NCBI RefSeq assembly: GCF_018986915.1
Contig: NZ_CP076723.1
Coordinates: 4,430,228 to 4,494,227 of the forward strand
DNA from: Geomonas oryzisoli
GTDB lineage: Bacteria > Desulfobacterota > Desulfuromonadia > Geobacterales > Geobacteraceae
Direction: 5' to 3'
Length of the DNA stretch: 64,000 nt
Part shown: one piece after another, positions 1 to 64,000 of the stretch
How positions within the stretch are numbered: position 1 is the first letter of the stretch
Layout of the letters: every line of letters starts with the position of its first letter
Notes under the pieces: model-generated
Seen by the model: only the letters and a program-made list of their open reading frames with translations
What the model was told of the DNA's origin: nothing
Databases searched by the model: none
Translations under genes and position numbers: made by a program

Positions 1-2163
1 CTCCCCGATTCCGCAGAACCCGCTCTCAGCGAATGTTTCAGCTCGCTGCTCTCCGGCGCCAGCCGCAGCTGCCTGATCCCTTACGGCCAGGGGTGCGCCG
101 GCCGTGCCGCCTCCGATTTGCGCGAGGTTTATGGCACCTCCGTCGACCTGCACCCCGAGGAGCGCGGCAGCGGTGAGGCCGGCCGGTTCGTCGCCCTTCC
201 CATCCTGGACGGCACCGGGCTCGCCGCTATCCTATCCCTCGCCTGTCCCGACCCCGAGCTTCCCGCCGAAAGCCTGGCGCTTTGCCGGCAACTGGTCCCC
301 GTTTTCTCGCTTACCCTGTCCGGCCTCGCCGCCGAGCAGGAGGCCCACAAGGCCCGCCGCAACCTGTCGCTGCTCGCCTCGCTCGGCCAACTGCTGGCGG
401 CCCCCACCCCGACCGCCGCCCTGCTATCCCAGGTCGTCAAACTCTGCACCGGCTCGGGACTCGCCGGCTGCGCGGTGATCCGGCTCGCCCCCAAGGGGCG
501 CAACCGGGGCAGGGTGTACAAAGGGTGCCACAGCAGTTCCAGACGAGAGCTGACGGCGTTACTCGAGTTCGAGCAGAGGTTCTCGGCTCGCGCCCTTGCC
601 GCCGGCGCCCCCCGTACCGACAAGCTCCCCCTGCCGGGATCGTGCCGCTATGCCCTCTGCGCCCCGCTCAGCTGCAACGGTCAACTCCTGGGCACCCTCT
701 CCCTGTTCGGCAGGGCGGACCTGCTGTCCGCGGAACAGGCGGAATTTACCGGGACCATGGCCCGCCTGGTCGCCGGTGCGCTCACCGAGGCGATCTGCGA
801 GGAGCGGGTGGCGAGCTTCGACACGGAGAACGAGAAGAAACTGAAGGAACTGTCCCTTCTGTACCGGCTGAGCAACACCATGCTCTCCACCATCAAGCTG
901 AACAAGCTGATCCACCTGACCCTTACCGCCCTCACCTCAGGCCCAACACCGTTCTTCGACCGGGCCATGCTGTTTCTCTCCAACGAGCGTTCAGGGTCGC
1001 TGGTGGGGATGCTAGGGGTTACTTCCGAGAACGCCCCTCCCCTTCCCATGCCGCAAGGGGGAGGCGACGACCTCCTCTCCAGCCGTTGGGACATAACCGA
1101 GGCTGAGATGGCGGCTCAGCGGGAGTCCGAATTCTCCCGGCAGGTGCAGGGCAAGAGGCTGGAGCTGGACCCGACCTTGAACATCGCATCGCAGGCCGTG
1201 CTCGAGAGGCGGTTGATATACATCCCGGAAGAGACCGGCATCGGCGCCGACACGGCCGCGGTCTCCCGCACCGCGCTGGCAGCTTCCCCCCTGATCGCCC
1301 ACGGCCAGACGGTCGGGGTGGTGCTGGTCGACAACGCGCTCACCCTCTCCCCGATCACCCAGGAGCACCTGCGTTTTTTGCAGCTTTTTACCAACCAGGC
1401 CGGCATGGCGATCGAGAACTCGATGCTCTACAACCGGATCGAGGACGCCCACCGCCAGTTGAGCGAGGCCCAGGAGAGCCTGCTCCAGAAGGAGCGGCTG
1501 GCAACCATCGGTGAGATGGCCGCGGGCATCGCGCACGAACTGAAGGGACCGCTGGTCTCCATCGGCGGTTTCGCCGGGCGCCTCGCGCGCAAGCTCCCCG
1601 CCGAGAGCGACGAGCGGGCCAGCGCCGACCTGATCGTGCGGGAGGTCGTGCGCCTGGAAGGGATCCTCTCCGAGATCCTGCTCTTTTCCAAAAAGACCAC
1701 CATCTGCTACACCCGCTGCAACATCGTGGATATCGTCAACGAGACCCTTGCCATGACCGCGCCCACGGTCGAGGAGAAGCAGATCGAGATCAGCACCAAG
1801 TTCCCGCGTCAGCGCCAGTTACTCCTCGGCGACTGCCAGCAGTTGAAGCAGGTGTTTATCAACATCATCCAGAACTCCATCGAGGCCATGGCGCCGGGGG
1901 GGCAGCTCTCGATCCAGGTGCACCCCGCCGAGTTGGACGGCAAGGAAGCCATCTCGGTGAAGATCGTCGATACCGGCGGCGGCATCCCGCTCGAGCAGTT
2001 GAACAACATCTTCACCCCCTTCTTCACCACCAAGCAGACCGGTACCGGCCTGGGCCTCCCCATCGCCAACCGCATCATCACCAACCACGGCGGCAAGATC
2101 CAGGTGGTCAATCACCCCGGCATCGGTGCCGAATTCCGCATCCTCCTGCCTAAGCACTGGTAA
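1..2163 (+). CDS. GAF-domain sensor histidine kinase (5' end outside window)
   Basis: The reading frame is open from base 1, so the gene begins upstream of the window; a TTG at 118 is only an internal codon. About 500 residues of GAF-like sensory sequence come first, followed by a short coiled segment. Then comes a HisKA box with AHELKGPL (His at about residue 512 counted from base 1), an N-box (INIIQNSIEAM), a G1 box (VDTGGGIP) and a C-terminal FFTTKQTGTGLGLPIA segment of the HATPase domain. No transmembrane segment is visible in the part present, so it is probably a cytoplasmic kinase reading an internal signal. No response regulator follows; the next gene is unrelated. The kinase assignment is firm, the ligand is unknown. 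Confidence 0.93.
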   Translation, partial: LPDSAEPALSECFSSLLSGASRSCLIPYGQGCAGRAASDLREVYGTSVDLHPEERGSGEAGRFVALPILDGTGLAAILSLACPDPELPAESLALCRQLVPVFSLTLSGLAAEQEAHKARRNLSLLASLGQLLAAPTPTAALLSQVVKLCTGSGLAGCAVIRLAPKGRNRGRVYKGCHSSSRRELTALLEFEQRFSARALAAGAPRTDKLPLPGSCRYALCAPLSCNGQLLGTLSLFGRADLLSAEQAEFTGTMARLVAGALTEAICEERVASFDTENEKKLKELSLLYRLSNTMLSTIKLNKLIHLTLTALTSGPTPFFDRAMLFLSNERSGSLVGMLGVTSENAPPLPMPQGGGDDLLSSRWDITEAEMAAQRESEFSRQVQGKRLELDPTLNIASQAVLERRLIYIPEETGIGADTAAVSRTALAASPLIAHGQTVGVVLVDNALTLSPITQEHLRFLQLFTNQAGMAIENSMLYNRIEDAHRQLSEAQESLLQKERLATIGEMAAGIAHELKGPLVSIGGFAGRLARKLPAESDERASADLIVREVVRLEGILSEILLFSKKTTICYTRCNIVDIVNETLAMTAPTVEEKQIEISTKFPRQRQLLLGDCQQLKQVFINIIQNSIEAMAPGGQLSIQVHPAELDGKEAISVKIVDTGGGIPLEQLNNIFTPFFTTKQTGTGLGLPIANRIITNHGGKIQVVNHPGIGAEFRILLPKHW

Positions 2164-2333
2164 CGCAGCAAGATCTGCCCGTCTCCCTCTACCATCTGTG
2201 CTGGTCCACCCCACCTTTTGTTACGGCCGGCTCTCAACCGGGGTAAAGGAATTCCAAAATTTCTGCTTGCCAAATGGATTGACGCGGTTACGCTCTTCAG
2301 GATTAAATATTTCCAATCAAGGAGGGTTTTGAC

Positions 2334-2948
2334 ATGCCGTTTAACGACGTCAGCGATCCGGAATTGATCACTCACTCTGCGGCGATGGTAGTGGCGTTCA
2401 CTCCAGAGGTGTACGCTTACCTCATGTCGCTATTCCCGACCCCTGAATCTTACGCCGAACTCCATGCTCGCCTTGAACGTGGATATCCCGGCTTCCTGAA
2501 AGGGGAGCCCGAGGGGGTAAAAGCGTTCGAGGAAGACCGCGAGGCGGTCAAGCAGTTCCTCAACATGCTCAGTGGCCTTGCTAGAAGTGCCGCCATCAAA
2601 GATCCGACCATGCCTCAAAAGCTTGGTCTGGTCCGGCTTCCGGCGAAGAATCCCTCCAAAAAGGTGATCCTGACCCAGCCCCACGGTTTCAGAATCATCT
2701 ATGATGCGCTAGGAAACCTTTTCGCCACCGTCTCCAAGGTTCAAGGCGCGAAGGGGTACCAGGTTTGGCTGTGCGAAGGTGATCCAAACGTTGAGGGGAA
2801 CTGGAAGCTCATCACATCGGCAACCAACAGCAGGGACATCATGCTGCCCAACATTAACCGTACCACGAACAACTGGCTGAGAATCAGGGCCATTCGCGGC
2901 AGGGTCACCGGGCCGTGGTCCAACTTCGTCTCCTTACCCCAAGCCTGA
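2334..2948 (+). CDS. Conserved-type hypothetical protein with fibronectin-III-like C-terminus
   Basis: This 204-residue protein has no signal peptide or membrane helix. The ATG is preceded by AAGGAGG at 2319-2325, a strong ribosome-binding site. The first half (about residues 1-85) is helical and acidic. The second half (about 105-200) reads like one beta-sandwich repeat of the fibronectin type III kind, with alternating hydrophobic strands and the typical closing W/L-x-I-R-A-x-R-G-x-x-x-G-P-W-S pattern (NNWLRIRAIRGRVTGPWSN). That assignment is by pattern only. The gene stands alone between a kinase and a repeat tract, and its function is unknown. Confidence 0.75.
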   Translation: MPFNDVSDPELITHSAAMVVAFTPEVYAYLMSLFPTPESYAELHARLERGYPGFLKGEPEGVKAFEEDREAVKQFLNMLSGLARSAAIKDPTMPQKLGLVRLPAKNPSKKVILTQPHGFRIIYDALGNLFATVSKVQGAKGYQVWLCEGDPNVEGNWKLITSATNSRDIMLPNINRTTNNWLRIRAIRGRVTGPWSNFVSLPQA

Positions 2949-3032
2949 TACTTCCAAATGCCTCCGTTGGGACCACGCCCAGCGGGGGCGATCTTCTTTA
3001 GGTTCTGGTTCCTATCCGGACCCCACCCCACT

Positions 3033-3195
3033 TGGCGGTCTTACCTGCCCCTTCGACGATCCAACCTGCAACTTCGACGGTCCAACCTGCAACTTCGACG
3101 GCCCAACCTGCAACTTCGACGGCCCAACCTGCAACTTCGACGGCCCAACCTTCAACTTCGACCGTCCAACCTGCAACTTCGACCGCTCAACCTGA
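3033..3195 (+). repeat. 21-bp tandem repeat, about 7.7 units, in a gene-free stretch
   Basis: The gene-free interval 2949-3370 (422 bp) holds a head-to-tail array with unit CGACGGCCCAACCTGCAACTT. Units start at 3054, 3075, 3096, 3117, 3138, 3159 and 3180 (last one partial), and a decayed unit sits at 3033-3053. Units 3 and 4 are identical and the others differ at one to three bases. Because 21 is divisible by 3, both strands stay open here; the minus strand would read repeats of KLQVGPS. Nothing else in the interval looks like a gene, so I treat the open frames as by-products of the repeat. Confidence 0.9.
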
Positions 3196-3370
3196 AGGGT
3201 CAGCAATACGGGCCTTCCCATTGGGTAGGTGATCTTGCGGGTGATCGGTTGGAAGTGGTGACCAGTGTCGGCACCCTTGTGACAGAATGTGCAAACACTG
3301 GTAATGTTTTCGGTAGCCTCCACGCCACGAGGGGCAGGGTACCAGGATCGAACCAACGCAGGTAAATGAC

Positions 3371-4523
3371 ATGCAAGAAAATGACGACATCAGGAGGGTG
3401 ACGGGGAAGGAGCCCACCGTGGGACTGTGGGAACTGGTGCTCTATTTCCTTCGTCTAGGTGCCAGCGGCTTCGGAGGCCCGATTGCCCTGGCGGGCTACA
3501 TGCAACGCGACCTCATCCCACGCGGCTGGATCACGGAGGACGAGTACCGCGAGGGGCTTGCCTTCTCGCAGATGATGCCCGGCCCCCTCGCCGCCCAGCT
3601 CGCCATGTGGATCGGATTCATTCGTCACGGCGTGGCCGGCGCTTCCCTGGTCGGCATCGTCTTCATCCTGCCCACCTTCTTGATCGTAATCGCGGTCTCC
3701 TGGCTGTACGTTTCCTACCATGGGCTTCCCGTGGTCCAGGCCCTGTTCTATGGCATGGGGCCGACCATCATCGCCATCGTGGCGCTGTCGGCGTATCGTC
3801 TCGCGCGCACCACCGTCGGCACCGACCGCCGTCTCTGGGCCATCTTCGTCATGGTAGCCATTATTACCGTGGTCGCTCGCGCCGAAATCGCCCTTCTTTT
3901 CGTTGCCACAGGGCTGGTCGGCATGCTCCTTTACTCCCCCCCCGGCAGTCGCCTGAAGCCCCGCAGCATCATGGCTGCCGTACCAACTTTGAGTACCGGC
4001 ATGGCAACTCCCGTCCTTCTGCAACTGGGAGCTTTCTTCGTGAAGGCCGGCGCCTTCACCTTTGGCAGTGGACTCGCTATCGTACCCTTCCTGCACCAAG
4101 GAGTGGTGTTGCGGCACCACTGGCTTACCGAACGGTCCTGGACGCGGTTGCCGTCGGCATCATTACCCCGGGGCCGGTCGTCATCACCGCGGCGTTTGTG
4201 GGGTTCCTCGTCGCTGGTTTCTGGGGCGCCCTGGTCGCCTCCGCCGGCGTCTTTCTTCCGGTGTACCTGTGCTGTTCATGGGCAGATACATCCTCCGAAA
4301 CCGTGACCGGCCCGAGCTCAAGGGATTCGTGAAAGGAGCGACGTCGGCAGCCTCGGGGGCCATTGCCGGAGCCGCGCTAATTCTCGGGCAAGGTTCCATC
4401 TTCGACCTCCCGACCGCCATAATCGGCGCAGTCAGTCTCGCCATCCTCTGGCGCTTCAAAATCCCCGAACCGCTGCTGCTCACGGCAGCAGCCATCGCAG
4501 GGGTATTTCTCTACGCAGGGTGA
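3371..4523 (+). pseudogene. chrA: Chromate transporter ChrA, broken by two frameshifts
   Basis: Translation needs three frames. Frame 2 runs from ATG 3371 through the N-terminal ChrA domain (FLRLGASGFGGPIA, MMPGPLAAQLAMWIG) and the start of the second half (KAGAFTFGSGLAIVPF) to HWLTERS near 4137. The match resumes one frame over with LDAVAVGIITPGPVVITA, then shifts again near 4270 after FLPVYL to continue as LFMGRYILRNRDRPELKGF down to the stop at 4523. Both shifts look like small deletions (one missing base modulo three each). Joined, the product would be about 384 residues, the usual length of a two-domain membrane ChrA of the CHR family. Both breaks fall in the second half, so it is either a recent pseudogene or carries two sequencing errors. 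Confidence 0.85.
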
Positions 4524-4662
4524 GATCCGCCTGCGCTCACAGTTTCCGGACGGGTACTATGGCACCAAAAGGTTCGTACTATCCAGCGTGCGCCCTTTGG
4601 TCTATGCTGCCGGAAATCTCGCTGCCATGCCCGCACGGCACATCAATACCAGGAGGACCTCC

Positions 4663-5304
4663 ATGAAAGTCATCGGAATCAACGGCAGTCCCAGGAAACA
4701 ATGGAACACCGCCCAAGTGCTGCAAAAGGCGCTGGAGGGTGCGGCGGCCCAAGGGGCGGAAACGGAGCTTATTCATCTCTACGACTTGGACTTCAAGGGA
4801 TGCACCAGCTGCTTTGCCTGCAAGCTCAAGGGGGGCAAGAGCTACGGAAAGTGCGCCATGCGGGACGGCCTGACGCCGGTCCTCGAGAAGATCGCGCAGG
4901 CCGACGGGCTGGTGCTCGGCTCGCCGGTCTACTTCGGCAGGGCGACAGGGGAGATGTGCTCCTTCCTGGAAAGACTCCTGTTCCAGTACTTCGTGTACGC
5001 GCAGCCGCCTGAGTCACTGTTCGAGAAAAAGATCCGGACCGCCTTCATCTACACCATGAACGTGCCGGAAGCCGTCATGCAGCAGGTCAACTACGCGGTC
5101 CACATGGGCGGCAACGAAGCCTTCCTCGGCCGGATCTTCGGCCAGTGCGAAACGCTCTGCTGCAACGAGACCCTGCAGTTCGACGACTACGACAAATACG
5201 TCTTCAGCTATTTCGACCCGGAACAGCGGCGGCAAAGGCACAGCGTGCTCTTCCCGGAAAACTGCCGGAAGGCTTTCGAGCTCGGTCGGCGCCTGGTCGC
5301 CTAG
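4663..5304 (+). CDS. Iron-sulfur flavoprotein-like NAD(P)H-dependent FMN reductase
   Basis: The protein has 213 residues. I chose ATG 4663 because AGGAGG lies at 4651-4656 and the flavodoxin-fold start MKVIGINGSPR begins there; the longer open frame adds no conserved sequence. GSPRKQWNTAQ is the FMN phosphate loop and GSPVYFGRATGEMCSFLER is the second flavin loop. Four cysteines (C47, C50, C53, C64) form CX2CX2CX10C, close to the compact CX2CX2CX4-7C motif of Isf iron-sulfur flavoproteins, so a [4Fe-4S] cluster is plausible. Such proteins shuttle electrons to O2, peroxide or quinones in anaerobes. A hairpin terminator follows at once, so the gene is probably monocistronic. Physiological partner unknown. 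Confidence 0.85.
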   Translation: MKVIGINGSPRKQWNTAQVLQKALEGAAAQGAETELIHLYDLDFKGCTSCFACKLKGGKSYGKCAMRDGLTPVLEKIAQADGLVLGSPVYFGRATGEMCSFLERLLFQYFVYAQPPESLFEKKIRTAFIYTMNVPEAVMQQVNYAVHMGGNEAFLGRIFGQCETLCCNETLQFDDYDKYVFSYFDPEQRRQRHSVLFPENCRKAFELGRRLVA

Positions 5305-5322
5305 CCCCTTGGCATTGAAGTG

Positions 5323-5358
5323 AAAAAGGCACCTGCAGCTTGATGCAGGTGCCTTTTT
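5323..5358 (+). terminator. Rho-independent terminator after the flavoprotein gene
   Basis: AAAAAGGCACCTGCA and TGCAGGTGCCTTTTT form a 15-bp stem with a 6-base loop, ending in five T residues; it can work in both directions. Confidence 0.9.
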
Positions 5359-5462
5359 CGTCATTCTGGGCTGCATAGTACTTTTAGCAGATCACACTTC
5401 TTCAAGTTTCATCCCACCCGTTCCGATAACAACCACATGATACTTGAACAGGAGGGCTCTAC

Positions 5463-5891
5463 ATGCCTATCGTGACGTGGGATGGAAGTCTGGCGGTCGG
5501 ACACGACATGATCGACGAACATCATGAACACTTGGTGGAACTGCTCAACAAGACGTACGACGAATTCTGTGACGGGAAGTCCAGAAAGAGCCTCGAGACC
5601 GTGCTGGATGAGCTCATCGATTATGCAACCTATCACTTCGCTCAGGAAGAGTTGCTGATGGATAAAGTAGCGTTCCCCGCGAGCGAGGAACACCTGACGG
5701 AACATGCCTTCTTCATCAGAAGAATCGGGGAGATCCAGAAGGAGTTCCTGGCGGGAACGAGCGCCATCTCTCTGGAAATCATCACCTTCCTGAAGGACTG
5801 GCTCGTCAGGCACATCTCTCAGAAGGACTACGAGTTGGGCGCCTACGCCTCGGCCCACGAAGGGAAACCGGTCGTCATCGACCTCGACTGA
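5463..5891 (+). CDS. Bacteriohemerythrin
   Basis: This 142-residue single-domain hemerythrin carries the full di-iron ligand set: H21 (IDEHH), H58 and E62 (YHFAQEE), H77 and H81 (HLTEH), H117 and D122 (HISQKD). The start ATG has AGGAGG about nine bases upstream. Bacteriohemerythrins bind O2 reversibly at the non-heme di-iron site and act in oxygen sensing, delivery or scavenging in the cytoplasm. It sits between two strong terminators, so it is its own transcription unit. The neighbouring flavoprotein and the downstream signalling genes fit an oxygen-response setting, which is inference. Confidence 0.95.
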   Translation: MPIVTWDGSLAVGHDMIDEHHEHLVELLNKTYDEFCDGKSRKSLETVLDELIDYATYHFAQEELLMDKVAFPASEEHLTEHAFFIRRIGEIQKEFLAGTSAISLEIITFLKDWLVRHISQKDYELGAYASAHEGKPVVIDLD

Positions 5892-5925
5892 AGCCGCAAG
5901 TCCGGCGGCACTAAACCCCACTGAG

Positions 5926-5966
5926 GCGGGGGAGGGATCATGCCATGCATCCCTCCCCCGCTTTTT
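5926..5966 (+). terminator. Rho-independent terminator after bacteriohemerythrin
   Basis: GCGGGGGAGGGAT pairs with ATCCCTCCCCCGC across a 10-base loop and is followed by TTTTT. The rest of the gap to 6183 shows nothing I can name. Confidence 0.92.
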
Positions 5967-6182
5967 CGTTTCCTTCCGGATGCGCTCCCTAGAGCTCCCC
6001 TGAATTCCGCACTCCCTCACCTCGACAAGATGCCATTGCCTATCAGGACCCGCGCAAAATGGTTCAAGTTCCCACATCCTTTTTCCGATACGGTTGCACT
6101 AACAGGATATACGTCAACGGACACAGGGATCGGATATAGGAAAGGTGACCAGAACAGTCATCTCATTGCACAGGTAGAAGCC

Positions 6183-8999
<2,817 letters not shown>

Positions 9000-9042
9000 G
9001 ATTGAAGGAAGCAGCCGCACAGACGCTGCCGGTGTAACGACC

Positions 9043-11211
9043 ATGGAGGAGATGACTGCGAAAATGGAAGCGTACCAGACCGAGGATGAGAACGAACTGC
9101 GACCCGAGGTGGTCCTGGTTGCCGATGACGACGAGATGATGCGGGCCCTGGCCGTGGCGGCCCTGGAACAGGCAGGGTTCTTCGTTGCGGAGGCGGAAAA
9201 CGGGGTGGTCGCCCTGGAGCAGTTCCGGCAGTTGCAGCCCGACATCGTCCTGCTCGACGTGATGATGCCGGAAATGGACGGCTTCGCGACCTGCCGCGCC
9301 CTGCGCGCCGTGCCGGCCGGAGGCGACGTGCCCATCCTCATGATGACCGGCCTGGACGATACGCGCGCCATCGAGCAGGCCTACGACGCGGGGGCCACCG
9401 ATTTCGTCACCAAGCCGATCCAGTGGGCCATCCTGCGGCACCGGGTCCGCTACATGCTCCGATCCAGCAAGGCCATGCGCGACCTCAGGGTGAGCGAGGC
9501 ACGCCTGAGCAACGCCCACCGCATCGCCCACATGGGGAGCTGGGAGTGGGACGTCCTCAACGACAAGTTCTACTGGTCCCAGGAAATTTCCACCATCTTC
9601 GCCGTCGCCCCCGACGGGTTCGACTCCTCCTATCAGGCCTTTCTCAACACGATCCACCCCCTGGACAAGGAGCTCTTCAACAAGGCCTTCGAGGACGCCT
9701 GCTCCTACCAGCGGCCGATCAGCCTGGACCACCAGATCGTGCTCCCGCGCGGCGACGAGCGCTGCTGCCATACCGAGGGGGAGGTCGCCATCGACGAGAG
9801 CGGCCGAGTGGTGCACATCTCCGGCACCATCCAGGACATAACCGAGAGGAAGCGGATCGAAGAACAGGTGCGCGCCCTCGCCTACTACGACAGCGTCACC
9901 GGCCTTCCCAACCGGGTCCTCTTCGGCGAGCTTCTGGAACGCGCCCTCACCTTCGCACGCCGCTACCGGAAGAAGGTTGCCGTCCTCTTCCTCGACCTGG
10001 ACCGCTTCAAGGAGATCAACGACACCCTGGGTCACGACGTGGGGGACAACCTGCTCCGGGAAGTGTCCGAGCGCCTCAAGCACTGCATCCGCGGCTATGA
10101 TTCCGTCTGGCAGGGGTTGGGGGCGGCGGGGGACGGCAACCCGGTGGCCCGGCTGGGGGGAGACGAGTTCACGGTCATCATGGAGGACATCCAGGACAGC
10201 AAGGGGGTGATCGCCGCCTCCCAGCGCATCCTGCAGCTCCTTTCGGACCCCTTCCTCCTGGACGGTGTTGAAATCTGCGTCTCGGCCAGCATCGGCATCA
10301 GCATCTACCCCGATGACGGGGAGGACGCCATGACCCTGGTGAAAAACGCCGACACCGCCATGTACCACGCCAAGAAGGAGGGACGCAACAACGCCCAGTT
10401 CTTCATGCAGGCCCTGAACGACGCGGCCTGCGAGCGGTTACTCCTGGAGCGGCAGCTCAGGAAGGCCTTGGCGAACGAGGAATTCGTGCTGTACTACCAG
10501 CCGCAGGTCGACGCCGACAGCGGCCGCATCGTCGGTTTGGAGGCCCTGATCCGTTGGCAGAGCCCGGAACTGGGCTTCGTCCCCCCCGTCAGCTTCATCC
10601 CGTTCGCGGAGGAGAGCGGTCAGATCATGCTGATCGACGAATGGGTGGTGCACGCGGTCTGCCGCCAGATCGCCGCCTGGCGCGCCCAGGGCATCACCCC
10701 CCCACGGGTGGCGGTGAACCTGTCCGGCTGCCATTTCCTCAAGAAGAGCCTGGTGGAGATGGTGGCCGAGTGCCTGCAAAACTTCGGGCTGGAGGGGCGC
10801 CACCTGGAGGTGGAACTGACCGAGGGGGTGATCATGCGCGACGTGGAGCAGGCCACGGCGACGCTGGCCGATTTGAAGCGCATGGGGGTCACCGTCTCCA
10901 TCGACGACTTCGGCACCGGCTACTCTTCGCTCAGCTACCTCAGGCGCTTTCCCATCGACACCTTGAAGATCGACCGCTCCTTCATAACGGGCGTGACCAA
11001 GGACGCCGACGGAGCGGCCATCACCACCGCCATCATCTCCATGGCCACCAGCATGAGGCTGGATATCGTCGCCGAGGGGGTCGAGACCGCCGAGCAGATG
11101 ACCTTCCTCTTGGACCACGGCTGCGCCGTCATGCAGGGGTACCTCTTCTGCCGCCCGGCCCCCCCGGAGGAAGTGACCCGCCTCCTGGTCGACGGGCTCC
11201 CCATGCCGTAA
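9043..11211 (+). CDS. Response regulator with PAS, GGDEF and EAL domains
   Basis: The protein has 722 residues. A receiver domain (about 22-140, phospho-acceptor D72 in LLDVMMPEMDG) is followed by a PAS fold (about 155-275), a GGDEF domain with an intact RLGGDEF motif (372-376) and an EAL domain with an intact E500-A501-L502. Downstream EAL signatures are also present (ELTEGVIM, DDFGTGYSSL, KIDRSFI, EGVET). Both the diguanylate cyclase and phosphodiesterase motifs are complete, so it could make or break c-di-GMP, with phosphorylation deciding which. It probably receives phosphate from the HPt-bearing kinase just upstream. ATG 9064 is an alternative start, since GGAGGAG at 9045-9051 would serve it. 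Confidence 0.93.
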   Translation: MEEMTAKMEAYQTEDENELRPEVVLVADDDEMMRALAVAALEQAGFFVAEAENGVVALEQFRQLQPDIVLLDVMMPEMDGFATCRALRAVPAGGDVPILMMTGLDDTRAIEQAYDAGATDFVTKPIQWAILRHRVRYMLRSSKAMRDLRVSEARLSNAHRIAHMGSWEWDVLNDKFYWSQEISTIFAVAPDGFDSSYQAFLNTIHPLDKELFNKAFEDACSYQRPISLDHQIVLPRGDERCCHTEGEVAIDESGRVVHISGTIQDITERKRIEEQVRALAYYDSVTGLPNRVLFGELLERALTFARRYRKKVAVLFLDLDRFKEINDTLGHDVGDNLLREVSERLKHCIRGYDSVWQGLGAAGDGNPVARLGGDEFTVIMEDIQDSKGVIAASQRILQLLSDPFLLDGVEICVSASIGISIYPDDGEDAMTLVKNADTAMYHAKKEGRNNAQFFMQALNDAACERLLLERQLRKALANEEFVLYYQPQVDADSGRIVGLEALIRWQSPELGFVPPVSFIPFAEESGQIMLIDEWVVHAVCRQIAAWRAQGITPPRVAVNLSGCHFLKKSLVEMVAECLQNFGLEGRHLEVELTEGVIMRDVEQATATLADLKRMGVTVSIDDFGTGYSSLSYLRRFPIDTLKIDRSFITGVTKDADGAAITTAIISMATSMRLDIVAEGVETAEQMTFLLDHGCAVMQGYLFCRPAPPEEVTRLLVDGLPMP

Positions 11212-11212
11212 C

Positions 11213-11284
11213 AAGGGGACTGGCTCCGCAGGTGCCTGTCCCCTTTCCCCTCGTGGTCCCCCCTCCCCTTGCGGGAGGGGGAGG
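11213..11284 (+). repeat. Solo GGGACTGGC-type hairpin followed by a CCCTCCCC hairpin
   Basis: 11213-11245 reads GGGGACTGGCTCC ... GGTGCCTGTCCCC, a degenerate copy of the dispersed hairpin also found near 27.9, 36.1, 36.3, 47.8, 55.3 and 63.1 kb. 11262-11284 is a second small palindrome (CCCTCCCC ... GGGAGGGGG) of the type seen at 22.3 and 25.9 kb. They lie directly behind the GGDEF/EAL gene and may act as a terminator or mRNA-end stabiliser. Confidence 0.75.
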
Positions 11285-11406
11285 CAGAAGAACCTTCTCT
11301 AGCGGACACGCCCGGGCGCGCAGGCCTCCCCTGTATAAGGCAGCAGTTGCAATCCGCGCAAAATGTCTTACCCTTTCCCGAGAATTCAACCTGTGCAGGA
11401 GGAACT

Positions 11407-11910
11407 ATGCCTAAAGTAACTTTCAAGGGAAACCCGGTGACACTGGTGGGGCCGGAACTGAAGGTGGGGGATGCCGCTCCCAATTTCGCCGTGGTGGACA
11501 ACTCTCTCAGTCAGGTGACGCTGGCGAGCTATGAGGGAAAGGTCAAGATCATCAGCGCGGTACCTTCACTGGACACGCCGGTCTGTGACACGGAAACCAG
11601 GCGCTTCAACCAGGAAGCGGCGGGGCTGCCGGGGAACGTGGTGGTCCTGACCGTAAGCGCCGACCTCCCTTTCGCCCAGAAGAGGTGGTGCGGAGCCGCC
11701 GGCATCGACAAGGTCGTCACCCTTTCCGATTACCGCGACCGCTCCTTCGCCCTGGCCTACGGAGTGCTGATCGAAGAACTGAAGCTTCTGGCCCGCGCCA
11801 TCTTCGTCATCGACCAAAAGAACGTGATCCGCTACATCCAGTTCGTCCCCGAGGTGACCCAGGAGCCGGACTACGCGGCGGTGCTCGCGGCGGCGAAGGG
11901 GCTTGGCTAA
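11407..11910 (+). CDS. tpx: Thiol peroxidase Tpx
   Basis: This 167-residue atypical 2-Cys peroxiredoxin reduces peroxides with thioredoxin as electron donor in the cytoplasm. The peroxidatic C60 sits in PSLDTPVCDTETRRFN and the resolving C95 in KRWCGAAG, the spacing typical of Tpx. ATG 11407 is preceded by AGGAGG; the longer upstream frame runs through repeat DNA and is not used. A terminator follows, so the gene is monocistronic. Confidence 0.96.
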   Translation: MPKVTFKGNPVTLVGPELKVGDAAPNFAVVDNSLSQVTLASYEGKVKIISAVPSLDTPVCDTETRRFNQEAAGLPGNVVVLTVSADLPFAQKRWCGAAGIDKVVTLSDYRDRSFALAYGVLIEELKLLARAIFVIDQKNVIRYIQFVPEVTQEPDYAAVLAAAKGLG

Positions 11911-11934
11911 GTCCCGACCCTCGCGTCCAGCCCT

Positions 11935-11974
11935 AAAAAAGGCGCCCGCAGCCAAACCGCGGGCGCCTTTTTTT
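11935..11974 (+). terminator. Rho-independent terminator after tpx
   Basis: GGCGCCCGC/GCGGGCGCC stem with a 9-base loop, flanked by A6 and followed by T7. Confidence 0.94.
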
Positions 11975-12056
11975 GCCCGTGCGGCACCCCTTGGTTGCAA
12001 AGCGGAACAACAATCCCTCATTTTTCTGGACGGGCGCAAGAGTTGATAGTAAAAAG

Positions 12057-13067
12057 ATGGTCATGGAAACGAGACAGGTCCCCACTACCCTGCAGGTAAG
12101 TTATTCGCTGGCGGTCGCCGCCGTCGTCACCGTGCTGCACTTCCACTTGCTGCCCGCGGTCTTCGCCGGCCTTGCGGTCTACGCGCTGACCGCGAAGCTG
12201 GCGCTCAAGCTCCCGGTGCGCTGGGGTACCCTGACCCAGAAGGTGGCCCTGGCGGGGATCATCCTCTTCGTGATCGGGCTGGTCTCGGGGATATGCCTGG
12301 GGCTGTGGTCCTTCCTGCGTGGACATCACGGCATGTCGAACCTCTTGGGGACCGCCGCGGAGACCCTGGACAACCTGAAGCGGAACCTCCCCGAGGACCT
12401 CACCGCGCTCCTCCCGGACACGGTAGACGAGCTGCGCGAGCAGATAGTCACCATGCTGCGCGAGCACGGCAAGAACATCTCGTCCGTCGGCATGAGCGGG
12501 GTGAAGACCTTCGCGCACCTGGTTCTGGGCATGGTGGTGGGGAGCCTCGCCGTCCTGCACCGGTTCAATAAGGAAGAGGGGTTCCCGCCGCTGGCCGCCC
12601 ACCTGCACGAGCGGCTGCTGAACCTCGCCGGTGCCTTCGATAAGGTGGTCTTCGCCCAGGTGAAGATCTCGCTTCTGAACACGGCCCTGACCGCGCTGTA
12701 CCTGGCCGTGGTCCTTCCCCTGTGCGGGATCTACCTCCCCATGGTAACGCTCTTGATCCTGCTCACTTTCATCGCCGGGCTGCTTCCGGTGGTTGGAAAC
12801 CTCATCTCCAACTTCACCATCGTGCTGATCAGCCTCGGGGTCTCCCCCCTGGTCGGCCTCGCCTCGCTCGCCTTCCTGGTGCTGATCCACAAGCTGGAGT
12901 ACTTCACCAACGCCCGCATCGTCGGCAGCGAGGTGAAGGCGAGCGTCTGGGAGCTTTTGACCGCGATGCTGGTCATGGAGGCCATCTTCGGCATGGCGGG
13001 CCTCGTCGCGGCCCCCGTCGTCTACGCCTGGCTCAAGCAGGAACTGAAGGCCTACCGGCTGGTCTGA
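12057..13067 (+). CDS. AI-2E family transporter (PerM/YdiK/TqsA-like permease)
   Basis: This membrane protein of about 336 residues has paired hydrophobic segments at the N-terminus (about 12-60), a long soluble helical insert (about 95-160) and a cluster of helices from about 190 to the end. It contains the family's typical GIYLPMVTLLILLTFIAGLLPVVGN and LEYFTNARIVGSEVKASVWELL regions. Family members are exporters; AI-2 transport is shown only for a few, so the substrate is open. The start could be ATG 12057 or 12063, and no strong ribosome-binding site decides. The tpx terminator lies upstream, so it has its own promoter. Confidence 0.85.
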   Translation: MVMETRQVPTTLQVSYSLAVAAVVTVLHFHLLPAVFAGLAVYALTAKLALKLPVRWGTLTQKVALAGIILFVIGLVSGICLGLWSFLRGHHGMSNLLGTAAETLDNLKRNLPEDLTALLPDTVDELREQIVTMLREHGKNISSVGMSGVKTFAHLVLGMVVGSLAVLHRFNKEEGFPPLAAHLHERLLNLAGAFDKVVFAQVKISLLNTALTALYLAVVLPLCGIYLPMVTLLILLTFIAGLLPVVGNLISNFTIVLISLGVSPLVGLASLAFLVLIHKLEYFTNARIVGSEVKASVWELLTAMLVMEAIFGMAGLVAAPVVYAWLKQELKAYRLV

Positions 13068-13113
13068 GCGGGGCCTCCTGGCCAAAAGGCGCGCGCGTAG
13101 TATCATTTCCGGC

Positions 13114-14466
13114 ATGGGTACGCACCAGCCGACAAAACGCCGCGTGGGTCCGGGCTCCGGCTTTCGCGACGCCGCCACTTCGCTTCGCCCCCATCCCGGC
13201 GGGCACCGTCTCCCTCCCCTCCCGCATCGCCTCCCCTTTTTCCTGCTCCTGGTTCTCCTCTGCGTCGTCTGCCTTTACCGTCCGGCCGAAGCCTCCTCCG
13301 GCACCACCCTCTACTACTTCTGGGGCGAAGGTTGCCCGCATTGCGCGCAGGCCAAGCCGTTCCTGCAGGAACTGCAGCGTAAACACCCGGGACTGACGGT
13401 GCAATCATGGGAGGTGCTGCAGCACCGCGACAACATCCCGCTGCTCATGCGCATGGCGAAGGAGCGGGGCCGGGAGGCGACCGGCGTCCCGGTCTTCATC
13501 ATCGGCCCCCACTATTTCAGCGGATTTTCCGAGCAGACCCCGGCGCAGCTGGAAAACGCGGTCAAGGAGGCACTGCAGCACCAGATACCGCCGGCCGCAC
13601 CTCCCCGGGCCGCCGAGCACGTCACCGTCCCCGTCGTGGGAGATTTGGACCCGCAGCGGTCCCTCCCCGTCTTCACGATCGTGATCGCCGCGCTGGACAG
13701 CTTCAATCCGTGCGCCTTCTTCGTGCTGTTCTTTCTTTTGAGTCTTTTGATCCACGCCCGGTCGCGGCGCCGGATGTTCCTCATCGGAGGGGTCTTCGTC
13801 CTGGTGTCGGGGGTTTTGTACTTCCTGTTCCTGGCGGCCTGGCTGAACCTGTTCCTGGTGGCGGGGACGCTCCCCGCCGTCACCACGGCCGCAGGGGTTC
13901 TGGCGCTTCTCATCGGCCTGGTCAACGTGAAGGACTTCTTCCTGTTCCGGCAGGGGGTTACCCTGAGCATCCCGGAGGGGAAAAAACCCATGCTCTTCGC
14001 CCGGATGAGGCGTCTTATGAAGGCGGAGCAGCTCCCGGCGCTTCTGGCCGGAACCGGCGTTCTCGCCGTCGCCGCCAACAGCTACGAGCTGCTATGCACC
14101 GCGGGTTTTCCCATGGTTTTCACCCGCGCGCTCACGCTGCACCGGCTCTCGGCGCCAGGCTATTACTCGTACCTTGCCCTATACTGTCTTGTTTATGTGG
14201 TACCTCTGGCGGCAATCGTCGCGGTCTTTACGGTAACGCTGGGGGGGCGGAAGCTCAGTGAATGGCAGGGGCGGGTGCTGAAGCTGGTGTCGGGGCTCAT
14301 GATGCTGGGGCTGGCTGGGGTGCTGCTGGTACGGCCGTCACTTTTGAGCGATCCTGCTGTTTCGGCTTTGCTGCTGGCAGCGACCCTGGCACTGGCGGGT
14401 GTGCTGGCCCTCTGCTTCCGGCGTGGTCACCAAGACGGGGGAGAGAGCGGGGGAACTACCAGGTAG
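13114..14466 (+). CDS. Thioredoxin-like domain fused to a DsbD/CcdA-type membrane domain
   Basis: A signal-anchor segment (about residues 38-60) leads into a thioredoxin/glutaredoxin-like domain with C74-P-H-C77 (GEGCPHCAQAKPFLQEL). A linker follows, then about six to eight membrane helices with a conserved SFNPCAFFVLFFLLSLL segment and a second paired cysteine region (NSYELLCTAGFPMV), as in the DsbD/CcdA electron-transfer family. It probably carries reducing equivalents across the inner membrane to its own periplasmic thioredoxin domain, for cytochrome c maturation or disulfide repair. The first 35 residues are odd (Arg/Pro-rich), so the start is uncertain. The 3' end overlaps the convergent kinase gene by 11 bp. 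Confidence 0.82.
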   Translation: MGTHQPTKRRVGPGSGFRDAATSLRPHPGGHRLPPLPHRLPFFLLLVLLCVVCLYRPAEASSGTTLYYFWGEGCPHCAQAKPFLQELQRKHPGLTVQSWEVLQHRDNIPLLMRMAKERGREATGVPVFIIGPHYFSGFSEQTPAQLENAVKEALQHQIPPAAPPRAAEHVTVPVVGDLDPQRSLPVFTIVIAALDSFNPCAFFVLFFLLSLLIHARSRRRMFLIGGVFVLVSGVLYFLFLAAWLNLFLVAGTLPAVTTAAGVLALLIGLVNVKDFFLFRQGVTLSIPEGKKPMLFARMRRLMKAEQLPALLAGTGVLAVAANSYELLCTAGFPMVFTRALTLHRLSAPGYYSYLALYCLVYVVPLAAIVAVFTVTLGGRKLSEWQGRVLKLVSGLMMLGLAGVLLVRPSLLSDPAVSALLLAATLALAGVLALCFRRGHQDGGESGGTTR

Positions 14467-16966
14467 CGACGTTACCGGAAAGGGTGGACCTGATCTTTTC
14501 TCCGAGGCTCGCCATGTCGAATGGCTTCTGGATGAAGTTGACCCGGCGGCGGTCGACCCCCTTGTCCAGCAGGGTTTCCGGCGCATAGCCGGACATGTAG
14601 ATGATCTTCAGATCGGGACGCAGGGCGAGGATGGTTTCCACGGCGTCCCGGCCGCTCGCACCAGGAAGCATCACGTCCGAGAGTACCAGGTCGATCCGGT
14701 GTTCGGAGCGACACAGCTCCAGCGCCTCCATCGCGTTCCCCGCCAGCAGCACGCGGTACCCCATGTGCTCCAGCATCTTCAGCGTCATCCTTCCGACGAT
14801 CTCGTCATCCTCGACCACCAGCACCGTCCCGGTTGCACCCCCGGCCGGCACCGGCTTCACCTCAGCTACCCGGTCCCGATGGCGGGGGAGAAAGACCCTG
14901 AAGGTGGTGCCCATGCCGCGTTCGCTCTCCACGGTCACGAAGCCGCCGTTTTGGGTCACCATGCCGTACACGCTGGCGAGTCCCAGCCCGTTACCCTGCC
15001 CTACCTCACGCGTGGTGAAGAAAGGTTCGAACACGTGCCTGCAGGTTTCGCCGTCCATACCGTGTCCTGAATCGGAGATGGAAATCTCCAGGTAATCCCC
15101 CGGCGCCGCGTCGATATTGGTGCTGCAGGTTTCATCACCTACCGTGACGTTGCCCGTCCCGATGATCAGGCTTCCCCCGTCGGGCATGGCTGCGCCGGCG
15201 TTGCTGACGACATTGGTGATGATCTCTTCCAGTTGGGCCGGGTCGATCCTGACCGGCCACGGCTCGAGGCAAAGCTTCAGTGAGACCCGCGTTCCCGCGC
15301 CGGCCAGCAGTGAAACCTTGCGGGCCAGGTCCCCCAGCGCCTGGTTCACGTCCACCATTTTCGGCGAGATGAGCTGCTGCCGCGAAAAGCACAGGAGCTG
15401 CGCGGTGAGGTCCCGGGAGCGTTGCGCCGCCTTGGATATCTCCTGCAGCGAATCCGCGATCCGCCTGTTGCCGTGGTACTCCATGCCCAGCATCTCGGCG
15501 TAGCCGATGATGACCGACAGCATGTTGTTGAACTCGTGCGCCACCCCACCCGCCAGACGCCCCACCGACTCCATCTTGATCGACTGCCTGAGTTTGTCCT
15601 CCAGCAGCTTTTGTTGGGTGATGTCGTTGATGATCATGCCGCAGTACCCGGGCCTGGGACGGAAGAGCCAGACCTGACAGCACTTGCCGTTGAAGAAGTA
15701 TCGCTCCAGGGCCAGCGGCGTCCCCTCGCGGGCGAGCTGCCCCAGGCTCTCCATCTGGGCAGGGTCGAAATCGGGGAGCAGCTCCAGCAGGGTCCGCCCC
15801 ACCAGTGCCGCTTCGGTCTGCCCGGTGAAAGCCTCGAAGGCGGGATTGACCTCGACGAAGCGGAAGTCGGCGGGGGTTCCCTGCGGCCCCAGCAGCATTT
15901 CCAACAGGGCGAAGCCGTTGCCCATGTTCTCGAACAGCAGCCGGTACTTGTCCTCGCTCTCCTTGAGACTGCGTGAGACGGTGCGGGCCGAGACGATGGC
16001 CATGGCGCAGACGTTGGCGGCGCTGACGGCGAGGTTCAGGTACCTCTGCAGGTGCTGGGGGAGGGCGAAGTCCCCCGCCCACAGCCAACCTACCAGACCG
16101 TTGTGGTTCAGGCACACCAGGAATCCCCGGGCATCCGCGGCCACCTCGAAACTCCCCTGCATCCCCGAGGCAAGCCTGCGCAAGGTCGGCTCTTCGGTCA
16201 CCGTCTCCCCGTGACGGTACGGCGGCGCGCCACTGGCAGGAACGAAGGCCACCTCCCCGGCTCCAAAGAGCATGGCGAAAACGGAGATGAGCTCCTCGAC
16301 CACCCCCTGCTCACCGCTGCTGCTCGACATCCGGGATAGCAGATCGAGCAAAAGCGCGTAATCGGAGGCCGGCTCGCGCGCCGCTGCATCACCGCGACCC
16401 TGCCACTCCAGTGCACCGTGTGCCCGCTCCAGCTGCAGGCTCAGCAGCTCCAGGCCTACCGGCACCGTTTCCACCGGCCGCTGCACGAAGGCGCCGAACT
16501 CCGCAAGCGAGCTCGAGCTCTGCGGCACACTCCCGGTGTCGACCAGGGTGATCCTCGCGCAGCTTTCGGCGAAGAAGTCGGCGCCGGTACTCGCGTCGAA
16601 TCCCCACCCCTCCACGAAGGAGCGCCAATGAGCGAGCCACCCCGGCGTGACCAGGTAGCCACCGCCGGCTGTCAGCCGGCCGAAGGCATAGTCGCCGCAG
16701 ACGAGCGCCGCGCAGTGCCTTTTTTTGAGAAGTCGGATCCGGCGCAGGTCGTCAGGGGGGTCGCCCAGGTGTCCCAGGCATTCCCCTCCCACCACGATGG
16801 CGGGGGAGGTGCCGCACCGGCGGCGCAGGTCGTCCCAGGAAACCGGCGGACGGCCGCAGCAGCCGGTAAAGGTGGTGCACTCAGCCCCGGCCAGGGTGCT
16901 CCCGGCCAAGGCTTCGCGGACGTCGGGCCCCAGGGACTCGCAGCAATAAATGCGCGGGGTGGCCAT
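14456..16966 (-). CDS. Hybrid histidine kinase with N-terminal DUF1638-like domain
   Basis: The protein has 836 residues. ATG 16966 follows the previous stop by two bases and has GGGAGGGGG in front. Residues 1-160 are Cys/Gly-rich with YLVTPGWLAHWRSF and ARITLVDTG, which resembles DUF1638, a domain found beside corrinoid methyltransferases; this match is by eye. A GAF-like region (about 205-320), a PAS domain (about 335-450), HisKA (H477 in GGVAHEFNNML), HATPase (FEPFFTTREVGQGNGLGL) and a C-terminal receiver (D764 in LVLSDVMLPG) follow. No membrane helix is seen. It is the third gene of a coupled operon with a methyltransferase and a corrinoid protein, so it probably senses a corrinoid- or methyl-linked signal (inference). 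Confidence 0.88.
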   Translation of the reverse strand: MATPRIYCCESLGPDVREALAGSTLAGAECTTFTGCCGRPPVSWDDLRRRCGTSPAIVVGGECLGHLGDPPDDLRRIRLLKKRHCAALVCGDYAFGRLTAGGGYLVTPGWLAHWRSFVEGWGFDASTGADFFAESCARITLVDTGSVPQSSSSLAEFGAFVQRPVETVPVGLELLSLQLERAHGALEWQGRGDAAAREPASDYALLLDLLSRMSSSSGEQGVVEELISVFAMLFGAGEVAFVPASGAPPYRHGETVTEEPTLRRLASGMQGSFEVAADARGFLVCLNHNGLVGWLWAGDFALPQHLQRYLNLAVSAANVCAMAIVSARTVSRSLKESEDKYRLLFENMGNGFALLEMLLGPQGTPADFRFVEVNPAFEAFTGQTEAALVGRTLLELLPDFDPAQMESLGQLAREGTPLALERYFFNGKCCQVWLFRPRPGYCGMIINDITQQKLLEDKLRQSIKMESVGRLAGGVAHEFNNMLSVIIGYAEMLGMEYHGNRRIADSLQEISKAAQRSRDLTAQLLCFSRQQLISPKMVDVNQALGDLARKVSLLAGAGTRVSLKLCLEPWPVRIDPAQLEEIITNVVSNAGAAMPDGGSLIIGTGNVTVGDETCSTNIDAAPGDYLEISISDSGHGMDGETCRHVFEPFFTTREVGQGNGLGLASVYGMVTQNGGFVTVESERGMGTTFRVFLPRHRDRVAEVKPVPAGGATGTVLVVEDDEIVGRMTLKMLEHMGYRVLLAGNAMEALELCRSEHRIDLVLSDVMLPGASGRDAVETILALRPDLKIIYMSGYAPETLLDKGVDRRRVNFIQKPFDMASLGEKIRSTLSGNVATW

Positions 16967-16968
16967 GA

Positions 16969-18000
16969 TCACCCCCTCCCGCCGGGCAGCGGGTAGCGGC
17001 CGTACTCGCGTACGGCCTCCGCGAGCGCGGTGAGGGTCGCCTCGGGGACCTGCCAGGGGATCTCGCCGTGCTGGTCCGAGAGGATGAAGCCACCGCCTGA
17101 AGCCGCCGCCTCGATGGCCTCCTTAACAGCAGTCGCCGTGGCCGCGTCGTCCCAGTTGCGCATCCTGATGCCGTTGAGGTTGCCGACCACGGTGAGCCGA
17201 CCGCGGCAGCTCTCTTTCACGGCAGCGAGATCGTCCTCCCCCACCCCGACCATGGTCGTGCCGGTGGCGACGAGGTCGTCCACGACGCCAAGGCAGGGAC
17301 CGGAGGCGAGGTGGGTGGCGGTAGGTCCGGTGATAGCTGCTATCGTCTTTTGCGCGACGGGTGCACCGAAGCGGCGGTACAGGACGGGATCGATCATCTT
17401 GGGAGAGGCGAGCGGATCGAAATAGCAGATGGCGTGGGCTCCGGCGGCAAGCTGGGCGTTGGCCCACTCTGCGCAGAAGGCTCCGTTTAGCTCCATAAGC
17501 CTGTACATGAGGTCAGGGCGGTCGAAGATCAGGTCGAGGTAGTGGTCGAAGCCAAGCTGCATCACGGGAAGCGAGAAGGGAGACATGACGACCCCGACGA
17601 TGGGGACCGTATCGCCGACGGCCTGCCTCAATGCGCGCTGCGCTTCCAGCACCCGCCTGAGCCCCGGCTGTTCCTGAATGCGCGGCGGGACGAGCGAGGC
17701 GATCGCCTCGGCCCTGATCGGCGGGGGGCCTGCGTTGGGGGGGCCGTCCTCCCTGAAGATGGTGCTCCCCCCCCAGGCTTCCGCCTCCAGCGAGGCATGG
17801 AAGAACCCGTAGATGCAGTCGTGCCCGTAGCGCTCCAACATGCGCAACTGCCCCTGCACCACGTGCTCCGGTCTGGAGAAGTACGCCTCGATGGAAAGCC
17901 CCAGCTCCCGCGCCCCATGTAGGGAAAGGAGCAGGAACAGGGGTACCCGGTCCGGTTCCCGGTGCGAGATGGCGGTAAGGACCCGCTCCATGCTGGTCAT
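16969..18000 (-). CDS. Uroporphyrinogen decarboxylase-family (MtaA/MtbA-like) methyltransferase
   Basis: This 343-residue URO-D-fold protein starts at ATG 18000 in MTSMERVLTAISHREPDRVP, the family's usual opening. Its start overlaps the corrinoid gene's stop as ATGA, so translation is coupled. Family members move methyl groups between a corrinoid protein and a thiol such as coenzyme M, using a zinc site HxC...C. Here the aligned positions read THLASGPC and LSDQHGEIP, so neither usual Cys ligand is in place although the His is kept. The role may therefore be a divergent methyltransfer or a non-catalytic sensor part. The longer frame upstream of 18000 is only the corrinoid gene's other frame. 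Confidence 0.85.
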   Translation of the reverse strand: MTSMERVLTAISHREPDRVPLFLLLSLHGARELGLSIEAYFSRPEHVVQGQLRMLERYGHDCIYGFFHASLEAEAWGGSTIFREDGPPNAGPPPIRAEAIASLVPPRIQEQPGLRRVLEAQRALRQAVGDTVPIVGVVMSPFSLPVMQLGFDHYLDLIFDRPDLMYRLMELNGAFCAEWANAQLAAGAHAICYFDPLASPKMIDPVLYRRFGAPVAQKTIAAITGPTATHLASGPCLGVVDDLVATGTTMVGVGEDDLAAVKESCRGRLTVVGNLNGIRMRNWDDAATATAVKEAIEAAASGGGFILSDQHGEIPWQVPEATLTALAEAVREYGRYPLPGGRG

Positions 18001-18665
18001 GACACGCCCTCCCGCAGTTGCGCCAGGGCAAGCAGCACCTGGGAGGCGGTATCGCACCCGAGATCCGCCCCCACCTCGCGGTGCAGGGCGGGGTCGAGCC
18101 GGAAAGGGGCGCCCCCTACGATGATGCGGCACTCCAACCCGAGCCGGTCCAGGCCGTCGCGCACCTCGCGCACCTTCAGGGCAGACGGAAGCATCAGCGT
18201 CGAGATCAACAGGACCCGCACACCGTCCCGCTGTACGCGGTGCACCAGTTCCTGCGCGCCCACCGTGCCGTAGTCCAGGTAGGAGATCCCCGCCCCCTTG
18301 AGCACGAACCCGACCAGGCGTTTGCCCAGCAGGTGGTAATCCTCGAGCACCGCCAGCGCCACGCGCCTGCGCTCATCGACCAACGGCGGGTGCCCGCCGA
18401 GCACCTGCTCCATGAACTCCTCGCAGAGGCGTCCGCTCATGTAGACATGGGAGAGGGACAGGTCGCCGCGGTCCCACTTCTCGCCGATGACGGTCAGGGC
18501 AGGCGCGATGACCTGTTCGCAGAAACAAAGGGGAGAGAGGCCGGAGTCGGCATAGATCTGCTGCACGGCAAGGCGGTCCATGCCGATCAGGGCGGACTCC
18601 AGCAGGAGCGCGGGAGAGCCGGCGAGGTTGTCGGCAGCGTTACCGGAGTAGCAGGAGGTGACCAT
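17997..18665 (-). CDS. Cobalamin-binding (corrinoid) protein, MtaC/MtbC-like
   Basis: The protein has 222 residues. I chose ATG 18665 because GGAG lies six to ten bases upstream and the helical cap domain begins there. Residues 1-100 form the four-helix B12-binding cap (WDRGDLSLSHVYMSG). The Rossmann B12 domain follows, with EDYHLLG (the DxHxxG base-off ligand motif), LLISTLMLPSAL and RIIVGGAPF as the nucleotide-loop signatures. It is the first gene of a three-gene operon with a URO-D methyltransferase and a hybrid kinase. No MtaB- or MttB-type substrate methyltransferase is present nearby, which argues for sensing rather than growth on methyl compounds. Confidence 0.9.
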   Translation of the reverse strand: MVTSCYSGNAADNLAGSPALLLESALIGMDRLAVQQIYADSGLSPLCFCEQVIAPALTVIGEKWDRGDLSLSHVYMSGRLCEEFMEQVLGGHPPLVDERRRVALAVLEDYHLLGKRLVGFVLKGAGISYLDYGTVGAQELVHRVQRDGVRVLLISTLMLPSALKVREVRDGLDRLGLECRIIVGGAPFRLDPALHREVGADLGCDTASQVLLALAQLREGVS

Positions 18666-19121
18666 GTATTTCTCCAGAAGCAACTTGTAATGCAGAGACG
18701 ACAAGAAGATCCAGTCAATACCAGTTCTGTGATGGGAAGAATCGAAGACGATGCTTCGGAACGAAACAAACTTACACCTCGTAGTCGAATTAGTCCACTG
18801 CAATGTTGTCTTTGGTCCCCAATTACCCCCCTTTATGACAGCCATCTCAATTTTTCGTGATTGCAGTCACGACCGCTGTGACAGTTGCTTGCTGCAGCCG
18901 CGCGGCTGCCGAGGGTCCACAGTTGACTCGACCGTCGGAAAATTATTATTCGCGCATGCAACTTCCCTGTCGAGATGTCACGTCATGGGCAGATGCAACA
19001 TCGTCGTCGTCCTCGGCTCGGAACGCGGTAGAGCATTTCAATGGGCGACGATGAAGGGAAGTAGCGCAACGCCGGATGCCTAAACTCCCACAGGAAAAGG
19101 ATGAATTACGCCGTCTCCCAT
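18666..19121 (+). other. Divergent intergenic region between the corrinoid operon and chemoreceptor
   Basis: About 455 bp without a credible gene. It is AT-richer than its flanks. A minus-strand TTGACT (18713-18718) could be a -35 for the corrinoid operon, but no good -10 is in register. I looked for a c-di-GMP riboswitch (GEMM core) in both orientations and did not see one. Confidence 0.5.
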
Positions 19122-19148
19122 TAAAGCTTTGGCCTTTCCTGCCGATGA
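19122..19148 (+). promoter_or_regulatory. Sigma-28 (FliA) promoter of the chemoreceptor gene
   Basis: TAAAGCTT, an 11-base spacer and GCCGATGA match the flagellar sigma-28 consensus TAAAGTTT-N11-GCCGATAA at 14 of 16 positions. It points at the chemoreceptor start 90 bp downstream. Confidence 0.85.
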
Positions 19149-19238
19149 AGGTACCTGACCGGTGCATCTTCCCGCACAGGCCTGCCCCGGGATGGGCACT
19201 ACCGAACCGGCGCCTACCGAGGCGCGAAGGGAGCAGTG

Positions 19239-20357
19239 ATGAAACTTTTCGGCAACGCCAACCAGGGTAAGATCGACGATCAGGCCGTGGAAATCGCCAA
19301 ACTGACGCAGATGCTCGACAACGTCGACAACATCGTCATGCTCTGCGACACCACCCACGACAACAAGATCATCTATATGAACAAACAGGCCCGGGCCCTG
19401 ATGCAGCAGTACCGCAGCCAGTTGAACTCCGGGCTGCGCGGTGCCGACGTGGCCAACGCCGACGGCAACAGCATCCACCAGTTCCACAAGGACCCGGCAC
19501 GGATCCGCGCCATCTTTGGCGAGCCGCGGGGCAGGATGCCGCACACCGCCGAGATCCCGATTGGTGAGGTGACCCTGCGCACCTCTACCTACCCGATCTG
19601 GGACAGCAGGGATCCCGCCAAGGTGCTCTGCTACATGGCCTGCTGGAACGACATCACCGCGGAGAAGGCGGTGGCACAGCACCAGCGGGAGGCCATCGAG
19701 CGCAAGGAATACCTGGAGACGCGGGTGACCCAGATCGCCACCGCGATGGAAGAGATGAGCATGACGGTGAACGAGGTGGCGCGCAACACGGTGAACGCCG
19801 CCGACTCCGCCGCCGAGGTGGCCGGCAACGCGCGCGAGGGGCAAAGCGTGGTGAGCCAGGCCGTGAGCGAGATGCGCAAGGTGGCGGAGATCGTGCGGGA
19901 CTCGGCGGGAATCGTCGGGAACCTGGGGGAAAAGTCCGCCAAGATCGGGGAGTTCGTCGCCGTCATCAACGACATCGCCGACCAGACCAACCTGCTGGCA
20001 TTGAACGCAGCCATCGAGGCCGCCCGGGCCGGCGAGCAGGGGCGCGGCTTTGCCGTGGTCGCCGACGAGGTGCGCCGGCTGGCGGACCGCACCGTGGCCT
20101 CGACCAAGGAGATCCGGCTCATGGTCGAAGAGATCCAGAAGGAAACCGCCCTGGCGGTGGAATCGATCGAACGGGGCAAGAGCGAGGCCGAGGTGAGCGA
20201 GGCGCTTTCGCACCAGGTGGACAGCTCGCTCGCCAACATCGTCAACTCAATCGAGCAGATCGAACACGTCATCGCACAGATCGCCACCGCGTCCGAGGAA
20301 CAGGCCGCCACGTCGACCACCATTGCCAGCAACCTCGAGGAGATCGTGCGCGGCTGA
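19239..20357 (+). CDS. Soluble PAS-domain methyl-accepting chemotaxis protein
   Basis: The protein has 372 residues from ATG 19239, with AAGGGAG five bases upstream; a GTG three bases earlier is less well placed. Residues 15-150 form a PAS-like sensor ([21 protein letters not shown]). Residues 160-372 form a chemoreceptor signalling hairpin with the conserved tip [20 protein letters not shown]. There is no transmembrane helix, HAMP domain or C-terminal pentapeptide tether, so it is a cytoplasmic receptor. The sigma-28 promoter upstream ties it to the flagellar and chemotaxis regulon. The gene is divergent from the corrinoid operon. Confidence 0.94.
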
Positions 20358-20375
20358 CGGGTCCATCCCCGCCTC

Positions 20376-21239
20376 TCACCTCCTTGAGACGGGGAGGGAA
20401 AGCCCCGCCGGACCCGGTATCCGGCGGGGCTGTTTTGCGTCCGCCAGAAGGGCAACCAGCGTGTCCAACTCGCCGGGTCGCAGGACTACCGGGCGCATCT
20501 GGGTCTGCTCCCGGCTTTTCCTCGGGTTCTCCAGCCACTTTTCCAAGGCCGCGACGCTCCACCGGCTGCGGCCGGGGGCCGTCTTCGGATAGAACTCCGA
20601 GAGGAGCCCGGAAAGGTTCGGGCCGATCCCCCCGCGCCCCAGCCCTCCCCCGTCGCGGGTGAGCGCCCGGTGGCAGGCACCGCAGCGCTTCTCGAAGATG
20701 TTCTCCCTGCCGCCGGCGCCTTCCTCGAAGTGCACCACCTGGGGCGACTCCCCCTTGCGCGCCCCCCCTTTGCCCGCAGCCTCCCGCGCCCCCGCCAGCA
20801 CTGCATTCACCAGTTCCGTTTTTTGCCGGTCGTCAAAGTAAAACTGGGGCATCAACAGGGCGGGTTTATCGAGCGCCTGGAAAATCGCCTGCGCTGTCAC
20901 CCCCGCAGGAAGCCGGTCCAGGTCCGCGGCCAACCGGTTCCCCTTCCCCGCCGAGCTGTGACAGCGGCGGCAGGCGAACCTCTCCATGAGATCGCGGCCA
21001 CGCTCCGTGGTGGCGGCGCCCGGCACGGCAAACCAGGCGAAGCGCCCCGGTACCAGGTCGTGGTGAGCGATGCGCAGCCGGTCGGACCGAGGATCGCCGG
21101 CGTGGCAACTCACGCAGCTTCCCAGGGCACGGTAGTGCACGGGGTGGCACGTGAGGCACGAGGCTCCTCCCGCCTGCACCGCCTGGTAGGGGAGCAGAAG
21201 CACCGCCAGCGTGATCAGAAGGGGGAAACGAACTGCCAA
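20376..21239 (-). CDS. Tetraheme c-type cytochrome, last gene of bc-type complex operon
   Basis: About 287 residues from a TTG start at 21239 (AGAGGTG upstream); the longer frame only copies the previous gene in another frame. A signal peptide (VRFPLLITLAVLLLPYQAVQA) precedes four CXXCH sites: CLTCH, CVSCH, CRRCH and CGACH. The last two sit in two mono-heme cytochrome c-like segments (GIGPNLSGLLSEFYPKT with a distal Met further on). It overlaps the preceding gene by 25 bp. As the final gene behind a Rieske/cytochrome b set it probably passes electrons from the complex to periplasmic cytochromes. Confidence 0.86.
   Translation of the reverse strand: MAVRFPLLITLAVLLLPYQAVQAGGASCLTCHPVHYRALGSCVSCHAGDPRSDRLRIAHHDLVPGRFAWFAVPGAATTERGRDLMERFACRRCHSSAGKGNRLAADLDRLPAGVTAQAIFQALDKPALLMPQFYFDDRQKTELVNAVLAGAREAAGKGGARKGESPQVVHFEEGAGGRENIFEKRCGACHRALTRDGGGLGRGGIGPNLSGLLSEFYPKTAPGRSRWSVAALEKWLENPRKSREQTQMRPVVLRPGELDTLVALLADAKQPRRIPGPAGLSLPVSRR
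20401..20436 (+). terminator. Terminator after the chemoreceptor, inside the end of the convergent gene
   Basis: AGCCCCGCCGGA/TCCGGCGGGGCT stem with a 7-base loop and a GTTTT tail. It encodes the last residues of the convergent cytochrome gene on the other strand. Confidence 0.85.
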
Positions 21240-21631
21240 TTGGCACCTCTGCAGAACATCGCCACGACCGTGAGCGCGAGCACCAGGGCGCAGGTGACCA
21301 GTGCCGCACAGGTCACCACCCGGGACCCACGGGGAAACCAGCAGGCGCACTGCGACGGCGCCGGACGGGAGAGCCAGGGGAGAGCGAGGAAACCGGCCAC
21401 CAGCGCCAGCACCAGGTAGATGAGGTACTTCGAGTAGCTGACCAGCTCCTGGATCCAGAGCAGGAACCATGCGGACTTGACCGGATTGGGGACTCGGGCG
21501 AGGTTCGCCTGTTCCTGCAAGGGGGCCGGGACCAGCGCGGCCAGGACCATGAGGACCAGCACCGTGAGGGCCAGGGCGATCTTGATGAGCCGGAAGAAGT
21601 GCGGCGAACTCTTTACGTAACCTCTTTTCAT
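21215..21631 (-). CDS. Cytochrome b C-terminal (subunit IV-like) membrane subunit
   Basis: This 138-residue protein has three hydrophobic helices (about 15-37, 62-82 and 98-120). VPNPVKSAWFLLWIQELVSYS corresponds to the quinol-site loop of the cytochrome b/b6 C-terminal domain (PEWYFLW-type). Start ATG 21631 overlaps the stop of the cytochrome b gene as ATGA, so the two are translationally coupled. The split into b6-like and subunit IV-like parts follows the b6f layout. Confidence 0.86.
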   Translation of the reverse strand: MKRGYVKSSPHFFRLIKIALALTVLVLMVLAALVPAPLQEQANLARVPNPVKSAWFLLWIQELVSYSKYLIYLVLALVAGFLALPWLSRPAPSQCACWFPRGSRVVTCAALVTCALVLALTVVAMFCRGANWQFVSPF

Positions 21632-22248
21632 AGGTAGGGGAGCACCCCCTTGTTCTTCCTGATCCGGTAAAAATGGAGTCCGCTCAGAAAGAACAGCGCT
21701 CCCGGGATCATCAGGATGTGCAGCACGTAAAACCTCAGCAGCGATGCCGGCTCGCCCACCCCGTCCGGCACCAGCACGGCGCGCAGCGCGCCACCAAACG
21801 GCATGATGTGCACCAGTTCCATCCCGGTCTGGGTGGCCCAGAGGGCGAGCTGATCCATGGGGAGGAGGTAGCCGGTGTACCCCTCGAATACGGCGAGTAG
21901 CAGCAGGGCGCAGCCGACCAGCCAGTTGAGCTGCCGGGGCTTTTGGTAGGCGCCGGTGAGGATCACCCTCAGGGTGTGCAGCACGATCAGCACCAGGAAG
22001 AAGTGGCTGGCGAGCCGGTGCAGGCTTCTCAGGTAGCGCCCTCCCCAGACAGACGATTCCAGGAGCAGGATGGATGGGTAGGCGGCGGCAGGGGTGGGTT
22101 GATAGTAGAAAAGGAGCAGCAGCCCCGAGGCGACCAACAGCATCAGGCAGGTGAAGGCGAGCCCCCCCAGGCACAGGGTATAGGAGAGGGTCAGGTTCTT
22201 TTGCAGCACCGCCCGGGGAAAGAGATGTTTCAGGAAGTCTTCGATCAA
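21628..22248 (-). CDS. Cytochrome b (b6-type N-terminal half)
   Basis: This 206-residue protein has four membrane helices and two pairs of histidines for the two b hemes: HRLASHFFLVLIVLHTLR and RFYVLHILMIPGALFFLSGLHFYRIRK. GYTGYLLPMDQLALWATQTG matches the cytochrome b Q-site region. It lies between a Rieske protein and a subunit IV-like gene, so it is the quinol-oxidising core of this complex in the inner membrane. Confidence 0.93.
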   Translation of the reverse strand: MIEDFLKHLFPRAVLQKNLTLSYTLCLGGLAFTCLMLLVASGLLLLFYYQPTPAAAYPSILLLESSVWGGRYLRSLHRLASHFFLVLIVLHTLRVILTGAYQKPRQLNWLVGCALLLLAVFEGYTGYLLPMDQLALWATQTGMELVHIMPFGGALRAVLVPDGVGEPASLLRFYVLHILMIPGALFFLSGLHFYRIRKNKGVLPYL

Positions 22249-22307
22249 ATCAGTTGCTCCCGCTGTTTCGCCTGCATTGCCAACCTCGACGACTCCCGCT
22301 GTCTATT

Positions 22308-22442
22308 ACCCCTCCCCTTGCGGGAGGGGGTTAGGGGGTGGGGGAAGGTGCCCTCACCGCCGTGCCCTTGCGGCTTCACCCACCCCCCTGCCCCTCCCGT
22401 CAAGGGAGGGGAGCTTACGGCTGGGCGAATGATTATTCGCCC
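22308..22442 (-). repeat. Large imperfect inverted repeat plus GGGCGAAT hairpin
   Basis: The gap between the Rieske and cytochrome b genes (22249-22442) is filled by an inverted repeat. A left arm near 22308-22348 (CCCCTCCCCTTGCGGGAGGG and on) pairs with a right arm near 22376-22413. A perfect GGGCGAAT-GATT-ATTCGCCC hairpin at 22423-22442 then abuts the Rieske stop codon. It could tune transcript level between the genes. Confidence 0.8.
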
Positions 22443-22835
22443 CTACGGTTGCACGTGGTAGTTCTCGCCCACCAGGTGCACCTGGTACCGCTCCAGGGCG
22501 CGGTCGGCGGGGCCTTTCAGCACCCGCCCCTCGCGATCGAACTCGGAGCCGTGACAGGGACAGACCAGCCCGGCGGGGGTCACGTTGACCGTGCAGCCCA
22601 GGTGCGTGCAGATCAGGTTCAGCGCGTAGACCTGCCCCCCCCGGTCCAGGACGGCGATGCGCGCCTCCCGGTACACCAGGGCTCCGTCGCGCGGGAGATC
22701 ACCCCTGGCTACCGTGAGCAGCGTCTTCGTGCGCCTGCCCCGCGGCGTAAGGAACCTGCCCAGGAACCATCCTCCCGCGACGAGCGCGATCAGGGCACCG
22801 AGGAAGCTTCGACGTGATTGACCAAGTTCTGCCAT
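22443..22835 (-). CDS. Rieske [2Fe-2S] protein of the bc-type complex
   Basis: The protein has 130 residues. The N-terminal [16 protein letters not shown] segment is a Tat-like anchor, followed by the Rieske fold with CTHLGC and CPCHGS, giving two Cys and two His ligands. It lacks nothing expected of the family and is of normal length. Its start overlaps the upstream 10-heme cytochrome gene by 46 bp. It accepts electrons from quinol at the cytochrome b Qo site. Confidence 0.95.
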
Positions 22836-24046
22836 TTTTCCAGGTACGCCCTCCGATAGGCCGTGCTCTTGCGCGAAAGTTCCAGGTACCGTCGCTCCGG
22901 GTAGAACGAACCGTTACCCATCTGCTGCCCGGCCGCATCCCAGAAGGAGGGGAGCGTCATCCCCTCGGCCTGCAGCTGGTAGATCCGGTCCTCCCTGCGC
23001 TCCAGCAGGAAGCGGCGCGGATTGTCGTGGCACCCCTCGCACATCACCGTGCCGCGACGCACCGTGTGGGGGAAAAACGCCTTCCACCGGGCCGCCAGCA
23101 GCCTGTTCTCGTCCCAGACGGCGCGGTCGTTCCTGACGTCGGTGAAGTAGGCGATGAACTCCGGCCTGATGGGGCTCACCTTCCCCCGCCGGTTCAACCC
23201 CAGCGGAGGGGCATCCTGCTGCCGCAGGTAGGCGCTCTTCAGGTACTCCTCGGCAACCTGGTCCCTGCGCAGCCCGTAGCGCTCCTGCGAGGGGCTGTTG
23301 GTGAAGCGCAGGAAAAAGGTGCCGTATTCCTGTGCGGCCCAGGCCGAGTGACAGGCCCAGCATTCCATTTTTTCCAGGTGCGCCGCGATGCGATGTTCCG
23401 GCACGCTTTGCTTCGGCTCGTGGCAGTCCCGGCATCCCTTCGCCGCCTTGCGCCCGGCGGCGAGGCTCGCCATGGAGTGGCAGTCGCCGCAGGCAAGTCC
23501 GGCCTCGGCGTGCAGGTCCGGGGTCATCTTGAGGTACGCCTCGCCGTACGCCACCTCGCCGCGCTGGTAGCGCATGCTGTCCTCGCGCGGGGCCATGCCG
23601 TAGTAATCGGTCCCGACGAAGTACCCCTTATGGCAGACGAAGCAGTCGCGGTCGCGCGGCTTGGCGATCTCGTGCCCCTTGCCGGCATGACAGTCGGTGC
23701 ACCCCTTGAGGTGGCAGGCGCCGCAGTTCTTGCCGAAGAAGCGTGCATCGACCCGGCCGTAGCTCACCGCCACGAAGTCGAGCTCACCGCGGCGGCTCCC
23801 CATCGGCTGGTCGAAGAGCGCCGCGTATCCCTTGTGGCAGCCGACACAGCCCGCGGCGCGGCTCTCCCTGGAGCCGGGGTTGGCCAGGGTCCTGGTTTCG
23901 TCCAGATGGCAGGAGAGGCAGGGAAGCCCCCGGTGCACCCCCTTGACCACCTTCTTATGGCAGACGGTGCAGTTCTCCTTGCCGAAAGCGACTGTCGCGC
24001 TAAGGAGCAGGGATAAGGCGACGATGCAGCGCATCATTGAGCGCAC
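22790..24046 (-). CDS. Decaheme c-type cytochrome of the bc-type complex operon
   Basis: The protein has 418 residues with a GTG start at 24046 (AAGGAG upstream; ATG 24037 or 24034 are alternatives). A Sec signal peptide ends near ATVAFG. I count ten CXXCH sites: CTVCH, CLSCH, CVGCH, CGACH, CTDCH, CFVCH, CGDCH, CRDCH, CWACH and CEGCH. The C-terminal 100 residues have no heme. The start overlaps the preceding cytochrome gene by 47 bp. It is periplasmic and probably links the Rieske protein to other hemes. It is Cbc-like in context, but I cannot assign a specific cbc name. Confidence 0.9.
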
Positions 24047-25985
24047 GATGGTCCAGCTCCTTTCGATAGATGGGGTCGGCGGCCTTGTCGTGGCAGACCA
24101 GGCAGAGGTTCACCGCCAGGGCGCGCCGCACCTCGACGCCGTTCAGGGGACGGGAATGCTCCCGGGTTATGGCCGAATAGGCCCGCACCTTACCCTCCTG
24201 CAGGGTCAAAAAGCCGTCCAGCGGCTTGTCCGCCGACTGCTCGCAGATCATGGTCCCCTCGATGTTCCTGCCGGCAACCACGTGCTGCCCGAATCCGAGG
24301 AAGGCGGGGTTGCCGTGGCACTCGCCGCAGCCGATCGCCTTCTTGCCGGTGTTGTGCGAGTAGAAGGGGGCGAAGCGAAGCTGCTGTTTCCCCTTGAAGC
24401 GCGCCACGTATTCGTTTTTGGAGAGGCTGCTGTCCGGCTCCACCACGCTCACGAAGGTCTGGCACCCCGGGGTGACCGTGGAGATCCTGCCGCGCTGGTT
24501 CAGGGCCAGCGGGAAGGGGTAGAGCATCCGGTAATCTTCCTTCTCGCTGAAGCGACCCGGCGTCGGCATCCCCTTCACATAGTCCATGGCGGAGCGGGTC
24601 TTGTCGTAGCTGGTGTGACAGCCGTAGCACTGGACCACGGTGCGGCTGTGGCAGGAGTAGCATTCCATCCGGCCGTGCCCCACCACGGTATGCTCCGGGC
24701 TTCCCGTGATCACCCGGCTTTTGAAGAGCCTGCCGCTGCGCTTGCCCAGCACCCACACCGCGCCGTCGCGATAGAAGACGTTGGAGTAGGCGCGCCCCTT
24801 GGCGGTGAGGATCATCTTCATCCCCTGCCGCATCTGCATCCGGTACCCCTGGGACTCCCGCAGCGCCTCGTCGCTTTCGCCGGAGATCTCCCGGTAACGC
24901 GGTGGCCTCGCCCCGCCGTGGCAGTCCTCGCAGGCGATCTCGGTCTGCAGGTACATGTTCTTGTAGGAGTAGCCGTCACCCATCAGGTCGCGCGAGGTGT
25001 GGCAGTCGATGCAGTCCATCCCGGCGGCGAAGTGAACGTCGGGGGCGATGTGGGTCAGGTTCCTGTTGCCGCCGGCCACGACCGGTCCCGGCTGCCCGAA
25101 GCGGGTCGGCACCAGCGAGTTGTTGCCGTCGTTCAGCCCCTGGTACGAGTAGGCGATGCGCCCGCTGCGGTTGTGGCAACGGGAACAGACCTCGTTGCCG
25201 GGGAGCCGCTCCATGGCGTGGCTGGCCGCGTAGGGTCCCCTTCCCAGAACGGTGGCGTCCCCGCCCCGGTACAGCGCGCGATCGTTGTAGGGAAAGTGGC
25301 AGGCGGCGCACCCCGAGGCGTGGCTGGCCCCGTAGACCTCACCACTCTCCCGGGCCACGTGACACTGAGCGCAGAACTTGCGGTACAGCTCGCCGGAGAG
25401 GTGGTCAAGCTCCGCCACCGGCTGGAGCCGCAGCGGCTTACCGGCGGGATCGGAGACCTCGCCGCCACGGCTGGCGTAGTCCCCATCCTCGGGCCCTTCC
25501 CAGGTGAGCCGGATGTTGCGGATCATGCCCGTCGTCGTGTACATAAGGTTCGACCTCACCCGGTCCAGTTGGTACAGGTGACACGCACCGCAGCTCTTGT
25601 CCCAGTGCTCGGGCGCCGAGGGGTTGCCCTTGCCGAGCATGCCGCGGTGCGCCGCCTCTTTCTCCCGGGCCTTGCCGTCGCCGCCGTGACAGGCGACGCA
25701 GTCGCGGTGGGTGGCCGAGGCGTGTTCGATGCCGGCGTGGCAGGAGAGGCAGTTTTCGGGCGGTGCTCCCTTACCGATACACCCGGCAGCGAAAAGGGCA
25801 GCCAGCAGAGTTGCTTGGCGGGTAACCCTGGACCAGCCGGATGGCTGCCGCGCTACGGTCCCCGCCCCCGGAGGGGGAGGGCCAGGGAGGGGGAAATTGA
25901 TCCCGCACGCATCCTGTGTCCCCCCTCCCGACCTCCCCCCTCCGGGGGGAGGAGCTGGGTATGTTTCTCGGTCTGTAACCTTCAT
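24000..25985 (-). CDS. Dodecaheme c-type cytochrome, probable lipoprotein
   Basis: The frame holds 661 codons. Twelve CXXCH sites are spread through it: CLSCH, CVACH, CGACH, CAQCH, CAACH, CSRCH, CIDCH, CEDCH, CYSCH, CYGCH, CGECH and CLVCH. A hydrophobic segment LLAALFAAGC about 65 residues in looks like a lipobox. The only ATG before it, at 25985, would add about 50 residues encoded by a palindromic repeat (25857-25962), and its ribosome-binding site is weak. The true start may therefore be a rare codon, or the repeat may have split the signal region. It heads the six-gene bc-type operon. Confidence 0.85.
   Translation of the reverse strand: MKVTDRETYPAPPPGGGRSGGGTQDACGINFPLPGPPPPGAGTVARQPSGWSRVTRQATLLAALFAAGCIGKGAPPENCLSCHAGIEHASATHRDCVACHGGDGKAREKEAAHRGMLGKGNPSAPEHWDKSCGACHLYQLDRVRSNLMYTTTGMIRNIRLTWEGPEDGDYASRGGEVSDPAGKPLRLQPVAELDHLSGELYRKFCAQCHVARESGEVYGASHASGCAACHFPYNDRALYRGGDATVLGRGPYAASHAMERLPGNEVCSRCHNRSGRIAYSYQGLNDGNNSLVPTRFGQPGPVVAGGNRNLTHIAPDVHFAAGMDCIDCHTSRDLMGDGYSYKNMYLQTEIACEDCHGGARPPRYREISGESDEALRESQGYRMQMRQGMKMILTAKGRAYSNVFYRDGAVWVLGKRSGRLFKSRVITGSPEHTVVGHGRMECYSCHSRTVVQCYGCHTSYDKTRSAMDYVKGMPTPGRFSEKEDYRMLYPFPLALNQRGRISTVTPGCQTFVSVVEPDSSLSKNEYVARFKGKQQLRFAPFYSHNTGKKAIGCGECHGNPAFLGFGQHVVAGRNIEGTMICEQSADKPLDGFLTLQEGKVRAYSAITREHSRPLNGVEVRRALAVNLCLVCHDKAADPIYRKELDHRALNDALHRRLIPAP
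25857..25962 (-). repeat. GC-rich palindromic repeat inside the 5' end of the dodecaheme gene
   Basis: CCCCCGGAGGGGGAGGG near 25865 pairs with CCCCTCCGGGGGGAGGAG near 25936-25954, with a looser repeat between them. It is the same general type as the element at 22.3 kb. On the minus strand it encodes the low-complexity PAPPPGGGRSGGG ... PLPGPPPPGAG stretch. Confidence 0.75.
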
Positions 25986-26068
25986 ATCGCCCGCTGTATC
26001 TGCACTGAACTCCCGCGCATTATAGTCAAATTAGAATCATTCTCCAAAACCTTTCATGAGCAATGAAC

Positions 26069-26099
26069 AAAAAAAGCCGGCATCGCGGTGGATGCCGGC
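26069..26099 (-). terminator. Rho-independent terminator of the ext-like operon
   Basis: On the minus strand GCCGGCATC/GATGCCGGC with a 6-base loop is followed by seven T residues. It separates the conduit operon from the bc-type operon downstream. Confidence 0.92.
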
Positions 26100-26128
26100 C
26101 ATAACAAACCAGGAACCTGCTCTTTGCA

Positions 26129-27478
26129 TCACTTGCCGCTCTGGCTGATACTCACCGTCCTGGTGAACTCCTTCCAGACGAAGGGATCGCTGTTGGGGGT
26201 GCCGAAGGGGAGATAGGTGAGCTTCACTTCCACGTCGAGATCGTACGCCGCGGGCTTCTCCACCGTCTTGCCGTTCACTTCGACCTCTTCCAGCGGATAG
26301 AAGATTTCGAAGCGCTCCTTCACCAGTTTGCCCGGGGGCAGCCCCGTGTCCTCGATCAGGCCGCTCTTCTCGTAGGGGCCGCGCCCCATCCGGTCGCCGC
26401 GGGCCAACTGCTGCGGGACAGGCATGTAGATCTTCTCCTGATTGAACACTTCCTTGCCGTCTTTGGTCTTCCCGATTACCGACAGAACCAGTCGGTTGGG
26501 GGTCGGTCAGCCGTCGGGGATGGAGTGCCCCGCCTTGTTCAGCATCTCGACCTTGACCACGGCCCTGGGCCTGATCTTCGCGCCGTCGCGCCAGTAGTAC
26601 CCGAAGGCCTCGGCCTTGAATTCCACAGCCTTGTCGCTCATGGCCGCGTCACGATAGGACTGGATGTTGTGGCCGAGCTTGGAGTTCTTCATGTGGCATT
26701 CCTGGCAGTTCTCCTGCCCCACCTCCGCCTTGTAGGCCCAGAGGTAGCTGCCGTAGGAGGTGCAGCACTGGGTAGGCTCGTCCAGCTCCAGGTTCGGCCC
26801 CAGACCGTGGCACTGGCCGCACTGGATGGCCTGGTCCATGATCGGGCTCTTGGCCATCTTGGGGAACTTGTCCGAGGGATGATCCCCGTCCTTGGATCCG
26901 TACACCACGCCGGCCTTGGGGTAGCCGTCCTGCCACTTGTGGGTGATGGCGTTCCTGTTGTGGCAGACCAGGCAGTTGATGGAGACGCTCTTCAGCTTCT
27001 CTTCGAGTTTCTTGGCCCCCTCCTTGTCCTTCTTGGCCCGCGCCTCCTTCCAGCCGTAGAGGGTGGTGACCAGTTCCTGGGCCACCGAATCCTCGGCGTC
27101 GGCCAGTTGCGGCAGATGGCACTTGGCGCACCCCATCAGGTGCTCCACCTTGACGTCCTTCGGGCTCTTCACCCCCGAATAGGGTTCCTCCATCAGGCCG
27201 TTCTCAATAGTGGTCATTATGGTCATCGCCGTGCGCGCCGTGCCGAAGAGGGAGCGCGAGTGAATTGATTTCTGGGCCTGGTCATGCTGCTCCTGGTGAC
27301 ATTCGACGCAGGAGCTCGAGTCGTACATCTTGGCCAATTCGGCCAGGGTCTTCGCCTTCCCCGACTTGGCCGCTATCGTTTCCTGCCAGCCGATGCCGGC
27401 CTTACCCGCGAAAGCCGGCGCCGCCAACGCCACAAGAAGAGCGGCCGCCAGGCTTGCCTGCACATTCAGTCTCTTCAT
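26129..27478 (-). CDS. extKL: Pentaheme c-type cytochrome with in-frame TGA read as selenocysteine (ExtKL-like)
   Basis: A Sec signal peptide (to about residue 24) leads to five CXXCH sites: CVECH, CAKCH, CLVCH, CGQCH and CQECH. The frame meets TGA at 26509-26507 after GHSIPDG, then continues without a break as PTPNRLVLSVIGK through a 120-residue beta-rich tail to 26129. Total 449 residues with Sec at 324. A hairpin 11 bases after the TGA fits a bacterial SECIS element. If TGA were a true stop, the tail would need a GTG start at 26449 with no ribosome-binding site. Gene order matches extHIJKL of G. sulfurreducens, an outer-membrane electron conduit cluster. Read-through is inference from sequence. 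Confidence 0.85.
26479..26495 (-). promoter_or_regulatory. Candidate bacterial SECIS hairpin
   Basis: In the mRNA, CCGAC-UGGUUCU-GUCGG begins 11 bases after UGA. The loop G is 18 bases from the UGA, inside the 16-37 base window known for bacterial SECIS elements, and the loop core GGUUCU resembles the AGGUCU loop of E. coli fdhF. Confidence 0.7.
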
Positions 27479-27508
27479 GATTTCCTCTGTCCTTTCCGGT
27501 TATCGAAC

Positions 27509-27538
27509 AAAAGGGCGCCCCGCGCAGGCGGGGCGCCC
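27509..27538 (-). terminator. Terminator-like hairpin between extJ-like and extKL-like genes
   Basis: On the minus strand GGGCGCCCCGC ... GCGGGGCGCCC is followed by only four T residues. It lies inside an operon, so it may be an attenuator that lowers the amount of the downstream cytochrome message. Confidence 0.7.
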
Positions 27539-27545
27539 ATCCGCA

Positions 27546-27866
27546 TCAGCAGCCCTGCAACTCATCCCCCTCGCACTCCGTGAGGGAGATCGGGGAATCC
27601 ACCTTGATCTTTTCCGCCTTGGCTTTGCCGAACTTAAGCGTCACCTCGTTTCCCTGCACCGCGAGCACCTTCGGGCTCCCGCCGAGGGAAGTTACCATGG
27701 CGCCTTTCTTGACGAACGCAGGAGGAGCCGCCTCCAGGGTCACCGTGACCTGCTCCCCTTCCACCTTGGTTACTTTCCCCTTCGCCGGTCCTGCCGCGAA
27801 GGCCGTCGCCGCCAGGCTCAGCGCCACCAGGCCTGCCGCCGCAATCCGCATCGTTTTACCAAACAT
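27546..27866 (-). CDS. extJ: Small periplasmic protein, ExtJ-like
   Basis: The protein has 106 residues. A signal peptide (MFGKTMRIAAAGLVALSLAATAFAA) is followed by a compact beta-rich domain with AKGKVTKVEGEQVTVTLEA and KVLAVQGNEVTLKFGKAKAEKI, two similar strand-turn-strand halves as in OB/SH3-like barrels. It ends in DELQGC, leaving one terminal Cys. There is no heme motif. The place between the porin and the multiheme cytochrome is that of extJ. Function unknown; perhaps a periplasmic scaffold of the conduit. Confidence 0.75.
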   Translation of the reverse strand: MFGKTMRIAAAGLVALSLAATAFAAGPAKGKVTKVEGEQVTVTLEAAPPAFVKKGAMVTSLGGSPKVLAVQGNEVTLKFGKAKAEKIKVDSPISLTECEGDELQGC

Positions 27867-27888
27867 CGCTTTTCCTCCTCTTGGCCGA

Positions 27889-27920
27889 GGGGGACTGGCA
27901 CCTACCGGAGCCAGTCCCCT
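27889..27920 (-). repeat. Solo GGGGACTGGC hairpin between extI- and extJ-like genes
   Basis: GGGGACTGGC and GCCAGTCCCC pair perfectly over 10 bp around a 10-base loop. This is the best-conserved solo copy of the dispersed hairpin family in the window. Confidence 0.85.
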
Positions 27921-27933
27921 TGGCTGTCTGTGG

Positions 27934-29133
27934 TTAGAAGATCACCTGGAGCTGGGTCACGTAGGTCATGAAGTCCTCGGTCCCGTCGGCCGTGGTACCG
28001 CTGCCGTTACGGAAGCCGGTGGAGTTGGCCTCGAAGGTGAGCTTCAGGTTCTGGTCACGCAGGTAGTAGTTCGCGCCGCCGCCGGTCCAGAAAACGCGCT
28101 GGTCGTAGATGCCGTTCAAGTTGGCGAACTTCCAGTTCTCGTGGCGCACGAACAGCTGGAGCGGGATGTTGGGGAGCATGTAGCCCGCCTTGACGTAGTA
28201 GCCGTTTTTCTCCCCGTTGATGCCGACCACGTTGACGTCGGGATTGTCGCCCAGGTAGGCGTTGTCGAGATCCACCTTCTCGTACGCGCCGGAAGCGGTG
28301 AAGGTTCCCAGCCCCTCGACCGGGTATTCGACGAAGCCGTCGAAGGTCCAGGCCTTGTAATCCTTCTTGCCGGTCCTGGCGATGGTGTCGGCGTAGGCGA
28401 TGTCAGGCTCGAACTGGTAGGCCGCGCCGAAGGTGGCGACCTTCTTCTTGCCCAGGTAGGTCCCCTTGTAGCCGTAGTCGTTCTCCGGGTCGAGCAGCGT
28501 CACGTGGGCGCGGGCCGAGTAGCGGAAGTTCGAGGCGGGTGCGGTGTCCCCGGAAACGGCCTTGCGTCCCTCCATGGCGTCCAGGCGGTATTGGAACATG
28601 TCGTTGAAGAGGTTGCCCCAGACGGCCACACCGGTGTCGCGGGTGGTGACGTAGGGGGCCCGGATGAAGAGCGAGCGGTCCAGGGTAAGGGGCGCCTCGC
28701 AGGCCTCCAGGTTCTCGCGCGACAGGTTGTACTTGAACTTGCCGACGTTGATGCGGAATGCGTTGTCGATCTTGAAGCGGACCACCGCGTCCAGGAGCTG
28801 GAAGTTGGAGCCCTGGTTCTCGGATGCCACGTCGAGCGGGGTCAGGTTCTGGTCGTCGGTGTACTCGGTCTGCACGTAGATGGACATCATGTCGCCGTAC
28901 TTGCCCATGAGCGCCAGGCGGTTGCGGCGGAAGTTGAAGTTGGCCGTGGTGTCCTCGTTGTTGTCGCCGGAGCCGATGTCGCGGAAGGTCATCTGGAACT
29001 GGCCCTTGTAGTCCAGCTGCAGCGCCCCCTCGTCGTTGGGTCCGAAGGTCATCTTGGGTCCTGCATATGCGGTTCCGCTGGCCAGAGCTACCCCGAGCAG
29101 GGCAGCACAGACGGTCTTGTTGATTTTGATCAT
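27934..29133 (-). CDS. extI: Outer-membrane porin-like barrel, ExtI-like
   Basis: The protein has 399 residues. A signal peptide ends at TAYA, followed by amphipathic beta-strands throughout and a C-terminal phenylalanine (TQLQVIF), the usual outer-membrane barrel signature. No heme motifs are present. The pattern (NFNFRRNRLALMGKYGDMMSIYVQTEYTDDQ) is that of OprO/OprP-like porins. In extHIJKL clusters the ExtI barrel is thought to hold the conduit cytochrome in the outer membrane, and ExtI of G. sulfurreducens has been linked to selenite and tellurite reduction. It lies between the rhodanese lipoprotein and ExtJ-like genes. Confidence 0.85.
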   Translation of the reverse strand: MIKINKTVCAALLGVALASGTAYAGPKMTFGPNDEGALQLDYKGQFQMTFRDIGSGDNNEDTTANFNFRRNRLALMGKYGDMMSIYVQTEYTDDQNLTPLDVASENQGSNFQLLDAVVRFKIDNAFRINVGKFKYNLSRENLEACEAPLTLDRSLFIRAPYVTTRDTGVAVWGNLFNDMFQYRLDAMEGRKAVSGDTAPASNFRYSARAHVTLLDPENDYGYKGTYLGKKKVATFGAAYQFEPDIAYADTIARTGKKDYKAWTFDGFVEYPVEGLGTFTASGAYEKVDLDNAYLGDNPDVNVVGINGEKNGYYVKAGYMLPNIPLQLFVRHENWKFANLNGIYDQRVFWTGGGANYYLRDQNLKLTFEANSTGFRNGSGTTADGTEDFMTYVTQLQVIF

Positions 29134-29193
29134 AGTCGTCTACTCCCTATATGGTCATGTGGTCGATTGATGATCCGAAAGCTGCCTGGGCTC

Positions 29194-30507
29194 CTAGCAG
29201 CCGCCTCCGCCGCCGGAAGTGCCGCTGCCGCCGCTGGTGGTAACCGGGCTATGGTAGGCCGCATCCGTGTCTTCGATCTGGTTGCCGTTCGCGTAGCTCG
29301 GCTCCGGGCTCAAGAGGCGGGAGGTGTAGGTGACGATGGTGCGCCCGGCATCGATGTTGTAGGTGCGGGAATCGGTCAGGGCCGTGGTGTCCCAGATGGA
29401 ACCGACGGCGAGCTTGCCGCCCGCGTTGGCCAGGGTGGTGCCGACTTTGTCGGAGCTGGCCATGAGCCCCCACTGTCCCCAGGAGCCGTCGTACCAGACC
29501 GCTTTCATGGTCCCGGCGGTGGTCTCGTTGTAGTAGGCATAGCCGTCGATGGCGAAGAACAGGACCGAGGCGATGTTGCCGGCGCGACAGATGGTGTAGA
29601 TCGAGGTGCGGCCGGCCGGGATGGCCAGCGCCGTTTTGACGTCGTCGACGGACTTGAACTTGCCTGCCGTGTGCAGCAGGGTGTGCGCCTTGTTGCGGCC
29701 GCCGTGCACGGCGCCTTCGAAGACGACGTACTTGGTCGGAGTGGAGGTGTCGATCAGGTCGGAAGTGGGGCCGGCCGGAACGTCCGTGCTCCTGCCGTCG
29801 ATGAAATCGTTGCTCACGGTTCCCGCGCTGACCGCGGCGATCATGTCGGAGAGCGAAGCCCTCAGATCAGGCTTGACCCGGTTGACGCCGTTAGGGGTCA
29901 CCGCGTAGCTCGACCTGGCGATGGTGGGCTTGTCGAAGACCAGCGGCAGCCCCGCGGTCTTCCAGGCCTTGTTGCCGCCGTTGAGAACCTTGAGCCTTTC
30001 CTTGGGGAAGCCCCAGTAGCGGAATACGGTGTAGCCCCTGGTGAGGTTCCAGGGGGATCCGCTTTCGGCCTCGGAGGTGGTGAAAACGATGGTGGTGTTG
30101 GCATCGATGCCGGTGCGCTGGATCAGGGTGTCCATGGTCATCCCGTCCGGCACCATGGAGCCGGTGTACATCGGCCCCTCGACGCGGGTCTGCGCAAGCT
30201 CGGTGGTGAGCCCTACGCTCTGCGAGCCTGCGATGTGCCCGAGATCGTAGTTGGTAATCGTCCCGTCGACCTGGAGGATCACCACGCGGTCGTAGCCGCC
30301 GGCCTTGTTCACCTTGCCCTCGGTGAGCCACTGGTTCAGTTCCGTGGGCTCGATCAGTGCGGTTGCGGTTTTAGTCGTGGTTATAACCTTGGCGGGGCTG
30401 TCATAGCTGGTATCACCGCACCCCCAGATGCTGAGAGCCGCGACGGCCACCAGACCGAGCAGCGAGAACAGCACTACCCTGCTCTTTTTCATCATCTTTT
30501 CCGACAT
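29194..30507 (-). CDS. extH: Rhodanese-like lipoprotein, ExtH-like
   Basis: The protein has 437 residues. ATG 30507 has AAAGGAGG in front. A lipoprotein signal (LSIWGC, lipid Cys near residue 30) is followed by two rhodanese domains. In the first the active Cys position reads TTSEAESG, so it is probably inactive; the second keeps a Cys in ICRAGNIAS. The C-terminus is GGSGTSGGGGGC, a glycine run ending in Cys just before TAG. It is the first gene of the ext-like operon. Rhodanese lipoproteins are a regular part of such conduits, but their job is not known; sulfur or selenium handling is a guess. Confidence 0.85.
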   Translation of the reverse strand: MSEKMMKKSRVVLFSLLGLVAVAALSIWGCGDTSYDSPAKVITTTKTATALIEPTELNQWLTEGKVNKAGGYDRVVILQVDGTITNYDLGHIAGSQSVGLTTELAQTRVEGPMYTGSMVPDGMTMDTLIQRTGIDANTTIVFTTSEAESGSPWNLTRGYTVFRYWGFPKERLKVLNGGNKAWKTAGLPLVFDKPTIARSSYAVTPNGVNRVKPDLRASLSDMIAAVSAGTVSNDFIDGRSTDVPAGPTSDLIDTSTPTKYVVFEGAVHGGRNKAHTLLHTAGKFKSVDDVKTALAIPAGRTSIYTICRAGNIASVLFFAIDGYAYYNETTAGTMKAVWYDGSWGQWGLMASSDKVGTTLANAGGKLAVGSIWDTTALTDSRTYNIDAGRTIVTYTSRLLSPEPSYANGNQIEDTDAAYHSPVTTSGGSGTSGGGGGC

Positions 30508-30607
30508 ACAACCTCCTTTGGATTGGGTGAAATATGGCTGCCAACAGATGTTAAAGTTCTCGGCCTCCTTTCTCCATGATTAACACTGTCAAAGGGTTTA
30601 CTTGCAA

Positions 30608-30635
30608 AAGTTAAAATATTTTCGTTTTCTGTCAA
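30608..30635 (-). promoter_or_regulatory. Candidate sigma-70 promoter of the ext-like operon
   Basis: On the minus strand TTGACA (30635-30630), a 16-base spacer and TAACTT (30613-30608). The -35 lies in one of three CTGTCAA copies (30586, 30629, 30682); the outer two extend to ACTGTCAAAG(G/A)GTT and could be binding sites for a regulator. Confidence 0.45.
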
Positions 30636-30691
30636 GAATGTTGATTTGGCAGTGCACGGTACGGAAAAATCCATACAGGCACTGTCAAAGA

Positions 30692-30733
30692 GTTGTGACG
30701 CTAAAGGTGCTGTTTCGGGCAGCGTGTCACAAC
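30692..30733. promoter_or_regulatory. Imperfect inverted repeat in the extH-lysR gap
   Basis: GTTGTGACGCT at 30692-30702 and AGCGTGTCACAAC at 30721-30733 pair with a two-base gap. Position about 190 bp upstream of extH is compatible with an operator. Confidence 0.4.
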
Positions 30734-30849
30734 TGACCGTGCAACAACAGTTTTCGATTGGACAGCCGCTGATAAGTCAACGACCAAAGACACTGTTGCT
30801 TTGTCGCAGGATAGGGTAAACTACTCAAGTGAAAGTTTTTCATGGCTTC

Positions 30850-30995
30850 ATGCGCAATGCGCATGGTAATTAAATCTGTCTCATCCCATTTGATTGTCTA
30901 TCGTTAATTTGCCAATTTCAGCCTTGCAATCTATATAAGTTTTTTGCAATATGCACAAACGACATATTCTCACACAACGTATGCGTATTTCGCAT
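30850..30995. promoter_or_regulatory. Two ATGCG-N5-CGCAT dyads, probable LysR operators
   Basis: ATGCGCAATGCGCAT at 30850-30864 and ATGCGTATTTCGCAT at 30981-30995 share the outer arms exactly and fit the LysR T-N11-A rule. They lie in the 513-bp gap between the ext-like operon and the divergent LysR gene; the second is 25 bp before the LysR start. Confidence 0.6.
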
Positions 30996-31020
30996 GACCC
31001 GGCAGCGAGAGAGCAGATCC

Positions 31021-35920
<4,900 letters not shown>

Positions 35921-35928
35921 TGACAATC

Positions 35929-36044
35929 TTCCGCTGGTAAAAGTCCCCCTTTGCGAAGGGGGATTTAGGGGGATTTGCTTTTGGTTCGGGAGAAGCAAAT
36001 CCCCCCCGCCCCCCTTCGCAAAGGGGGGAGTGGCAGGAGCGGAA
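35929..36044. repeat. Palindromic element with TTCCGCT/AGCGGAA ends, copy A
   Basis: 116 bp that begins TTCCGCTGG, ends AGCGGAA and holds inverted CCCCCTTTGCGAAGGGGG-type arms around a short loop. Copies B (55404) and C (60578) have the same ends. It abuts a copy of the GGGACTGGC family. Confidence 0.85.
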
Positions 36045-36045
36045 A

Positions 36046-36127
36046 GGGACAGGCTCCGTAGGTGCCTGTCCCTCTAGCGGAACGCGCCATTCCGCCCAGC
36101 CACCTTACCCAGACTGGCACCTCCCCC
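36046..36127 (+). repeat. Composite GGGACTGGC-family element (degenerate)
   Basis: GGGACAGGC ... GCCTGTCCC hairpin, then the family spacer TAGCGGAACG ... CAGCCACC, then a decayed second hairpin ending near GACTGGCACCTCCCC. The rest of the gap to 36203 shows nothing I can name. Confidence 0.75.
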
Positions 36128-36203
36128 CATCTTACCCATGCCTACGGGAGCGGCTTCGCGCGACAGAGCCTGTAATGGCTCCATCCGAAAGCCGCTCCCG
36201 CAG

Positions 36204-37466
36204 TTATTTCAGGTTAGTGGCCTGGTGCAGTGCCTCTGCTCCCGCACCACGCAGGGGGACAGGCACCTGGCCATGCAGGGGGACAGGCACCTGGCGGAGC
36301 CAGTCCCCTAGGGTAGAGGCGGCGAAAAGCGCGGCTGCCGCCAGGCCGATCCAGCCGGCCGCGTAAAAGACGGCGGTGAGCCCGAAACGGTTCTGCAGCC
36401 ATCCCCCAAGCAGCGGTCCCACCAAGAATCCCAGGTTCAGCGCAGTGTTGAAGATCCCCACCGCCAGCCCCGTCCCGTGACGTTCCCCCTGTTCCAGCAA
36501 GAGTGCCGTGCTCGCCGGCTGGGAAAGCACGCTGCACAGCCCGATCCCTCCCCCGAGCATGAGCACCTGGTGAAATCCCTGGGCCACCGGAACCAGGAAA
36601 TAGAGCAGCGACACCGAAACACCGCCCAAAAGCACCAGTGACTTGCGCGGCAGCCGGTCGGAAAGCCACCCCACCGGTCGCAGCAGGGATGTGATGACGA
36701 GGGTGCTGGAAGCGAGCACCATCCCCGTCTGGGTGCCGCTGAGCCCCAGCCGGGCGTTCAGAAGGATGGGGAGAAAAGCTGCCAGGAGCGAGATGCCGCA
36801 TCCCCTGCCGAAGATGAAGGCCAAAAGCCCCCCCATGGTCCCGTGGCGCGCCGCTTCCAGCGCGGCAGGCAGCGCGAGGCTGCAGTGGCGCCGGTTGGCG
36901 AGGACTGGTGGTTCGGTTGGCGCCGGTATCCGCCGCAGCGCGAGGGTCAGCGCGAAAAGGCATAACAGTGCCAGGCAGGCGAAGATGCCGTAAAAGCCCC
37001 AGAGATCGTGCAGCATCCCGCCCAGAAGCGGACCGATGCCGATGGCGAGGTAGAAGGAGATGTCGAAGGTCCCGGCGGCGCGCGCCTCCCCTTTCGGGCC
37101 GCCCACCACGGCAACCAGGGAAAGCATGACCGGCCTGAACATGGCGCACGCCATCCCCTGAAAGAGACGCAGCAGCGCGATAAGGGCAAGCCGTGAACAA
37201 AAGAGATAGCCGAGGGAAACGAGAAAGTAGAGGGTAAGGCTGAGGGTGGCGGCACGGCGGGCGCCGATGCGATCGACGCAGGCCCCCATGACCGGGCTGA
37301 GAACGATCTTCGACACGGAGAACAGCAGCAGCGGAAGCCCCAGCAGGAGCCCGCGCCCCCCGAGGGAGAAAAGGTAGGTGGAAAAGAAGGCGTCGGCGAT
37401 GCCGAACCCGAGGCTCGTTGCGAAGTTGATCAGAAACAGCGACTGGAACAGTTTTCCATTCTTCAT
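36204..37466 (-). CDS. MFS transporter
   Basis: This 420-residue protein has 12 membrane segments. SVSKIVLSPVMGACVDRIGARRAA is the usual MFS loop 2-3 signature and GWLSDRLPRKS the matching loop in the second half. It lies downstream of the flavocytochrome c gene but behind a strong hairpin, so it may or may not share that transcript. It could carry the substrate or product of the reductase, which is inference. The last 35 residues (LRQVPVPLHGQVPVPLRG ...) are encoded by two copies of the dispersed hairpin repeat, so the original stop has probably been lost to repeat insertion. Confidence 0.85.
   Translation of the reverse strand: MKNGKLFQSLFLINFATSLGFGIADAFFSTYLFSLGGRGLLLGLPLLLFSVSKIVLSPVMGACVDRIGARRAATLSLTLYFLVSLGYLFCSRLALIALLRLFQGMACAMFRPVMLSLVAVVGGPKGEARAAGTFDISFYLAIGIGPLLGGMLHDLWGFYGIFACLALLCLFALTLALRRIPAPTEPPVLANRRHCSLALPAALEAARHGTMGGLLAFIFGRGCGISLLAAFLPILLNARLGLSGTQTGMVLASSTLVITSLLRPVGWLSDRLPRKSLVLLGGVSVSLLYFLVPVAQGFHQVLMLGGGIGLCSVLSQPASTALLLEQGERHGTGLAVGIFNTALNLGFLVGPLLGGWLQNRFGLTAVFYAAGWIGLAAAALFAASTLGDWLRQVPVPLHGQVPVPLRGAGAEALHQATNLK
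36253..36309 (-). repeat. Two GGGGACAGGC-type hairpin arms inside the MFS gene end
   Basis: GGGGACAGGCACCTGG occurs twice (36255 and 36280) followed by GGAGCCAGTCCCC. It encodes the C-terminus of the MFS protein. Confidence 0.8.
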
Positions 37467-37516
37467 GTCGGTTCCCTGCGTCCGGTCACGCTCCGCCCCG
37501 GCCGGCGCTTCGACTG

Positions 37517-37550
37517 AAGCGCCCTGCGTACCAGGTGACGCAGGGCGCTT
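37517..37550 (-). terminator. Strong hairpin after flavocytochrome c
   Basis: AAGCGCCCTGCGT/ACGCAGGGCGCTT, a 13-bp stem with an 8-base loop. The T tail is weak on the minus strand, so termination may be partial. Confidence 0.65.
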
Positions 37551-37570
37551 TGGGTCTTACCGCGAAGTTG

Positions 37571-39367
37571 TTACTTCTCTTTCTTGATGAAACTCGCCGC
37601 GTTGCTGCCGGCGATCCTGCCGAAGACCACGGTGTCGGTGATGGCGTTGCCGCCGAGGCGGTTCCAGCCGTGCACGCCGCCGGTCACCTCGCCCGCCGCG
37701 TAGAAGCCGGTGATCGGTTTTCCGTCCTTGCCGATGACCTGCGCCTCGGTGTTGATCTTCACGCCGCCCATGGTGTGGTGGCGCCCAGGCTTCACCCAGA
37801 TCGCGTAGTACTTCGGCCCGTCCACGGGGCGCGGGATGTCCTGGCGCTGGAATTCCGGATCCTTTTTCGCCTCGAACGCCTTGTTGTAGGCGGTCACGGT
37901 GGCGGTAAGCGTATCCGCCGGCACGCCCATCTTGGCGGCAAGGGCGGCGATGCTGTCCGCCTGCTGCACCAGCCCGAGGGCGATGTAGCCGTCTATCTGC
38001 ACGTTGCTCTTGCGGGTACTCTCGCCCAGTACCAGGAAGGCCGATTTCTCAGGCTGCGCCAGGATGGCCGCCGATGCCTTGTCGCGGGTGGTCAGCTCGT
38101 TCACGAAGCGCTTGCCGGCATGGTTGACCAGGATGGCGCCGCTGCCGCGCACGGTTTCCGACACGAGCACCTTGGTGTCGCCCCCCATGGTCGGGTGGAT
38201 CTGGATCTGTTCCATGTCGATGAGCTTCGCGCCTGCTTTTTCGGCGAGGAACATCCCTTCGCCGGTCGCGCCGGGCTGGTTGGAAGAGGCGGTTTCCTTG
38301 AACTGGGGCTTAAAGGAGCCGACCAGTTCGTTGTTGGCGGCGAAACCGCCGGCGGTGTCGATGACGGCCTTGGCGTTGATGGTGTAGACGCCGCTGTGCT
38401 TGCCCTTCACCTGCACGCCGGTGACGCGCCCCTTGCCGTCGGAGAGGATCTGCACCACCTCGGAGTTCACCCTGACGTCGATGTTGCGCTTGGCCGCGTT
38501 GTCACGATAGACCTTGATCAGGTGCGGCCCTACCGCGGCGCCGCCGACCGGACGATGGGTGCGGTCCACCGCGACGCCCCCCGAGCGCACCAGGTCGGTC
38601 ATGTCGGCACCGAGCGACACCAGGAAGTCCACCGCATCGGCGGACTGGTAGGCCAGCACCTTGACCAGCTCGGGGTCGTTCTTGTCACGCCCCCCCTTCA
38701 TGGTTTCCTTCACCATTTCAGCCGGGTCGTCGTGCATCCCCAGCCGCTCCTGGTAGCGGGTCCTGGCCGCGTTGATGCCGCCGGCCGCCAGCATGCTGTT
38801 GCCGCCCGTTATGGGCATCTTCTCGAGCAGGATCACCTTGGCTCCCGCGTCGTGGGCGGTGATGGAGGCAACGTAGCCCGAGCCGCCGGCACCGATCACG
38901 ACCACGTCGGCGGACTCGACCCGGTTCGATTTCAACTCCTTCTTCCCGGATGCCGATTCCTGCACCCATTTCTTGTCGTTCGACTCCTGCTCGGTCCCCA
39001 TGGCGGGGATTTTCATGGCGAAGCTGTGGCAGTAGTTGCAGTACGCCTTCGAGGCGACGTGCCCCTTGTGGCAGGCGGTGCAGTTGGCATCGCCAAGGTG
39101 CGATTTGTGCGGGTTGATATGTTCCTTGGTCTTGGTTGCCAGCTCCGCGAAGCCGCCATGGCACCCCTTGCAGTTCTTGTTCAGCGCCGTTTCGCTGTCG
39201 TCCACGGTGAGGGTTTTTCCGTGACAATCGGCGCAGGTCACCTGGTTTTTCTTGTGCACGCCCGACAGGAAGGCCGTCTTGGACGAGTCGCCCCCCCAGG
39301 CGAGGGATGCTGTCATCAGCAGAGCCGCCGAGAGCAGCAGTGCCGGTACCATACTTGTGCGTTTCAT
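37571..39367 (-). CDS. Periplasmic tetraheme flavocytochrome c (fumarate reductase-like)
   Basis: The protein has 598 residues from ATG 39367 (AGGAG upstream). Signal peptide, then four CXXCH hemes (C45, C66, C96, C110) and an FAD-binding domain from VVVIGAGGSGYVAS. Catalytic segments match Shewanella Fcc3: IQIHPT (His365), SE at the Thr377/Glu378 position, TTRDKAS (proton-donor Arg402), GRHHTMGG (His504) and NRLGGN (Arg544). The ligand set fits a dicarboxylate; urocanate reductase has Tyr where this has His. The Thr-to-Ser change may shift specificity. It lies behind a porin gene and under a sigma-54 promoter, so it is probably an inducible terminal reductase. Confidence 0.92.
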   Translation of the reverse strand: MKRTSMVPALLLSAALLMTASLAWGGDSSKTAFLSGVHKKNQVTCADCHGKTLTVDDSETALNKNCKGCHGGFAELATKTKEHINPHKSHLGDANCTACHKGHVASKAYCNYCHSFAMKIPAMGTEQESNDKKWVQESASGKKELKSNRVESADVVVIGAGGSGYVASITAHDAGAKVILLEKMPITGGNSMLAAGGINAARTRYQERLGMHDDPAEMVKETMKGGRDKNDPELVKVLAYQSADAVDFLVSLGADMTDLVRSGGVAVDRTHRPVGGAAVGPHLIKVYRDNAAKRNIDVRVNSEVVQILSDGKGRVTGVQVKGKHSGVYTINAKAVIDTAGGFAANNELVGSFKPQFKETASSNQPGATGEGMFLAEKAGAKLIDMEQIQIHPTMGGDTKVLVSETVRGSGAILVNHAGKRFVNELTTRDKASAAILAQPEKSAFLVLGESTRKSNVQIDGYIALGLVQQADSIAALAAKMGVPADTLTATVTAYNKAFEAKKDPEFQRQDIPRPVDGPKYYAIWVKPGRHHTMGGVKINTEAQVIGKDGKPITGFYAAGEVTGGVHGWNRLGGNAITDTVVFGRIAGSNAASFIKKEK

Positions 39368-39410
39368 TTTATTTCTCCTGTGAATGGTCGTCATTGTCCT
39401 GACCGGGCCC

Positions 39411-40691
39411 TTAGAAGAGCAGCTGCACCTGGGCGCGCGCTACCAGGTCGTCCACCTGCCCCTTGTAGATGTGGCGATTGCCGACATCGCCCTGGATCTT
39501 CAGGTTGTTGCCGTAGAGGAAGTAGTTGACCGCCCCCTGGACCTCCGAGATGGAGTCGCTGCCGATCTGGCTGTTGGGATCCATCCAGGCGTAGCGCAGC
39601 GCGAGCTCCAGGCGCTGCGGGATCACGAAGTAGCCGGCCTGGAGGTAGCCGCCCTTGGCGATCAGCTCCTTGCCGGAGGTTTCACCCACCGCCTTGCCCC
39701 AGAAGTACTCGCCCTGCATGGAAGCGCCGCGCCATTTGGCGGCGAAGTCCGCTTCCCAGGAGTCGACGCTGATGTCCTCGGCGACCTTGGTCCCGAAGTA
39801 TTTCCCTTTCACCGCGGTGCCGAGCCAGCCGTTGCTGTCGGTTACGAAGTTGGAACTGTTGTTGTCCACAGCCGAGGTCGCGGTGGCTCCCGTTCCGGTC
39901 ACCGTCTTTTTCACCGTGTTCAGGTAATAGCTGCTGCCCAGCGACACCAGCGGCTTCTGGGTGTTTTCCAGGTCGCCCTCGCCGTACTTCATGTCGCCGA
40001 GCGGGTTGAAGGTCAGCCTGAAGTTGTAGGCGTTGTCACCGGTTTTGTTCTTGGTGTTCTGACCGGCGCCGCCGAAGATGCCCGCGTCGTACTTGACCAG
40101 CCCGGTCCAGAGGTCGCCGTGCAGGTTGATGCCGATGTCGTACCCCTGCATGAAGGCGTTCCTGACGAAGGAGCCGTCCACGAACTGCTGCGCGGTATTG
40201 GAGGTGATCCACTGCCTGGAGTACTGGATCTTCTCCTGCCCCAGCATGACCTGCAGTTCGTCGGCGACACGGTACTTCATGTTCACCTCTTCCATCGCCT
40301 TGGAGTTTTCCTTGACCACGTTGGACCAGTTGTAGGTGGCCTTGTAGGTGAGGTCCTTGGTGAAGGCGTAGCCGCTCAGGAGGGTCTTGACGCGCCGCAG
40401 GTTGAACTGGCTCACGTCCTGCTTGTTGGCAACCTCGTAGTTGTCCAGCTCGTACTGGGCCTGGATCTGCCCGCCCAACAGCAGCTGGAACTTCTGATCC
40501 GGAGAGGTAAAGACGAAGCCCTTGCCCAGCTTGTAGTCGAAAGGCTTGGCCTTTGACGCTTCCTTGTACTCCGCCTCCGTGATGACACCTTTCTCCTTGA
40601 GAATGTCCTCCAGGCTTTTTGCCTGGGCATCGTTGCCCGCCGCCAGTACTGCCAGTACACCTGCCATCGCCAACGTCGCCTGTTTCTTCAT
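39411..40691 (-). CDS. OprO/OprP-like outer-membrane porin
   Basis: The protein has 426 residues. A signal peptide is followed by a short helical region (KSLEDILKEKGVITEAEYKEA), the coiled N-terminus seen in OprO/P-family porins, then a beta-barrel ending in QVQLLF with a terminal Phe. It is the first gene behind a sigma-54 promoter, with flavocytochrome c 43 bp downstream. It probably lets the reductase substrate into the periplasm. Confidence 0.88.
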   Translation of the reverse strand: MKKQATLAMAGVLAVLAAGNDAQAKSLEDILKEKGVITEAEYKEASKAKPFDYKLGKGFVFTSPDQKFQLLLGGQIQAQYELDNYEVANKQDVSQFNLRRVKTLLSGYAFTKDLTYKATYNWSNVVKENSKAMEEVNMKYRVADELQVMLGQEKIQYSRQWITSNTAQQFVDGSFVRNAFMQGYDIGINLHGDLWTGLVKYDAGIFGGAGQNTKNKTGDNAYNFRLTFNPLGDMKYGEGDLENTQKPLVSLGSSYYLNTVKKTVTGTGATATSAVDNNSSNFVTDSNGWLGTAVKGKYFGTKVAEDISVDSWEADFAAKWRGASMQGEYFWGKAVGETSGKELIAKGGYLQAGYFVIPQRLELALRYAWMDPNSQIGSDSISEVQGAVNYFLYGNNLKIQGDVGNRHIYKGQVDDLVARAQVQLLF

Positions 40692-40749
40692 GATCCTCTC
40701 CTTCTAAGTGTGAGGGCGTTCGCCCTGTGACAGCCTTTGCACTCATTAG

Positions 40750-40765
40750 AGCAGGATCGGTACCA
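40750..40765 (-). promoter_or_regulatory. Sigma-54 (RpoN) promoter of the porin-flavocytochrome operon
   Basis: On the minus strand TGGTACCGATCCTGCT matches TGGCACG-N4-TTGCA with the invariant GG and GC at the right spacing. The -12 GC lies about 60 bp before the porin ATG. A sigma-54 activator gene is adjacent. Confidence 0.8.
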
Positions 40766-40780
40766 AGATGTTATTTTCGG

Positions 40781-40859
40781 TTCAAGTTATTGAAATGGTA
40801 ACGAAATTCGGGCAAAGAGGAGGGCGTTGCGAGGGTGAACCGCTATAGCCCAGGGCTAT
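40781..40859. promoter_or_regulatory. Candidate activator sites upstream of the sigma-54 promoter
   Basis: TTCAA-GTTA-TTGAA at 40781-40794 and ATAGCCC-A-GGGCTAT at 40845-40859 are perfect dyads. The second is about 80-95 bp upstream of the promoter, a usual distance for an NtrC-type enhancer. Confidence 0.45.
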
Positions 40860-40916
40860 CGGCCTTACCGCCTTCGGCGTGGAAAAGTGACTGGATTACC
40901 GGGAGTTACAACTGGT

Positions 40917-40950
40917 ATTGCCGGAGTCTATGACTATAGACTCCGGCAAT
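40917..40950. terminator. Perfect 15-bp stem-loop between regulator and promoter region
   Basis: ATTGCCGGAGTCTAT and ATAGACTCCGGCAAT around a 4-base loop, six bases beyond the response-regulator stop. It has no T run, so it may be a terminator with help from Rho, or an operator. Confidence 0.55.
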
Positions 40951-40956
40951 AGGGGT

Positions 40957-42363
40957 TCAGCGACGGGTGAGCTTGAGGCGTTTCCAGAGGGAGGGTTGCG
41001 AGATGCCGAGCAGCCGGGCGGCGAGGGTCTGGTTGCCGCCGGCCCGGCTCATCGCCTCTTCCAGCAGGTATTCGGCCGCGTTGGCAAAGGTCGGCAGCGG
41101 CTCGAAGGAGGCGAAGGGGTTCTGGTCCGGGACGCGCTCCGCCACGGTACCGCCGGAGGCGTTGATCGACTTCACGAAGCTCTCCATGGAAAGCATGCGC
41201 TCCTTGTGCGTGCTCACCGCGTCGAAGACCATCGCCTTGAACTCGCGGACGTTGCCGGGAAAACCGTAGGTCGACAGAAGCTGCACGAGACCCGGCGGCG
41301 GAGTCGGCTTCTTCTTGGACAGCGTCGCGGCTGCCTCCTCCAGGAACAGGTCCAGGAGGTAAGGGATGTCTCCCTTGCGCTCGCGCAGCGGCGGGACCTC
41401 GACGTGGTGGGCGCGCAGCCGGTAGAAGAGGTCGCGCCTGAAGGTGCCTTCGGCGACCTTCGCCTCCAGGTTCTGGTGGGTCGCCACCACGACGCGCGCC
41501 TTCAGCCGCTTGGGCTGGTCGCTCCCCAGCGGGAAATACTCACCCTCCTGAAGCAGCCGCAACAGTTTCACCTGGGACGCGATGCTCAGATCCCCGATCT
41601 CGTCGAGGAAGAGGGTGCCGTTGGCGGCCGCCTCGATCATGCCGCGGCGCACCGCTTCGGCTCCAGTAAATGCGCCGCGTAGATGCCCGAAGAGGGTGTC
41701 TGCGAAGACCGTGTCGTCGAGGCCGGCCACGTTGACCGCGACCATCTCTCCTTTGCAGCCGCTGAGCCGGTGAGTGGCCTGCGCCAGCAGTTCCTTGCCC
41801 GAGCCGCTCTCGCCAGTGATCAGCAGGGGGAGCGGGCTCTTCGCCACCGCCTCGATGTAGGCGAACATCGCCTGCATGGCGCGATCGGCGGTGCAGATGG
41901 CAGAGAAGGCCTCCGGGTGCTTGAGCTCGCAGGAGACGAAACGCTGGGTCATCTCCTTGTGTTCCCGCTGCAGCTCGAGGTGCTTGATGGCCCGCACCAC
42001 GCCGCAGACGATGCGTTCCTCGTCGTCGGTCTTCACGTAGTAGTCGTGGGCGCCGAGCTTCATGCAGGTGACCACCTTCCCCACCTGGTTCAGGCCGCTG
42101 ACCACTATCACCGCCACCGCGGGGTAACGCTCCCCGATCTGGGTAAGCAGCTCCTCCCCGGAAACGTGCGGCATGGTGAGGTCGAGCAGGACCAGCCCGA
42201 AATCCTGCTGCGCCATCAGCTCCAGGACCTGTCGGCTGTCGCTGCACGTCTCCACGTTGGTGATCCCGGCGCTGCTTTCCAGCGCCAGCGACAGCGAACG
42301 GAGCCAGGCCGGCTCGTCATCCACCAGCAGCACCCGGAAGGACGGGTAGAGGTCACTGTCCAT
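40957..42363 (-). CDS. NtrC-family sigma-54-dependent response regulator
   Basis: The protein has 468 residues from ATG 42363 (AGGGGG upstream); its start overlaps the sensor gene's stop by 11 bp. Receiver domain with D61 (LLDLTMPHVSG), AAA+ domain with Walker A GESGSGKE (184-191), the sigma-54 contact GAFTGA (230-235) and Walker B TLFLDEIGD. A C-terminal Fis-type helix-turn-helix (NQTLAARLLGISQPSLWKR) completes it. It is paired with the upstream sensor kinase and probably activates the sigma-54 promoter at 40750. Confidence 0.95.
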   Translation of the reverse strand: MDSDLYPSFRVLLVDDEPAWLRSLSLALESSAGITNVETCSDSRQVLELMAQQDFGLVLLDLTMPHVSGEELLTQIGERYPAVAVIVVSGLNQVGKVVTCMKLGAHDYYVKTDDEERIVCGVVRAIKHLELQREHKEMTQRFVSCELKHPEAFSAICTADRAMQAMFAYIEAVAKSPLPLLITGESGSGKELLAQATHRLSGCKGEMVAVNVAGLDDTVFADTLFGHLRGAFTGAEAVRRGMIEAAANGTLFLDEIGDLSIASQVKLLRLLQEGEYFPLGSDQPKRLKARVVVATHQNLEAKVAEGTFRRDLFYRLRAHHVEVPPLRERKGDIPYLLDLFLEEAAATLSKKKPTPPPGLVQLLSTYGFPGNVREFKAMVFDAVSTHKERMLSMESFVKSINASGGTVAERVPDQNPFASFEPLPTFANAAEYLLEEAMSRAGGNQTLAARLLGISQPSLWKRLKLTRR

Positions 42364-44074
42364 TTTTACCCCCTGCCACGGCAGCCGGAAGAGAAAGGGT
42401 GACCGTGGTCCCCTCACCGGGGTTCGACTCGAAGCCGAGGTCGCCGCCGTGGTCCTTGATGATGTTTGCCGAAATGCTGAGCCCGAGGCCGGTCCCTCCG
42501 CTCTCGCGCTTGGTGGTGAAGAACGGGTCGGTCAGGTGCTGCAGGTGTTCGGGTGCGATCCCGGTCCCCTGGTCCCGAACCTTTAGCACCACCCTCCCCG
42601 CCCCCGCGTCGTAGCTGGTGACGACCTCGATGCCGCGGCTCGGGTCCGGCAGCGCCTGCCCGGCGTTCATGATCAGGTTCACCACCACCTGCTCCAGCCG
42701 TTGCACGTTGCCGTAGACCGGCGGCAAGCCGGCGCCGTACCTCGCGCTGAAATTAGTGGTGAATTTCCGGGTCGCCACATCCACCAGCCGCACCGCGGTC
42801 TGCACCACGTCGTTGAAGTCCAGCGGTTCCTTGCGCGCCTCGTCGTCCTTACGGGCGAAGTTCTTCAGGTCGTCCACGGTCTTCTTGATGCGGTGCGCGC
42901 CGTCTTGTATCTCGTCCAGGATGAGCGGCACCTCCTGCCGTACCCGTTGGTACCTGATCCCCCCCAGGGAAAAGTCCCCCTCTTCCTCCTGGTAGCGGTC
43001 CAGGATGCGCTCCGCATCCCGGAATATCTTCTTAAGGGTCGGCATGTTCATCAGGATGATGCCCGTCGGGTTGTTGATCTCGTGGGCAACCCCGGACACC
43101 AGGATCCCGAGCGCCGCCATTTTGTCCGCCTGCACCAGTTGCTGCTGGTTTCTCTGCAACTCGGCCAGGGCGTTGGATAGGGACTCCGTACGCTGCGCCA
43201 CCTGCCGGCGCAGGGAGTACGACCAGAGCACCGTCGCCGCCAGGATCAGGGAGAGGGGGATCACCACCAGCGCCGCGTACTTGGCGATGAGGAGCCACGA
43301 GGTCTTCTGCGGCTCCAGGACGCCGATCCACCGGTTGTAGATCTCGTCGAACTGGCCGGTCTTCTTCAGGATGCTCAACCCTTCGTTGAACTGGGCCAGC
43401 AGTTCCGCGTTCCCCTTCCTGACCGCGTAGCAGTAGTAGCGCTGGGGCGCCACATTGCTCGCCACCGGCACGATGTTCTCCAGTTTGTCCTCGCGGATGA
43501 TGTGCATGCCCGGCAGCAGCGCGAGCACCGCGTAGTCGCAGTTCCCCCGGGCGAGCTGTTCCAGGGTGTCGCGCGGACTGTCGGTGAGCACCAGGTCGCG
43601 CTCCCACCCCTTCTCCTTGAGGTAGTTGTGCATCCCTCCGCCGCGGTGCACCAGCACCTTCTTCCCCTTGAGCTCATCGAGCCCCTGGACTTTGGGCGTC
43701 CCTTTCCTGGCGAAGATGGCCTGCACGATGATGGAGTGCGGAGTGGAAAAGTCGTAGTGTCCGGCCCGGCTCTCCGAGAACGAGAGCCCCTCCAGCACGT
43801 CCACCTCGCCGGTGTCGAGCTGCTTCAGAATGGTCCCGAAGTCTCCCAGCCGGATCTCGACCTGCATCCCCATGACGCCGGCGATGGCCTTGGTGAGGTC
43901 GACGATATAGCCCGCGGGCTGTCCGTACTTGTCCAGGAACTGGTAGGGAGGATAGTTGCTGTTGCCCCCGACGACGATGATTCGGGAAGCAGAGGCGGGA
44001 GCGGGCGACTGCGCCGCAAAGCCCGAGGCAGGCAAGACGAGGGCCAGCAGTAAAAGGATGATTCTGGTCAGCAT
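42353..44074 (-). CDS. Sensor histidine kinase with periplasmic solute-binding domain
   Basis: The protein has 573 residues. ATG 44074 begins the signal peptide MLTRIILLLLALVLPASGFA (AGGAG upstream); the longer frame upstream is not protein-like. Residues 30-265 form an SBP_bac_3-type domain (NYPPYQFLDKYGQPAGYIVDLTKAI). One membrane helix (about 280-300) leads to a coiled segment, HisKA with GVAHEINNPTG and HATPase with FFTTKRESGGTGLGLSI. This layout senses amino acids or organic acids directly in the periplasm. The partner regulator is the next gene; the inferred target is the porin-flavocytochrome operon, so the ligand may be its substrate. Confidence 0.93.
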   Translation of the reverse strand: MLTRIILLLLALVLPASGFAAQSPAPASASRIIVVGGNSNYPPYQFLDKYGQPAGYIVDLTKAIAGVMGMQVEIRLGDFGTILKQLDTGEVDVLEGLSFSESRAGHYDFSTPHSIIVQAIFARKGTPKVQGLDELKGKKVLVHRGGGMHNYLKEKGWERDLVLTDSPRDTLEQLARGNCDYAVLALLPGMHIIREDKLENIVPVASNVAPQRYYCYAVRKGNAELLAQFNEGLSILKKTGQFDEIYNRWIGVLEPQKTSWLLIAKYAALVVIPLSLILAATVLWSYSLRRQVAQRTESLSNALAELQRNQQQLVQADKMAALGILVSGVAHEINNPTGIILMNMPTLKKIFRDAERILDRYQEEEGDFSLGGIRYQRVRQEVPLILDEIQDGAHRIKKTVDDLKNFARKDDEARKEPLDFNDVVQTAVRLVDVATRKFTTNFSARYGAGLPPVYGNVQRLEQVVVNLIMNAGQALPDPSRGIEVVTSYDAGAGRVVLKVRDQGTGIAPEHLQHLTDPFFTTKRESGGTGLGLSISANIIKDHGGDLGFESNPGEGTTVTLSLPAAVAGGKNGQ

Positions 44075-44281
44075 GGCAAGCAGGGCTCCTACGCATAACC
44101 GCAACGTGCATGGCCAAGGAGAAAGGACGCTGACAGCGGGAACTTCGCGGCACTTATACCACCGCTGCGCGGCCGGGGTCAAAGCATATTTTGGTGGGGT
44201 TGCCCCTCGCCTGCCCTGTCGCCCCCGCCAAGATTCACACACAAACGATGCGGGAAAATGATGGTTATCATATAAATTACA

Positions 44282-44309
44282 TTGACATATCGTTTCTTGA
44301 ATGTTAACT
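44282..44309 (+). promoter_or_regulatory. Candidate sigma-70 promoter for the 84-residue protein gene
   Basis: TTGACA, a 16-base spacer and TTAACT in an AT-rich stretch of the 340-bp divergent gap 44075-44414. The rest of the gap shows nothing I can name. Confidence 0.45.
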
Positions 44310-44414
44310 GTACTCCCTGCATGAGATGGGGGACGTCGCTGAAGGTCAACCGCGGCGCCGCTGCCACGACCTTGAGATGCTTCTCCGCTGCGGGCATGGA
44401 AAAAGGAGCAGTGC

Positions 44415-44669
44415 ATGGATCTGTCGGCGCAACTGGCCGAAACGGCAAGGCGGCAGCACGATGACGCGGGACTCCCGGCATGGCTGGTCGAGGATATCCT
44501 GGCCCTTTGCGCAGCTCCCGGCGTCTGTGACGTCGATGAAGAGCTGATCCGCCGTCTCCTGCGGCAGGTGGAGGAGTTCGACAGCTACGCCGGAGTCGGC
44601 TGCTTCGGCGATAGTGCCAGCGCCGCCGACATCGAGGCAACCCTTACCGAACTTCGGAAACGCCACTGA
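44415..44669 (+). CDS. Small hypothetical protein (84 aa)
   Basis: The start has AAAAAGGAG nine bases upstream, which is a strong site, so I believe this is expressed. The sequence is acidic and helical, with RQHDDAGLPAWLVEDIL at the start and a C-terminal ADIEATLTELRKRH helix. It has three cysteines (two in LCAAPGVC) and no signal peptide or membrane helix. It is not recognised. A similarly small Cys-rich gene follows 94 bp later. Confidence 0.65.
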   Translation: MDLSAQLAETARRQHDDAGLPAWLVEDILALCAAPGVCDVDEELIRRLLRQVEEFDSYAGVGCFGDSASAADIEATLTELRKRH

Positions 44670-44763
44670 GCCTTCCGGTGCCGCTGTCCATCGTGCCGCG
44701 CGGCGCCACATGCAGGTGCAACATATTTCCGGTTAACAATGAACCAATTGCCAGAGGTGCATC

Positions 44764-45030
44764 ATGGCGTGCGAACTCGTCGACTGCTGCCAGTTCTTCA
44801 AAGACAACATGAAGGATCTTCCCAAGGCGGCTCAATATATTCAGAGCAAACTCTGCTTCGGTGACTACCAAAGCTGCAACCGGTACCAGATCTACCGGCA
44901 GACCGGAGAGCATATGCCCTTCGACCTCTGCCCGGGAGACCAGGAAGCGATCCGGAAGGTGAAGCAGTGCCTTCAGAAGAAGCGTTGCCAGGACGAGCCG
45001 CCTGACTGCCCGGACCGCGAGATCAAATAG
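44764..45030 (+). CDS. Small cysteine-rich hypothetical protein (88 aa)
   Basis: Nine cysteines in 88 residues: C3, C8, C9, C31, C38, C56, C69, C75 and C82. ATG 44764 follows AGAGGTG. There is no export signal, so the cysteines are probably for a metal or Fe-S cluster in the cytoplasm rather than disulfides. The pattern CXFGDYQSCNRY ... DLCPGD recalls small conserved proteins of deltaproteobacteria, but I do not recognise a family. A terminator follows. Confidence 0.75.
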   Translation: MACELVDCCQFFKDNMKDLPKAAQYIQSKLCFGDYQSCNRYQIYRQTGEHMPFDLCPGDQEAIRKVKQCLQKKRCQDEPPDCPDREIK

Positions 45031-45058
45031 CCTCCCACACCTACCCCAGCTTTCCTGT

Positions 45059-45082
45059 AAGCCTCCGTTCGCGGAGGCTTTT
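45059..45082 (+). terminator. Rho-independent terminator after the Cys-rich gene
   Basis: GCCTCCG-TTCG-CGGAGGC, a UUCG-type tetraloop stem, followed by TTTTCTTTTT. Confidence 0.92.
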
Positions 45083-45155
45083 CTTTTTCCACCAGGCCTC
45101 GCCCAACCCATCGCTGAAACCAATACGATCGAGAGTTTTTATCGAAACTATCGGT

Positions 45156-45184
45156 TTGACTTATTTCCTTCCTGCACATATATA
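45156..45184 (+). promoter_or_regulatory. Sigma-70 promoter of the double-cubane reductase operon
   Basis: TTGACT, 17 bases, TATATA; the expected transcription start is about 30 bp before the GGGAGGGG ribosome-binding site. Confidence 0.75.
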
Positions 45185-45221
45185 CATTTTACAATTTTTA
45201 ATTTCCATCGGGAGGGGATGC

Positions 45222-46514
45222 ATGAGCGACCAGTTTGAAGTGAAATCCGATCCGGCACTTTGGGAGAAGCTGGGCATGGACGTGGCCCGTTTCTCGGGAA
45301 TGCCCCCCATGCTGACCAACGCCTACCGCGGCATCTTCCTGTCGCAGCAGGGGCGCCCCGAAAAAATGGCCTACTTCGACGACATGGTCGCCAACATCCA
45401 CACCGGCCGCATCCAGGAGATCTACGACGCCAAGGTGGGCGGAAAGCCGGTCATCGGCACCTTCTGCGTCTACGTCCCCGAGGAGCTGGTGGTCGCCGCC
45501 GGAGGGATCTGTATCGGCCTGTGCGGCGGGGCCCAGGGCTCCATCGCGGACGCCGAGAAGATCCTGCCGCGCAACATCTGCCCGATGGTGAAATCCGCCT
45601 TCGGCTTCAAGGTCGGCAAGATCTGTCCCTACTTCCAGGTGGTCGACCTGGTCTACGGCGAAACCACCTGCGATGCGAAGAAAAAGACATGGGAGCTCCT
45701 GGACCGTTACGTGCCGACCCACGTCATGGAGATCCCGCAGATGAAGCGGGAGCGCGACAAGTGGCTCTGGCTGGACGAGGTCAAGGATTTCAAGGCTGCC
45801 GTGGAGCGGATCACCGACACCATTACCGATTTCGATGCGGTGGCCGCCGGGATCAAGACGGTCAACGCCAAGCGTTTCGCACTGCAGCGCCTGAACTCCC
45901 TGCGCCACCACAACCCGTCGCCCATCAGCGGCAAGGACATGCTGCTCATCGAGCAGATCGCCTTCTACGACGAGCCGGTCCGTTTCGCGCAGAAGGTGCA
46001 CGAGCTGTGCGACGAACTGGAGCAGCGCATCGGCAGCGGCATCGCCGTGGCACCGAAGTCCACCCCGCGCATCATGGTCTCGGGCACCCCGATGGCGCTT
46101 CCCAACTGGAAGCTGCACCACATCATCGAGTCCGCAGGCGCCATCGTCGTGAACGAGGAGAGCTGCATCGGCACCCGCTATTACAAGGACCTGATCGACG
46201 AGGGTTCCACCGACCTGGAGCAGCAGCTGGAGCGGCTTACCGAGCGGTACATGAAGATCGACTGCTCCTGCTTCACCCCCAACGACGACCGTATCGCACA
46301 GGTGCTCAAGGAATACGAGGAGTCCGGCGCGGAGGGGATCATCGATTACTGCCTGCAGTTTTGCCACACCTACAACATCGAGGCGGTGAAGCTCCGGGAA
46401 GCGTGCGAGGCGCGCGACATCCCGTTCATGTCCATCGAAACCGACTATTCCCCCGACGATGTCGGGCAACTGCAGACGCGCGTCGAGGCGTTCCTGGAGC
46501 AGATCAAGGGGTAG
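45222..46514 (+). CDS. Double-cubane-cluster-type reductase (2-hydroxyacyl-CoA dehydratase family)
   Basis: The protein has 430 residues from ATG 45222 (GGGAGGGG upstream). It has the HGD-D fold with GTFCVYVPEELVVAAG and GICIGLCGG at the N-terminal half, NICPMVKSAFG and KICPYFQVVD, and later EESCIGTRYY, DCSC and IIDYCLQFCHTYN, giving many conserved Cys. It is a single chain without the alpha/beta pair of true dehydratases. It is followed three bases later by its ATPase activator, as in the double-cubane cluster proteins studied by Jeoung and Dobbek, which reduce small molecules such as acetylene with ATP-driven electrons. The natural substrate is unknown. Confidence 0.85.
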   Translation: MSDQFEVKSDPALWEKLGMDVARFSGMPPMLTNAYRGIFLSQQGRPEKMAYFDDMVANIHTGRIQEIYDAKVGGKPVIGTFCVYVPEELVVAAGGICIGLCGGAQGSIADAEKILPRNICPMVKSAFGFKVGKICPYFQVVDLVYGETTCDAKKKTWELLDRYVPTHVMEIPQMKRERDKWLWLDEVKDFKAAVERITDTITDFDAVAAGIKTVNAKRFALQRLNSLRHHNPSPISGKDMLLIEQIAFYDEPVRFAQKVHELCDELEQRIGSGIAVAPKSTPRIMVSGTPMALPNWKLHHIIESAGAIVVNEESCIGTRYYKDLIDEGSTDLEQQLERLTERYMKIDCSCFTPNDDRIAQVLKEYEESGAEGIIDYCLQFCHTYNIEAVKLREACEARDIPFMSIETDYSPDDVGQLQTRVEAFLEQIKG

Positions 46515-46517
46515 GCC

Positions 46518-47261
46518 ATGCAAATGGGGATCGATCTCGGCTCGCGCACCATCAAGACCGTCACCCTTAAGGGGGGTAGCATGCTGGAGCGCCGCGTCGT
46601 GGAAAGCGGCTTCGAGCCGCACCGCCAGGCCCTGCAGATGCTGGGCGAACACCCGCAGGCGCGCGTGGTGGCGACCGGCTACGGCAGACACCTGATGCAG
46701 CAGCACGCCGAACTCGACATCATCACCGAGATCAAGGCGCATGCCCTGGGTGCGCGCCACCTCTTCCCGCATTGCCGGGCCGTTCTCGACGTGGGCGGGC
46801 AGGACAGCAAGGTGATCCTGTTGAGCGACAACGGGCGCATCGTCAACTTCCAGATGAACGACAAGTGCGCCGCAGGTACCGGGCGCTTTCTGGAGATGAT
46901 GGCGGTCTCCCTCGGTTACGGCCTGAAAGATTTCGGTATCGCCGCGGCACAGGCCGACGCCGGCACCCCCATCAACAGCATGTGCGCCGTCTTCGCGGAG
47001 TCCGAGGTGGTTTCCCTGAAGAACAGGGGCGTTCCTCCTGCGGAAATCGCCCGCGCGGTGCATCTCGCCGTCGCCTCACGTCTGGCGGCCATGGTTTCCA
47101 AGACCGGCGAGTGCCGCCATCTCGTTTTTACCGGAGGCGTCGCCAACAACAAGACGCTCGTGGCAATGCTGGAGAAGGCGCTGGGAGTGCCGGTGCTGGT
47201 TCCGGAAGACCCTTCCATAACAGGAGCACTCGGTGCGGCCCTGCACGCCGGCTGCTCCTGA
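46518..47261 (+). CDS. ATPase activator of the dehydratase/double-cubane reductase (BadF/HgdC family)
   Basis: This 247-residue ASKHA-fold ATPase has the phosphate-1 loop MGIDLGSRTIKTV, the middle DVGGQDSKVI motif, and NDKCAAGTGRFLEMM with the cluster-ligand Cys. It then has SMCAVFAESEVVSL with a second Cys and TGGVANNKTLV. As a dimer it would hold one [4Fe-4S] between subunits and use ATP hydrolysis to push an electron to the reductase. It starts three bases after the reductase gene, clearly in the same operon. Confidence 0.93.
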   Translation: MQMGIDLGSRTIKTVTLKGGSMLERRVVESGFEPHRQALQMLGEHPQARVVATGYGRHLMQQHAELDIITEIKAHALGARHLFPHCRAVLDVGGQDSKVILLSDNGRIVNFQMNDKCAAGTGRFLEMMAVSLGYGLKDFGIAAAQADAGTPINSMCAVFAESEVVSLKNRGVPPAEIARAVHLAVASRLAAMVSKTGECRHLVFTGGVANNKTLVAMLEKALGVPVLVPEDPSITGALGAALHAGCS

Positions 47262-47324
47262 TACGCCTAAAGATAGATGTACGGGCAGCAATGGCCCGAC
47301 AGAAAAAGGATAGGAGAGAAGAAG

Positions 47325-47765
47325 ATGAAAAGAGTAGTTTCCCTGACCCTGGCAGTACTGTTCACCCTGATCGCGACGGCGGCCTTCGCAGGCAACCTTT
47401 TCGGCGGCAACTACCGCTACGTCGCGCCTGCCGACTTCAAGAAGTGGCTGGAGACCGGCAAGAAGGTGCAGATCGTCGACATCCAGGTACCTGTGGAGTT
47501 CCAGCAGCACCACTTCAAGGGAGCGGTGCAGACCAACGCCTTTCCGGTGAAGTCCGCCGAGGACAAGCAGAAGCTCGACCGGGTGCTGCCGCAGTTGACC
47601 GCTTCCCGCGAGGAGATCGTCATCATCTGCCCCCGTGGCGGCGGCGGCGCCAAGAACACCTACGACTACCTGAAGGGAAAAGGGATCGTCGAAGCGCGCC
47701 TGTTGATCCTCGAGGACGGCATGCAGGGGTGGCCCTACCGTGAACTGGTGGCGCAGGGGAAATAA
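47325..47765 (+). CDS. Periplasmic single-domain rhodanese
   Basis: The protein has 146 residues from ATG 47325 (TAGGAGAG upstream). A signal peptide (to FAFAG region, about residue 23) is followed by one rhodanese domain with IVDIQVPVEFQQHHFKGAV and a probable active-site loop ICPRGGGGAKN. The loop after the Cys is Gly-rich rather than the usual CxxGxR. It lies 63 bp behind the activator gene, so it may be co-transcribed with the reductase pair. Confidence 0.85.
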   Translation: MKRVVSLTLAVLFTLIATAAFAGNLFGGNYRYVAPADFKKWLETGKKVQIVDIQVPVEFQQHHFKGAVQTNAFPVKSAEDKQKLDRVLPQLTASREEIVIICPRGGGGAKNTYDYLKGKGIVEARLLILEDGMQGWPYRELVAQGK

Positions 47766-47776
47766 AAACCTGCAGA

Positions 47777-47884
47777 AGGGACTGGCTCCGTCAGGTGCCA
47801 GTCCCTCTGGCGGAACGCTCTGTTCAGCTCAGCCAAACCAACAGCCAACTAAGGGGACAGGCACCTGGCGGAGCCAGTCCCCCC
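47777..47884 (+). repeat. Complete composite GGGACTGGC-family element
   Basis: Hairpin GGGACTGGC ... GCCAGTCCC, spacer TGGCGGAACGCTC ... CAGCTCAGCC, then a second hairpin GGGGACAGGCACC ... GGAGCCAGTCCCC. It separates the rhodanese gene from the convergent helicase gene. Confidence 0.88.
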
Positions 47885-47896
47885 CGTCCTTCCTTT

Positions 47897-50308
47897 TCAT
47901 CGTTCAACATCCTGCGGCTGCGCCCAAAACTCACCGATATCCTTCAGAATCGCTCCCGACACCAGTTCCTCCGCACGCGTCTCGAACCAGTCCGCCGGCA
48001 TCGCGCTACTGTACCCCTCCTCCAGGAAGCGGTCATCCATGAGCACGATCACGCCGCGGTCCGTTTCGGAGCGGATCACCCTTCCCGCCGACTGGATCGC
48101 CTTGGACATGGCGGGGATGGTGTAGGCGTACTCGAACCCCTTGCCGTAATGGCGCTGGTAATAGGCGCGCATCTCCTCGCGCTCCAGGTCGTAGTTCGGG
48201 AGCGGCGGCCCCACCACGAACGCGCCGATCACCATGTCGCCGGCGTAATCCACCCCTTCCGACAGCGATCCACCCTGCACCGCGAAGACCACCGTGGGCA
48301 CCTGCCCCGAGCGGAGCTGCTCCAGGAACTCGGCCGTCCTGGCCCCTTTCATGTTGCGTTCCTGCCGGAGCACCTCGAACCCTTCCGGTGCCCGGAACAG
48401 CTCGGCCACCCGATCCAAAAACGTGAAACTGGGGAAGAAGGCGAGATAGTTGCCGCGCCTGAGGGCGACGATCCGGGCCAGGGCGTCGGCGATGCGGGCG
48501 TAGTTGCGTTCGCGCTGCGAGTAGCGCGTGGAGACCTGCGGGATGATCAGGAGCTTGCGGCGCTCCGGCGGGAACGGGCTTTGGAACTCCGACCAGCGCA
48601 CCTGGTCCGGGTCGAGGCCGGAAAGCTTCGCGTAGTACTCCATCGGCTTCAGCGTCGCGGAAAATCCGACCACCTGCTGGTACTCGGCATAACGCTCCCG
48701 GATCAGCTCGGAGGCGTCGCAACAGGTCACCTTGATGCTGCCACCGCCGCCCTGCGGCTGGTAGGAGGTGAAGAACTCCTGGCGCTCGGAACGCACGGCG
48801 AACTCCAGGGTCTCGGTGAATTCTGACCAGTAGTAGCAAAGGCGCAGGATAGGGTCCTCCTGCCTTATCTCCACGTCCGCCTCCAGGTAGCGGGACAAGA
48901 GTCCGCGCAACCTGCCGTCAAGCTCCAGGAACGGGGCGAGCGGCGGCTCGATCCGGGACGCCTTCCCCCCCTCCCCCCGGCGGCAGGCAAGAACCGCCGC
49001 GACGCATTCCTCCAGGAGCTCGGCCGTCTCGCGCCGAAACGCCAGCGGCACCCCGCCCAGGTCCTCGCGCATCCCCTCCAGGACCGTGCTGGAGAGTCTC
49101 GGGGAGTAATACTCCATGGCCCGGGACGGGAGGTTGTGCGCCTCGTCGATCACCAGGTTCGGCTTGCCCACCTGGTCCACCGGGAGACCGGCGGCCCGCC
49201 CCAGCGCCGATCGGGGCGCGAAGACGTAGTTGTAATCGCAGATGACCACGTCGGCCAGCTTGGCGCTGTCGATCTGCAGCTCGAAGGGGCAGACCTGGTA
49301 CTCTTCGCCCAGCTGCCGGAAGGTGCGGCTTTTGAGGCTCCTCTTCTTCTCCAGCAGCTCCACCAGGCCGTGGCGCGCCACCTTGGCGTAGTAGTCGCGG
49401 GCGTACTCGCAGTACTCCGGGGTGCAGATGGGCTCCTCCTGGAAACAGATCTTGCCCTTAGCGGTGATGGTCAAGGAGCGCAGCTTCGAACCCGCCTCGC
49501 GGAACCGGTGCACTGCATCCTCGGCGACTTCATGCTGGCTGTTCTTGGGAGTGACGTAGCAGACCGCCTGGCCCCGCCCGAGCGCCTCCCCGAGCACCGG
49601 GTGCAGGACTCCCACCGTTTTGCCGAGCCCGGTCGGTGCCTGGATCAGCATGCGCCGCCCCAGCGCCATCCCCAGTTCGATCTCCTTTATCAGCTCCACC
49701 TGCCCCGGGCGCGGCTGTTCGAAGGGAAAGGGGAACGAAGCTGCCGTTTTCCGCCTGCGCTGCGCCCTCTTGGCAGCTGCAGTTGCCTCACGAACCAGTT
49801 CGTCCAGCCGGGCGTCCAGCCACACCCCGTATTCCTCGAGGTCGAGCCCGATCTCCAGGTCCGCCGAGTGGCCGTTACGCGACGAAACCAGGTGGAAGGT
49901 GAGCCTGGGCACCACGCCGTGCTCCAGCCAGTGGAAATAACCGTACGTCAAAAGCTGCAGGCAGTACGGTTCCTTGAGCGACCCGCCGGTGAGGCGCCGC
50001 TTCAGATCCCAGAGGTTGAAGCAGCTCTTGATCTCCTCGATGGAGGTAACTTCACGTCCCGAGACGCCGTCCATGCGACCGCTCACCTGGAATCGGAAGC
50101 CGCCGCGCTCCAAAAGCCGCACCACCGGCACCTCGGCCTGGTAGGTCGGGTCGTCCTGCGCCCGTTTCCTCTGCACCCGCTGGTGGATCTCCTGCCCGTC
50201 GCTCGTGGAGCGGTCGTAGCCCGAACGGGGCTCGATGCTCCCGGTGCGCGGCACGGGCAGGGCGAAGTAGCCGACCGGGATGTTGATGATGTCGCTTGCT
50301 GGTTTCAT
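47897..50308 (-). CDS. PD-(D/E)XK nuclease fused to a DinG/XPD-like Fe-S helicase
   Basis: The protein has 803 residues. About the first 180 form a PDDEXK-like nuclease (FQVSGRMDGV ... TSIEEIKSC, then PYCLQLLTYGYFHWLEHG). The SF2 helicase follows with Walker A APTGLGKT, an Fe-S domain with four Cys (KICFQEEPICTPEYCEY ... VCPFEL), the DEAH box VIDEAHNLP and motifs VI near QSAGRVIRSETDRG. The XPD/DinG family unwinds DNA 5' to 3' and needs the cluster. The fusion suggests processing of flaps, R-loops or invading DNA. Monocistronic and divergent from a c7 cytochrome gene. Confidence 0.9.
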   Translation of the reverse strand: MKPASDIINIPVGYFALPVPRTGSIEPRSGYDRSTSDGQEIHQRVQRKRAQDDPTYQAEVPVVRLLERGGFRFQVSGRMDGVSGREVTSIEEIKSCFNLWDLKRRLTGGSLKEPYCLQLLTYGYFHWLEHGVVPRLTFHLVSSRNGHSADLEIGLDLEEYGVWLDARLDELVREATAAAKRAQRRRKTAASFPFPFEQPRPGQVELIKEIELGMALGRRMLIQAPTGLGKTVGVLHPVLGEALGRGQAVCYVTPKNSQHEVAEDAVHRFREAGSKLRSLTITAKGKICFQEEPICTPEYCEYARDYYAKVARHGLVELLEKKRSLKSRTFRQLGEEYQVCPFELQIDSAKLADVVICDYNYVFAPRSALGRAAGLPVDQVGKPNLVIDEAHNLPSRAMEYYSPRLSSTVLEGMREDLGGVPLAFRRETAELLEECVAAVLACRRGEGGKASRIEPPLAPFLELDGRLRGLLSRYLEADVEIRQEDPILRLCYYWSEFTETLEFAVRSERQEFFTSYQPQGGGGSIKVTCCDASELIRERYAEYQQVVGFSATLKPMEYYAKLSGLDPDQVRWSEFQSPFPPERRKLLIIPQVSTRYSQRERNYARIADALARIVALRRGNYLAFFPSFTFLDRVAELFRAPEGFEVLRQERNMKGARTAEFLEQLRSGQVPTVVFAVQGGSLSEGVDYAGDMVIGAFVVGPPLPNYDLEREEMRAYYQRHYGKGFEYAYTIPAMSKAIQSAGRVIRSETDRGVIVLMDDRFLEEGYSSAMPADWFETRAEELVSGAILKDIGEFWAQPQDVER

Positions 50309-50386
50309 GCGCTCAGTTAGCCCCTTGATTCTACGCCAATTTCTAATGATACTCGCTCTTTTGTCAAGCTAAGAATCCGTGGGACG

Positions 50387-50414
50387 TTGCAATAACTGGC
50401 GGAGCGGGTATCCT
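50387..50414 (+). promoter_or_regulatory. Candidate promoter of the first c7 cytochrome gene
   Basis: TTGCAA, 16 bases, TATCCT, about 45 bp before the start codon. Confidence 0.35.
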
Positions 50415-50457
50415 CTTCAGCGTATTCTCTAATTACATGCCCAAAGGAGACGAAAAC

Positions 50458-50742
50458 ATGAGAAGAGCCATTGCAGCCGCCGTTCTTTCCCTTTTCTGCG
50501 CCGGGTTTGCCTTTGCCGCTGACGAGACCGTGGTCGTACTCCCGGCGAAGAACGGCAATGTGACCTTCCCGCACAAGCAACACAAGGACATGCCGGAGAT
50601 GAAGTGCACCAACTGTCACGAAACCGACAAGGGAGGGAAGATCGCGGCCCTCGGCAAGGACTGGGCGCACACGACCTGCAAGGGGTGCCACACCGACAAG
50701 GGCAAAGGGCCCACCAAGTGCAACGAATGTCATAAGAAGTAA
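50458..50742 (+). CDS. Triheme cytochrome c7 (PpcA family)
   Basis: The protein has 94 residues from ATG 50458 (AAAGGAG upstream). A signal peptide ends at FAFA, leaving about 74 residues. Hemes at C50 (CTNCH), C74 (CKGCH) and C88 (CNECH), with axial His in FPHKQHK, as in PpcA-E. These small periplasmic proteins carry electrons from inner-membrane quinol oxidases to outer-membrane conduits. A second paralog lies at 55583. No operon partner is evident. Confidence 0.95.
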   Translation: MRRAIAAAVLSLFCAGFAFAADETVVVLPAKNGNVTFPHKQHKDMPEMKCTNCHETDKGGKIAALGKDWAHTTCKGCHTDKGKGPTKCNECHKK

Positions 50743-50842
50743 CCCCTTTTCCGCCCGAACCACCCCGGCGGGGGCCTCGGCCTCCGCCGCTTTCATTCCT
50801 GCATCCCCACCGCCAAAATCCATTAGAACCCCGCCTATAACA

Positions 50843-50870
50843 TTGACATTCTCTAATTTCTTGGTGTAAT
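50843..50870 (+). promoter_or_regulatory. Sigma-70 promoter of the radical SAM operon
   Basis: TTGACA, 16 bases, TGTAAT; it predicts a 5' leader of about 130 bases before the first small protein. I saw no riboswitch fold in that leader. Confidence 0.65.
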
Positions 50871-51006
50871 GAATTCGCTCTTGGGTCCGCGCTTATCTTG
50901 TGACGTCAGCCAAGTCCACGTATTGACACGGCCCGCCAGAAGTTCAACGCCGGAAACCGGGTTGTCAGGCTCTTCCATTAAAGGTTGAGGCGGAGGAGAT
51001 TCACTC

Positions 51007-51435
51007 ATGAAGGACCCTTTTCACGACCTGCACCATCACGAAACCGGAAGCACTTCCCACATCAGGCTCATCTCCGAGGGGGGGAACTCGCACGCCAGGA
51101 GCCCCGACCTTGTCTGCATCGACTCCATTCAAGCCACCCAGAATTGCACCACAGAGACCCAGCATACGGTCTACCCCGCCACCGTCGGGACCGGTTCCGT
51201 CCTTCCGGAAAGCCCGGTCTGCACCCTTCCGCCCGAGCATACCGAGGAGCTGGACCGCGAGATCCTCCCCGCCCTGCTGCGCCAGCGCCTGCAGTTGTTG
51301 AGTCTTCCCTTGACTCCGGCAGCAGCGGTGTCGGTGAAAGAGCGCGGCAGGCTCTGGCAGATCGCCGACGAGGGGTGCGCCTACTCGGTCAGGTTGGTCG
51401 CCGCGCGCATCGCGATATACGCGGAGTCGCGCTGA
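51007..51435 (+). CDS. Candidate radical SAM substrate protein 1 (142 aa)
   Basis: ATG 51007 has GGAGGAG upstream. No signal peptide. A His-rich N-terminus (HDLHHHE) leads to SHIRLISEGG at 18-26, which has the look of a leader ending in a double Gly. Then C37 and C47 (CX9C), C72 and C124. Residues 74-142 form a domain shared with the next gene: LPPEHTEELD, PLTPAAAVSVKERGRLWQI and AYSVRLVAARIAIYAE. It is followed by a paralog and a radical SAM/SPASM gene in one run, so it is probably their target or partner. Family not recognised. Confidence 0.8.
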   Translation: MKDPFHDLHHHETGSTSHIRLISEGGNSHARSPDLVCIDSIQATQNCTTETQHTVYPATVGTGSVLPESPVCTLPPEHTEELDREILPALLRQRLQLLSLPLTPAAAVSVKERGRLWQIADEGCAYSVRLVAARIAIYAESR

Positions 51436-51516
51436 CCGAATCGACAGAGTGGCTGATTACCGGTGGCGGGTCGAAGGTCCGCCGCACCGGATGCTATCCA
51501 ATGAAAGGAGAGAGCG

Positions 51517-51939
51517 ATGGCCGAAGAAAAAATGGGTGGGGAGCACGCCGACAGCAAGCACCTGAAGCTCGTCTCGGAGGGGGGAGGGGATGCATCGACC
51601 CGGCGCGCGCAATGCTGGTCGCCGGACCAGATCGTGGCGAGTTGCATCACGTCCCAGCAGATGGAGAACTTCCGGGCCTACAACAACGTCTGCATGACGC
51701 TGCCGACCAACGACATGTACGTATTCTCGCTGCCGCTGGAGCACGCCGGGGAACTGGACCAGGGGGAGATTCCGCACGCCGTGCGGCAGGAGTTCGAGAC
51801 GAACGGCTCCACCCTGTCGCCGGCGGCGAGGGTCAACGTGCAGCAGTCCGGCAGAGTCTGGTTCATCATCGATCTGGACCGGAAGTACTCGATCCGGATG
51901 GTGCCGACCGGTTTGCTGGTCTACAGCGAAAGGCTATGA
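51517..51939 (+). CDS. Candidate radical SAM substrate protein 2 (140 aa)
   Basis: A paralog of the preceding gene, with AAAGGAG eight bases before ATG 51517. It shares the leader-like KHLKLVSEGGG (14-24), C33 and C43 with the same CX9C spacing, a third Cys C59, and the C-terminal domain LPLEHAGELD ... LSPAARVNVQQSGRVWFI ... YSIRMVPTGLLVYSE. Identity to its neighbour is highest in the last 65 residues and in the leader-like motif, while the middle varies, as expected for modification substrates. There is no export signal. The radical SAM gene starts 25 bp later. Confidence 0.8.
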   Translation: MAEEKMGGEHADSKHLKLVSEGGGDASTRRAQCWSPDQIVASCITSQQMENFRAYNNVCMTLPTNDMYVFSLPLEHAGELDQGEIPHAVRQEFETNGSTLSPAARVNVQQSGRVWFIIDLDRKYSIRMVPTGLLVYSERL

Positions 51940-51964
51940 CCAGCTGCCCAGCCGGAGACCAGTC

Positions 51965-53359
51965 ATGAGCGACCACCACGCCTTCGAGCAGGGAGGGGAG
52001 AACTACCTCTTCTTCAGCCGCTCCGCAAAGCTCTACCAGATCAGCCCGCTGGCAGCCCTGCTGGTACGGGAGTTTTTCCCTGCCGAGGGCGGAGGAGCCC
52101 TGCCCCCACCCGGAACCATGCCGCCGCAGCCGCTTCTTCCCGAGGAAAACACGCTCTACGCCGAACTGCTCGCCCTTTTCACCCACGAGCTGTCGGTTCC
52201 GCTCCCCGCCGCTCATCAGCAGGACGATGCCGGCTCCGAGAACAGCTACCAGACCTTTTCCATCTACCTCGCCCAGACCTGTAACATGGCCTGCTGCTAC
52301 TGCTGGAACCGCGGCGGCACGTTCGGCAAGCCGGGACACGTGATGGAGTGGAGCACGGCCCGCCGCGCCACACAGCTGATCCTATCCCTGGTGGAACGCT
52401 CCAGCGCGGAAAAGATCTTCATCAACTTCTACGGCGGCGAGCCGCTGCTCGACTTCCCGGTGCTGCAGCAGGTGACCAGGGAACTTATGAAACACGAGGC
52501 GCGCCTGGGGAAGAACTTCTGCCTGACCCTGGACACCAACGGCACGCTCCTGGAAGGACACGCCGCGCAGTTCCTGGCCCGCTACTTCACCCAGGTGGGG
52601 GTCAGCCTGGACGGGAGCCAGCGCATCCACGACCTGCTGCGTCCCGGGAAGTACGGCGAGGAAACCTGGCAGCGGATCGTCACCAACATCAGGTGCTTCC
52701 CCAACCCGAAGCTCCTGGGGATCAGGGCCACGCTGACCACCTTCTCGGACAGTTACCTGGAGACCTTCCGCCACCTCACCACCCTCGGGGTCGGCCGCAT
52801 CCAGCTCGAGTACTGCCACGAGCCGGGCTACCACCAAAACCCCATCTACGAAAAGCTGATCGTGCCCCCGCAGCGGCAACTGGACGAACTGCGTGAGTTC
52901 GTCGACTACTACGTCGACTACATCGCATGTTACAAGAGCACCCGTGACATCCCCTTCGTCTCCAATCTTCTGGACAGCATCAACCGGATCAAGCGCGCCA
53001 ACCGCTTCACCCGCCCCTGCGGCGCCGGGACCAACACGCTGGCCATCAACAGCCACGGCGTGGTTTTCCCCTGCATCGCGTTCGTGGAACGGGAGGCGTT
53101 CGCCATGGGGCAGAGCGCTGAGGAGTTGTCCCTGAACCAGTCCCTGCGAGGGTTCGAAGTGGACGGTCAGCTTCCCTGCCACGACTGCTGGCTGCGCTAC
53201 GATTGCGCCGGCGGCTGCTACGCCACCCACTACGACATGACCGGCCACCCCAGGCAGCCGCACCCGGAATACTGCCGGAACATGCAGGGACGGGCGGAGG
53301 TCTACTTCTACGCCCTCACCCAGATCCTCACCAAATGCCCGTGGCACCTGGAACGGTGA
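51965..53359 (+). CDS. Radical SAM/SPASM maturase
   Basis: The protein has 464 residues from ATG 51965 (GGAGACC upstream). Residues 10-40 (ENYLFFSRSAKLYQISPLAALL) look like the substrate-recognition head of peptide-modifying SPASM enzymes such as QhpD. The SAM cluster motif is C106-X3-C110-X2-C113 (TCNMACCYC), followed by FINFYGGEPLL. The C-terminal SPASM region has RPCGAGTNTLAINSHGVVFPC and CHDCWLRYDCAGGCYATH, with Cys for auxiliary [4Fe-4S] clusters. Enzymes of this type form thioether or C-C cross-links, or oxidise side chains in peptides. It follows two small Cys-pair proteins, the likely substrates. It may belong near the Geobacter geopeptide or QhpD-type maturases; I cannot decide which. 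Confidence 0.92.
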   Translation: MSDHHAFEQGGENYLFFSRSAKLYQISPLAALLVREFFPAEGGGALPPPGTMPPQPLLPEENTLYAELLALFTHELSVPLPAAHQQDDAGSENSYQTFSIYLAQTCNMACCYCWNRGGTFGKPGHVMEWSTARRATQLILSLVERSSAEKIFINFYGGEPLLDFPVLQQVTRELMKHEARLGKNFCLTLDTNGTLLEGHAAQFLARYFTQVGVSLDGSQRIHDLLRPGKYGEETWQRIVTNIRCFPNPKLLGIRATLTTFSDSYLETFRHLTTLGVGRIQLEYCHEPGYHQNPIYEKLIVPPQRQLDELREFVDYYVDYIACYKSTRDIPFVSNLLDSINRIKRANRFTRPCGAGTNTLAINSHGVVFPCIAFVEREAFAMGQSAEELSLNQSLRGFEVDGQLPCHDCWLRYDCAGGCYATHYDMTGHPRQPHPEYCRNMQGRAEVYFYALTQILTKCPWHLER

Positions 53360-53372
53360 CCTCGGGACCCCG

Positions 53373-54041
53373 CTAACGCCCGCCGGGCGTCACGTACCAG
53401 AAGATGGCCAGGAAGTGGAAGGCGCTCCCCACCAGCACGAAGACGTGCCAGATGGCGTGGTTGTAAGGAAGGCGGTCCCAGAGGTAGAAGAGGACTCCGA
53501 GGGTGTAGGCCGCGCCGCCGGCAAAGAGCAGCAGCAGCCCGTTCAGGGCAAGGGACGCGGCAAGCGGCTTGATGACGACCAGCACCAGCCAGCCAAGCCC
53601 CAGGTAGAGCATCGGCCCGAGGTAGGGGAGCCGGTGGGTGGTGTACAGCTTCATGAAGGCACCTACCGTGCCCAATCCCCATACCGTGATCAACAGCCAG
53701 TACCCCCACGCCCCCCGCAACGTCACCATGGCAAAAGGGGTGTAGGTTCCGGCGATCATGAAATAGACGCAGGCGTGGTCCAGGATGCGGAACAGGTAGC
53801 GTAGCCGCGGCCTTCTCACGCTGTGGTAGATGGTGGAAACGGCGTAGAAGAGGAGCATGGCCCCGGCATACACGGAGGTAGAGACAATGCGCGCCATCTC
53901 GCCGATGCGCACCGCCAGGCTGATCAGGGCAGCTGACGCTGCCGCGCTGAGCATGAGCCCAATGCCATGGGTCCAGCGGTTGGCGAGCTCTTCCGCCTCG
54001 GAATAGTGAAACAGACGTTTACTGAGATCGTTCTCGTCCAT
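53373..54041 (-). CDS. Hemolysin III (PAQR/YqfA) family membrane protein
   Basis: This 222-residue protein has seven hydrophobic segments. Conserved family residues are present: STIYHS, ILDHACVYFMIAGTYTP and the final HAIWHVFVLVGSAFHF, which together supply the metal-binding His and Ser/Asp positions. Members are probably membrane hydrolases or membrane-fluidity proteins; hemolytic activity is not a safe inference. It converges on the radical SAM gene with only 13 bp between. Confidence 0.92.
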   Translation of the reverse strand: MDENDLSKRLFHYSEAEELANRWTHGIGLMLSAAASAALISLAVRIGEMARIVSTSVYAGAMLLFYAVSTIYHSVRRPRLRYLFRILDHACVYFMIAGTYTPFAMVTLRGAWGYWLLITVWGLGTVGAFMKLYTTHRLPYLGPMLYLGLGWLVLVVIKPLAASLALNGLLLLFAGGAAYTLGVLFYLWDRLPYNHAIWHVFVLVGSAFHFLAIFWYVTPGGR

Positions 54042-54207
54042 CGCGCCCCCCGTACATTGTCACATTGGCACAGCCTAAGATAACGCGACTTTCCCCTGTC
54101 CGCAACGCCACGCCCCCCCTTTGCGCTTGACAAGCCGTCCCTTCGATACGATCATGAGCATCTCGTTTACAGTATGTTGATCATAATGGCGGTTAGCGGA
54201 GGGCACC

Positions 54208-55305
54208 TTGGCCAGGAAGATATTCGTTGCGGCTTCGGGTCAGAACATCGGTAAGACGACCATCAGCGTGTCACTGCTGCACCTCGCCCAGAAGAAATAC
54301 GGCAGGGTGGGCTTCATGAAGCCGCTGGGGCCCAAACCCACCGTCCTGCGCGGCATCCCGGTGGACAAGGACGCCGCCCTCATGGCGCAGGTGTTCGACC
54401 TCACCAAGGACCTGCGCTACATGTCGCCGGTGGTGGTCTACCCGGAGACCTCGCGGCAGGCCATCGACGGCAAGCTCGATCTCCCCGAGTTGGCCGACCG
54501 CATCGTTACCAGCTTCGCCGAGCTCGAGAAACACTGTGACTTCATCATTATCGAGGGGTCCGGGCATCCCGGAGTCGGATCGGTGCTGCACCTCTCCAAC
54601 GCACGGATCGCCAAGATGCTGGACGCGCCGGTCCTGATGCTGAGCGGCGGTGGGGTCGGCAACGTCGTCGACACGCTGGCCATGAACACGGCACTCTTCA
54701 AGCTGGAGGGGGCCGACGTGCGCGGGGTGCTGGTGAACAAGCTCTTCACCGAGAAACGGGACACCATGCTGGACTACCTTTCCCGCGCCTTCACGGGGCA
54801 GCCCTTCTCGGTGCTGGGGGGCTTCGACTACAAGCCGGTACTGGCAAACCCCTCCCTGGGCAGGGTGGCGCGCCTGCTCGACCTCCCCTTGTACGGCAAC
54901 CGCCGCGAGGTGAAGCGCATCATCCACCACGTACAAATCGGCGCGGCCTCCACGCAGCGGGTGACCGAGATGCTGCGCGATTCCTCGCTGTTGCTGGTGA
55001 CCAGCAGCCGCGACGAGTTGCTGGTCACCCTCGCCAACCTGTACCAGATGCCCGAGTTCCATCAGCAGATCGCCGGGCTGATCATCTCGGGCCAGGCACC
55101 GGTCAGCGGCATCACCCAGCGCATCATCGACCGCAGCAACATACCCTATTTCCGCACCAAAGAGACCACCACCGATATCTACAAGCTCATCACCGAGGAC
55201 GTCTCGAAGCTGACCGCGAAGGACACCGAGAAGCTGGCCCTGATCCGGTCCCTGGCCGAGGAACGCCTCGACTTCGACGCTATCGACGAGCTGTTCGCGC
55301 AGTAG
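54208..55305 (+). CDS. BioD-like P-loop protein with DRTGG domain (phosphotransacetylase N-terminal-like)
   Basis: The protein has 365 residues from a TTG start at 54208 with GGAGGG just upstream. The N-terminal P-loop domain reads FVAASGQNIGKTTIS, with IIIEGSGHPGVGSV further on, as in dethiobiotin synthetase-like ATPases. The C-terminal half (about 215-330) is a DRTGG fold. The same two domains form the N-terminus of long phosphotransacetylases, where they bind nucleotides and regulate. Here no catalytic Pta domain follows, so it is a stand-alone regulator or sensor, perhaps of acetyl-CoA metabolism. That role is inference. Confidence 0.85.
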   Translation: MARKIFVAASGQNIGKTTISVSLLHLAQKKYGRVGFMKPLGPKPTVLRGIPVDKDAALMAQVFDLTKDLRYMSPVVVYPETSRQAIDGKLDLPELADRIVTSFAELEKHCDFIIIEGSGHPGVGSVLHLSNARIAKMLDAPVLMLSGGGVGNVVDTLAMNTALFKLEGADVRGVLVNKLFTEKRDTMLDYLSRAFTGQPFSVLGGFDYKPVLANPSLGRVARLLDLPLYGNRREVKRIIHHVQIGAASTQRVTEMLRDSSLLLVTSSRDELLVTLANLYQMPEFHQQIAGLIISGQAPVSGITQRIIDRSNIPYFRTKETTTDIYKLITEDVSKLTAKDTEKLALIRSLAEERLDFDAIDELFAQ

Positions 55306-55397
55306 GGACTGGCTCCGTTAGGGGCCCGTCCCTTTAGCGGAACGCTCCTTTCAGCTCAGCCACCAAGGGGACAGGCACCTGGCGGAGCCAGTCCCCT
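55305..55397 (+). repeat. Complete composite GGGACTGGC-family element
   Basis: It begins on the last base of the previous stop codon: hairpin GGGACTGGC ... GCCCGTCCC, spacer TAGCGGAACGCTCC ... CAGCTCAGCCACC, hairpin GGGGACAGGCACC ... GGAGCCAGTCCCC. Confidence 0.88.
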
Positions 55398-55403
55398 CCT
55401 TGG

Positions 55404-55491
55404 GTCCGCTGGCAAAAGTCCCCCTTTGCGAAGGGGGATCTAGGGGGATTTGTCCCCCCCTTCGCAAAGGGAGGAGTAGCAGGTAGCGGAA
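55404..55491. repeat. Palindromic element with TCCGCT/AGCGGAA ends, copy B (short)
   Basis: 88 bp with the same ends and inverted arms as copies at 35929 and 60578, but with a shorter loop. It lies six bases beyond a GGGACTGGC composite. Confidence 0.85.
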
Positions 55492-55512
55492 AACCGTCAC
55501 CAATCAGGAACT

Positions 55513-55541
55513 AAAAAGGCGGCCTCCGTAGGAGAGCCGCC
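55513..55541 (-). terminator. Rho-independent terminator of the second c7 cytochrome gene
   Basis: On the minus strand GGCGGC-TCTCC-TAC-GGAG-GCCGCC followed by TTTTT. Confidence 0.88.
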
Positions 55542-55582
55542 TGCGCCGTCAATGGGGTGACGGCTTGCGCTGGTCGTTCCGG

Positions 55583-55855
55583 TTACTTCTTGTGGCAGTC
55601 GGCGCACTTGGTCGGGCCGGCGCCTTTGTCGCTGTGGCACCCTTTGCAGGTCTTGTGCGCCCAGTCCTTGCCGAACCCTTCGATCTTGCCCGGTGCCTTC
55701 TCATGGCACGCCTTACAGTCTTTCAGCGCGTCCTGGTGCTTCTTGTGGTTGAAGGTGATGTTGCCGTTTTTGGCAGGGAGGGTGATCACGTCGGCGGCGA
55801 AGGCCGCCCCTGCACCGAAGACGACGAGGGCCACTGCTACGACTACCTTTTTCAT
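55583..55855 (-). CDS. Triheme cytochrome c7 (PpcA family)
   Basis: The protein has 90 residues from ATG 55855 (AAAAGGAG upstream). A signal peptide ends at AAFA, mature about 70 residues. Hemes at C47 (CKACH), C70 (CKGCH) and C84 (CADCH), axial His in FNHKKHQ, and the sequence ITLPAKNGNITFNHKKHQ is very close to PpcA of Geobacter. It is the closer of the window's two c7 proteins to PpcA. It carries electrons through the periplasm. A divergent regulator gene with an EF-hand lies 178 bp away. Confidence 0.96.
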   Translation of the reverse strand: MKKVVVAVALVVFGAGAAFAADVITLPAKNGNITFNHKKHQDALKDCKACHEKAPGKIEGFGKDWAHKTCKGCHSDKGAGPTKCADCHKK

Positions 55856-56033
55856 GGTGTGCTCCTTTTCTTTTTGAGTTTTTTGCTGCCGAACTGTGGT
55901 AAAAATAGCATCTGGTCTGCCACCCGGGTATCGACATCTATAGCGATTCCACCCGATGTCGGGTCCCGCGCAGGCCATGTCGGGTCGTCCCGCCCCGGGA
56001 AAGCCCCTTTTTATACCCGCTGAGAGAGTGGTA

Positions 56034-56948
56034 ATGGTGGAAGCCAACGACAAAAACGAAAAGGTCCCCCTGCCGAGCGTCGCCATCGACGGCACCCGGA
56101 TCAGGAACATACGGGAGACCAAGAAACTCACCCAGCTGTACGTGGCCAACGTGGTCGGGGTGACCACCGACACCATCTCGCGCTGGGAGAACAACCGCTA
56201 CCCTTCCATCAAGCGGGATAACGCCCAGAAACTGGCCGACGCCCTCGAAGTACCTCTCGAGGAGGTATTGCGCCAGGACTCTTCCGACCCGGAGGAGGCC
56301 GCGCCGCAGCCGCCCCCGGCTCCAGCCAGGGGCGCCATGATTGCCGTCATCGCCGTCGTTGCCGCTGCCCTGGTCGGCATGCTCCTCTTCTTCCTGCTGC
56401 GGCAGCCTCCCGTTCCTCCCAGCGCCACCCGGTGGATGCCGCGATTTGCCGCTCCCGGCGAGGTCTTCCCGGTGCAGATCAAGGTGGCGCGCCACGTCGG
56501 CGCTCCCTTCGGCTTCATTCTCAGGGAAAAACTACCGACCGGCACCCGCCTGGTCAGCTCGCTCCCCCCCGCCTCCTCCACCGATGCCGAGGCGAAGTGG
56601 CTGGTTCCCAGCGGTGCCACCCCCTTCACCCTCTCCTTCACCCTCCAGGTCCCGGCCGGCTTCACCCCCGGCAAGGACGCGGCCCTCAAGGGCGAGATAG
56701 TCATCCATAACGCAGGCTCCTCGAATCGGACCGAAGCCGTCGGTGGCAGCGGTTCCATCCACATAGGCGCTTACCACTGGGCCGACAGCAACGGGGACGG
56801 CCGTATCGACGACGACGAGATCATGCCCGCCTATTACATCTGCGAAGAGATGAAGGGACTTGGCCTGGACTGGAAGACAATCGAGGCGATCTGGAGCGGC
56901 AAAGGCTACCGCTGGGACGCCAAACACGGCTACACCGTATTGAAGTAA
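56034..56948 (+). CDS. Membrane-anchored XRE-type regulator with periplasmic domain and EF-hand
   Basis: The protein has 304 residues from ATG 56034 (GAGAGAG upstream). Residues 15-80 are a Cro/cI-type helix-turn-helix (KLTQLYVANVVGVTTDTISRWENNR). A Pro-rich linker and one membrane helix (about 104-124) follow, then a beta-rich domain (about 135-245) and an EF-hand-like loop DSNGDGRIDDDE with calcium-ligand spacing. The C-terminal 40 residues are helical. The layout suggests a one-component transmembrane regulator sensing an outside signal or calcium. It is divergent from a PpcA-type gene, a possible target. Confidence 0.85.
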   Translation: MVEANDKNEKVPLPSVAIDGTRIRNIRETKKLTQLYVANVVGVTTDTISRWENNRYPSIKRDNAQKLADALEVPLEEVLRQDSSDPEEAAPQPPPAPARGAMIAVIAVVAAALVGMLLFFLLRQPPVPPSATRWMPRFAAPGEVFPVQIKVARHVGAPFGFILREKLPTGTRLVSSLPPASSTDAEAKWLVPSGATPFTLSFTLQVPAGFTPGKDAALKGEIVIHNAGSSNRTEAVGGSGSIHIGAYHWADSNGDGRIDDDEIMPAYYICEEMKGLGLDWKTIEAIWSGKGYRWDAKHGYTVLK

Positions 56949-57148
56949 CCATTTCCGTTCCCCCTGCCCTGCCCCCCCCGATTCCCGCCCCTTAGAAGAG
57001 CCCCCCTCTTCGCATCATTAGTTTTATTTAGTCCACTTCATGCCTTTCGCGGGGTGCATGGTAAACTGTGTCCGTCGTACCTGGGCCGATCCAGGCATTG
57101 CGGTCCCTTTGGGAGCCTGCCTTATTAACTAAGAAGAACGGAGGAATC

Positions 57149-57658
57149 ATGAAAGCACTGGTGTTAAGCGCGGACAATTTCGAGGATACCGAACTGCTCG
57201 TTCCACTGTACCGGCTGCGCGAGGTCGGCTACTCCGTCGTGGTCGCTTCGGCCAATACCGGGGCCATCCATGGTAAGCACGGCTACGAGGTGCCGGTAGA
57301 CAAGCTCTTTTCCCAGATCAACCCCGCCGAGTACTCCGTCCTGGTGCTGCCGGGAGGAAAGGCACCTGCCGCCATCCGTAACATGCCCGAGGTGCAGGAG
57401 ATCGCACGCGCCTTCATGTCGTCCGGGAAACCGGTGGCCGCCATCTGTCACGGGCCGCAGATCCTGATCTCCGCCGGGCTGCTCAAGGGGCGCAAGGCCA
57501 CTTGCTACGAGTCGGTTGCACCGGAGCTGCGCGACGCTGGGGCGCAATACCAGGACATCGAGGTGCTGATCGACGGCAACCTGATCACCTCCAGGAAGCC
57601 CGACGACCTTCCCGCCTTCTGCCGAGAATTGACCCGCATGCTGAAGGCTCAAAATTAA
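57149..57658 (+). CDS. DJ-1/PfpI family protein
   Basis: The protein has 169 residues from ATG 57149 with GGAGGAATC before it. Nucleophile elbow AAICHGPQILISAGL with the conserved Cys, and FEDTELLVPLYRL with the conserved Glu, as in PfpI/YhbO-type proteins. Members act as deglycases, chaperones or glyoxalases in stress; which applies here cannot be read from sequence. A shared terminator follows. Confidence 0.92.
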   Translation: MKALVLSADNFEDTELLVPLYRLREVGYSVVVASANTGAIHGKHGYEVPVDKLFSQINPAEYSVLVLPGGKAPAAIRNMPEVQEIARAFMSSGKPVAAICHGPQILISAGLLKGRKATCYESVAPELRDAGAQYQDIEVLIDGNLITSRKPDDLPAFCRELTRMLKAQN

Positions 57659-57680
57659 ACTGCGACACCTGTTTCACATG

Positions 57681-57714
57681 AAAAAAGGCGGCCCCGTAAC
57701 CGGGACCGCCTTTT
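57681..57714. terminator. Bidirectional terminator between pfpI-like gene and dapL
   Basis: AAAAAAGGCGG ... CCGCCTTTT stem around CCCCG-TAAC-CGGGA, with A and T runs on both sides; it serves both converging genes. Confidence 0.9.
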
Positions 57715-57743
57715 GTTTTTGCTGTTATTTGTAGCGTTTGCAG

Positions 57744-58976
57744 CTACTTAAGGTTCTTCTTGATCCTCTCTACCGCCTCGATGACGTTGTCGCGGTTGCC
57801 GAAGGCGGAGAGACGGAAATAGCCCTCGCCGGAGGGGCCGAAGCCGCTGCCCGGGGTACCCACCACGTTGCACTCGTTCAGGAGCTTATCGAAGAAGTCC
57901 CAGGAGGAGAGCCCGTTCGGGGTCTTGAGCCAGATGTAGGGGGCGTTCACGCCGCCGTACACGGTGAGGCCGGCCTCGGCAAGACCCTCGCGGATGATGC
58001 GGGCGTTCTCCATGTAGTAGTCGATGATCTCCTTGTTCTGCTTCCACCCTTCCTCGGAGTAGACCGCGGCAGCGGCCTTCTGCACCGGATAGGAGGCGCC
58101 GTTGAACTTGGTCGTGGTGCGGCGCAGCCAGAGCTTGTTAAAGGAGTACTTCTCGCCGCTCTCCGTGGTTCCGGTCACCTCTTCCGGCACGACCACCAGG
58201 CCGCAGCGCACGCCGGTGAAGCCGGCGGTCTTGGAGAAGGAGCGGAACTCGATGGCGCACTTCTTCGCCCCTTCCACCTCGTAGATGGAGTGCGGGATGC
58301 TGGGGTCGGTGATGAACGCCTCGTAGGCGGCGTCGTAGAAGATCACGGCGTCGTTGGCGAGGGCATAGTCCACCCACTTCTTCAGCTCGGCCTTGCTGGC
58401 TACGGTGCCGGTCGGGTTGTTGGGGAAGCAGAGGTAGATGATGTCCACTTTGCCGGTCGGAAGCGCCGGGATGAAGCCGTTCTCCTCGGTGCAGGGAAGA
58501 TAGACGATCCCCTTGTAGTACCCCTTCTCGTCCGCCTCGCCGGTGCGGCCGATCATCACGTTGGTGTCGTTGTAGACCGGGTAGACCGGGTCGCCGATGG
58601 CCACCACGTTGTCCAGCGCGAAGATGTCCAGGATGTTGGCGCAGTCGCACTTGGAGCCGTCGGAGATGAACATCTCCTCGGTCTTCAGGTCGACGCCGAG
58701 CGGCTTATAGGACTTTTCGATGATGGCGTTGATGAGCCAGTCGTACCCCTGCTCCGGGCCGTAGCCGGCGAAGTTCTCGACGGTACCCAGGTCATCCACC
58801 GCTTCATGGAAGGCCTTGATGACGGCCGGGGCCAGAGGGCGGGTCACGTCGCCGATCCCCAGGCGGATCACCTTCGCCTCCGGGTTGGCGGCGGCGAAAG
58901 CGCGCACGCGGCGCCCGATCTCCGGGAAGAGGTAACCTGCTTTCAGTTTCAGGTAGTTATCGTTTATCTTTGCCAT
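57744..58976 (-). CDS. dapL: LL-diaminopimelate aminotransferase
   Basis: This 410-residue class I/II PLP aminotransferase turns tetrahydrodipicolinate straight into LL-diaminopimelate with glutamate as donor, skipping the acylated intermediates. [20 protein letters not shown] is the usual start of DapL; the PLP lysine lies in [18 protein letters not shown] 58976 has AAGGAG in front. It is the last lysine gene of the minus-strand cluster lysA-dapA-dapB, from which it is separated by a HEPN/MNT gene pair. Confidence 0.97.
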
Positions 58977-58993
58977 TGCTTCTCCTTCTTTCT

Positions 58994-59392
58994 CTAATTC
59001 AATTCTATCTTTTCCAGTATTCGGCTTCTTATTTCCTTAGCGATCTCGTACGCCTTAACAGCTTCGTCCAGAGATGGTTCGCTGAACCCATTGGGATACC
59101 GGACCGCAACTCCGTATTCCGTTATTTCCTCAAGACTATCCTCGTATTGTGACAGTTCGGGGATAAATTCGAGCACTTCCGTCAGTAGTCTGACCAGGTC
59201 GTGGGTTTTGCCGGCGTTTTGGCCATGAGCCACCAACACCGCTTTCAATGCTTTTTCTATCGCCTGCTGTGCGTGAAAGCATATTGTGTCTGTAGGAATT
59301 TCTTCTGCTGCAAGGTTGTTCTTGATGTTTCGCAGGTCGTTATCCGCCTTGTGCAACCACATCCCTACTATTTCATTTTGCGCCTCATCCAT
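58994..59392 (-). CDS. HEPN-domain protein
   Basis: This 132-residue all-helical HEPN protein of the PF05168 type has [32 protein letters not shown] and KTHDLVRLL. The RX4-6H ribonuclease motif of active HEPN toxins is not visible. Its start overlaps the MNT gene by 8 bp, the classic HEPN/MNT toxin-antitoxin layout. The pair is clearly AT-richer than the lysine genes around it, which points to acquisition by transfer. Confidence 0.9.
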
Positions 59393-59696
59393 AGAGCAAC
59401 CTGCCCTCGTGCGTAGCAGTGTACACTATGGTGCCAGGCACATCCTTATACCTTTCAAACTCCTCGGGGGTAAAAACAAAGGCATCCAGCGAAAACCTTC
59501 TACGAGGGAAGAGCCTTTTCAAGGTGACATTCCGTTTGTGCGGATCGAGGTCTGAGTTCATGACCACGACCAGGTCGATGTCGCTGTCCTCAGTCTGCCG
59601 TCCCTCGGCGTAAGAGCCGAACAGGAAAATCCTTTGCGGATGAACACCCTCCACGATGGTTTCGCAAAGCTTTTCTATGTCTATGGAAGTCAGCAT
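59385..59696 (-). CDS. Minimal nucleotidyltransferase (MNT), HEPN partner
   Basis: This 103-residue protein has the nucleotidyltransferase signature FLFGSYAEGRQTEDSDIDLVV (GS-X9-D-X-D). ATG 59696 is preceded by AGAGGGG. MNT antitoxins can neutralise HEPN partners by AMP transfer. The gene sits in the dap operon between dapB and HEPN, 41 bp after dapB. Confidence 0.92.
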   Translation of the reverse strand: MLTSIDIEKLCETIVEGVHPQRIFLFGSYAEGRQTEDSDIDLVVVMNSDLDPHKRNVTLKRLFPRRRFSLDAFVFTPEEFERYKDVPGTIVYTATHEGRLLYG

Positions 59697-59737
59697 TCAA
59701 TTCCCCTCTGCTGCGGCCCCCTCGACAGCCTCTCCCC

Positions 59738-60541
59738 TTACCTGAGCCCGAGCACGTCCTGCATATCCCAGACGCCCGGCTTGGCGGTGACCACCCACTT
59801 GGCGGCGCGCACGGAGCCGCGGGAGAACATGTCGCGGGTGTGGGCGCGGTGGGTGAGCTCGATGCGCTCGCCCATGCCGATGAAGTAGACGGTGTGCTCG
59901 CCGACGATGTCGCCGCCGCGCACGGTCTGCATGCCGATCTCGTCGTGGGTACGCTCGCCGCAGATCCCCTCGCGGTGGTAGTTGGCGACCTTGTTGTAGT
60001 CGCGCCCCAGCGCGTTGGCCACCACCTCGCCCATCCTGACCGCGGTCCCGGAGGGGGAGTCCTTCTTCAGGCGATGGTGCGCCTCGACGATCTCGACGTC
60101 GAAGTCCTCGCCCAGGATTTTGGCCACGTCGGCCAGGACCTTGAAGCAGACGTTGACGCCCACCGACATGTTGGGCGCGATGATGACCGGGATTTCCCGG
60201 GCCAGTTCGGCCGCCAGCGCACGCTCTTCAGGGGTGAAGCCGGTGGAGCCTATGACGATGGACTTCTTGTAAAGAGCGCACACCTCGAGGTTCTTCAGGG
60301 AGACCTTGGGCGCGGTGAAGTCGATCAGCACGTCGCACCCCTGGACGGTTGCGTTCAAGTCGTCGCTGATAAAGACGCCGATGGCGCCCAGACCTGCGTT
60401 GTAACCGGCATCCTGCCCCACCATCGGGTGGCCGGGCCGCTCTAGGGCGCCGGAGAGCTCCACGCCCTCGGTCTCCTTGATGGCGGCGATGATGCGGCCA
60501 CCCATGCGGCCGGCAGCCCCGCAAACTGCTATTTTAACCAT
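59738..60541 (-). CDS. dapB: 4-hydroxy-tetrahydrodipicolinate reductase
   Basis: The protein has 267 residues from ATG 60541, chosen because GGAG lies six bases upstream and MVKIAVCGAAGRMGGRI is the usual start; ATG 60553 is possible. Nucleotide-binding GAAGRMG, the substrate loop EAHHRLKKDSPSGTA and the catalytic His/Lys are present. It reduces 4-hydroxy-tetrahydrodipicolinate with NAD(P)H in the lysine and diaminopimelate pathway. It follows dapA after a palindromic element. Confidence 0.97.
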   Translation of the reverse strand: MVKIAVCGAAGRMGGRIIAAIKETEGVELSGALERPGHPMVGQDAGYNAGLGAIGVFISDDLNATVQGCDVLIDFTAPKVSLKNLEVCALYKKSIVIGSTGFTPEERALAAELAREIPVIIAPNMSVGVNVCFKVLADVAKILGEDFDVEIVEAHHRLKKDSPSGTAVRMGEVVANALGRDYNKVANYHREGICGERTHDEIGMQTVRGGDIVGEHTVYFIGMGERIELTHRAHTRDMFSRGSVRAAKWVVTAKPGVWDMQDVLGLR

Positions 60542-60577
60542 TGGTTTCTCCATTCATGTTGCCTAAGGTCAAATATC

Positions 60578-60692
60578 TTCCGCTGGTAGAAGTCCCCCTA
60601 TGCAAAGGGGGATTTAGGGGGATTTGCTTTTGGTTGGAAGAGGCAAATCCCCCCCGCCCCCCTTTACAAAGGGGGGAGTACAAGTAGCGGAA
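60578..60692. repeat. Palindromic element with TTCCGCT/AGCGGAA ends, copy C
   Basis: 115 bp between dapA and dapB, with arms CCCCCTATGCAAAGGGGGATTT and their complement. The same ends occur at 35929 and 55404. Confidence 0.87.
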
Positions 60693-60712
60693 GGTTTGTC
60701 TGGTCAGGTTCC

Positions 60713-61585
60713 CTAGATCAGCTTGTATTCCTTCATGATGGCCACGAGCTTCGCCTTGTTGGCCTCCATCAGCGGAGCCAGCGGCAGGCGCACCTCGTCG
60801 CTGCACTTGCCCATGAGGGAAACGGCGGTCTTGACCGGCACCGGGTTGCTCTCGATGAACATCGCGTTGGAGATCTTCAGGAGGTACAGATGCAGCCTCC
60901 TTGCCTCCTCCATGTTCCCCGCGTTGAAGGCGTCCACCAGGGAGGCTACTTCCTTGGGCATGATGTTGGCGGTTACCGAGATGACCCCCTTGCCACCGGC
61001 TGCCATGATGGGCAGGGTGATGAAGTCGTCACCGGAGAGGACGTCGAGCTTGTCTCCGCAAAGTGCCAGCACCTCGGAAGCCTGCTGCAGCGAGCCGGTC
61101 GCCTCCTTGATGGCGACGATGTTCTGGTGCTCGGCGAGGCGCGCCACGGTCTCCGGCAGCAGGTTCACCCCGGTGCGGCCCGGTACGTTGTACAGGATCT
61201 GGGGGAGCGCCACGGCGTCGGCAACGGCCTTGTAGTGACGGTACAGACCTTCCTGGGAAGGTTTGTTGTAGTAAGGAGTTACCAGCAGTGCACCGTCCGC
61301 GCCCAGTTCCTTGGCGTGTTTGGTGATCTCGATCGCTTCGTGGGTCGAATTGGAACCGGTGCCGGCGATGACCGGAACCCTCTTGTTGACCTGCTCGACC
61401 ACGATCTGAATGACCCGGTCGTGCTCCTCGTAGCTGAGAGTGGAGGACTCACCGGTGGTGCCGCAGGGCACGATGGCGTCGGTGCCGTTCTCGATCTGGA
61501 ACTCGACGAGTTCCCTCAGTTTTTCTTCGTCCACCGCATGGTTGTTGAACGGGGTCACGATGGCAACGATACTTCCGTGAAACAT
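60713..61585 (-). CDS. dapA: 4-hydroxy-tetrahydrodipicolinate synthase
   Basis: This 290-residue class I aldolase condenses pyruvate with aspartate semialdehyde. Signatures: GTTGESSTLSYEEH, LYNVPGRTG (catalytic Tyr) and VAIKEATGSL (Schiff-base Lys). Length and start are normal. It lies between lysA and dapB. Confidence 0.97.
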   Translation of the reverse strand: MFHGSIVAIVTPFNNHAVDEEKLRELVEFQIENGTDAIVPCGTTGESSTLSYEEHDRVIQIVVEQVNKRVPVIAGTGSNSTHEAIEITKHAKELGADGALLVTPYYNKPSQEGLYRHYKAVADAVALPQILYNVPGRTGVNLLPETVARLAEHQNIVAIKEATGSLQQASEVLALCGDKLDVLSGDDFITLPIMAAGGKGVISVTANIMPKEVASLVDAFNAGNMEEARRLHLYLLKISNAMFIESNPVPVKTAVSLMGKCSDEVRLPLAPLMEANKAKLVAIMKEYKLI

Positions 61586-61670
61586 GGTCTACCTCCTTAT
61601 GGGTAACTATGAATAGTGCTGGTTTCGTTAAGTATTTTATCCTTCCCGCCGGGGGAGGGAGTATGTCCTG

Positions 61671-62924
61671 TTACAGAAACGCCGGGATGCTCTCGCCCCT
61701 TACCAGGTCCTCCAGCGTCTCGCGCTCGCGCACGACCTCGAATTTATCACCGTCGACCATGACCTCGGCCACCCTGGGGCGGCTGTTGTAGTTGCTGCTC
61801 ATGGTGAAGCCGTAGGCCCCTGCCGACATGAACGCCATCAGGTCCCCCTGCTGGAAGTTCGGGATCTCGCGATCCTTGACCAGGAAGTCGCCGGACTCGC
61901 AGATCGGGCCGACGATATCCCCCTCGATGACGCCGCTTTGGTTCCGGATAACCGGTCGCACGCCATGGAAGGAGCCGTACAGCGCCGGCCGGGCCAGGTC
62001 GTTCATGCCCGCGTCGACGATGACGAAGTTCTTTTCCTCGCCCTTTTTAGTGTAGAGGCATCGGCCGACCAGAATGCCGGCGTTGCCTACTAGGTTCCTC
62101 CCTGGCTCGAAGAGCAGATGCAGCCCTAGGTCACGGGTCTCCTCCAGGATGGAGAAACCGTAATCCGCGGGGAGCGGCGGCGCTTCGTCGTTATACTGGA
62201 TGCCGAGCCCGCCACCCAGGTCGAGGTACTTCACGTCCACACCCATCTCCCTGACGCCGATCAACAGACGCTTGAGCTTCTTGATGGTATCCACAAAGGG
62301 GGAGACCTTGGTGAGCTGGCTGCCTATGTGGCAGTCGATCCCGAGGATCTCCACGTTGCTCATTGCCTTGGCGCGCTGGTACTGCTCCAGGGCACGCTCG
62401 ATATTTATGCCGAATTTCGCCTTCTTCAACCCGGTGGTGATGTAGGGATGGGTTTCCGGGTCGACATCGGGATTGACGCGGATGGCGATACCGGCCTTCT
62501 TGTTGAGACGACCGGCCACCTCGTTGATCCGGTCCAGTTCCTGCTCCGATTCCACGTTGAAGAGCAGTATGCCGGTCTGCAGGGCGTAGACGATCTCGTC
62601 GTCCCGCTTGCCGACGCCTGAATAAACCACTTTTTTAGGATCGACGCCGGCGGCGAGTGCGCGGTAGAGTTCTCCGCCCGAGACGATGTCGACGCCTCCG
62701 CCCAGATTGATGAAGGTCCTGAGGACGGCAAGGTTGGAGTTCGCCTTGACCGAGTAGCAGATGGTGTGGGGCGCGCCGGCAAAGGCGCTGTCCATGGCCT
62801 TGAAATGTCTCTCGAGGGTGGCCCGGGAGTAGATGTAGACGGGGCTGCCTACTTTAGCAACGATATCCTGTATCGCGACCTCTTCGGCGAAGAGTTCGTC
62901 ACCCTTGTATTGAAAGTGATGCAT
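61671..62924 (-). CDS. lysA: Diaminopimelate decarboxylase
   Basis: This 417-residue fold-III PLP enzyme turns meso-diaminopimelate into lysine. CYSVKANSN holds the PLP Lys; HIGSQLTKV, GGGLGIQY, EPGRNLV and CESGDFL are the usual PLP and substrate segments. It is the first gene of the lysine cluster, preceded by a 477-bp gap. Confidence 0.97.
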   Translation of the reverse strand: MHHFQYKGDELFAEEVAIQDIVAKVGSPVYIYSRATLERHFKAMDSAFAGAPHTICYSVKANSNLAVLRTFINLGGGVDIVSGGELYRALAAGVDPKKVVYSGVGKRDDEIVYALQTGILLFNVESEQELDRINEVAGRLNKKAGIAIRVNPDVDPETHPYITTGLKKAKFGINIERALEQYQRAKAMSNVEILGIDCHIGSQLTKVSPFVDTIKKLKRLLIGVREMGVDVKYLDLGGGLGIQYNDEAPPLPADYGFSILEETRDLGLHLLFEPGRNLVGNAGILVGRCLYTKKGEEKNFVIVDAGMNDLARPALYGSFHGVRPVIRNQSGVIEGDIVGPICESGDFLVKDREIPNFQQGDLMAFMSAGAYGFTMSSNYNSRPRVAEVMVDGDKFEVVRERETLEDLVRGESIPAFL

Positions 62925-63060
62925 CTATGTCATCCCCCTTCTTCCAGGTGAAGTTGCCGTCGTAAACAAAAAAAGTTTTTATTTCTAACATATAAACAGA
63001 TAAAAAGTCAAAGTAATGCTTGGCGAATTGGTGCGCGGCCAGGTGGAGTTTGTCCGAAGG

Positions 63061-63171
63061 AGGGGACTGGCTCCGTCAGGTGCCTGTCCCCTTAGTGCAT
63101 GGTTGGGAAGGTGGCTGAGTTGAAAGGAGCGTTCCTCTAGAGGGACCGGCACCTGGCGGAGCCAGTCCCTT
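63061..63171 (-). repeat. Complete composite GGGACTGGC-family element, inverted orientation
   Basis: Two hairpins (GGGGACTGGC ... GCCTGTCCCC and GGGACCGGC ... GCCAGTCCC) flank GGTGGCTGAG ... GGAGCGTTCC, the reverse complement of the spacer at 55.3 kb. It lies in the gene-free interval 62925-63401, the rest of which is AT-rich near 63330-63400 and may hold the lysA promoter region. Confidence 0.87.
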
Positions 63172-63401
63172 CTTCCGTGCCCCTCTCTCTCCCGCTTCCA
63201 TTTCATCGGACCTGTTCGGAGCTTAAAACCAGCCCGTCCCCTTTTCACCGGATTTGGACCCAATCTGCACAAAAAATAGGCTGTCATTTTGCCGTCAAAA
63301 ATAGGCTTTCTCGATCCATCGCAGCCTCTGGCCTGCTTCTACCGTCCAAACAGCTTCTAGATGCTTTTTTGTTCGTTATAGACAAGGTTAACAAAAACCA
63401 A

Positions 63402-64000
63402 TCATTTTTTAACCAGAATAACCAGCGATCTGGCGTCACCCGAGCCGGGCAAAGTGAAATCGTGTCTGCACTCGACCCTCGCGCCCAGTTTCTCGAGTTC
63501 GGCTTCGGCCGCCGTCACCTCCTCGGCGACGCTCTTCCCTTTCATGGCCACGATGCGTCCTCCATCCTTGAGGACCGGCAGCGCCATGGCAACGAAGGAA
63601 GGTATATCCGAAAAAGCGCGGGAGACGACCCAGTCGAAATGCCCCGCGTATTGCGCGGCCAGAGTCTCGGCACGGACGTGCAGCGCGTCGAATCCGACGA
63701 GGTTCAGCAGCCGCACCGCCTGTTTCTGAAAACTGATCTTCTTCACCACCGCATCTACCGACACGATCTCCAGATCCGGCTGCACCACCTTCACCGGAAT
63801 GCCGGGGAAACCTCCTCCGGAGCCGATATCCAGCATACGCCCAGGCCCGTGCACCGCCTTAAGCAAGCTCAGCGAGTCGACCAGGTGCTTCACCGCGATC
63901 CCCTCGTCATCGGTTATGGCGGTGAGGTTGATCTTCCGGTTCCATTTTTTCAGCTCTTCAGCGAAGAGATCGAGGGCATTCAACTGGGCCGGAGTCAGCT
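63402..64000 (-). CDS. rsmG: 16S rRNA (guanine527-N7)-methyltransferase RsmG (5' end outside window)
   Basis: The frame stays open to the window edge (LTPAQLNALDL ...), so the TTG at 63983 is internal and the start lies outside. The SAM-binding segment is MLDIGSGGGFPGIPVKV and VVSRAFSDI is the family's second motif. Length so far about 199 of the usual 210-220 residues. It methylates G527 of 16S rRNA; loss gives low-level streptomycin resistance in other bacteria. Confidence 0.95.
   Translation of the reverse strand, partial: LTPAQLNALDLFAEELKKWNRKINLTAITDDEGIAVKHLVDSLSLLKAVHGPGRMLDIGSGGGFPGIPVKVVQPDLEIVSVDAVVKKISFQKQAVRLLNLVGFDALHVRAETLAAQYAGHFDWVVSRAFSDIPSFVAMALPVLKDGGRIVAMKGKSVAEEVTAAEAELEKLGARVECRHDFTLPGSGDARSLVILVKK

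Follow-up and report, generated by a model that had tools for sequence, protein, structure and literature searches.

A corrinoid protein, a URO-D protein and a DUF1638 hybrid kinase of Geomonas oryzisoli probably form a signal-transduction module

Results

Three closely coupled genes encode a corrinoid protein, a URO-D protein and a hybrid kinase

The window analyzed here is a stretch of 64,000 nucleotides from Geomonas oryzisoli (contig NZ_CP076723.1, positions 4,430,228 to 4,494,227). On its minus strand lie the genes for a corrinoid protein, a URO-D superfamily methyltransferase-like protein (URO-D protein) and a hybrid histidine kinase (Table 1). The initial annotation had described them as tightly coupled, and re-deriving coordinates and junctions bore out both the ATGA overlap of the corrinoid and URO-D genes and the short spacing in front of the kinase gene, whose ATG at 16966 lies 2 bases past the URO-D stop codon and is preceded by GGAGG.

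Table 1. Features of the three-gene unit (positions in the window)
Feature	Position	Strand	Evidence
Corrinoid (B12-carrying) protein gene	17997-18665	-	222 aa; Pfam PF02607 and PF02310 above cut-off
URO-D superfamily methyltransferase-like gene	16969-18000	-	343 aa; PF01208, 181 bits
Hybrid histidine kinase gene	14456-16966	-	836 aa; Pfam domains and motif positions
ATGA stop/start overlap of corrinoid and URO-D genes	17997-18000	-	Sequence context TC-ATGA-CC
DUF1638 input domain (kinase residues 1-190)	16397-16966	-	PF07796, 36.7 bits; alignments; structure model
GAF domain (kinase residues ~184-343)	15938-16417	-	Alignment, model pLDDT 86, Foldseek; missed by Pfam

The unit is flanked by a divergent gene for a PAS-MCP chemoreceptor (19236-20357, plus strand; about 570 bp intergenic) and by a convergent gene for a DsbD-like membrane protein with a thioredoxin-like N-terminal domain (13114-14463, plus strand). 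The chemoreceptor gene adjoins the module in L024, L031, L032, and L033 but not in other relatives, and the synteny of the DsbD-like gene, tpx (11404-11907), and the module is retained in most Geomonas loci. Translations read by eye indicate cytochrome b/Rieske-like and multihaem c-type cytochrome open reading frames at 20376-25985 (minus strand), of the kind typical for Geobacteraceae respiration.

By Pfam, the corrinoid protein consists of a B12-binding_2 cap (PF02607) and a B12-binding domain (PF02310), and its closest solved structures are MtmC and MttC. It carries the cobalt-ligand motif D109-x-H111-x-x-G114; D109, H111, and G114, together with S155, G184, and G185, are invariant across 44 aligned module homologues. 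The set of features that marks methyltransferase corrinoid proteins (both domains, DxHxxG, the serine, and GG) is thus complete. Because DxHxxG, S155, and GG are kept in 44/44 homologues, module corrinoid proteins are expected to bind cobalamin in the base-off/His-on mode. A GxxW motif is also retained, with G61 present in all 44 sequences and W64 in 43. The position of W64 is occupied by Phe in methylamine corrinoid proteins such as MtmC and by the signature Trp in CarH.

The URO-D protein lacks the Cys zinc ligands of MtaA

The best named subfamily match of the URO-D protein is the MtaA/CmuA model TIGR01463, which it hits with 106.5 bits, below the curated cut-off of 235.4. The HxC zinc motif of MtaA corresponds to H230-L-A232, so that Ala232 stands in place of the first Cys, and the second Cys maps into S-D-N/Q-H311-G-E313 (S-D-Q here). 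The His-Cys-Cys ligand set typical of MtaA/CmuA is therefore not present in the protein. MtaA-type Cys ligands were missing from all module URO-D proteins examined (motif columns of 55 homologues), and H311 and E313 were strictly conserved in 31/31 proteins. By curated score and ligands, the URO-D protein is placed outside the MtaA/CmuA subfamily.

His-Cys-Cys is the mark of S-methyltransferases in the URO-D superfamily, whereas in its O-methyltransferases one or both Cys are swapped for carboxylates or non-ligands (PMC10418091). The altered ligands suggest either that the URO-D protein acts on an O-methyl substrate or that it has lost catalysis; it may accordingly be a substrate-specific methyltransferase of the O-demethylase type or a relative that only binds. 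The phenolic O-demethylases OdmB and VdmB are substrate-specific methyltransferases of this superfamily (PMC10418091), and for this reason a missing MtaB or MttB is in itself a weak argument for a sensory rather than a catabolic role. The statement of the initial annotation that no substrate-specific methyltransferase lies nearby thus holds for the MttB and MtaB families, which have no member anywhere in the genome, but not necessarily for the URO-D protein, which may itself be one given the loss of the MtaA Cys ligands.

The kinase combines a DUF1638 domain with GAF, PAS and an intact kinase core and receiver

Pfam recognizes DUF1638, PAS, HisKA, HATPase_c, and Response_reg in this order in the kinase; the full architecture is DUF1638-GAF-PAS-HisKA (H477)-HATPase_c-REC (D764). 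All domains and the H, N, G, and D motifs of a hybrid histidine kinase are present and intact (HEFNN at 477, NVVSNAG at 585, DSGHGMD at 632, GNGLGL at 658, and SDVMLP at 763). The DUF1638-like nature of the N-terminal domain, previously proposed by resemblance, was confirmed by the profile: PF07796 matched residues 57-175 with 36.7 bits against a curated cut-off of 27, and the suggested search of residues 1-160, run as 1-166, still gave 32.2 bits. In this DUF1638 subtype, C9 and C85 are invariant (29/29), C37 is kept in at least 90% and C63 is nearly invariant; C9, C63, and C85 are invariant in a smaller alignment that includes stand-alone members.

The predicted structure of DUF1638 is an alpha/beta domain (pLDDT 93.9, pTM 0.89). 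Foldseek found no match to this model in the PDB at E <= 0.001, and the DUF1638 sequence had no credible match among solved structures. With VIA, receiver domains reached Z scores of up to 8.4 and LacI-like folds scored about 6; we claim no kinship with either, as these scores are at the level expected for common alpha/beta arrangements. Cysteine spacing seen by eye and the weak VIA rows 8rvu_F and 5odc_D brought up the Fe-S domain of FlpD/MvhD as a relative, which was dismissed at an hhalign probability of 0.2-0.6%. Residues 184-343, by alignment a region common to the histidine kinase and GGDEF fusions, are predicted to fold as a GAF domain: Foldseek returned 16 PDB matches at E <= 0.001, with GAF domains and phytochromes that contain one making up most of the top matches (prob 1.00).

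The gene order is conserved in about nine phyla

The three genes occur together in 11/11 close Geomonas orthologous loci. We also scanned 84,980 species, one genome each, with the DUF1638 domain as the only query, using the peptide patterns CGRPP and TPGWLxxWR and leaving the corrinoid and URO-D proteins outside the query. This yielded 32 loci with this DUF1638 subtype, many of them from MAGs, distributed over about nine phyla (Desulfobacterota, Pseudomonadota, Nitrospirae, Chloroflexi, Firmicutes, Spirochaetes, Acidobacteria with Holophagaceae, Verrucomicrobia, and Poribacteria). In 32 of the 32, corrinoid and URO-D genes lie directly upstream on the same strand, with a gap of mostly -11 to +8 bp between the methyltransferase and DUF1638 genes. 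Since it is kept both in all orthologues and in all loci found by the DUF1638 domain alone, the gene order is not due to chance. Of the two outcomes that the initial annotation had named as counter-evidence, neither occurred: the N-terminal domain matches the DUF1638 profile, and we found no DUF1638-kinase fusion apart from corrinoid genes. A full reading of large DUF1638 open frames from other genomes (L063, L064, L072, L076, and L121-L123) revealed no signaling part.

Output domains are exchanged behind a constant input

Of the 32 loci, 16 encode a fusion of DUF1638 with a histidine kinase and nine a fusion with GGDEF; the remaining seven proteins had no recognized output. DUF1638 stands N-terminal to the signaling domains, as verified by Pfam for examples. 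In the URO-D tree, histidine kinase and GGDEF forms are separated by at least four changes by parsimony, an approximate count from a quick tree with open forks. One of the seven outputless proteins ends at a contig end; the six others are not truncated. Among the outputless forms, L094, L101, L103, L104, and L105 encode proteins of 318-447 aa, mostly with GAF; a separate kinase-like stretch lies about 150 bp downstream in L105 and about 2 kb downstream in L104. Such members may have their output in trans.

A second, more distant branch (28-30% URO-D identity) has a stand-alone DUF1638 protein, with the gene order corrinoid-URO-D-DUF1638 followed by a separate kinase that Pfam resolves as GAF-PAS-HisKA-HATPase-REC. 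We found this split form in the Geobacteraceae loci L036, L039, and L040 as well as in G407 (L114) and G074 (L116), and a fusion of the same branch, DUF1638-GAF-PAS-PAS-HD-GYP, in G113 (L113). That DUF1638 and the kinase are fused in one lineage and adjacent in another is good evidence that they act together. Geomonas sp. Red32 carries one module per branch in tandem (L036, G026:C21 / L096): the split module is followed about 2 kb on by the fused module L096, in which the DUF1638 protein has a coiled-coil end and no recognized output.

The module lacks the defining partners of a catabolic corrinoid system

The G. oryzisoli genome encodes a single DUF1638 and two URO-D proteins, the other of which scores 464 bits and is evidently HemE. 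Likewise, there are two proteins with a B12-binding_2 cap; the second, whose open frame spans 823 aa, is probably MetH/methionine synthase, judging from this length. One RACo-type activase is encoded about 670 kb from the module. Using tblastn with two RACo queries, which cross-detect each other at 69% identity and could miss a very distant RACo, we detected none in 68 module- or DUF1638-bearing sequences. RACo was also not found in 6 of 12 host genomes tested, a soft absence as these are mostly MAGs. Several congeners have a further corrinoid gene with RACo about 4 kb away (e.g., G023:C8 and G028:C1), which is the arrangement expected of a metabolic system and is absent at the module. With neither MttB/MtaB nor a detected RamA/RACo by the corrinoid gene, the module does not qualify as a catabolic corrinoid system on the partners that define one.

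Discussion

A sensory module with a corrinoid methyltransferase pair as input

We consider it probable that the three genes encode a signal-transduction module with a corrinoid methyltransferase pair as its input. Outputs exchange behind a constant input, as is typical of sensors but not of catabolic enzyme sets, and the swapping of histidine kinase, GGDEF, and HD-GYP, the split and fused forms, and the absence of an activase and of MttB/MtaB argue for a sensory rather than a catabolic function. In the proposed mechanism, the ligand of the URO-D protein would be a small compound with a methyl group, probably an O-methyl group; the URO-D protein would then either move this group to the corrinoid cobalt or dock onto the corrinoid protein in a ligand-dependent manner. 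The corrinoid protein in the resulting state would bind the DUF1638 domain of the kinase, and GAF and PAS would relay the signal to the HisKA/HATPase core, leading to phosphorylation of H477 and then of D764 in the attached receiver, from which the phosphoryl group may pass to an unlinked partner. In other bacteria, the same input would control GGDEF, and with it c-di-GMP synthesis, or HD-GYP, a domain of the c-di-GMP phosphodiesterase type. Here the contact between DUF1638 and the corrinoid protein, the methyl transfer, the kind of compound bound, and the way in which control runs are all inferred. If methyl transfer needs Co(I), the electrons may come from DUF1638, or the transfer may be a slow or single-turnover event, or may not take place.

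The initial annotation had read the genes as a sensory module in which a kinase reads the methylation state of a B12 protein. Its sensory, non-catabolic part is supported, whereas cobalt methylation is not established as the signal and is one of several possible readouts, next to ligand, redox, and cobalamin state. We give somewhat less than even chances to a new class of bacterial sensor in which the methyltransferase reaction itself is the sensing event. In it, the URO-D protein would charge the B12 protein with a methyl group taken from a compound in the environment, and DUF1638 would read methylated or demethylated cobalt for an interchangeable output, a hybrid kinase here and c-di-GMP synthesis or breakdown in other bacteria. 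The one experimental anchor found is in Phaeobacter, where genetics ties DUF1638 to corrinoid proteins: methionine rescues a DUF1638 mutant of P. inhibens, which is cofit with a RamA-like protein and the split MetH (PMC5764234). The same phenotype could, however, mean that DUF1638 helps B12 reactivation and is a working part, not a reader, and the altered zinc ligands of the URO-D protein may mean that no methyl group is transferred. We also count the six untruncated outputless DUF1638 proteins and the one RACo elsewhere in the genome against the sensor model.

The module could also be a sensor that only binds, with the URO-D protein as a non-catalytic receptor, the corrinoid protein sensing cobalamin supply or redox, and the four-Cys DUF1638 switching in response to metal or redox state. 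Being sensory too, such a module overlaps with the preferred reading, minus methyl transfer. It would fit the lack of MtaA-type Cys ligands in every examined module URO-D protein, the six host genomes without an activase, and the conservation of C9, C85, and C37 in DUF1638. We nevertheless regard it as rather unlikely, because the URO-D proteins keep a different strict pocket around H311 and E313 that would fit an active site, and in O-demethylases of the superfamily one or both of the Cys ligands are likewise missing (PMC10418091). The homology of the URO-D and corrinoid proteins to enzymes and the effect of DUF1638 on methionine synthesis in P. inhibens (PMC5764234) would instead suit a catabolic or assimilatory methyltransferase operon carrying its own regulator kinase, in which DUF1638 serves the enzyme. 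Such an operon is improbable: no activase was detected at the module, MttB/MtaB are absent from the genome, the only other B12-binding_2 protein is the probable MetH of about 820 aa, and GGDEF and HD-GYP outputs are ill-suited to a local operon regulator.

Least likely is a cobalamin photoreceptor, in which light would cleave the Co-C bond of the corrinoid and the kinase would report this, as in CarH and photocobilins. The light signature of B12 photoreceptors comprises GxxW, EH, GxxH, and GxxxP (PMC11796333). One of these four elements, GxxW, is kept in the module proteins, and a photocobilin with a GGDEF domain (8j2y) is a weak PDB match to the corrinoid protein. EH, however, is absent in 44/44 homologues, which have V/N/I-Y/F there, and the cobalt His does not lie in a GxxH. 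We therefore rejected a CarH/photocobilin-type photoreceptor, which would also leave the obligate URO-D partner unexplained.

Relation to known systems

A literature search, with subscription papers and most preprints outside its scope, found no description of a module of corrinoid protein, kinase, and URO-D protein. As in MtaA/MtbA/MtsA and CmuA (TIGR01463), a URO-D fold is paired with a small B12-binding_2/B12-binding carrier. Unlike that family, the module lies below the cut-off, has neither His-Cys-Cys nor MtaB/MttB, and is coupled to a signaling protein. OdmB and VdmB systems include an activase as well as a methyltransferase with tetrahydrofolate as acceptor. The resemblance to the OdmB/VdmB class, drawn by description and not by sequence, is that superfamily O-methyltransferases also have their Cys ligands replaced (PMC10418091). 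Type 1 mlp clusters of bacteria also combine genes for MtaA-like proteins and a corrinoid protein but differ in having several His-Cys-Cys Mlps and a Ram/RACE activase; the text describing them mentions neither a DUF domain nor a signal protein (PMC10418091). In the split MetH system of Phaeobacter, a DUF1638 gene adjoins a corrinoid gene and is functionally tied to it, but DUF1638 stands alone there, and the system serves methionine synthesis, includes a RamA-like protein, and has no signaling domain (PMC5764234).

CarH and photocobilins likewise use a B12-binding domain as sensor, and some are fused to a diguanylate cyclase (PMC11796333, PMC10979010). In these proteins, however, the B12 domain lies inside the output protein, the light residues are present, and neither URO-D nor DUF1638 is involved. 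The MsmS-type sensor kinases of Methanosarcina, which are linked to methyltransferase genes, are heme-based redox sensors. The module is most like a two-component or c-di-GMP signaling protein, but one with an input domain that relies on two further proteins as partners. It looks like a way to sense and not to eat a methylated compound, in which bacterial signal transduction is given a new input; proof that methyl transfer is what is sensed would make it categorically new.

The distribution suggests that a B12 methyl-transfer pair serves as a detector in bacteria of about nine phyla, where it would probably respond to methylated compounds of anoxic soils and sediments. As the output swaps between kinases and c-di-GMP enzymes, this detector could set biofilm formation, motility, or gene expression. 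In annotation pipelines, the module genes would be labeled as methylotrophy or heme biosynthesis, and those traits would thus be overcounted. DUF1638, a family without an assigned function, gains a testable role, i.e., coupling a corrinoid protein to signaling. Outside the module, L118 (G394:C8, 4948-6908), with no corrinoid or URO-D gene detected nearby, encodes DUF1638 of another subtype (SCGTLSPELNYL). A short kinase-like open reading frame follows directly downstream, and the locus is possibly a further signaling use of this domain.

Follow-up and report, generated by a model that had tools for sequence, protein, structure and literature searches.

Three adjacent genes in a genome like those of Geomonas soil bacteria, encoding two small proteins (sp1 and sp2) and a radical SAM/SPASM enzyme, form a single operon, whose features are collected in Table 1. 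The interpretation to which we give slightly better than even weight is that the enzyme, guided by a leader, forms Cys-to-Asp/Glu thioether cross-links in cytoplasmic proteins whose folded C-terminal domain is retained. A bolder proposal, offered more tentatively and at somewhat less than even probability, is that two diverged paralogs in the cytoplasm are both stapled by the enzyme, each ahead of its retained C-terminal domain, into a permanently cross-linked pair that is no secreted RiPP and no subunit of a quinone enzyme. The operon lies in a window of 64,000 nucleotides, the whole stretch of DNA that was analysed, from a genome represented by a single contig of 4.85 Mb.

Table 1. Positions in the window of the operon and its features.
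Feature	Position	Strand	Remarks
Terminator-like hairpin of upstream cytochrome gene	50766-50789		ahead of sp1 promoter
Sigma-70-like promoter, TTGACA-N16-TGTAAT	50843..50870	+	consensus match, not a mapped start
sp1, putative substrate protein 1	51007..51435	+	142 aa; occurs only next to the enzyme gene
sp1 SHIRLISEGG, probable enzyme-recognition motif	51055..51084	+	residues 17-26
sp1 core C37-X-D39 ... C47-X2-E50, predicted cross-link segment	51115..51156	+	
sp1 C-terminal domain	51217..51432	+	residues 71-142; aligned with sp2 domain
sp2, putative substrate protein 2	51517..51939	+	140 aa
sp2 HLKLVSEGG, probable enzyme-recognition motif	51559..51585	+	residues 15-23
sp2 core C33...D66 with C43-X6-E50 and C59-X6-D66, predicted cross-link segment	51613..51714	+	
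sp2 C-terminal folded domain	51715..51936	+	residues 67-140; AlphaFold2
Radical SAM/SPASM maturase gene	51965..53359	+	464 aa
N-terminal RRE-like (PqqD-fold-like) domain	51965..52192	+	residues 1-76; predicted
CX3CX2C radical SAM cluster motif	52280..52303	+	C106, C110, C113; from sequence, invariant in orthologs
SPASM region	53018..53275	+	C352, C370, C405, C408, C414, C418, C437

A preliminary description of this DNA proposed three tightly packed genes under one promoter, with no protease or exporter adjacent, and on these points it holds. The three reading frames occur exactly as it gave them, separated by gaps of 81 nt (sp1 to sp2) and 25 nt (sp2 to enzyme). The promoter before sp1 stands behind the terminator-like hairpin, and its region is kept in nine species, where the upstream alignment contains the block ATTGACAT...TTAATTT...TAATGAA; the -10 box is TGTAAT here and GATAAT in most relatives. 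No Rfam RNA element was found upstream of sp1. The upstream neighbors are a DEAD_2-type helicase gene and a cytochrome c7 gene, the downstream neighbors encode an HlyIII-family membrane protein and an AAA_26/DRTGG protein, and no protease or exporter gene was found among the genes adjoining the operon. On either side of the region lies a small cytochrome c7-type gene, at 50437-50742 (+) and 55583-56194 (-); the two are related to each other and kept in the relatives examined.

The small proteins and the enzyme occur together in 15 of the 19 genomes of the genus, which, judging from named relatives, includes Geomonas and Citrifermentans bremense; both are absent from the other four. Orthologs of the enzyme (57-100% identity) are found in exactly the same 15 genomes that carry the small proteins, and the four that lack them have distant radical SAM proteins only. 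Operon gene order is conserved among relatives. In two of these four, G019 and G024, the genes on both sides are kept, and a PAS-type histidine kinase gene, named by eye, occupies the site of the operon (L092:6106-8112; L093:6158-8104). Because this co-occurrence falls within one genus, the 15 genomes are not independent, and its support rests on the joint absence in four genomes together with the conserved order. The preliminary description had suggested comparing the distribution of the small-protein family with that of the maturase; the family was not found to be widespread without the enzyme, and strict co-occurrence favors its reading of a maturase with two protein-sized substrates.

Outside the genus, neither the enzyme nor the small proteins were found in the order (141 genomes) or in a 395-genome sample of the phylum in which only top candidates were scored; small-protein searches there gave only partial matches, confined to the C-terminal domain. 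Patterns derived from the enzyme were also run against 84,980 species genomes, a scan that reaches close relatives only, and returned this group plus one weak clostridial match. A weak small-protein match in G053 was dismissed as a chance frame, a 150-aa frame antisense to a 329-aa ORF. Searches for sp2 on plasmids and for the enzyme in viral contigs found none, and the literature searched held no report linking Geomonas with radical SAM. One ortholog of the maturase gene, in G014, is frameshifted at codon 46/47, where a run of 10 C replaces the 9 seen in G015 (L095:3284-4682); this may represent sequencing error, decay or phase variation.

The enzyme has the features of the radical SAM/SPASM maturase superfamily: the CX3CX2C motif, the SPASM cysteine set and an N-terminal RRE-like domain. 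The intact motif (C106-X3-C110-X2-C113) and the Cys-rich SPASM region, both pointed out earlier, are borne out by comparison of ten orthologs, one per species, in which the motif and all seven SPASM cysteines are invariant; the latter fall in the region aligned with CteB. The N-terminus is predicted to form strand-strand-strand-helix-helix and can be aligned to that of CteB from residue 3, which fits a recognition-type RRE-like domain, in a structure model that is of moderate confidence only (mean pLDDT 60).

The enzyme scores below every NCBIfam cut-off. Its best scores, in bits against the cut-off, are PapB (NF047865) 188/340, nif11 maturase 187/519, SCIFF maturase (TIGR03974) 168/425 and QhpD (TIGR03906) 157/453, followed by geopeptide maturase (TIGR04280) 104/400; sulfatase maturase (88 bits), YhhB (68) and cyclophane FxsB (54) are lower. 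By these scores the enzyme comes nearest to maturases among which there are known makers of thioethers, and it belongs to none of these families. Among solved structures, its best relative by sequence is CteB (E 2.5e-45 over enzyme residues 3-449), which is also the top match by fold. In a tree of 24 rows the group occupies its own branch (100/100), apart from QhpD, PapB-type and SCIFF enzymes. We place the enzyme in the group of CteB/SCIFF, PapB and QhpD as a deep separate branch, with long branches and its sister not placed; a position as sister of the SCIFF maturase was set aside as a long-branch placement. The likeness to peptide cross-linking maturases proposed from the sequence is thus one on which NCBIfam scores, the CteB match and the tree agree, and the tree of SPASM enzymes suggested at that stage gives the group a branch of its own. 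The geopeptide maturases, whose radical SAM/SPASM family was originally named in Geobacter, had been suggested for that tree as well and are a poor match.

The next-best relatives of the enzyme that were examined, at six loci in the order (L048, L083-L087) and six in the phylum (L097-L102), adjoin QhpC-type genes, and most also lie behind a QHNDH-alpha-type gene (identified by NCBIfam in L048 and L083 and by eye in the rest). Desulfobacterota QhpD enzymes encoded beside QhpC also miss the TIGR03906 cut-off, with 313-326 of 453 bits. One genome of the genus, G027, has in addition a QhpD-type gene among these Desulfobacterota QHNDH-alpha/QhpC-type loci.

As the preliminary description had it, sp1 and sp2 are paralogs (34% identity over 131 residues, E 7e-22) with a C-terminal domain that aligns between them. 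Neither matches a known family above noise in Pfam, NCBIfam, PHROGs or PADLOC. A role in defence was rejected, the only matches being generic viperin-like ones of the radical SAM core. The layout of the small proteins is substrate-like, with a variable N-terminus, the conserved SEGG motif, a variable linker, a hyper-conserved Cys core and a folded domain. Mean pairwise identities were taken from 14 sp1 and 13 sp2 orthologs. In sp1 the SHIRLISEGG motif reaches 0.99, with dN 0, and the Cys segment 0.83, followed by 0.39 for the stretch behind it and 0.56 for the C-terminal domain. In sp2 the HLKLVSEGG motif (0.84) lies between poorly conserved flanks, the first residues at 0.53 and the linker at 0.58; the core from C33 to D66 reaches 0.93 and the C-terminal domain 0.78. 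The GG of the motif is not conserved in sp2, where four species have SEGD. The N-terminus of sp1 (51007-51054) is His-rich and well conserved, with the sequence DPFHDLHHHE, reminiscent of a metal site.

An AlphaFold2 model of sp2, built from 19 sequences, is disordered over residues 1-30 (pLDDT below 50), and of low confidence to about residue 65; the part that it renders with confidence runs from about 67 to 138, with pLDDT of about 90 or more at residues 71-138. Constraint within sp2 is tightest on the stretch joining leader and folded domain, where model confidence is low: the core from C33 to D66 is the most conserved part of the protein, with dN of 0-0.025 against dS of 0.38-0.84 in four species pairs. 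The C-terminal domain is present in every species compared and under purifying selection. It turns up again in a 1412-aa protein from a different genus (G034, L070:6040-6300; E 6.6e-6, from a profile model that did not contain the G034 protein) and is weakly matched, by profile search, in a 2653-aa frame of G087 (L119, E 1.5e-4), which from its sequence may be TcA-like. Its presence in these other proteins makes it a reusable domain. No PDB fold match to it had E below 0.001, and neither small protein has an evident signal peptide.

The cysteines of the core occur with acidic residues at fixed distances. C37, D39, C47 and E50 are invariant in all sp1 proteins and in the protein of G027, which has a single small gene instead of the pair. 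In sp2, C43 and C59 are invariant across 13 species, as are the patterns C43-X6-E/D50 and C59-X6-D66, acid 50 being mostly Glu, with Asp in G014 and G015; C33 is Ser in three species and Phe in two. The preliminary description had seen a CX9C pair shared by both proteins as the element to be modified. The pairs are there in the sequences of the window (C37/C47 in sp1, C33/C43 in sp2), but with C33 lost in five of 13 species CX9C was rejected as a shared conserved motif. The element that persists is a Cys followed by an acid at +2, +3 or +7 (C-X-D, C-X2-E, C-X6-D/E), which makes an acid, rather than the other Cys, the probable partner of each Cys. The mass loss of 2 Da per cross-link, proposed as a check when Cys pairs were in view, still applies with an acid as the partner.

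At the third position, C-X6-[D/E] is kept over three unrelated spacers: MTLPTN in sp2, NAATPL in deep-branching sp1 proteins (G014, G015 and G022 have an additional C62-X6-E) and SMFSLP in G027. The G027 protein, with C38-X-D, C48-X2-E and C64-X6-D, combines features of both paralogs and may be near the state before duplication. In shuffled sequences, the Cys-then-acid order (acid within 7 residues and before the next Cys) arises in a fraction of about 0.02, for segments picked post hoc; the order alone is suggestive only, and conservation over unrelated spacers weighs more. The sp2 proteins without C33 still keep the acid at 37, so that acid is not kept for a cross-link alone, a point against the cross-linking reading.

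Known maturases offer precedents for such chemistry. QhpD introduces three Cys-to-Asp/Glu thioethers into QhpC, guided by a 28-residue leader that QhpC loses (PMC7876137), and PapB forms Cys-Asp/Glu thioethers, accepting Cys-Xn-Asp with n of 0-6 (PMC9413430). The spacings in sp1 and sp2 (n = 1, 2 and 6, optionally 3) are within the PapB range and near those of QhpC, the basis on which a thioether to Asp/Glu is proposed. Like sp1 and sp2 as we read them, QhpC is protein-sized (about 110 aa), has an N-terminal recognition leader and is retained as a folded protein; like the enzyme, QhpD is a radical SAM and SPASM maturase whose substrate pairs Cys with downstream Asp/Glu. The enzyme, however, is only about 30% identical to QhpD, and sp1 and sp2, two substrates that each carry a C-terminal domain, are not homologous to QhpC (hhalign probability 0.1, no QH_gamma match). 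An adjacent QhpC-type substrate and amine dehydrogenase (QHNDH) subunits, which would mark a QhpD system, do not occur at the operon, nor do the QhpE protease, QhpF exporter or QhpG flavoprotein. We propose that the operon works like QhpD/QhpC; as hhalign finds no relation of the small proteins to QhpC, it is not a member of that system.

PapB and PapA share the Cys-Xn-Asp/Glu logic, and PapB is the best-scoring NCBIfam model. PapA, however, has six C-X3-D/E motifs, against two or three of mixed spacing before a 72-residue domain here; the spacings of sp1 and sp2 are X1, X2 and X6, and the sole X3 (C33-D37) is not conserved. CteB, the SCIFF maturase (PDB 5wgg, 5why), resembles the enzyme over its whole length, including an RRE-like domain and SPASM region; SCIFF peptides, unlike sp1 and sp2, are short and Cys-rich, and no SCIFF peptide gene is adjacent.

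In the mechanism we propose, the N-terminal RRE-like domain would bind H(I/V/L)(R/K)L(I/V)SEGG of each small protein. SAM, the radical cluster and the SPASM auxiliary clusters would then form a C-S thioether from each conserved Cys to a later Asp/Glu, with predicted bonds C37-D39 and C47-E50 in sp1, C43-E50 and C59-D66 in sp2, and C33-D37 as an optional addition. The product would most likely be a cross-linked cytoplasmic protein pair, not a cleaved secreted peptide, because no protease or exporter is adjacent, no signal peptide is evident and the C-terminal domain is always retained.

A different bond in the same two proteins, whether a sactionine at the alpha carbon, a thioether to Thr or another residue that is not acidic, or a C-C cyclophane, is a less probable reading that still deserves serious weight. 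SPASM maturase chemistries are diverse, the best solved relative is CteB, and SCIFF maturases form a thioether to Thr; among the small proteins, every member has Thr at position +2 from C43 and C47, and the sp2 core has near-invariant W34, F52 and Y55. Against a cyclophane stand the far lower scores of the FxsB and YhhB models and an sp1 core (35-53) that has no aromatic residue, and acids alone hold a fixed distance to Cys over otherwise unrelated spacers. Improbable, in our view, is a true RiPP, in which proteases encoded elsewhere would cut away the leader, and perhaps the C-terminal domain, to release a short cross-linked peptide. Tailoring proteases can indeed be unlinked, QhpC loses its leader (PMC7876137), and the EGG end of the motif resembles a cleavage site; yet SEGD in sp2 of four species, the lack of a protease or exporter near the operon and purifying selection on the retained domain in all species compared argue against this reading.

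Slightly less probable again is that the small proteins are accessory or regulatory partners of an enzyme that modifies something else. Some SPASM systems require separate partner proteins, and the enzyme gene is the last of the operon. This enzyme, however, is predicted to have an RRE-like domain of its own, and constraint in sp2 peaks on the Cys segment outside the folded domain, as expected of a substrate core. That sp1 and sp2 are unmodified metal- or redox-active proteins beside the enzyme by chance is very improbable: conserved cysteines and the DLHHHE stretch of sp1 would suit such a role, but joint presence or absence over 19 genomes and conserved operon order speak against coincidence.

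If thioether stapling of sp1 and sp2 is correct, a chemistry known mostly from short peptides would have a protein-sized target. For radical-SAM thioether stapling in which the product is still a protein, QhpC sets the clear precedent. Were sp1 and sp2 a second case, unrelated to the first, served by a maturase lineage of its own and with the substrate duplicated, hardening of proteins would look like a more general use of this chemistry. A single enzyme would then need to handle C-X-D, C-X2-E and C-X6-D/E spread over different substrates, so that specific cross-links are predicted; the duplication provides a natural test, and a well-defined, genus-restricted pair is convenient for carrying it out.

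Related systems were seen in passing. A clade of radical SAM enzymes sister to QhpD occurs on rhizobial, Mycetohabitans, Embleya and Novosphingobium plasmids (L133, L135, L136, L137, L139, L145). Where annotated, its genes are followed by a flavoprotein named "tryptophan 7-halogenase" and preceded by a hypothetical protein of about 260-300 residues, which in L135 contains SPWQNDYRECACYYWAASRPD; this is possibly another protein-maturation system. Within the same wider clade, radical SAM enzymes of Nostoc (L142) and Streptomyces (L144) are encoded beside ferritin-like domain proteins, on both sides in the former and downstream in the latter, suggesting large-protein substrates there as well.
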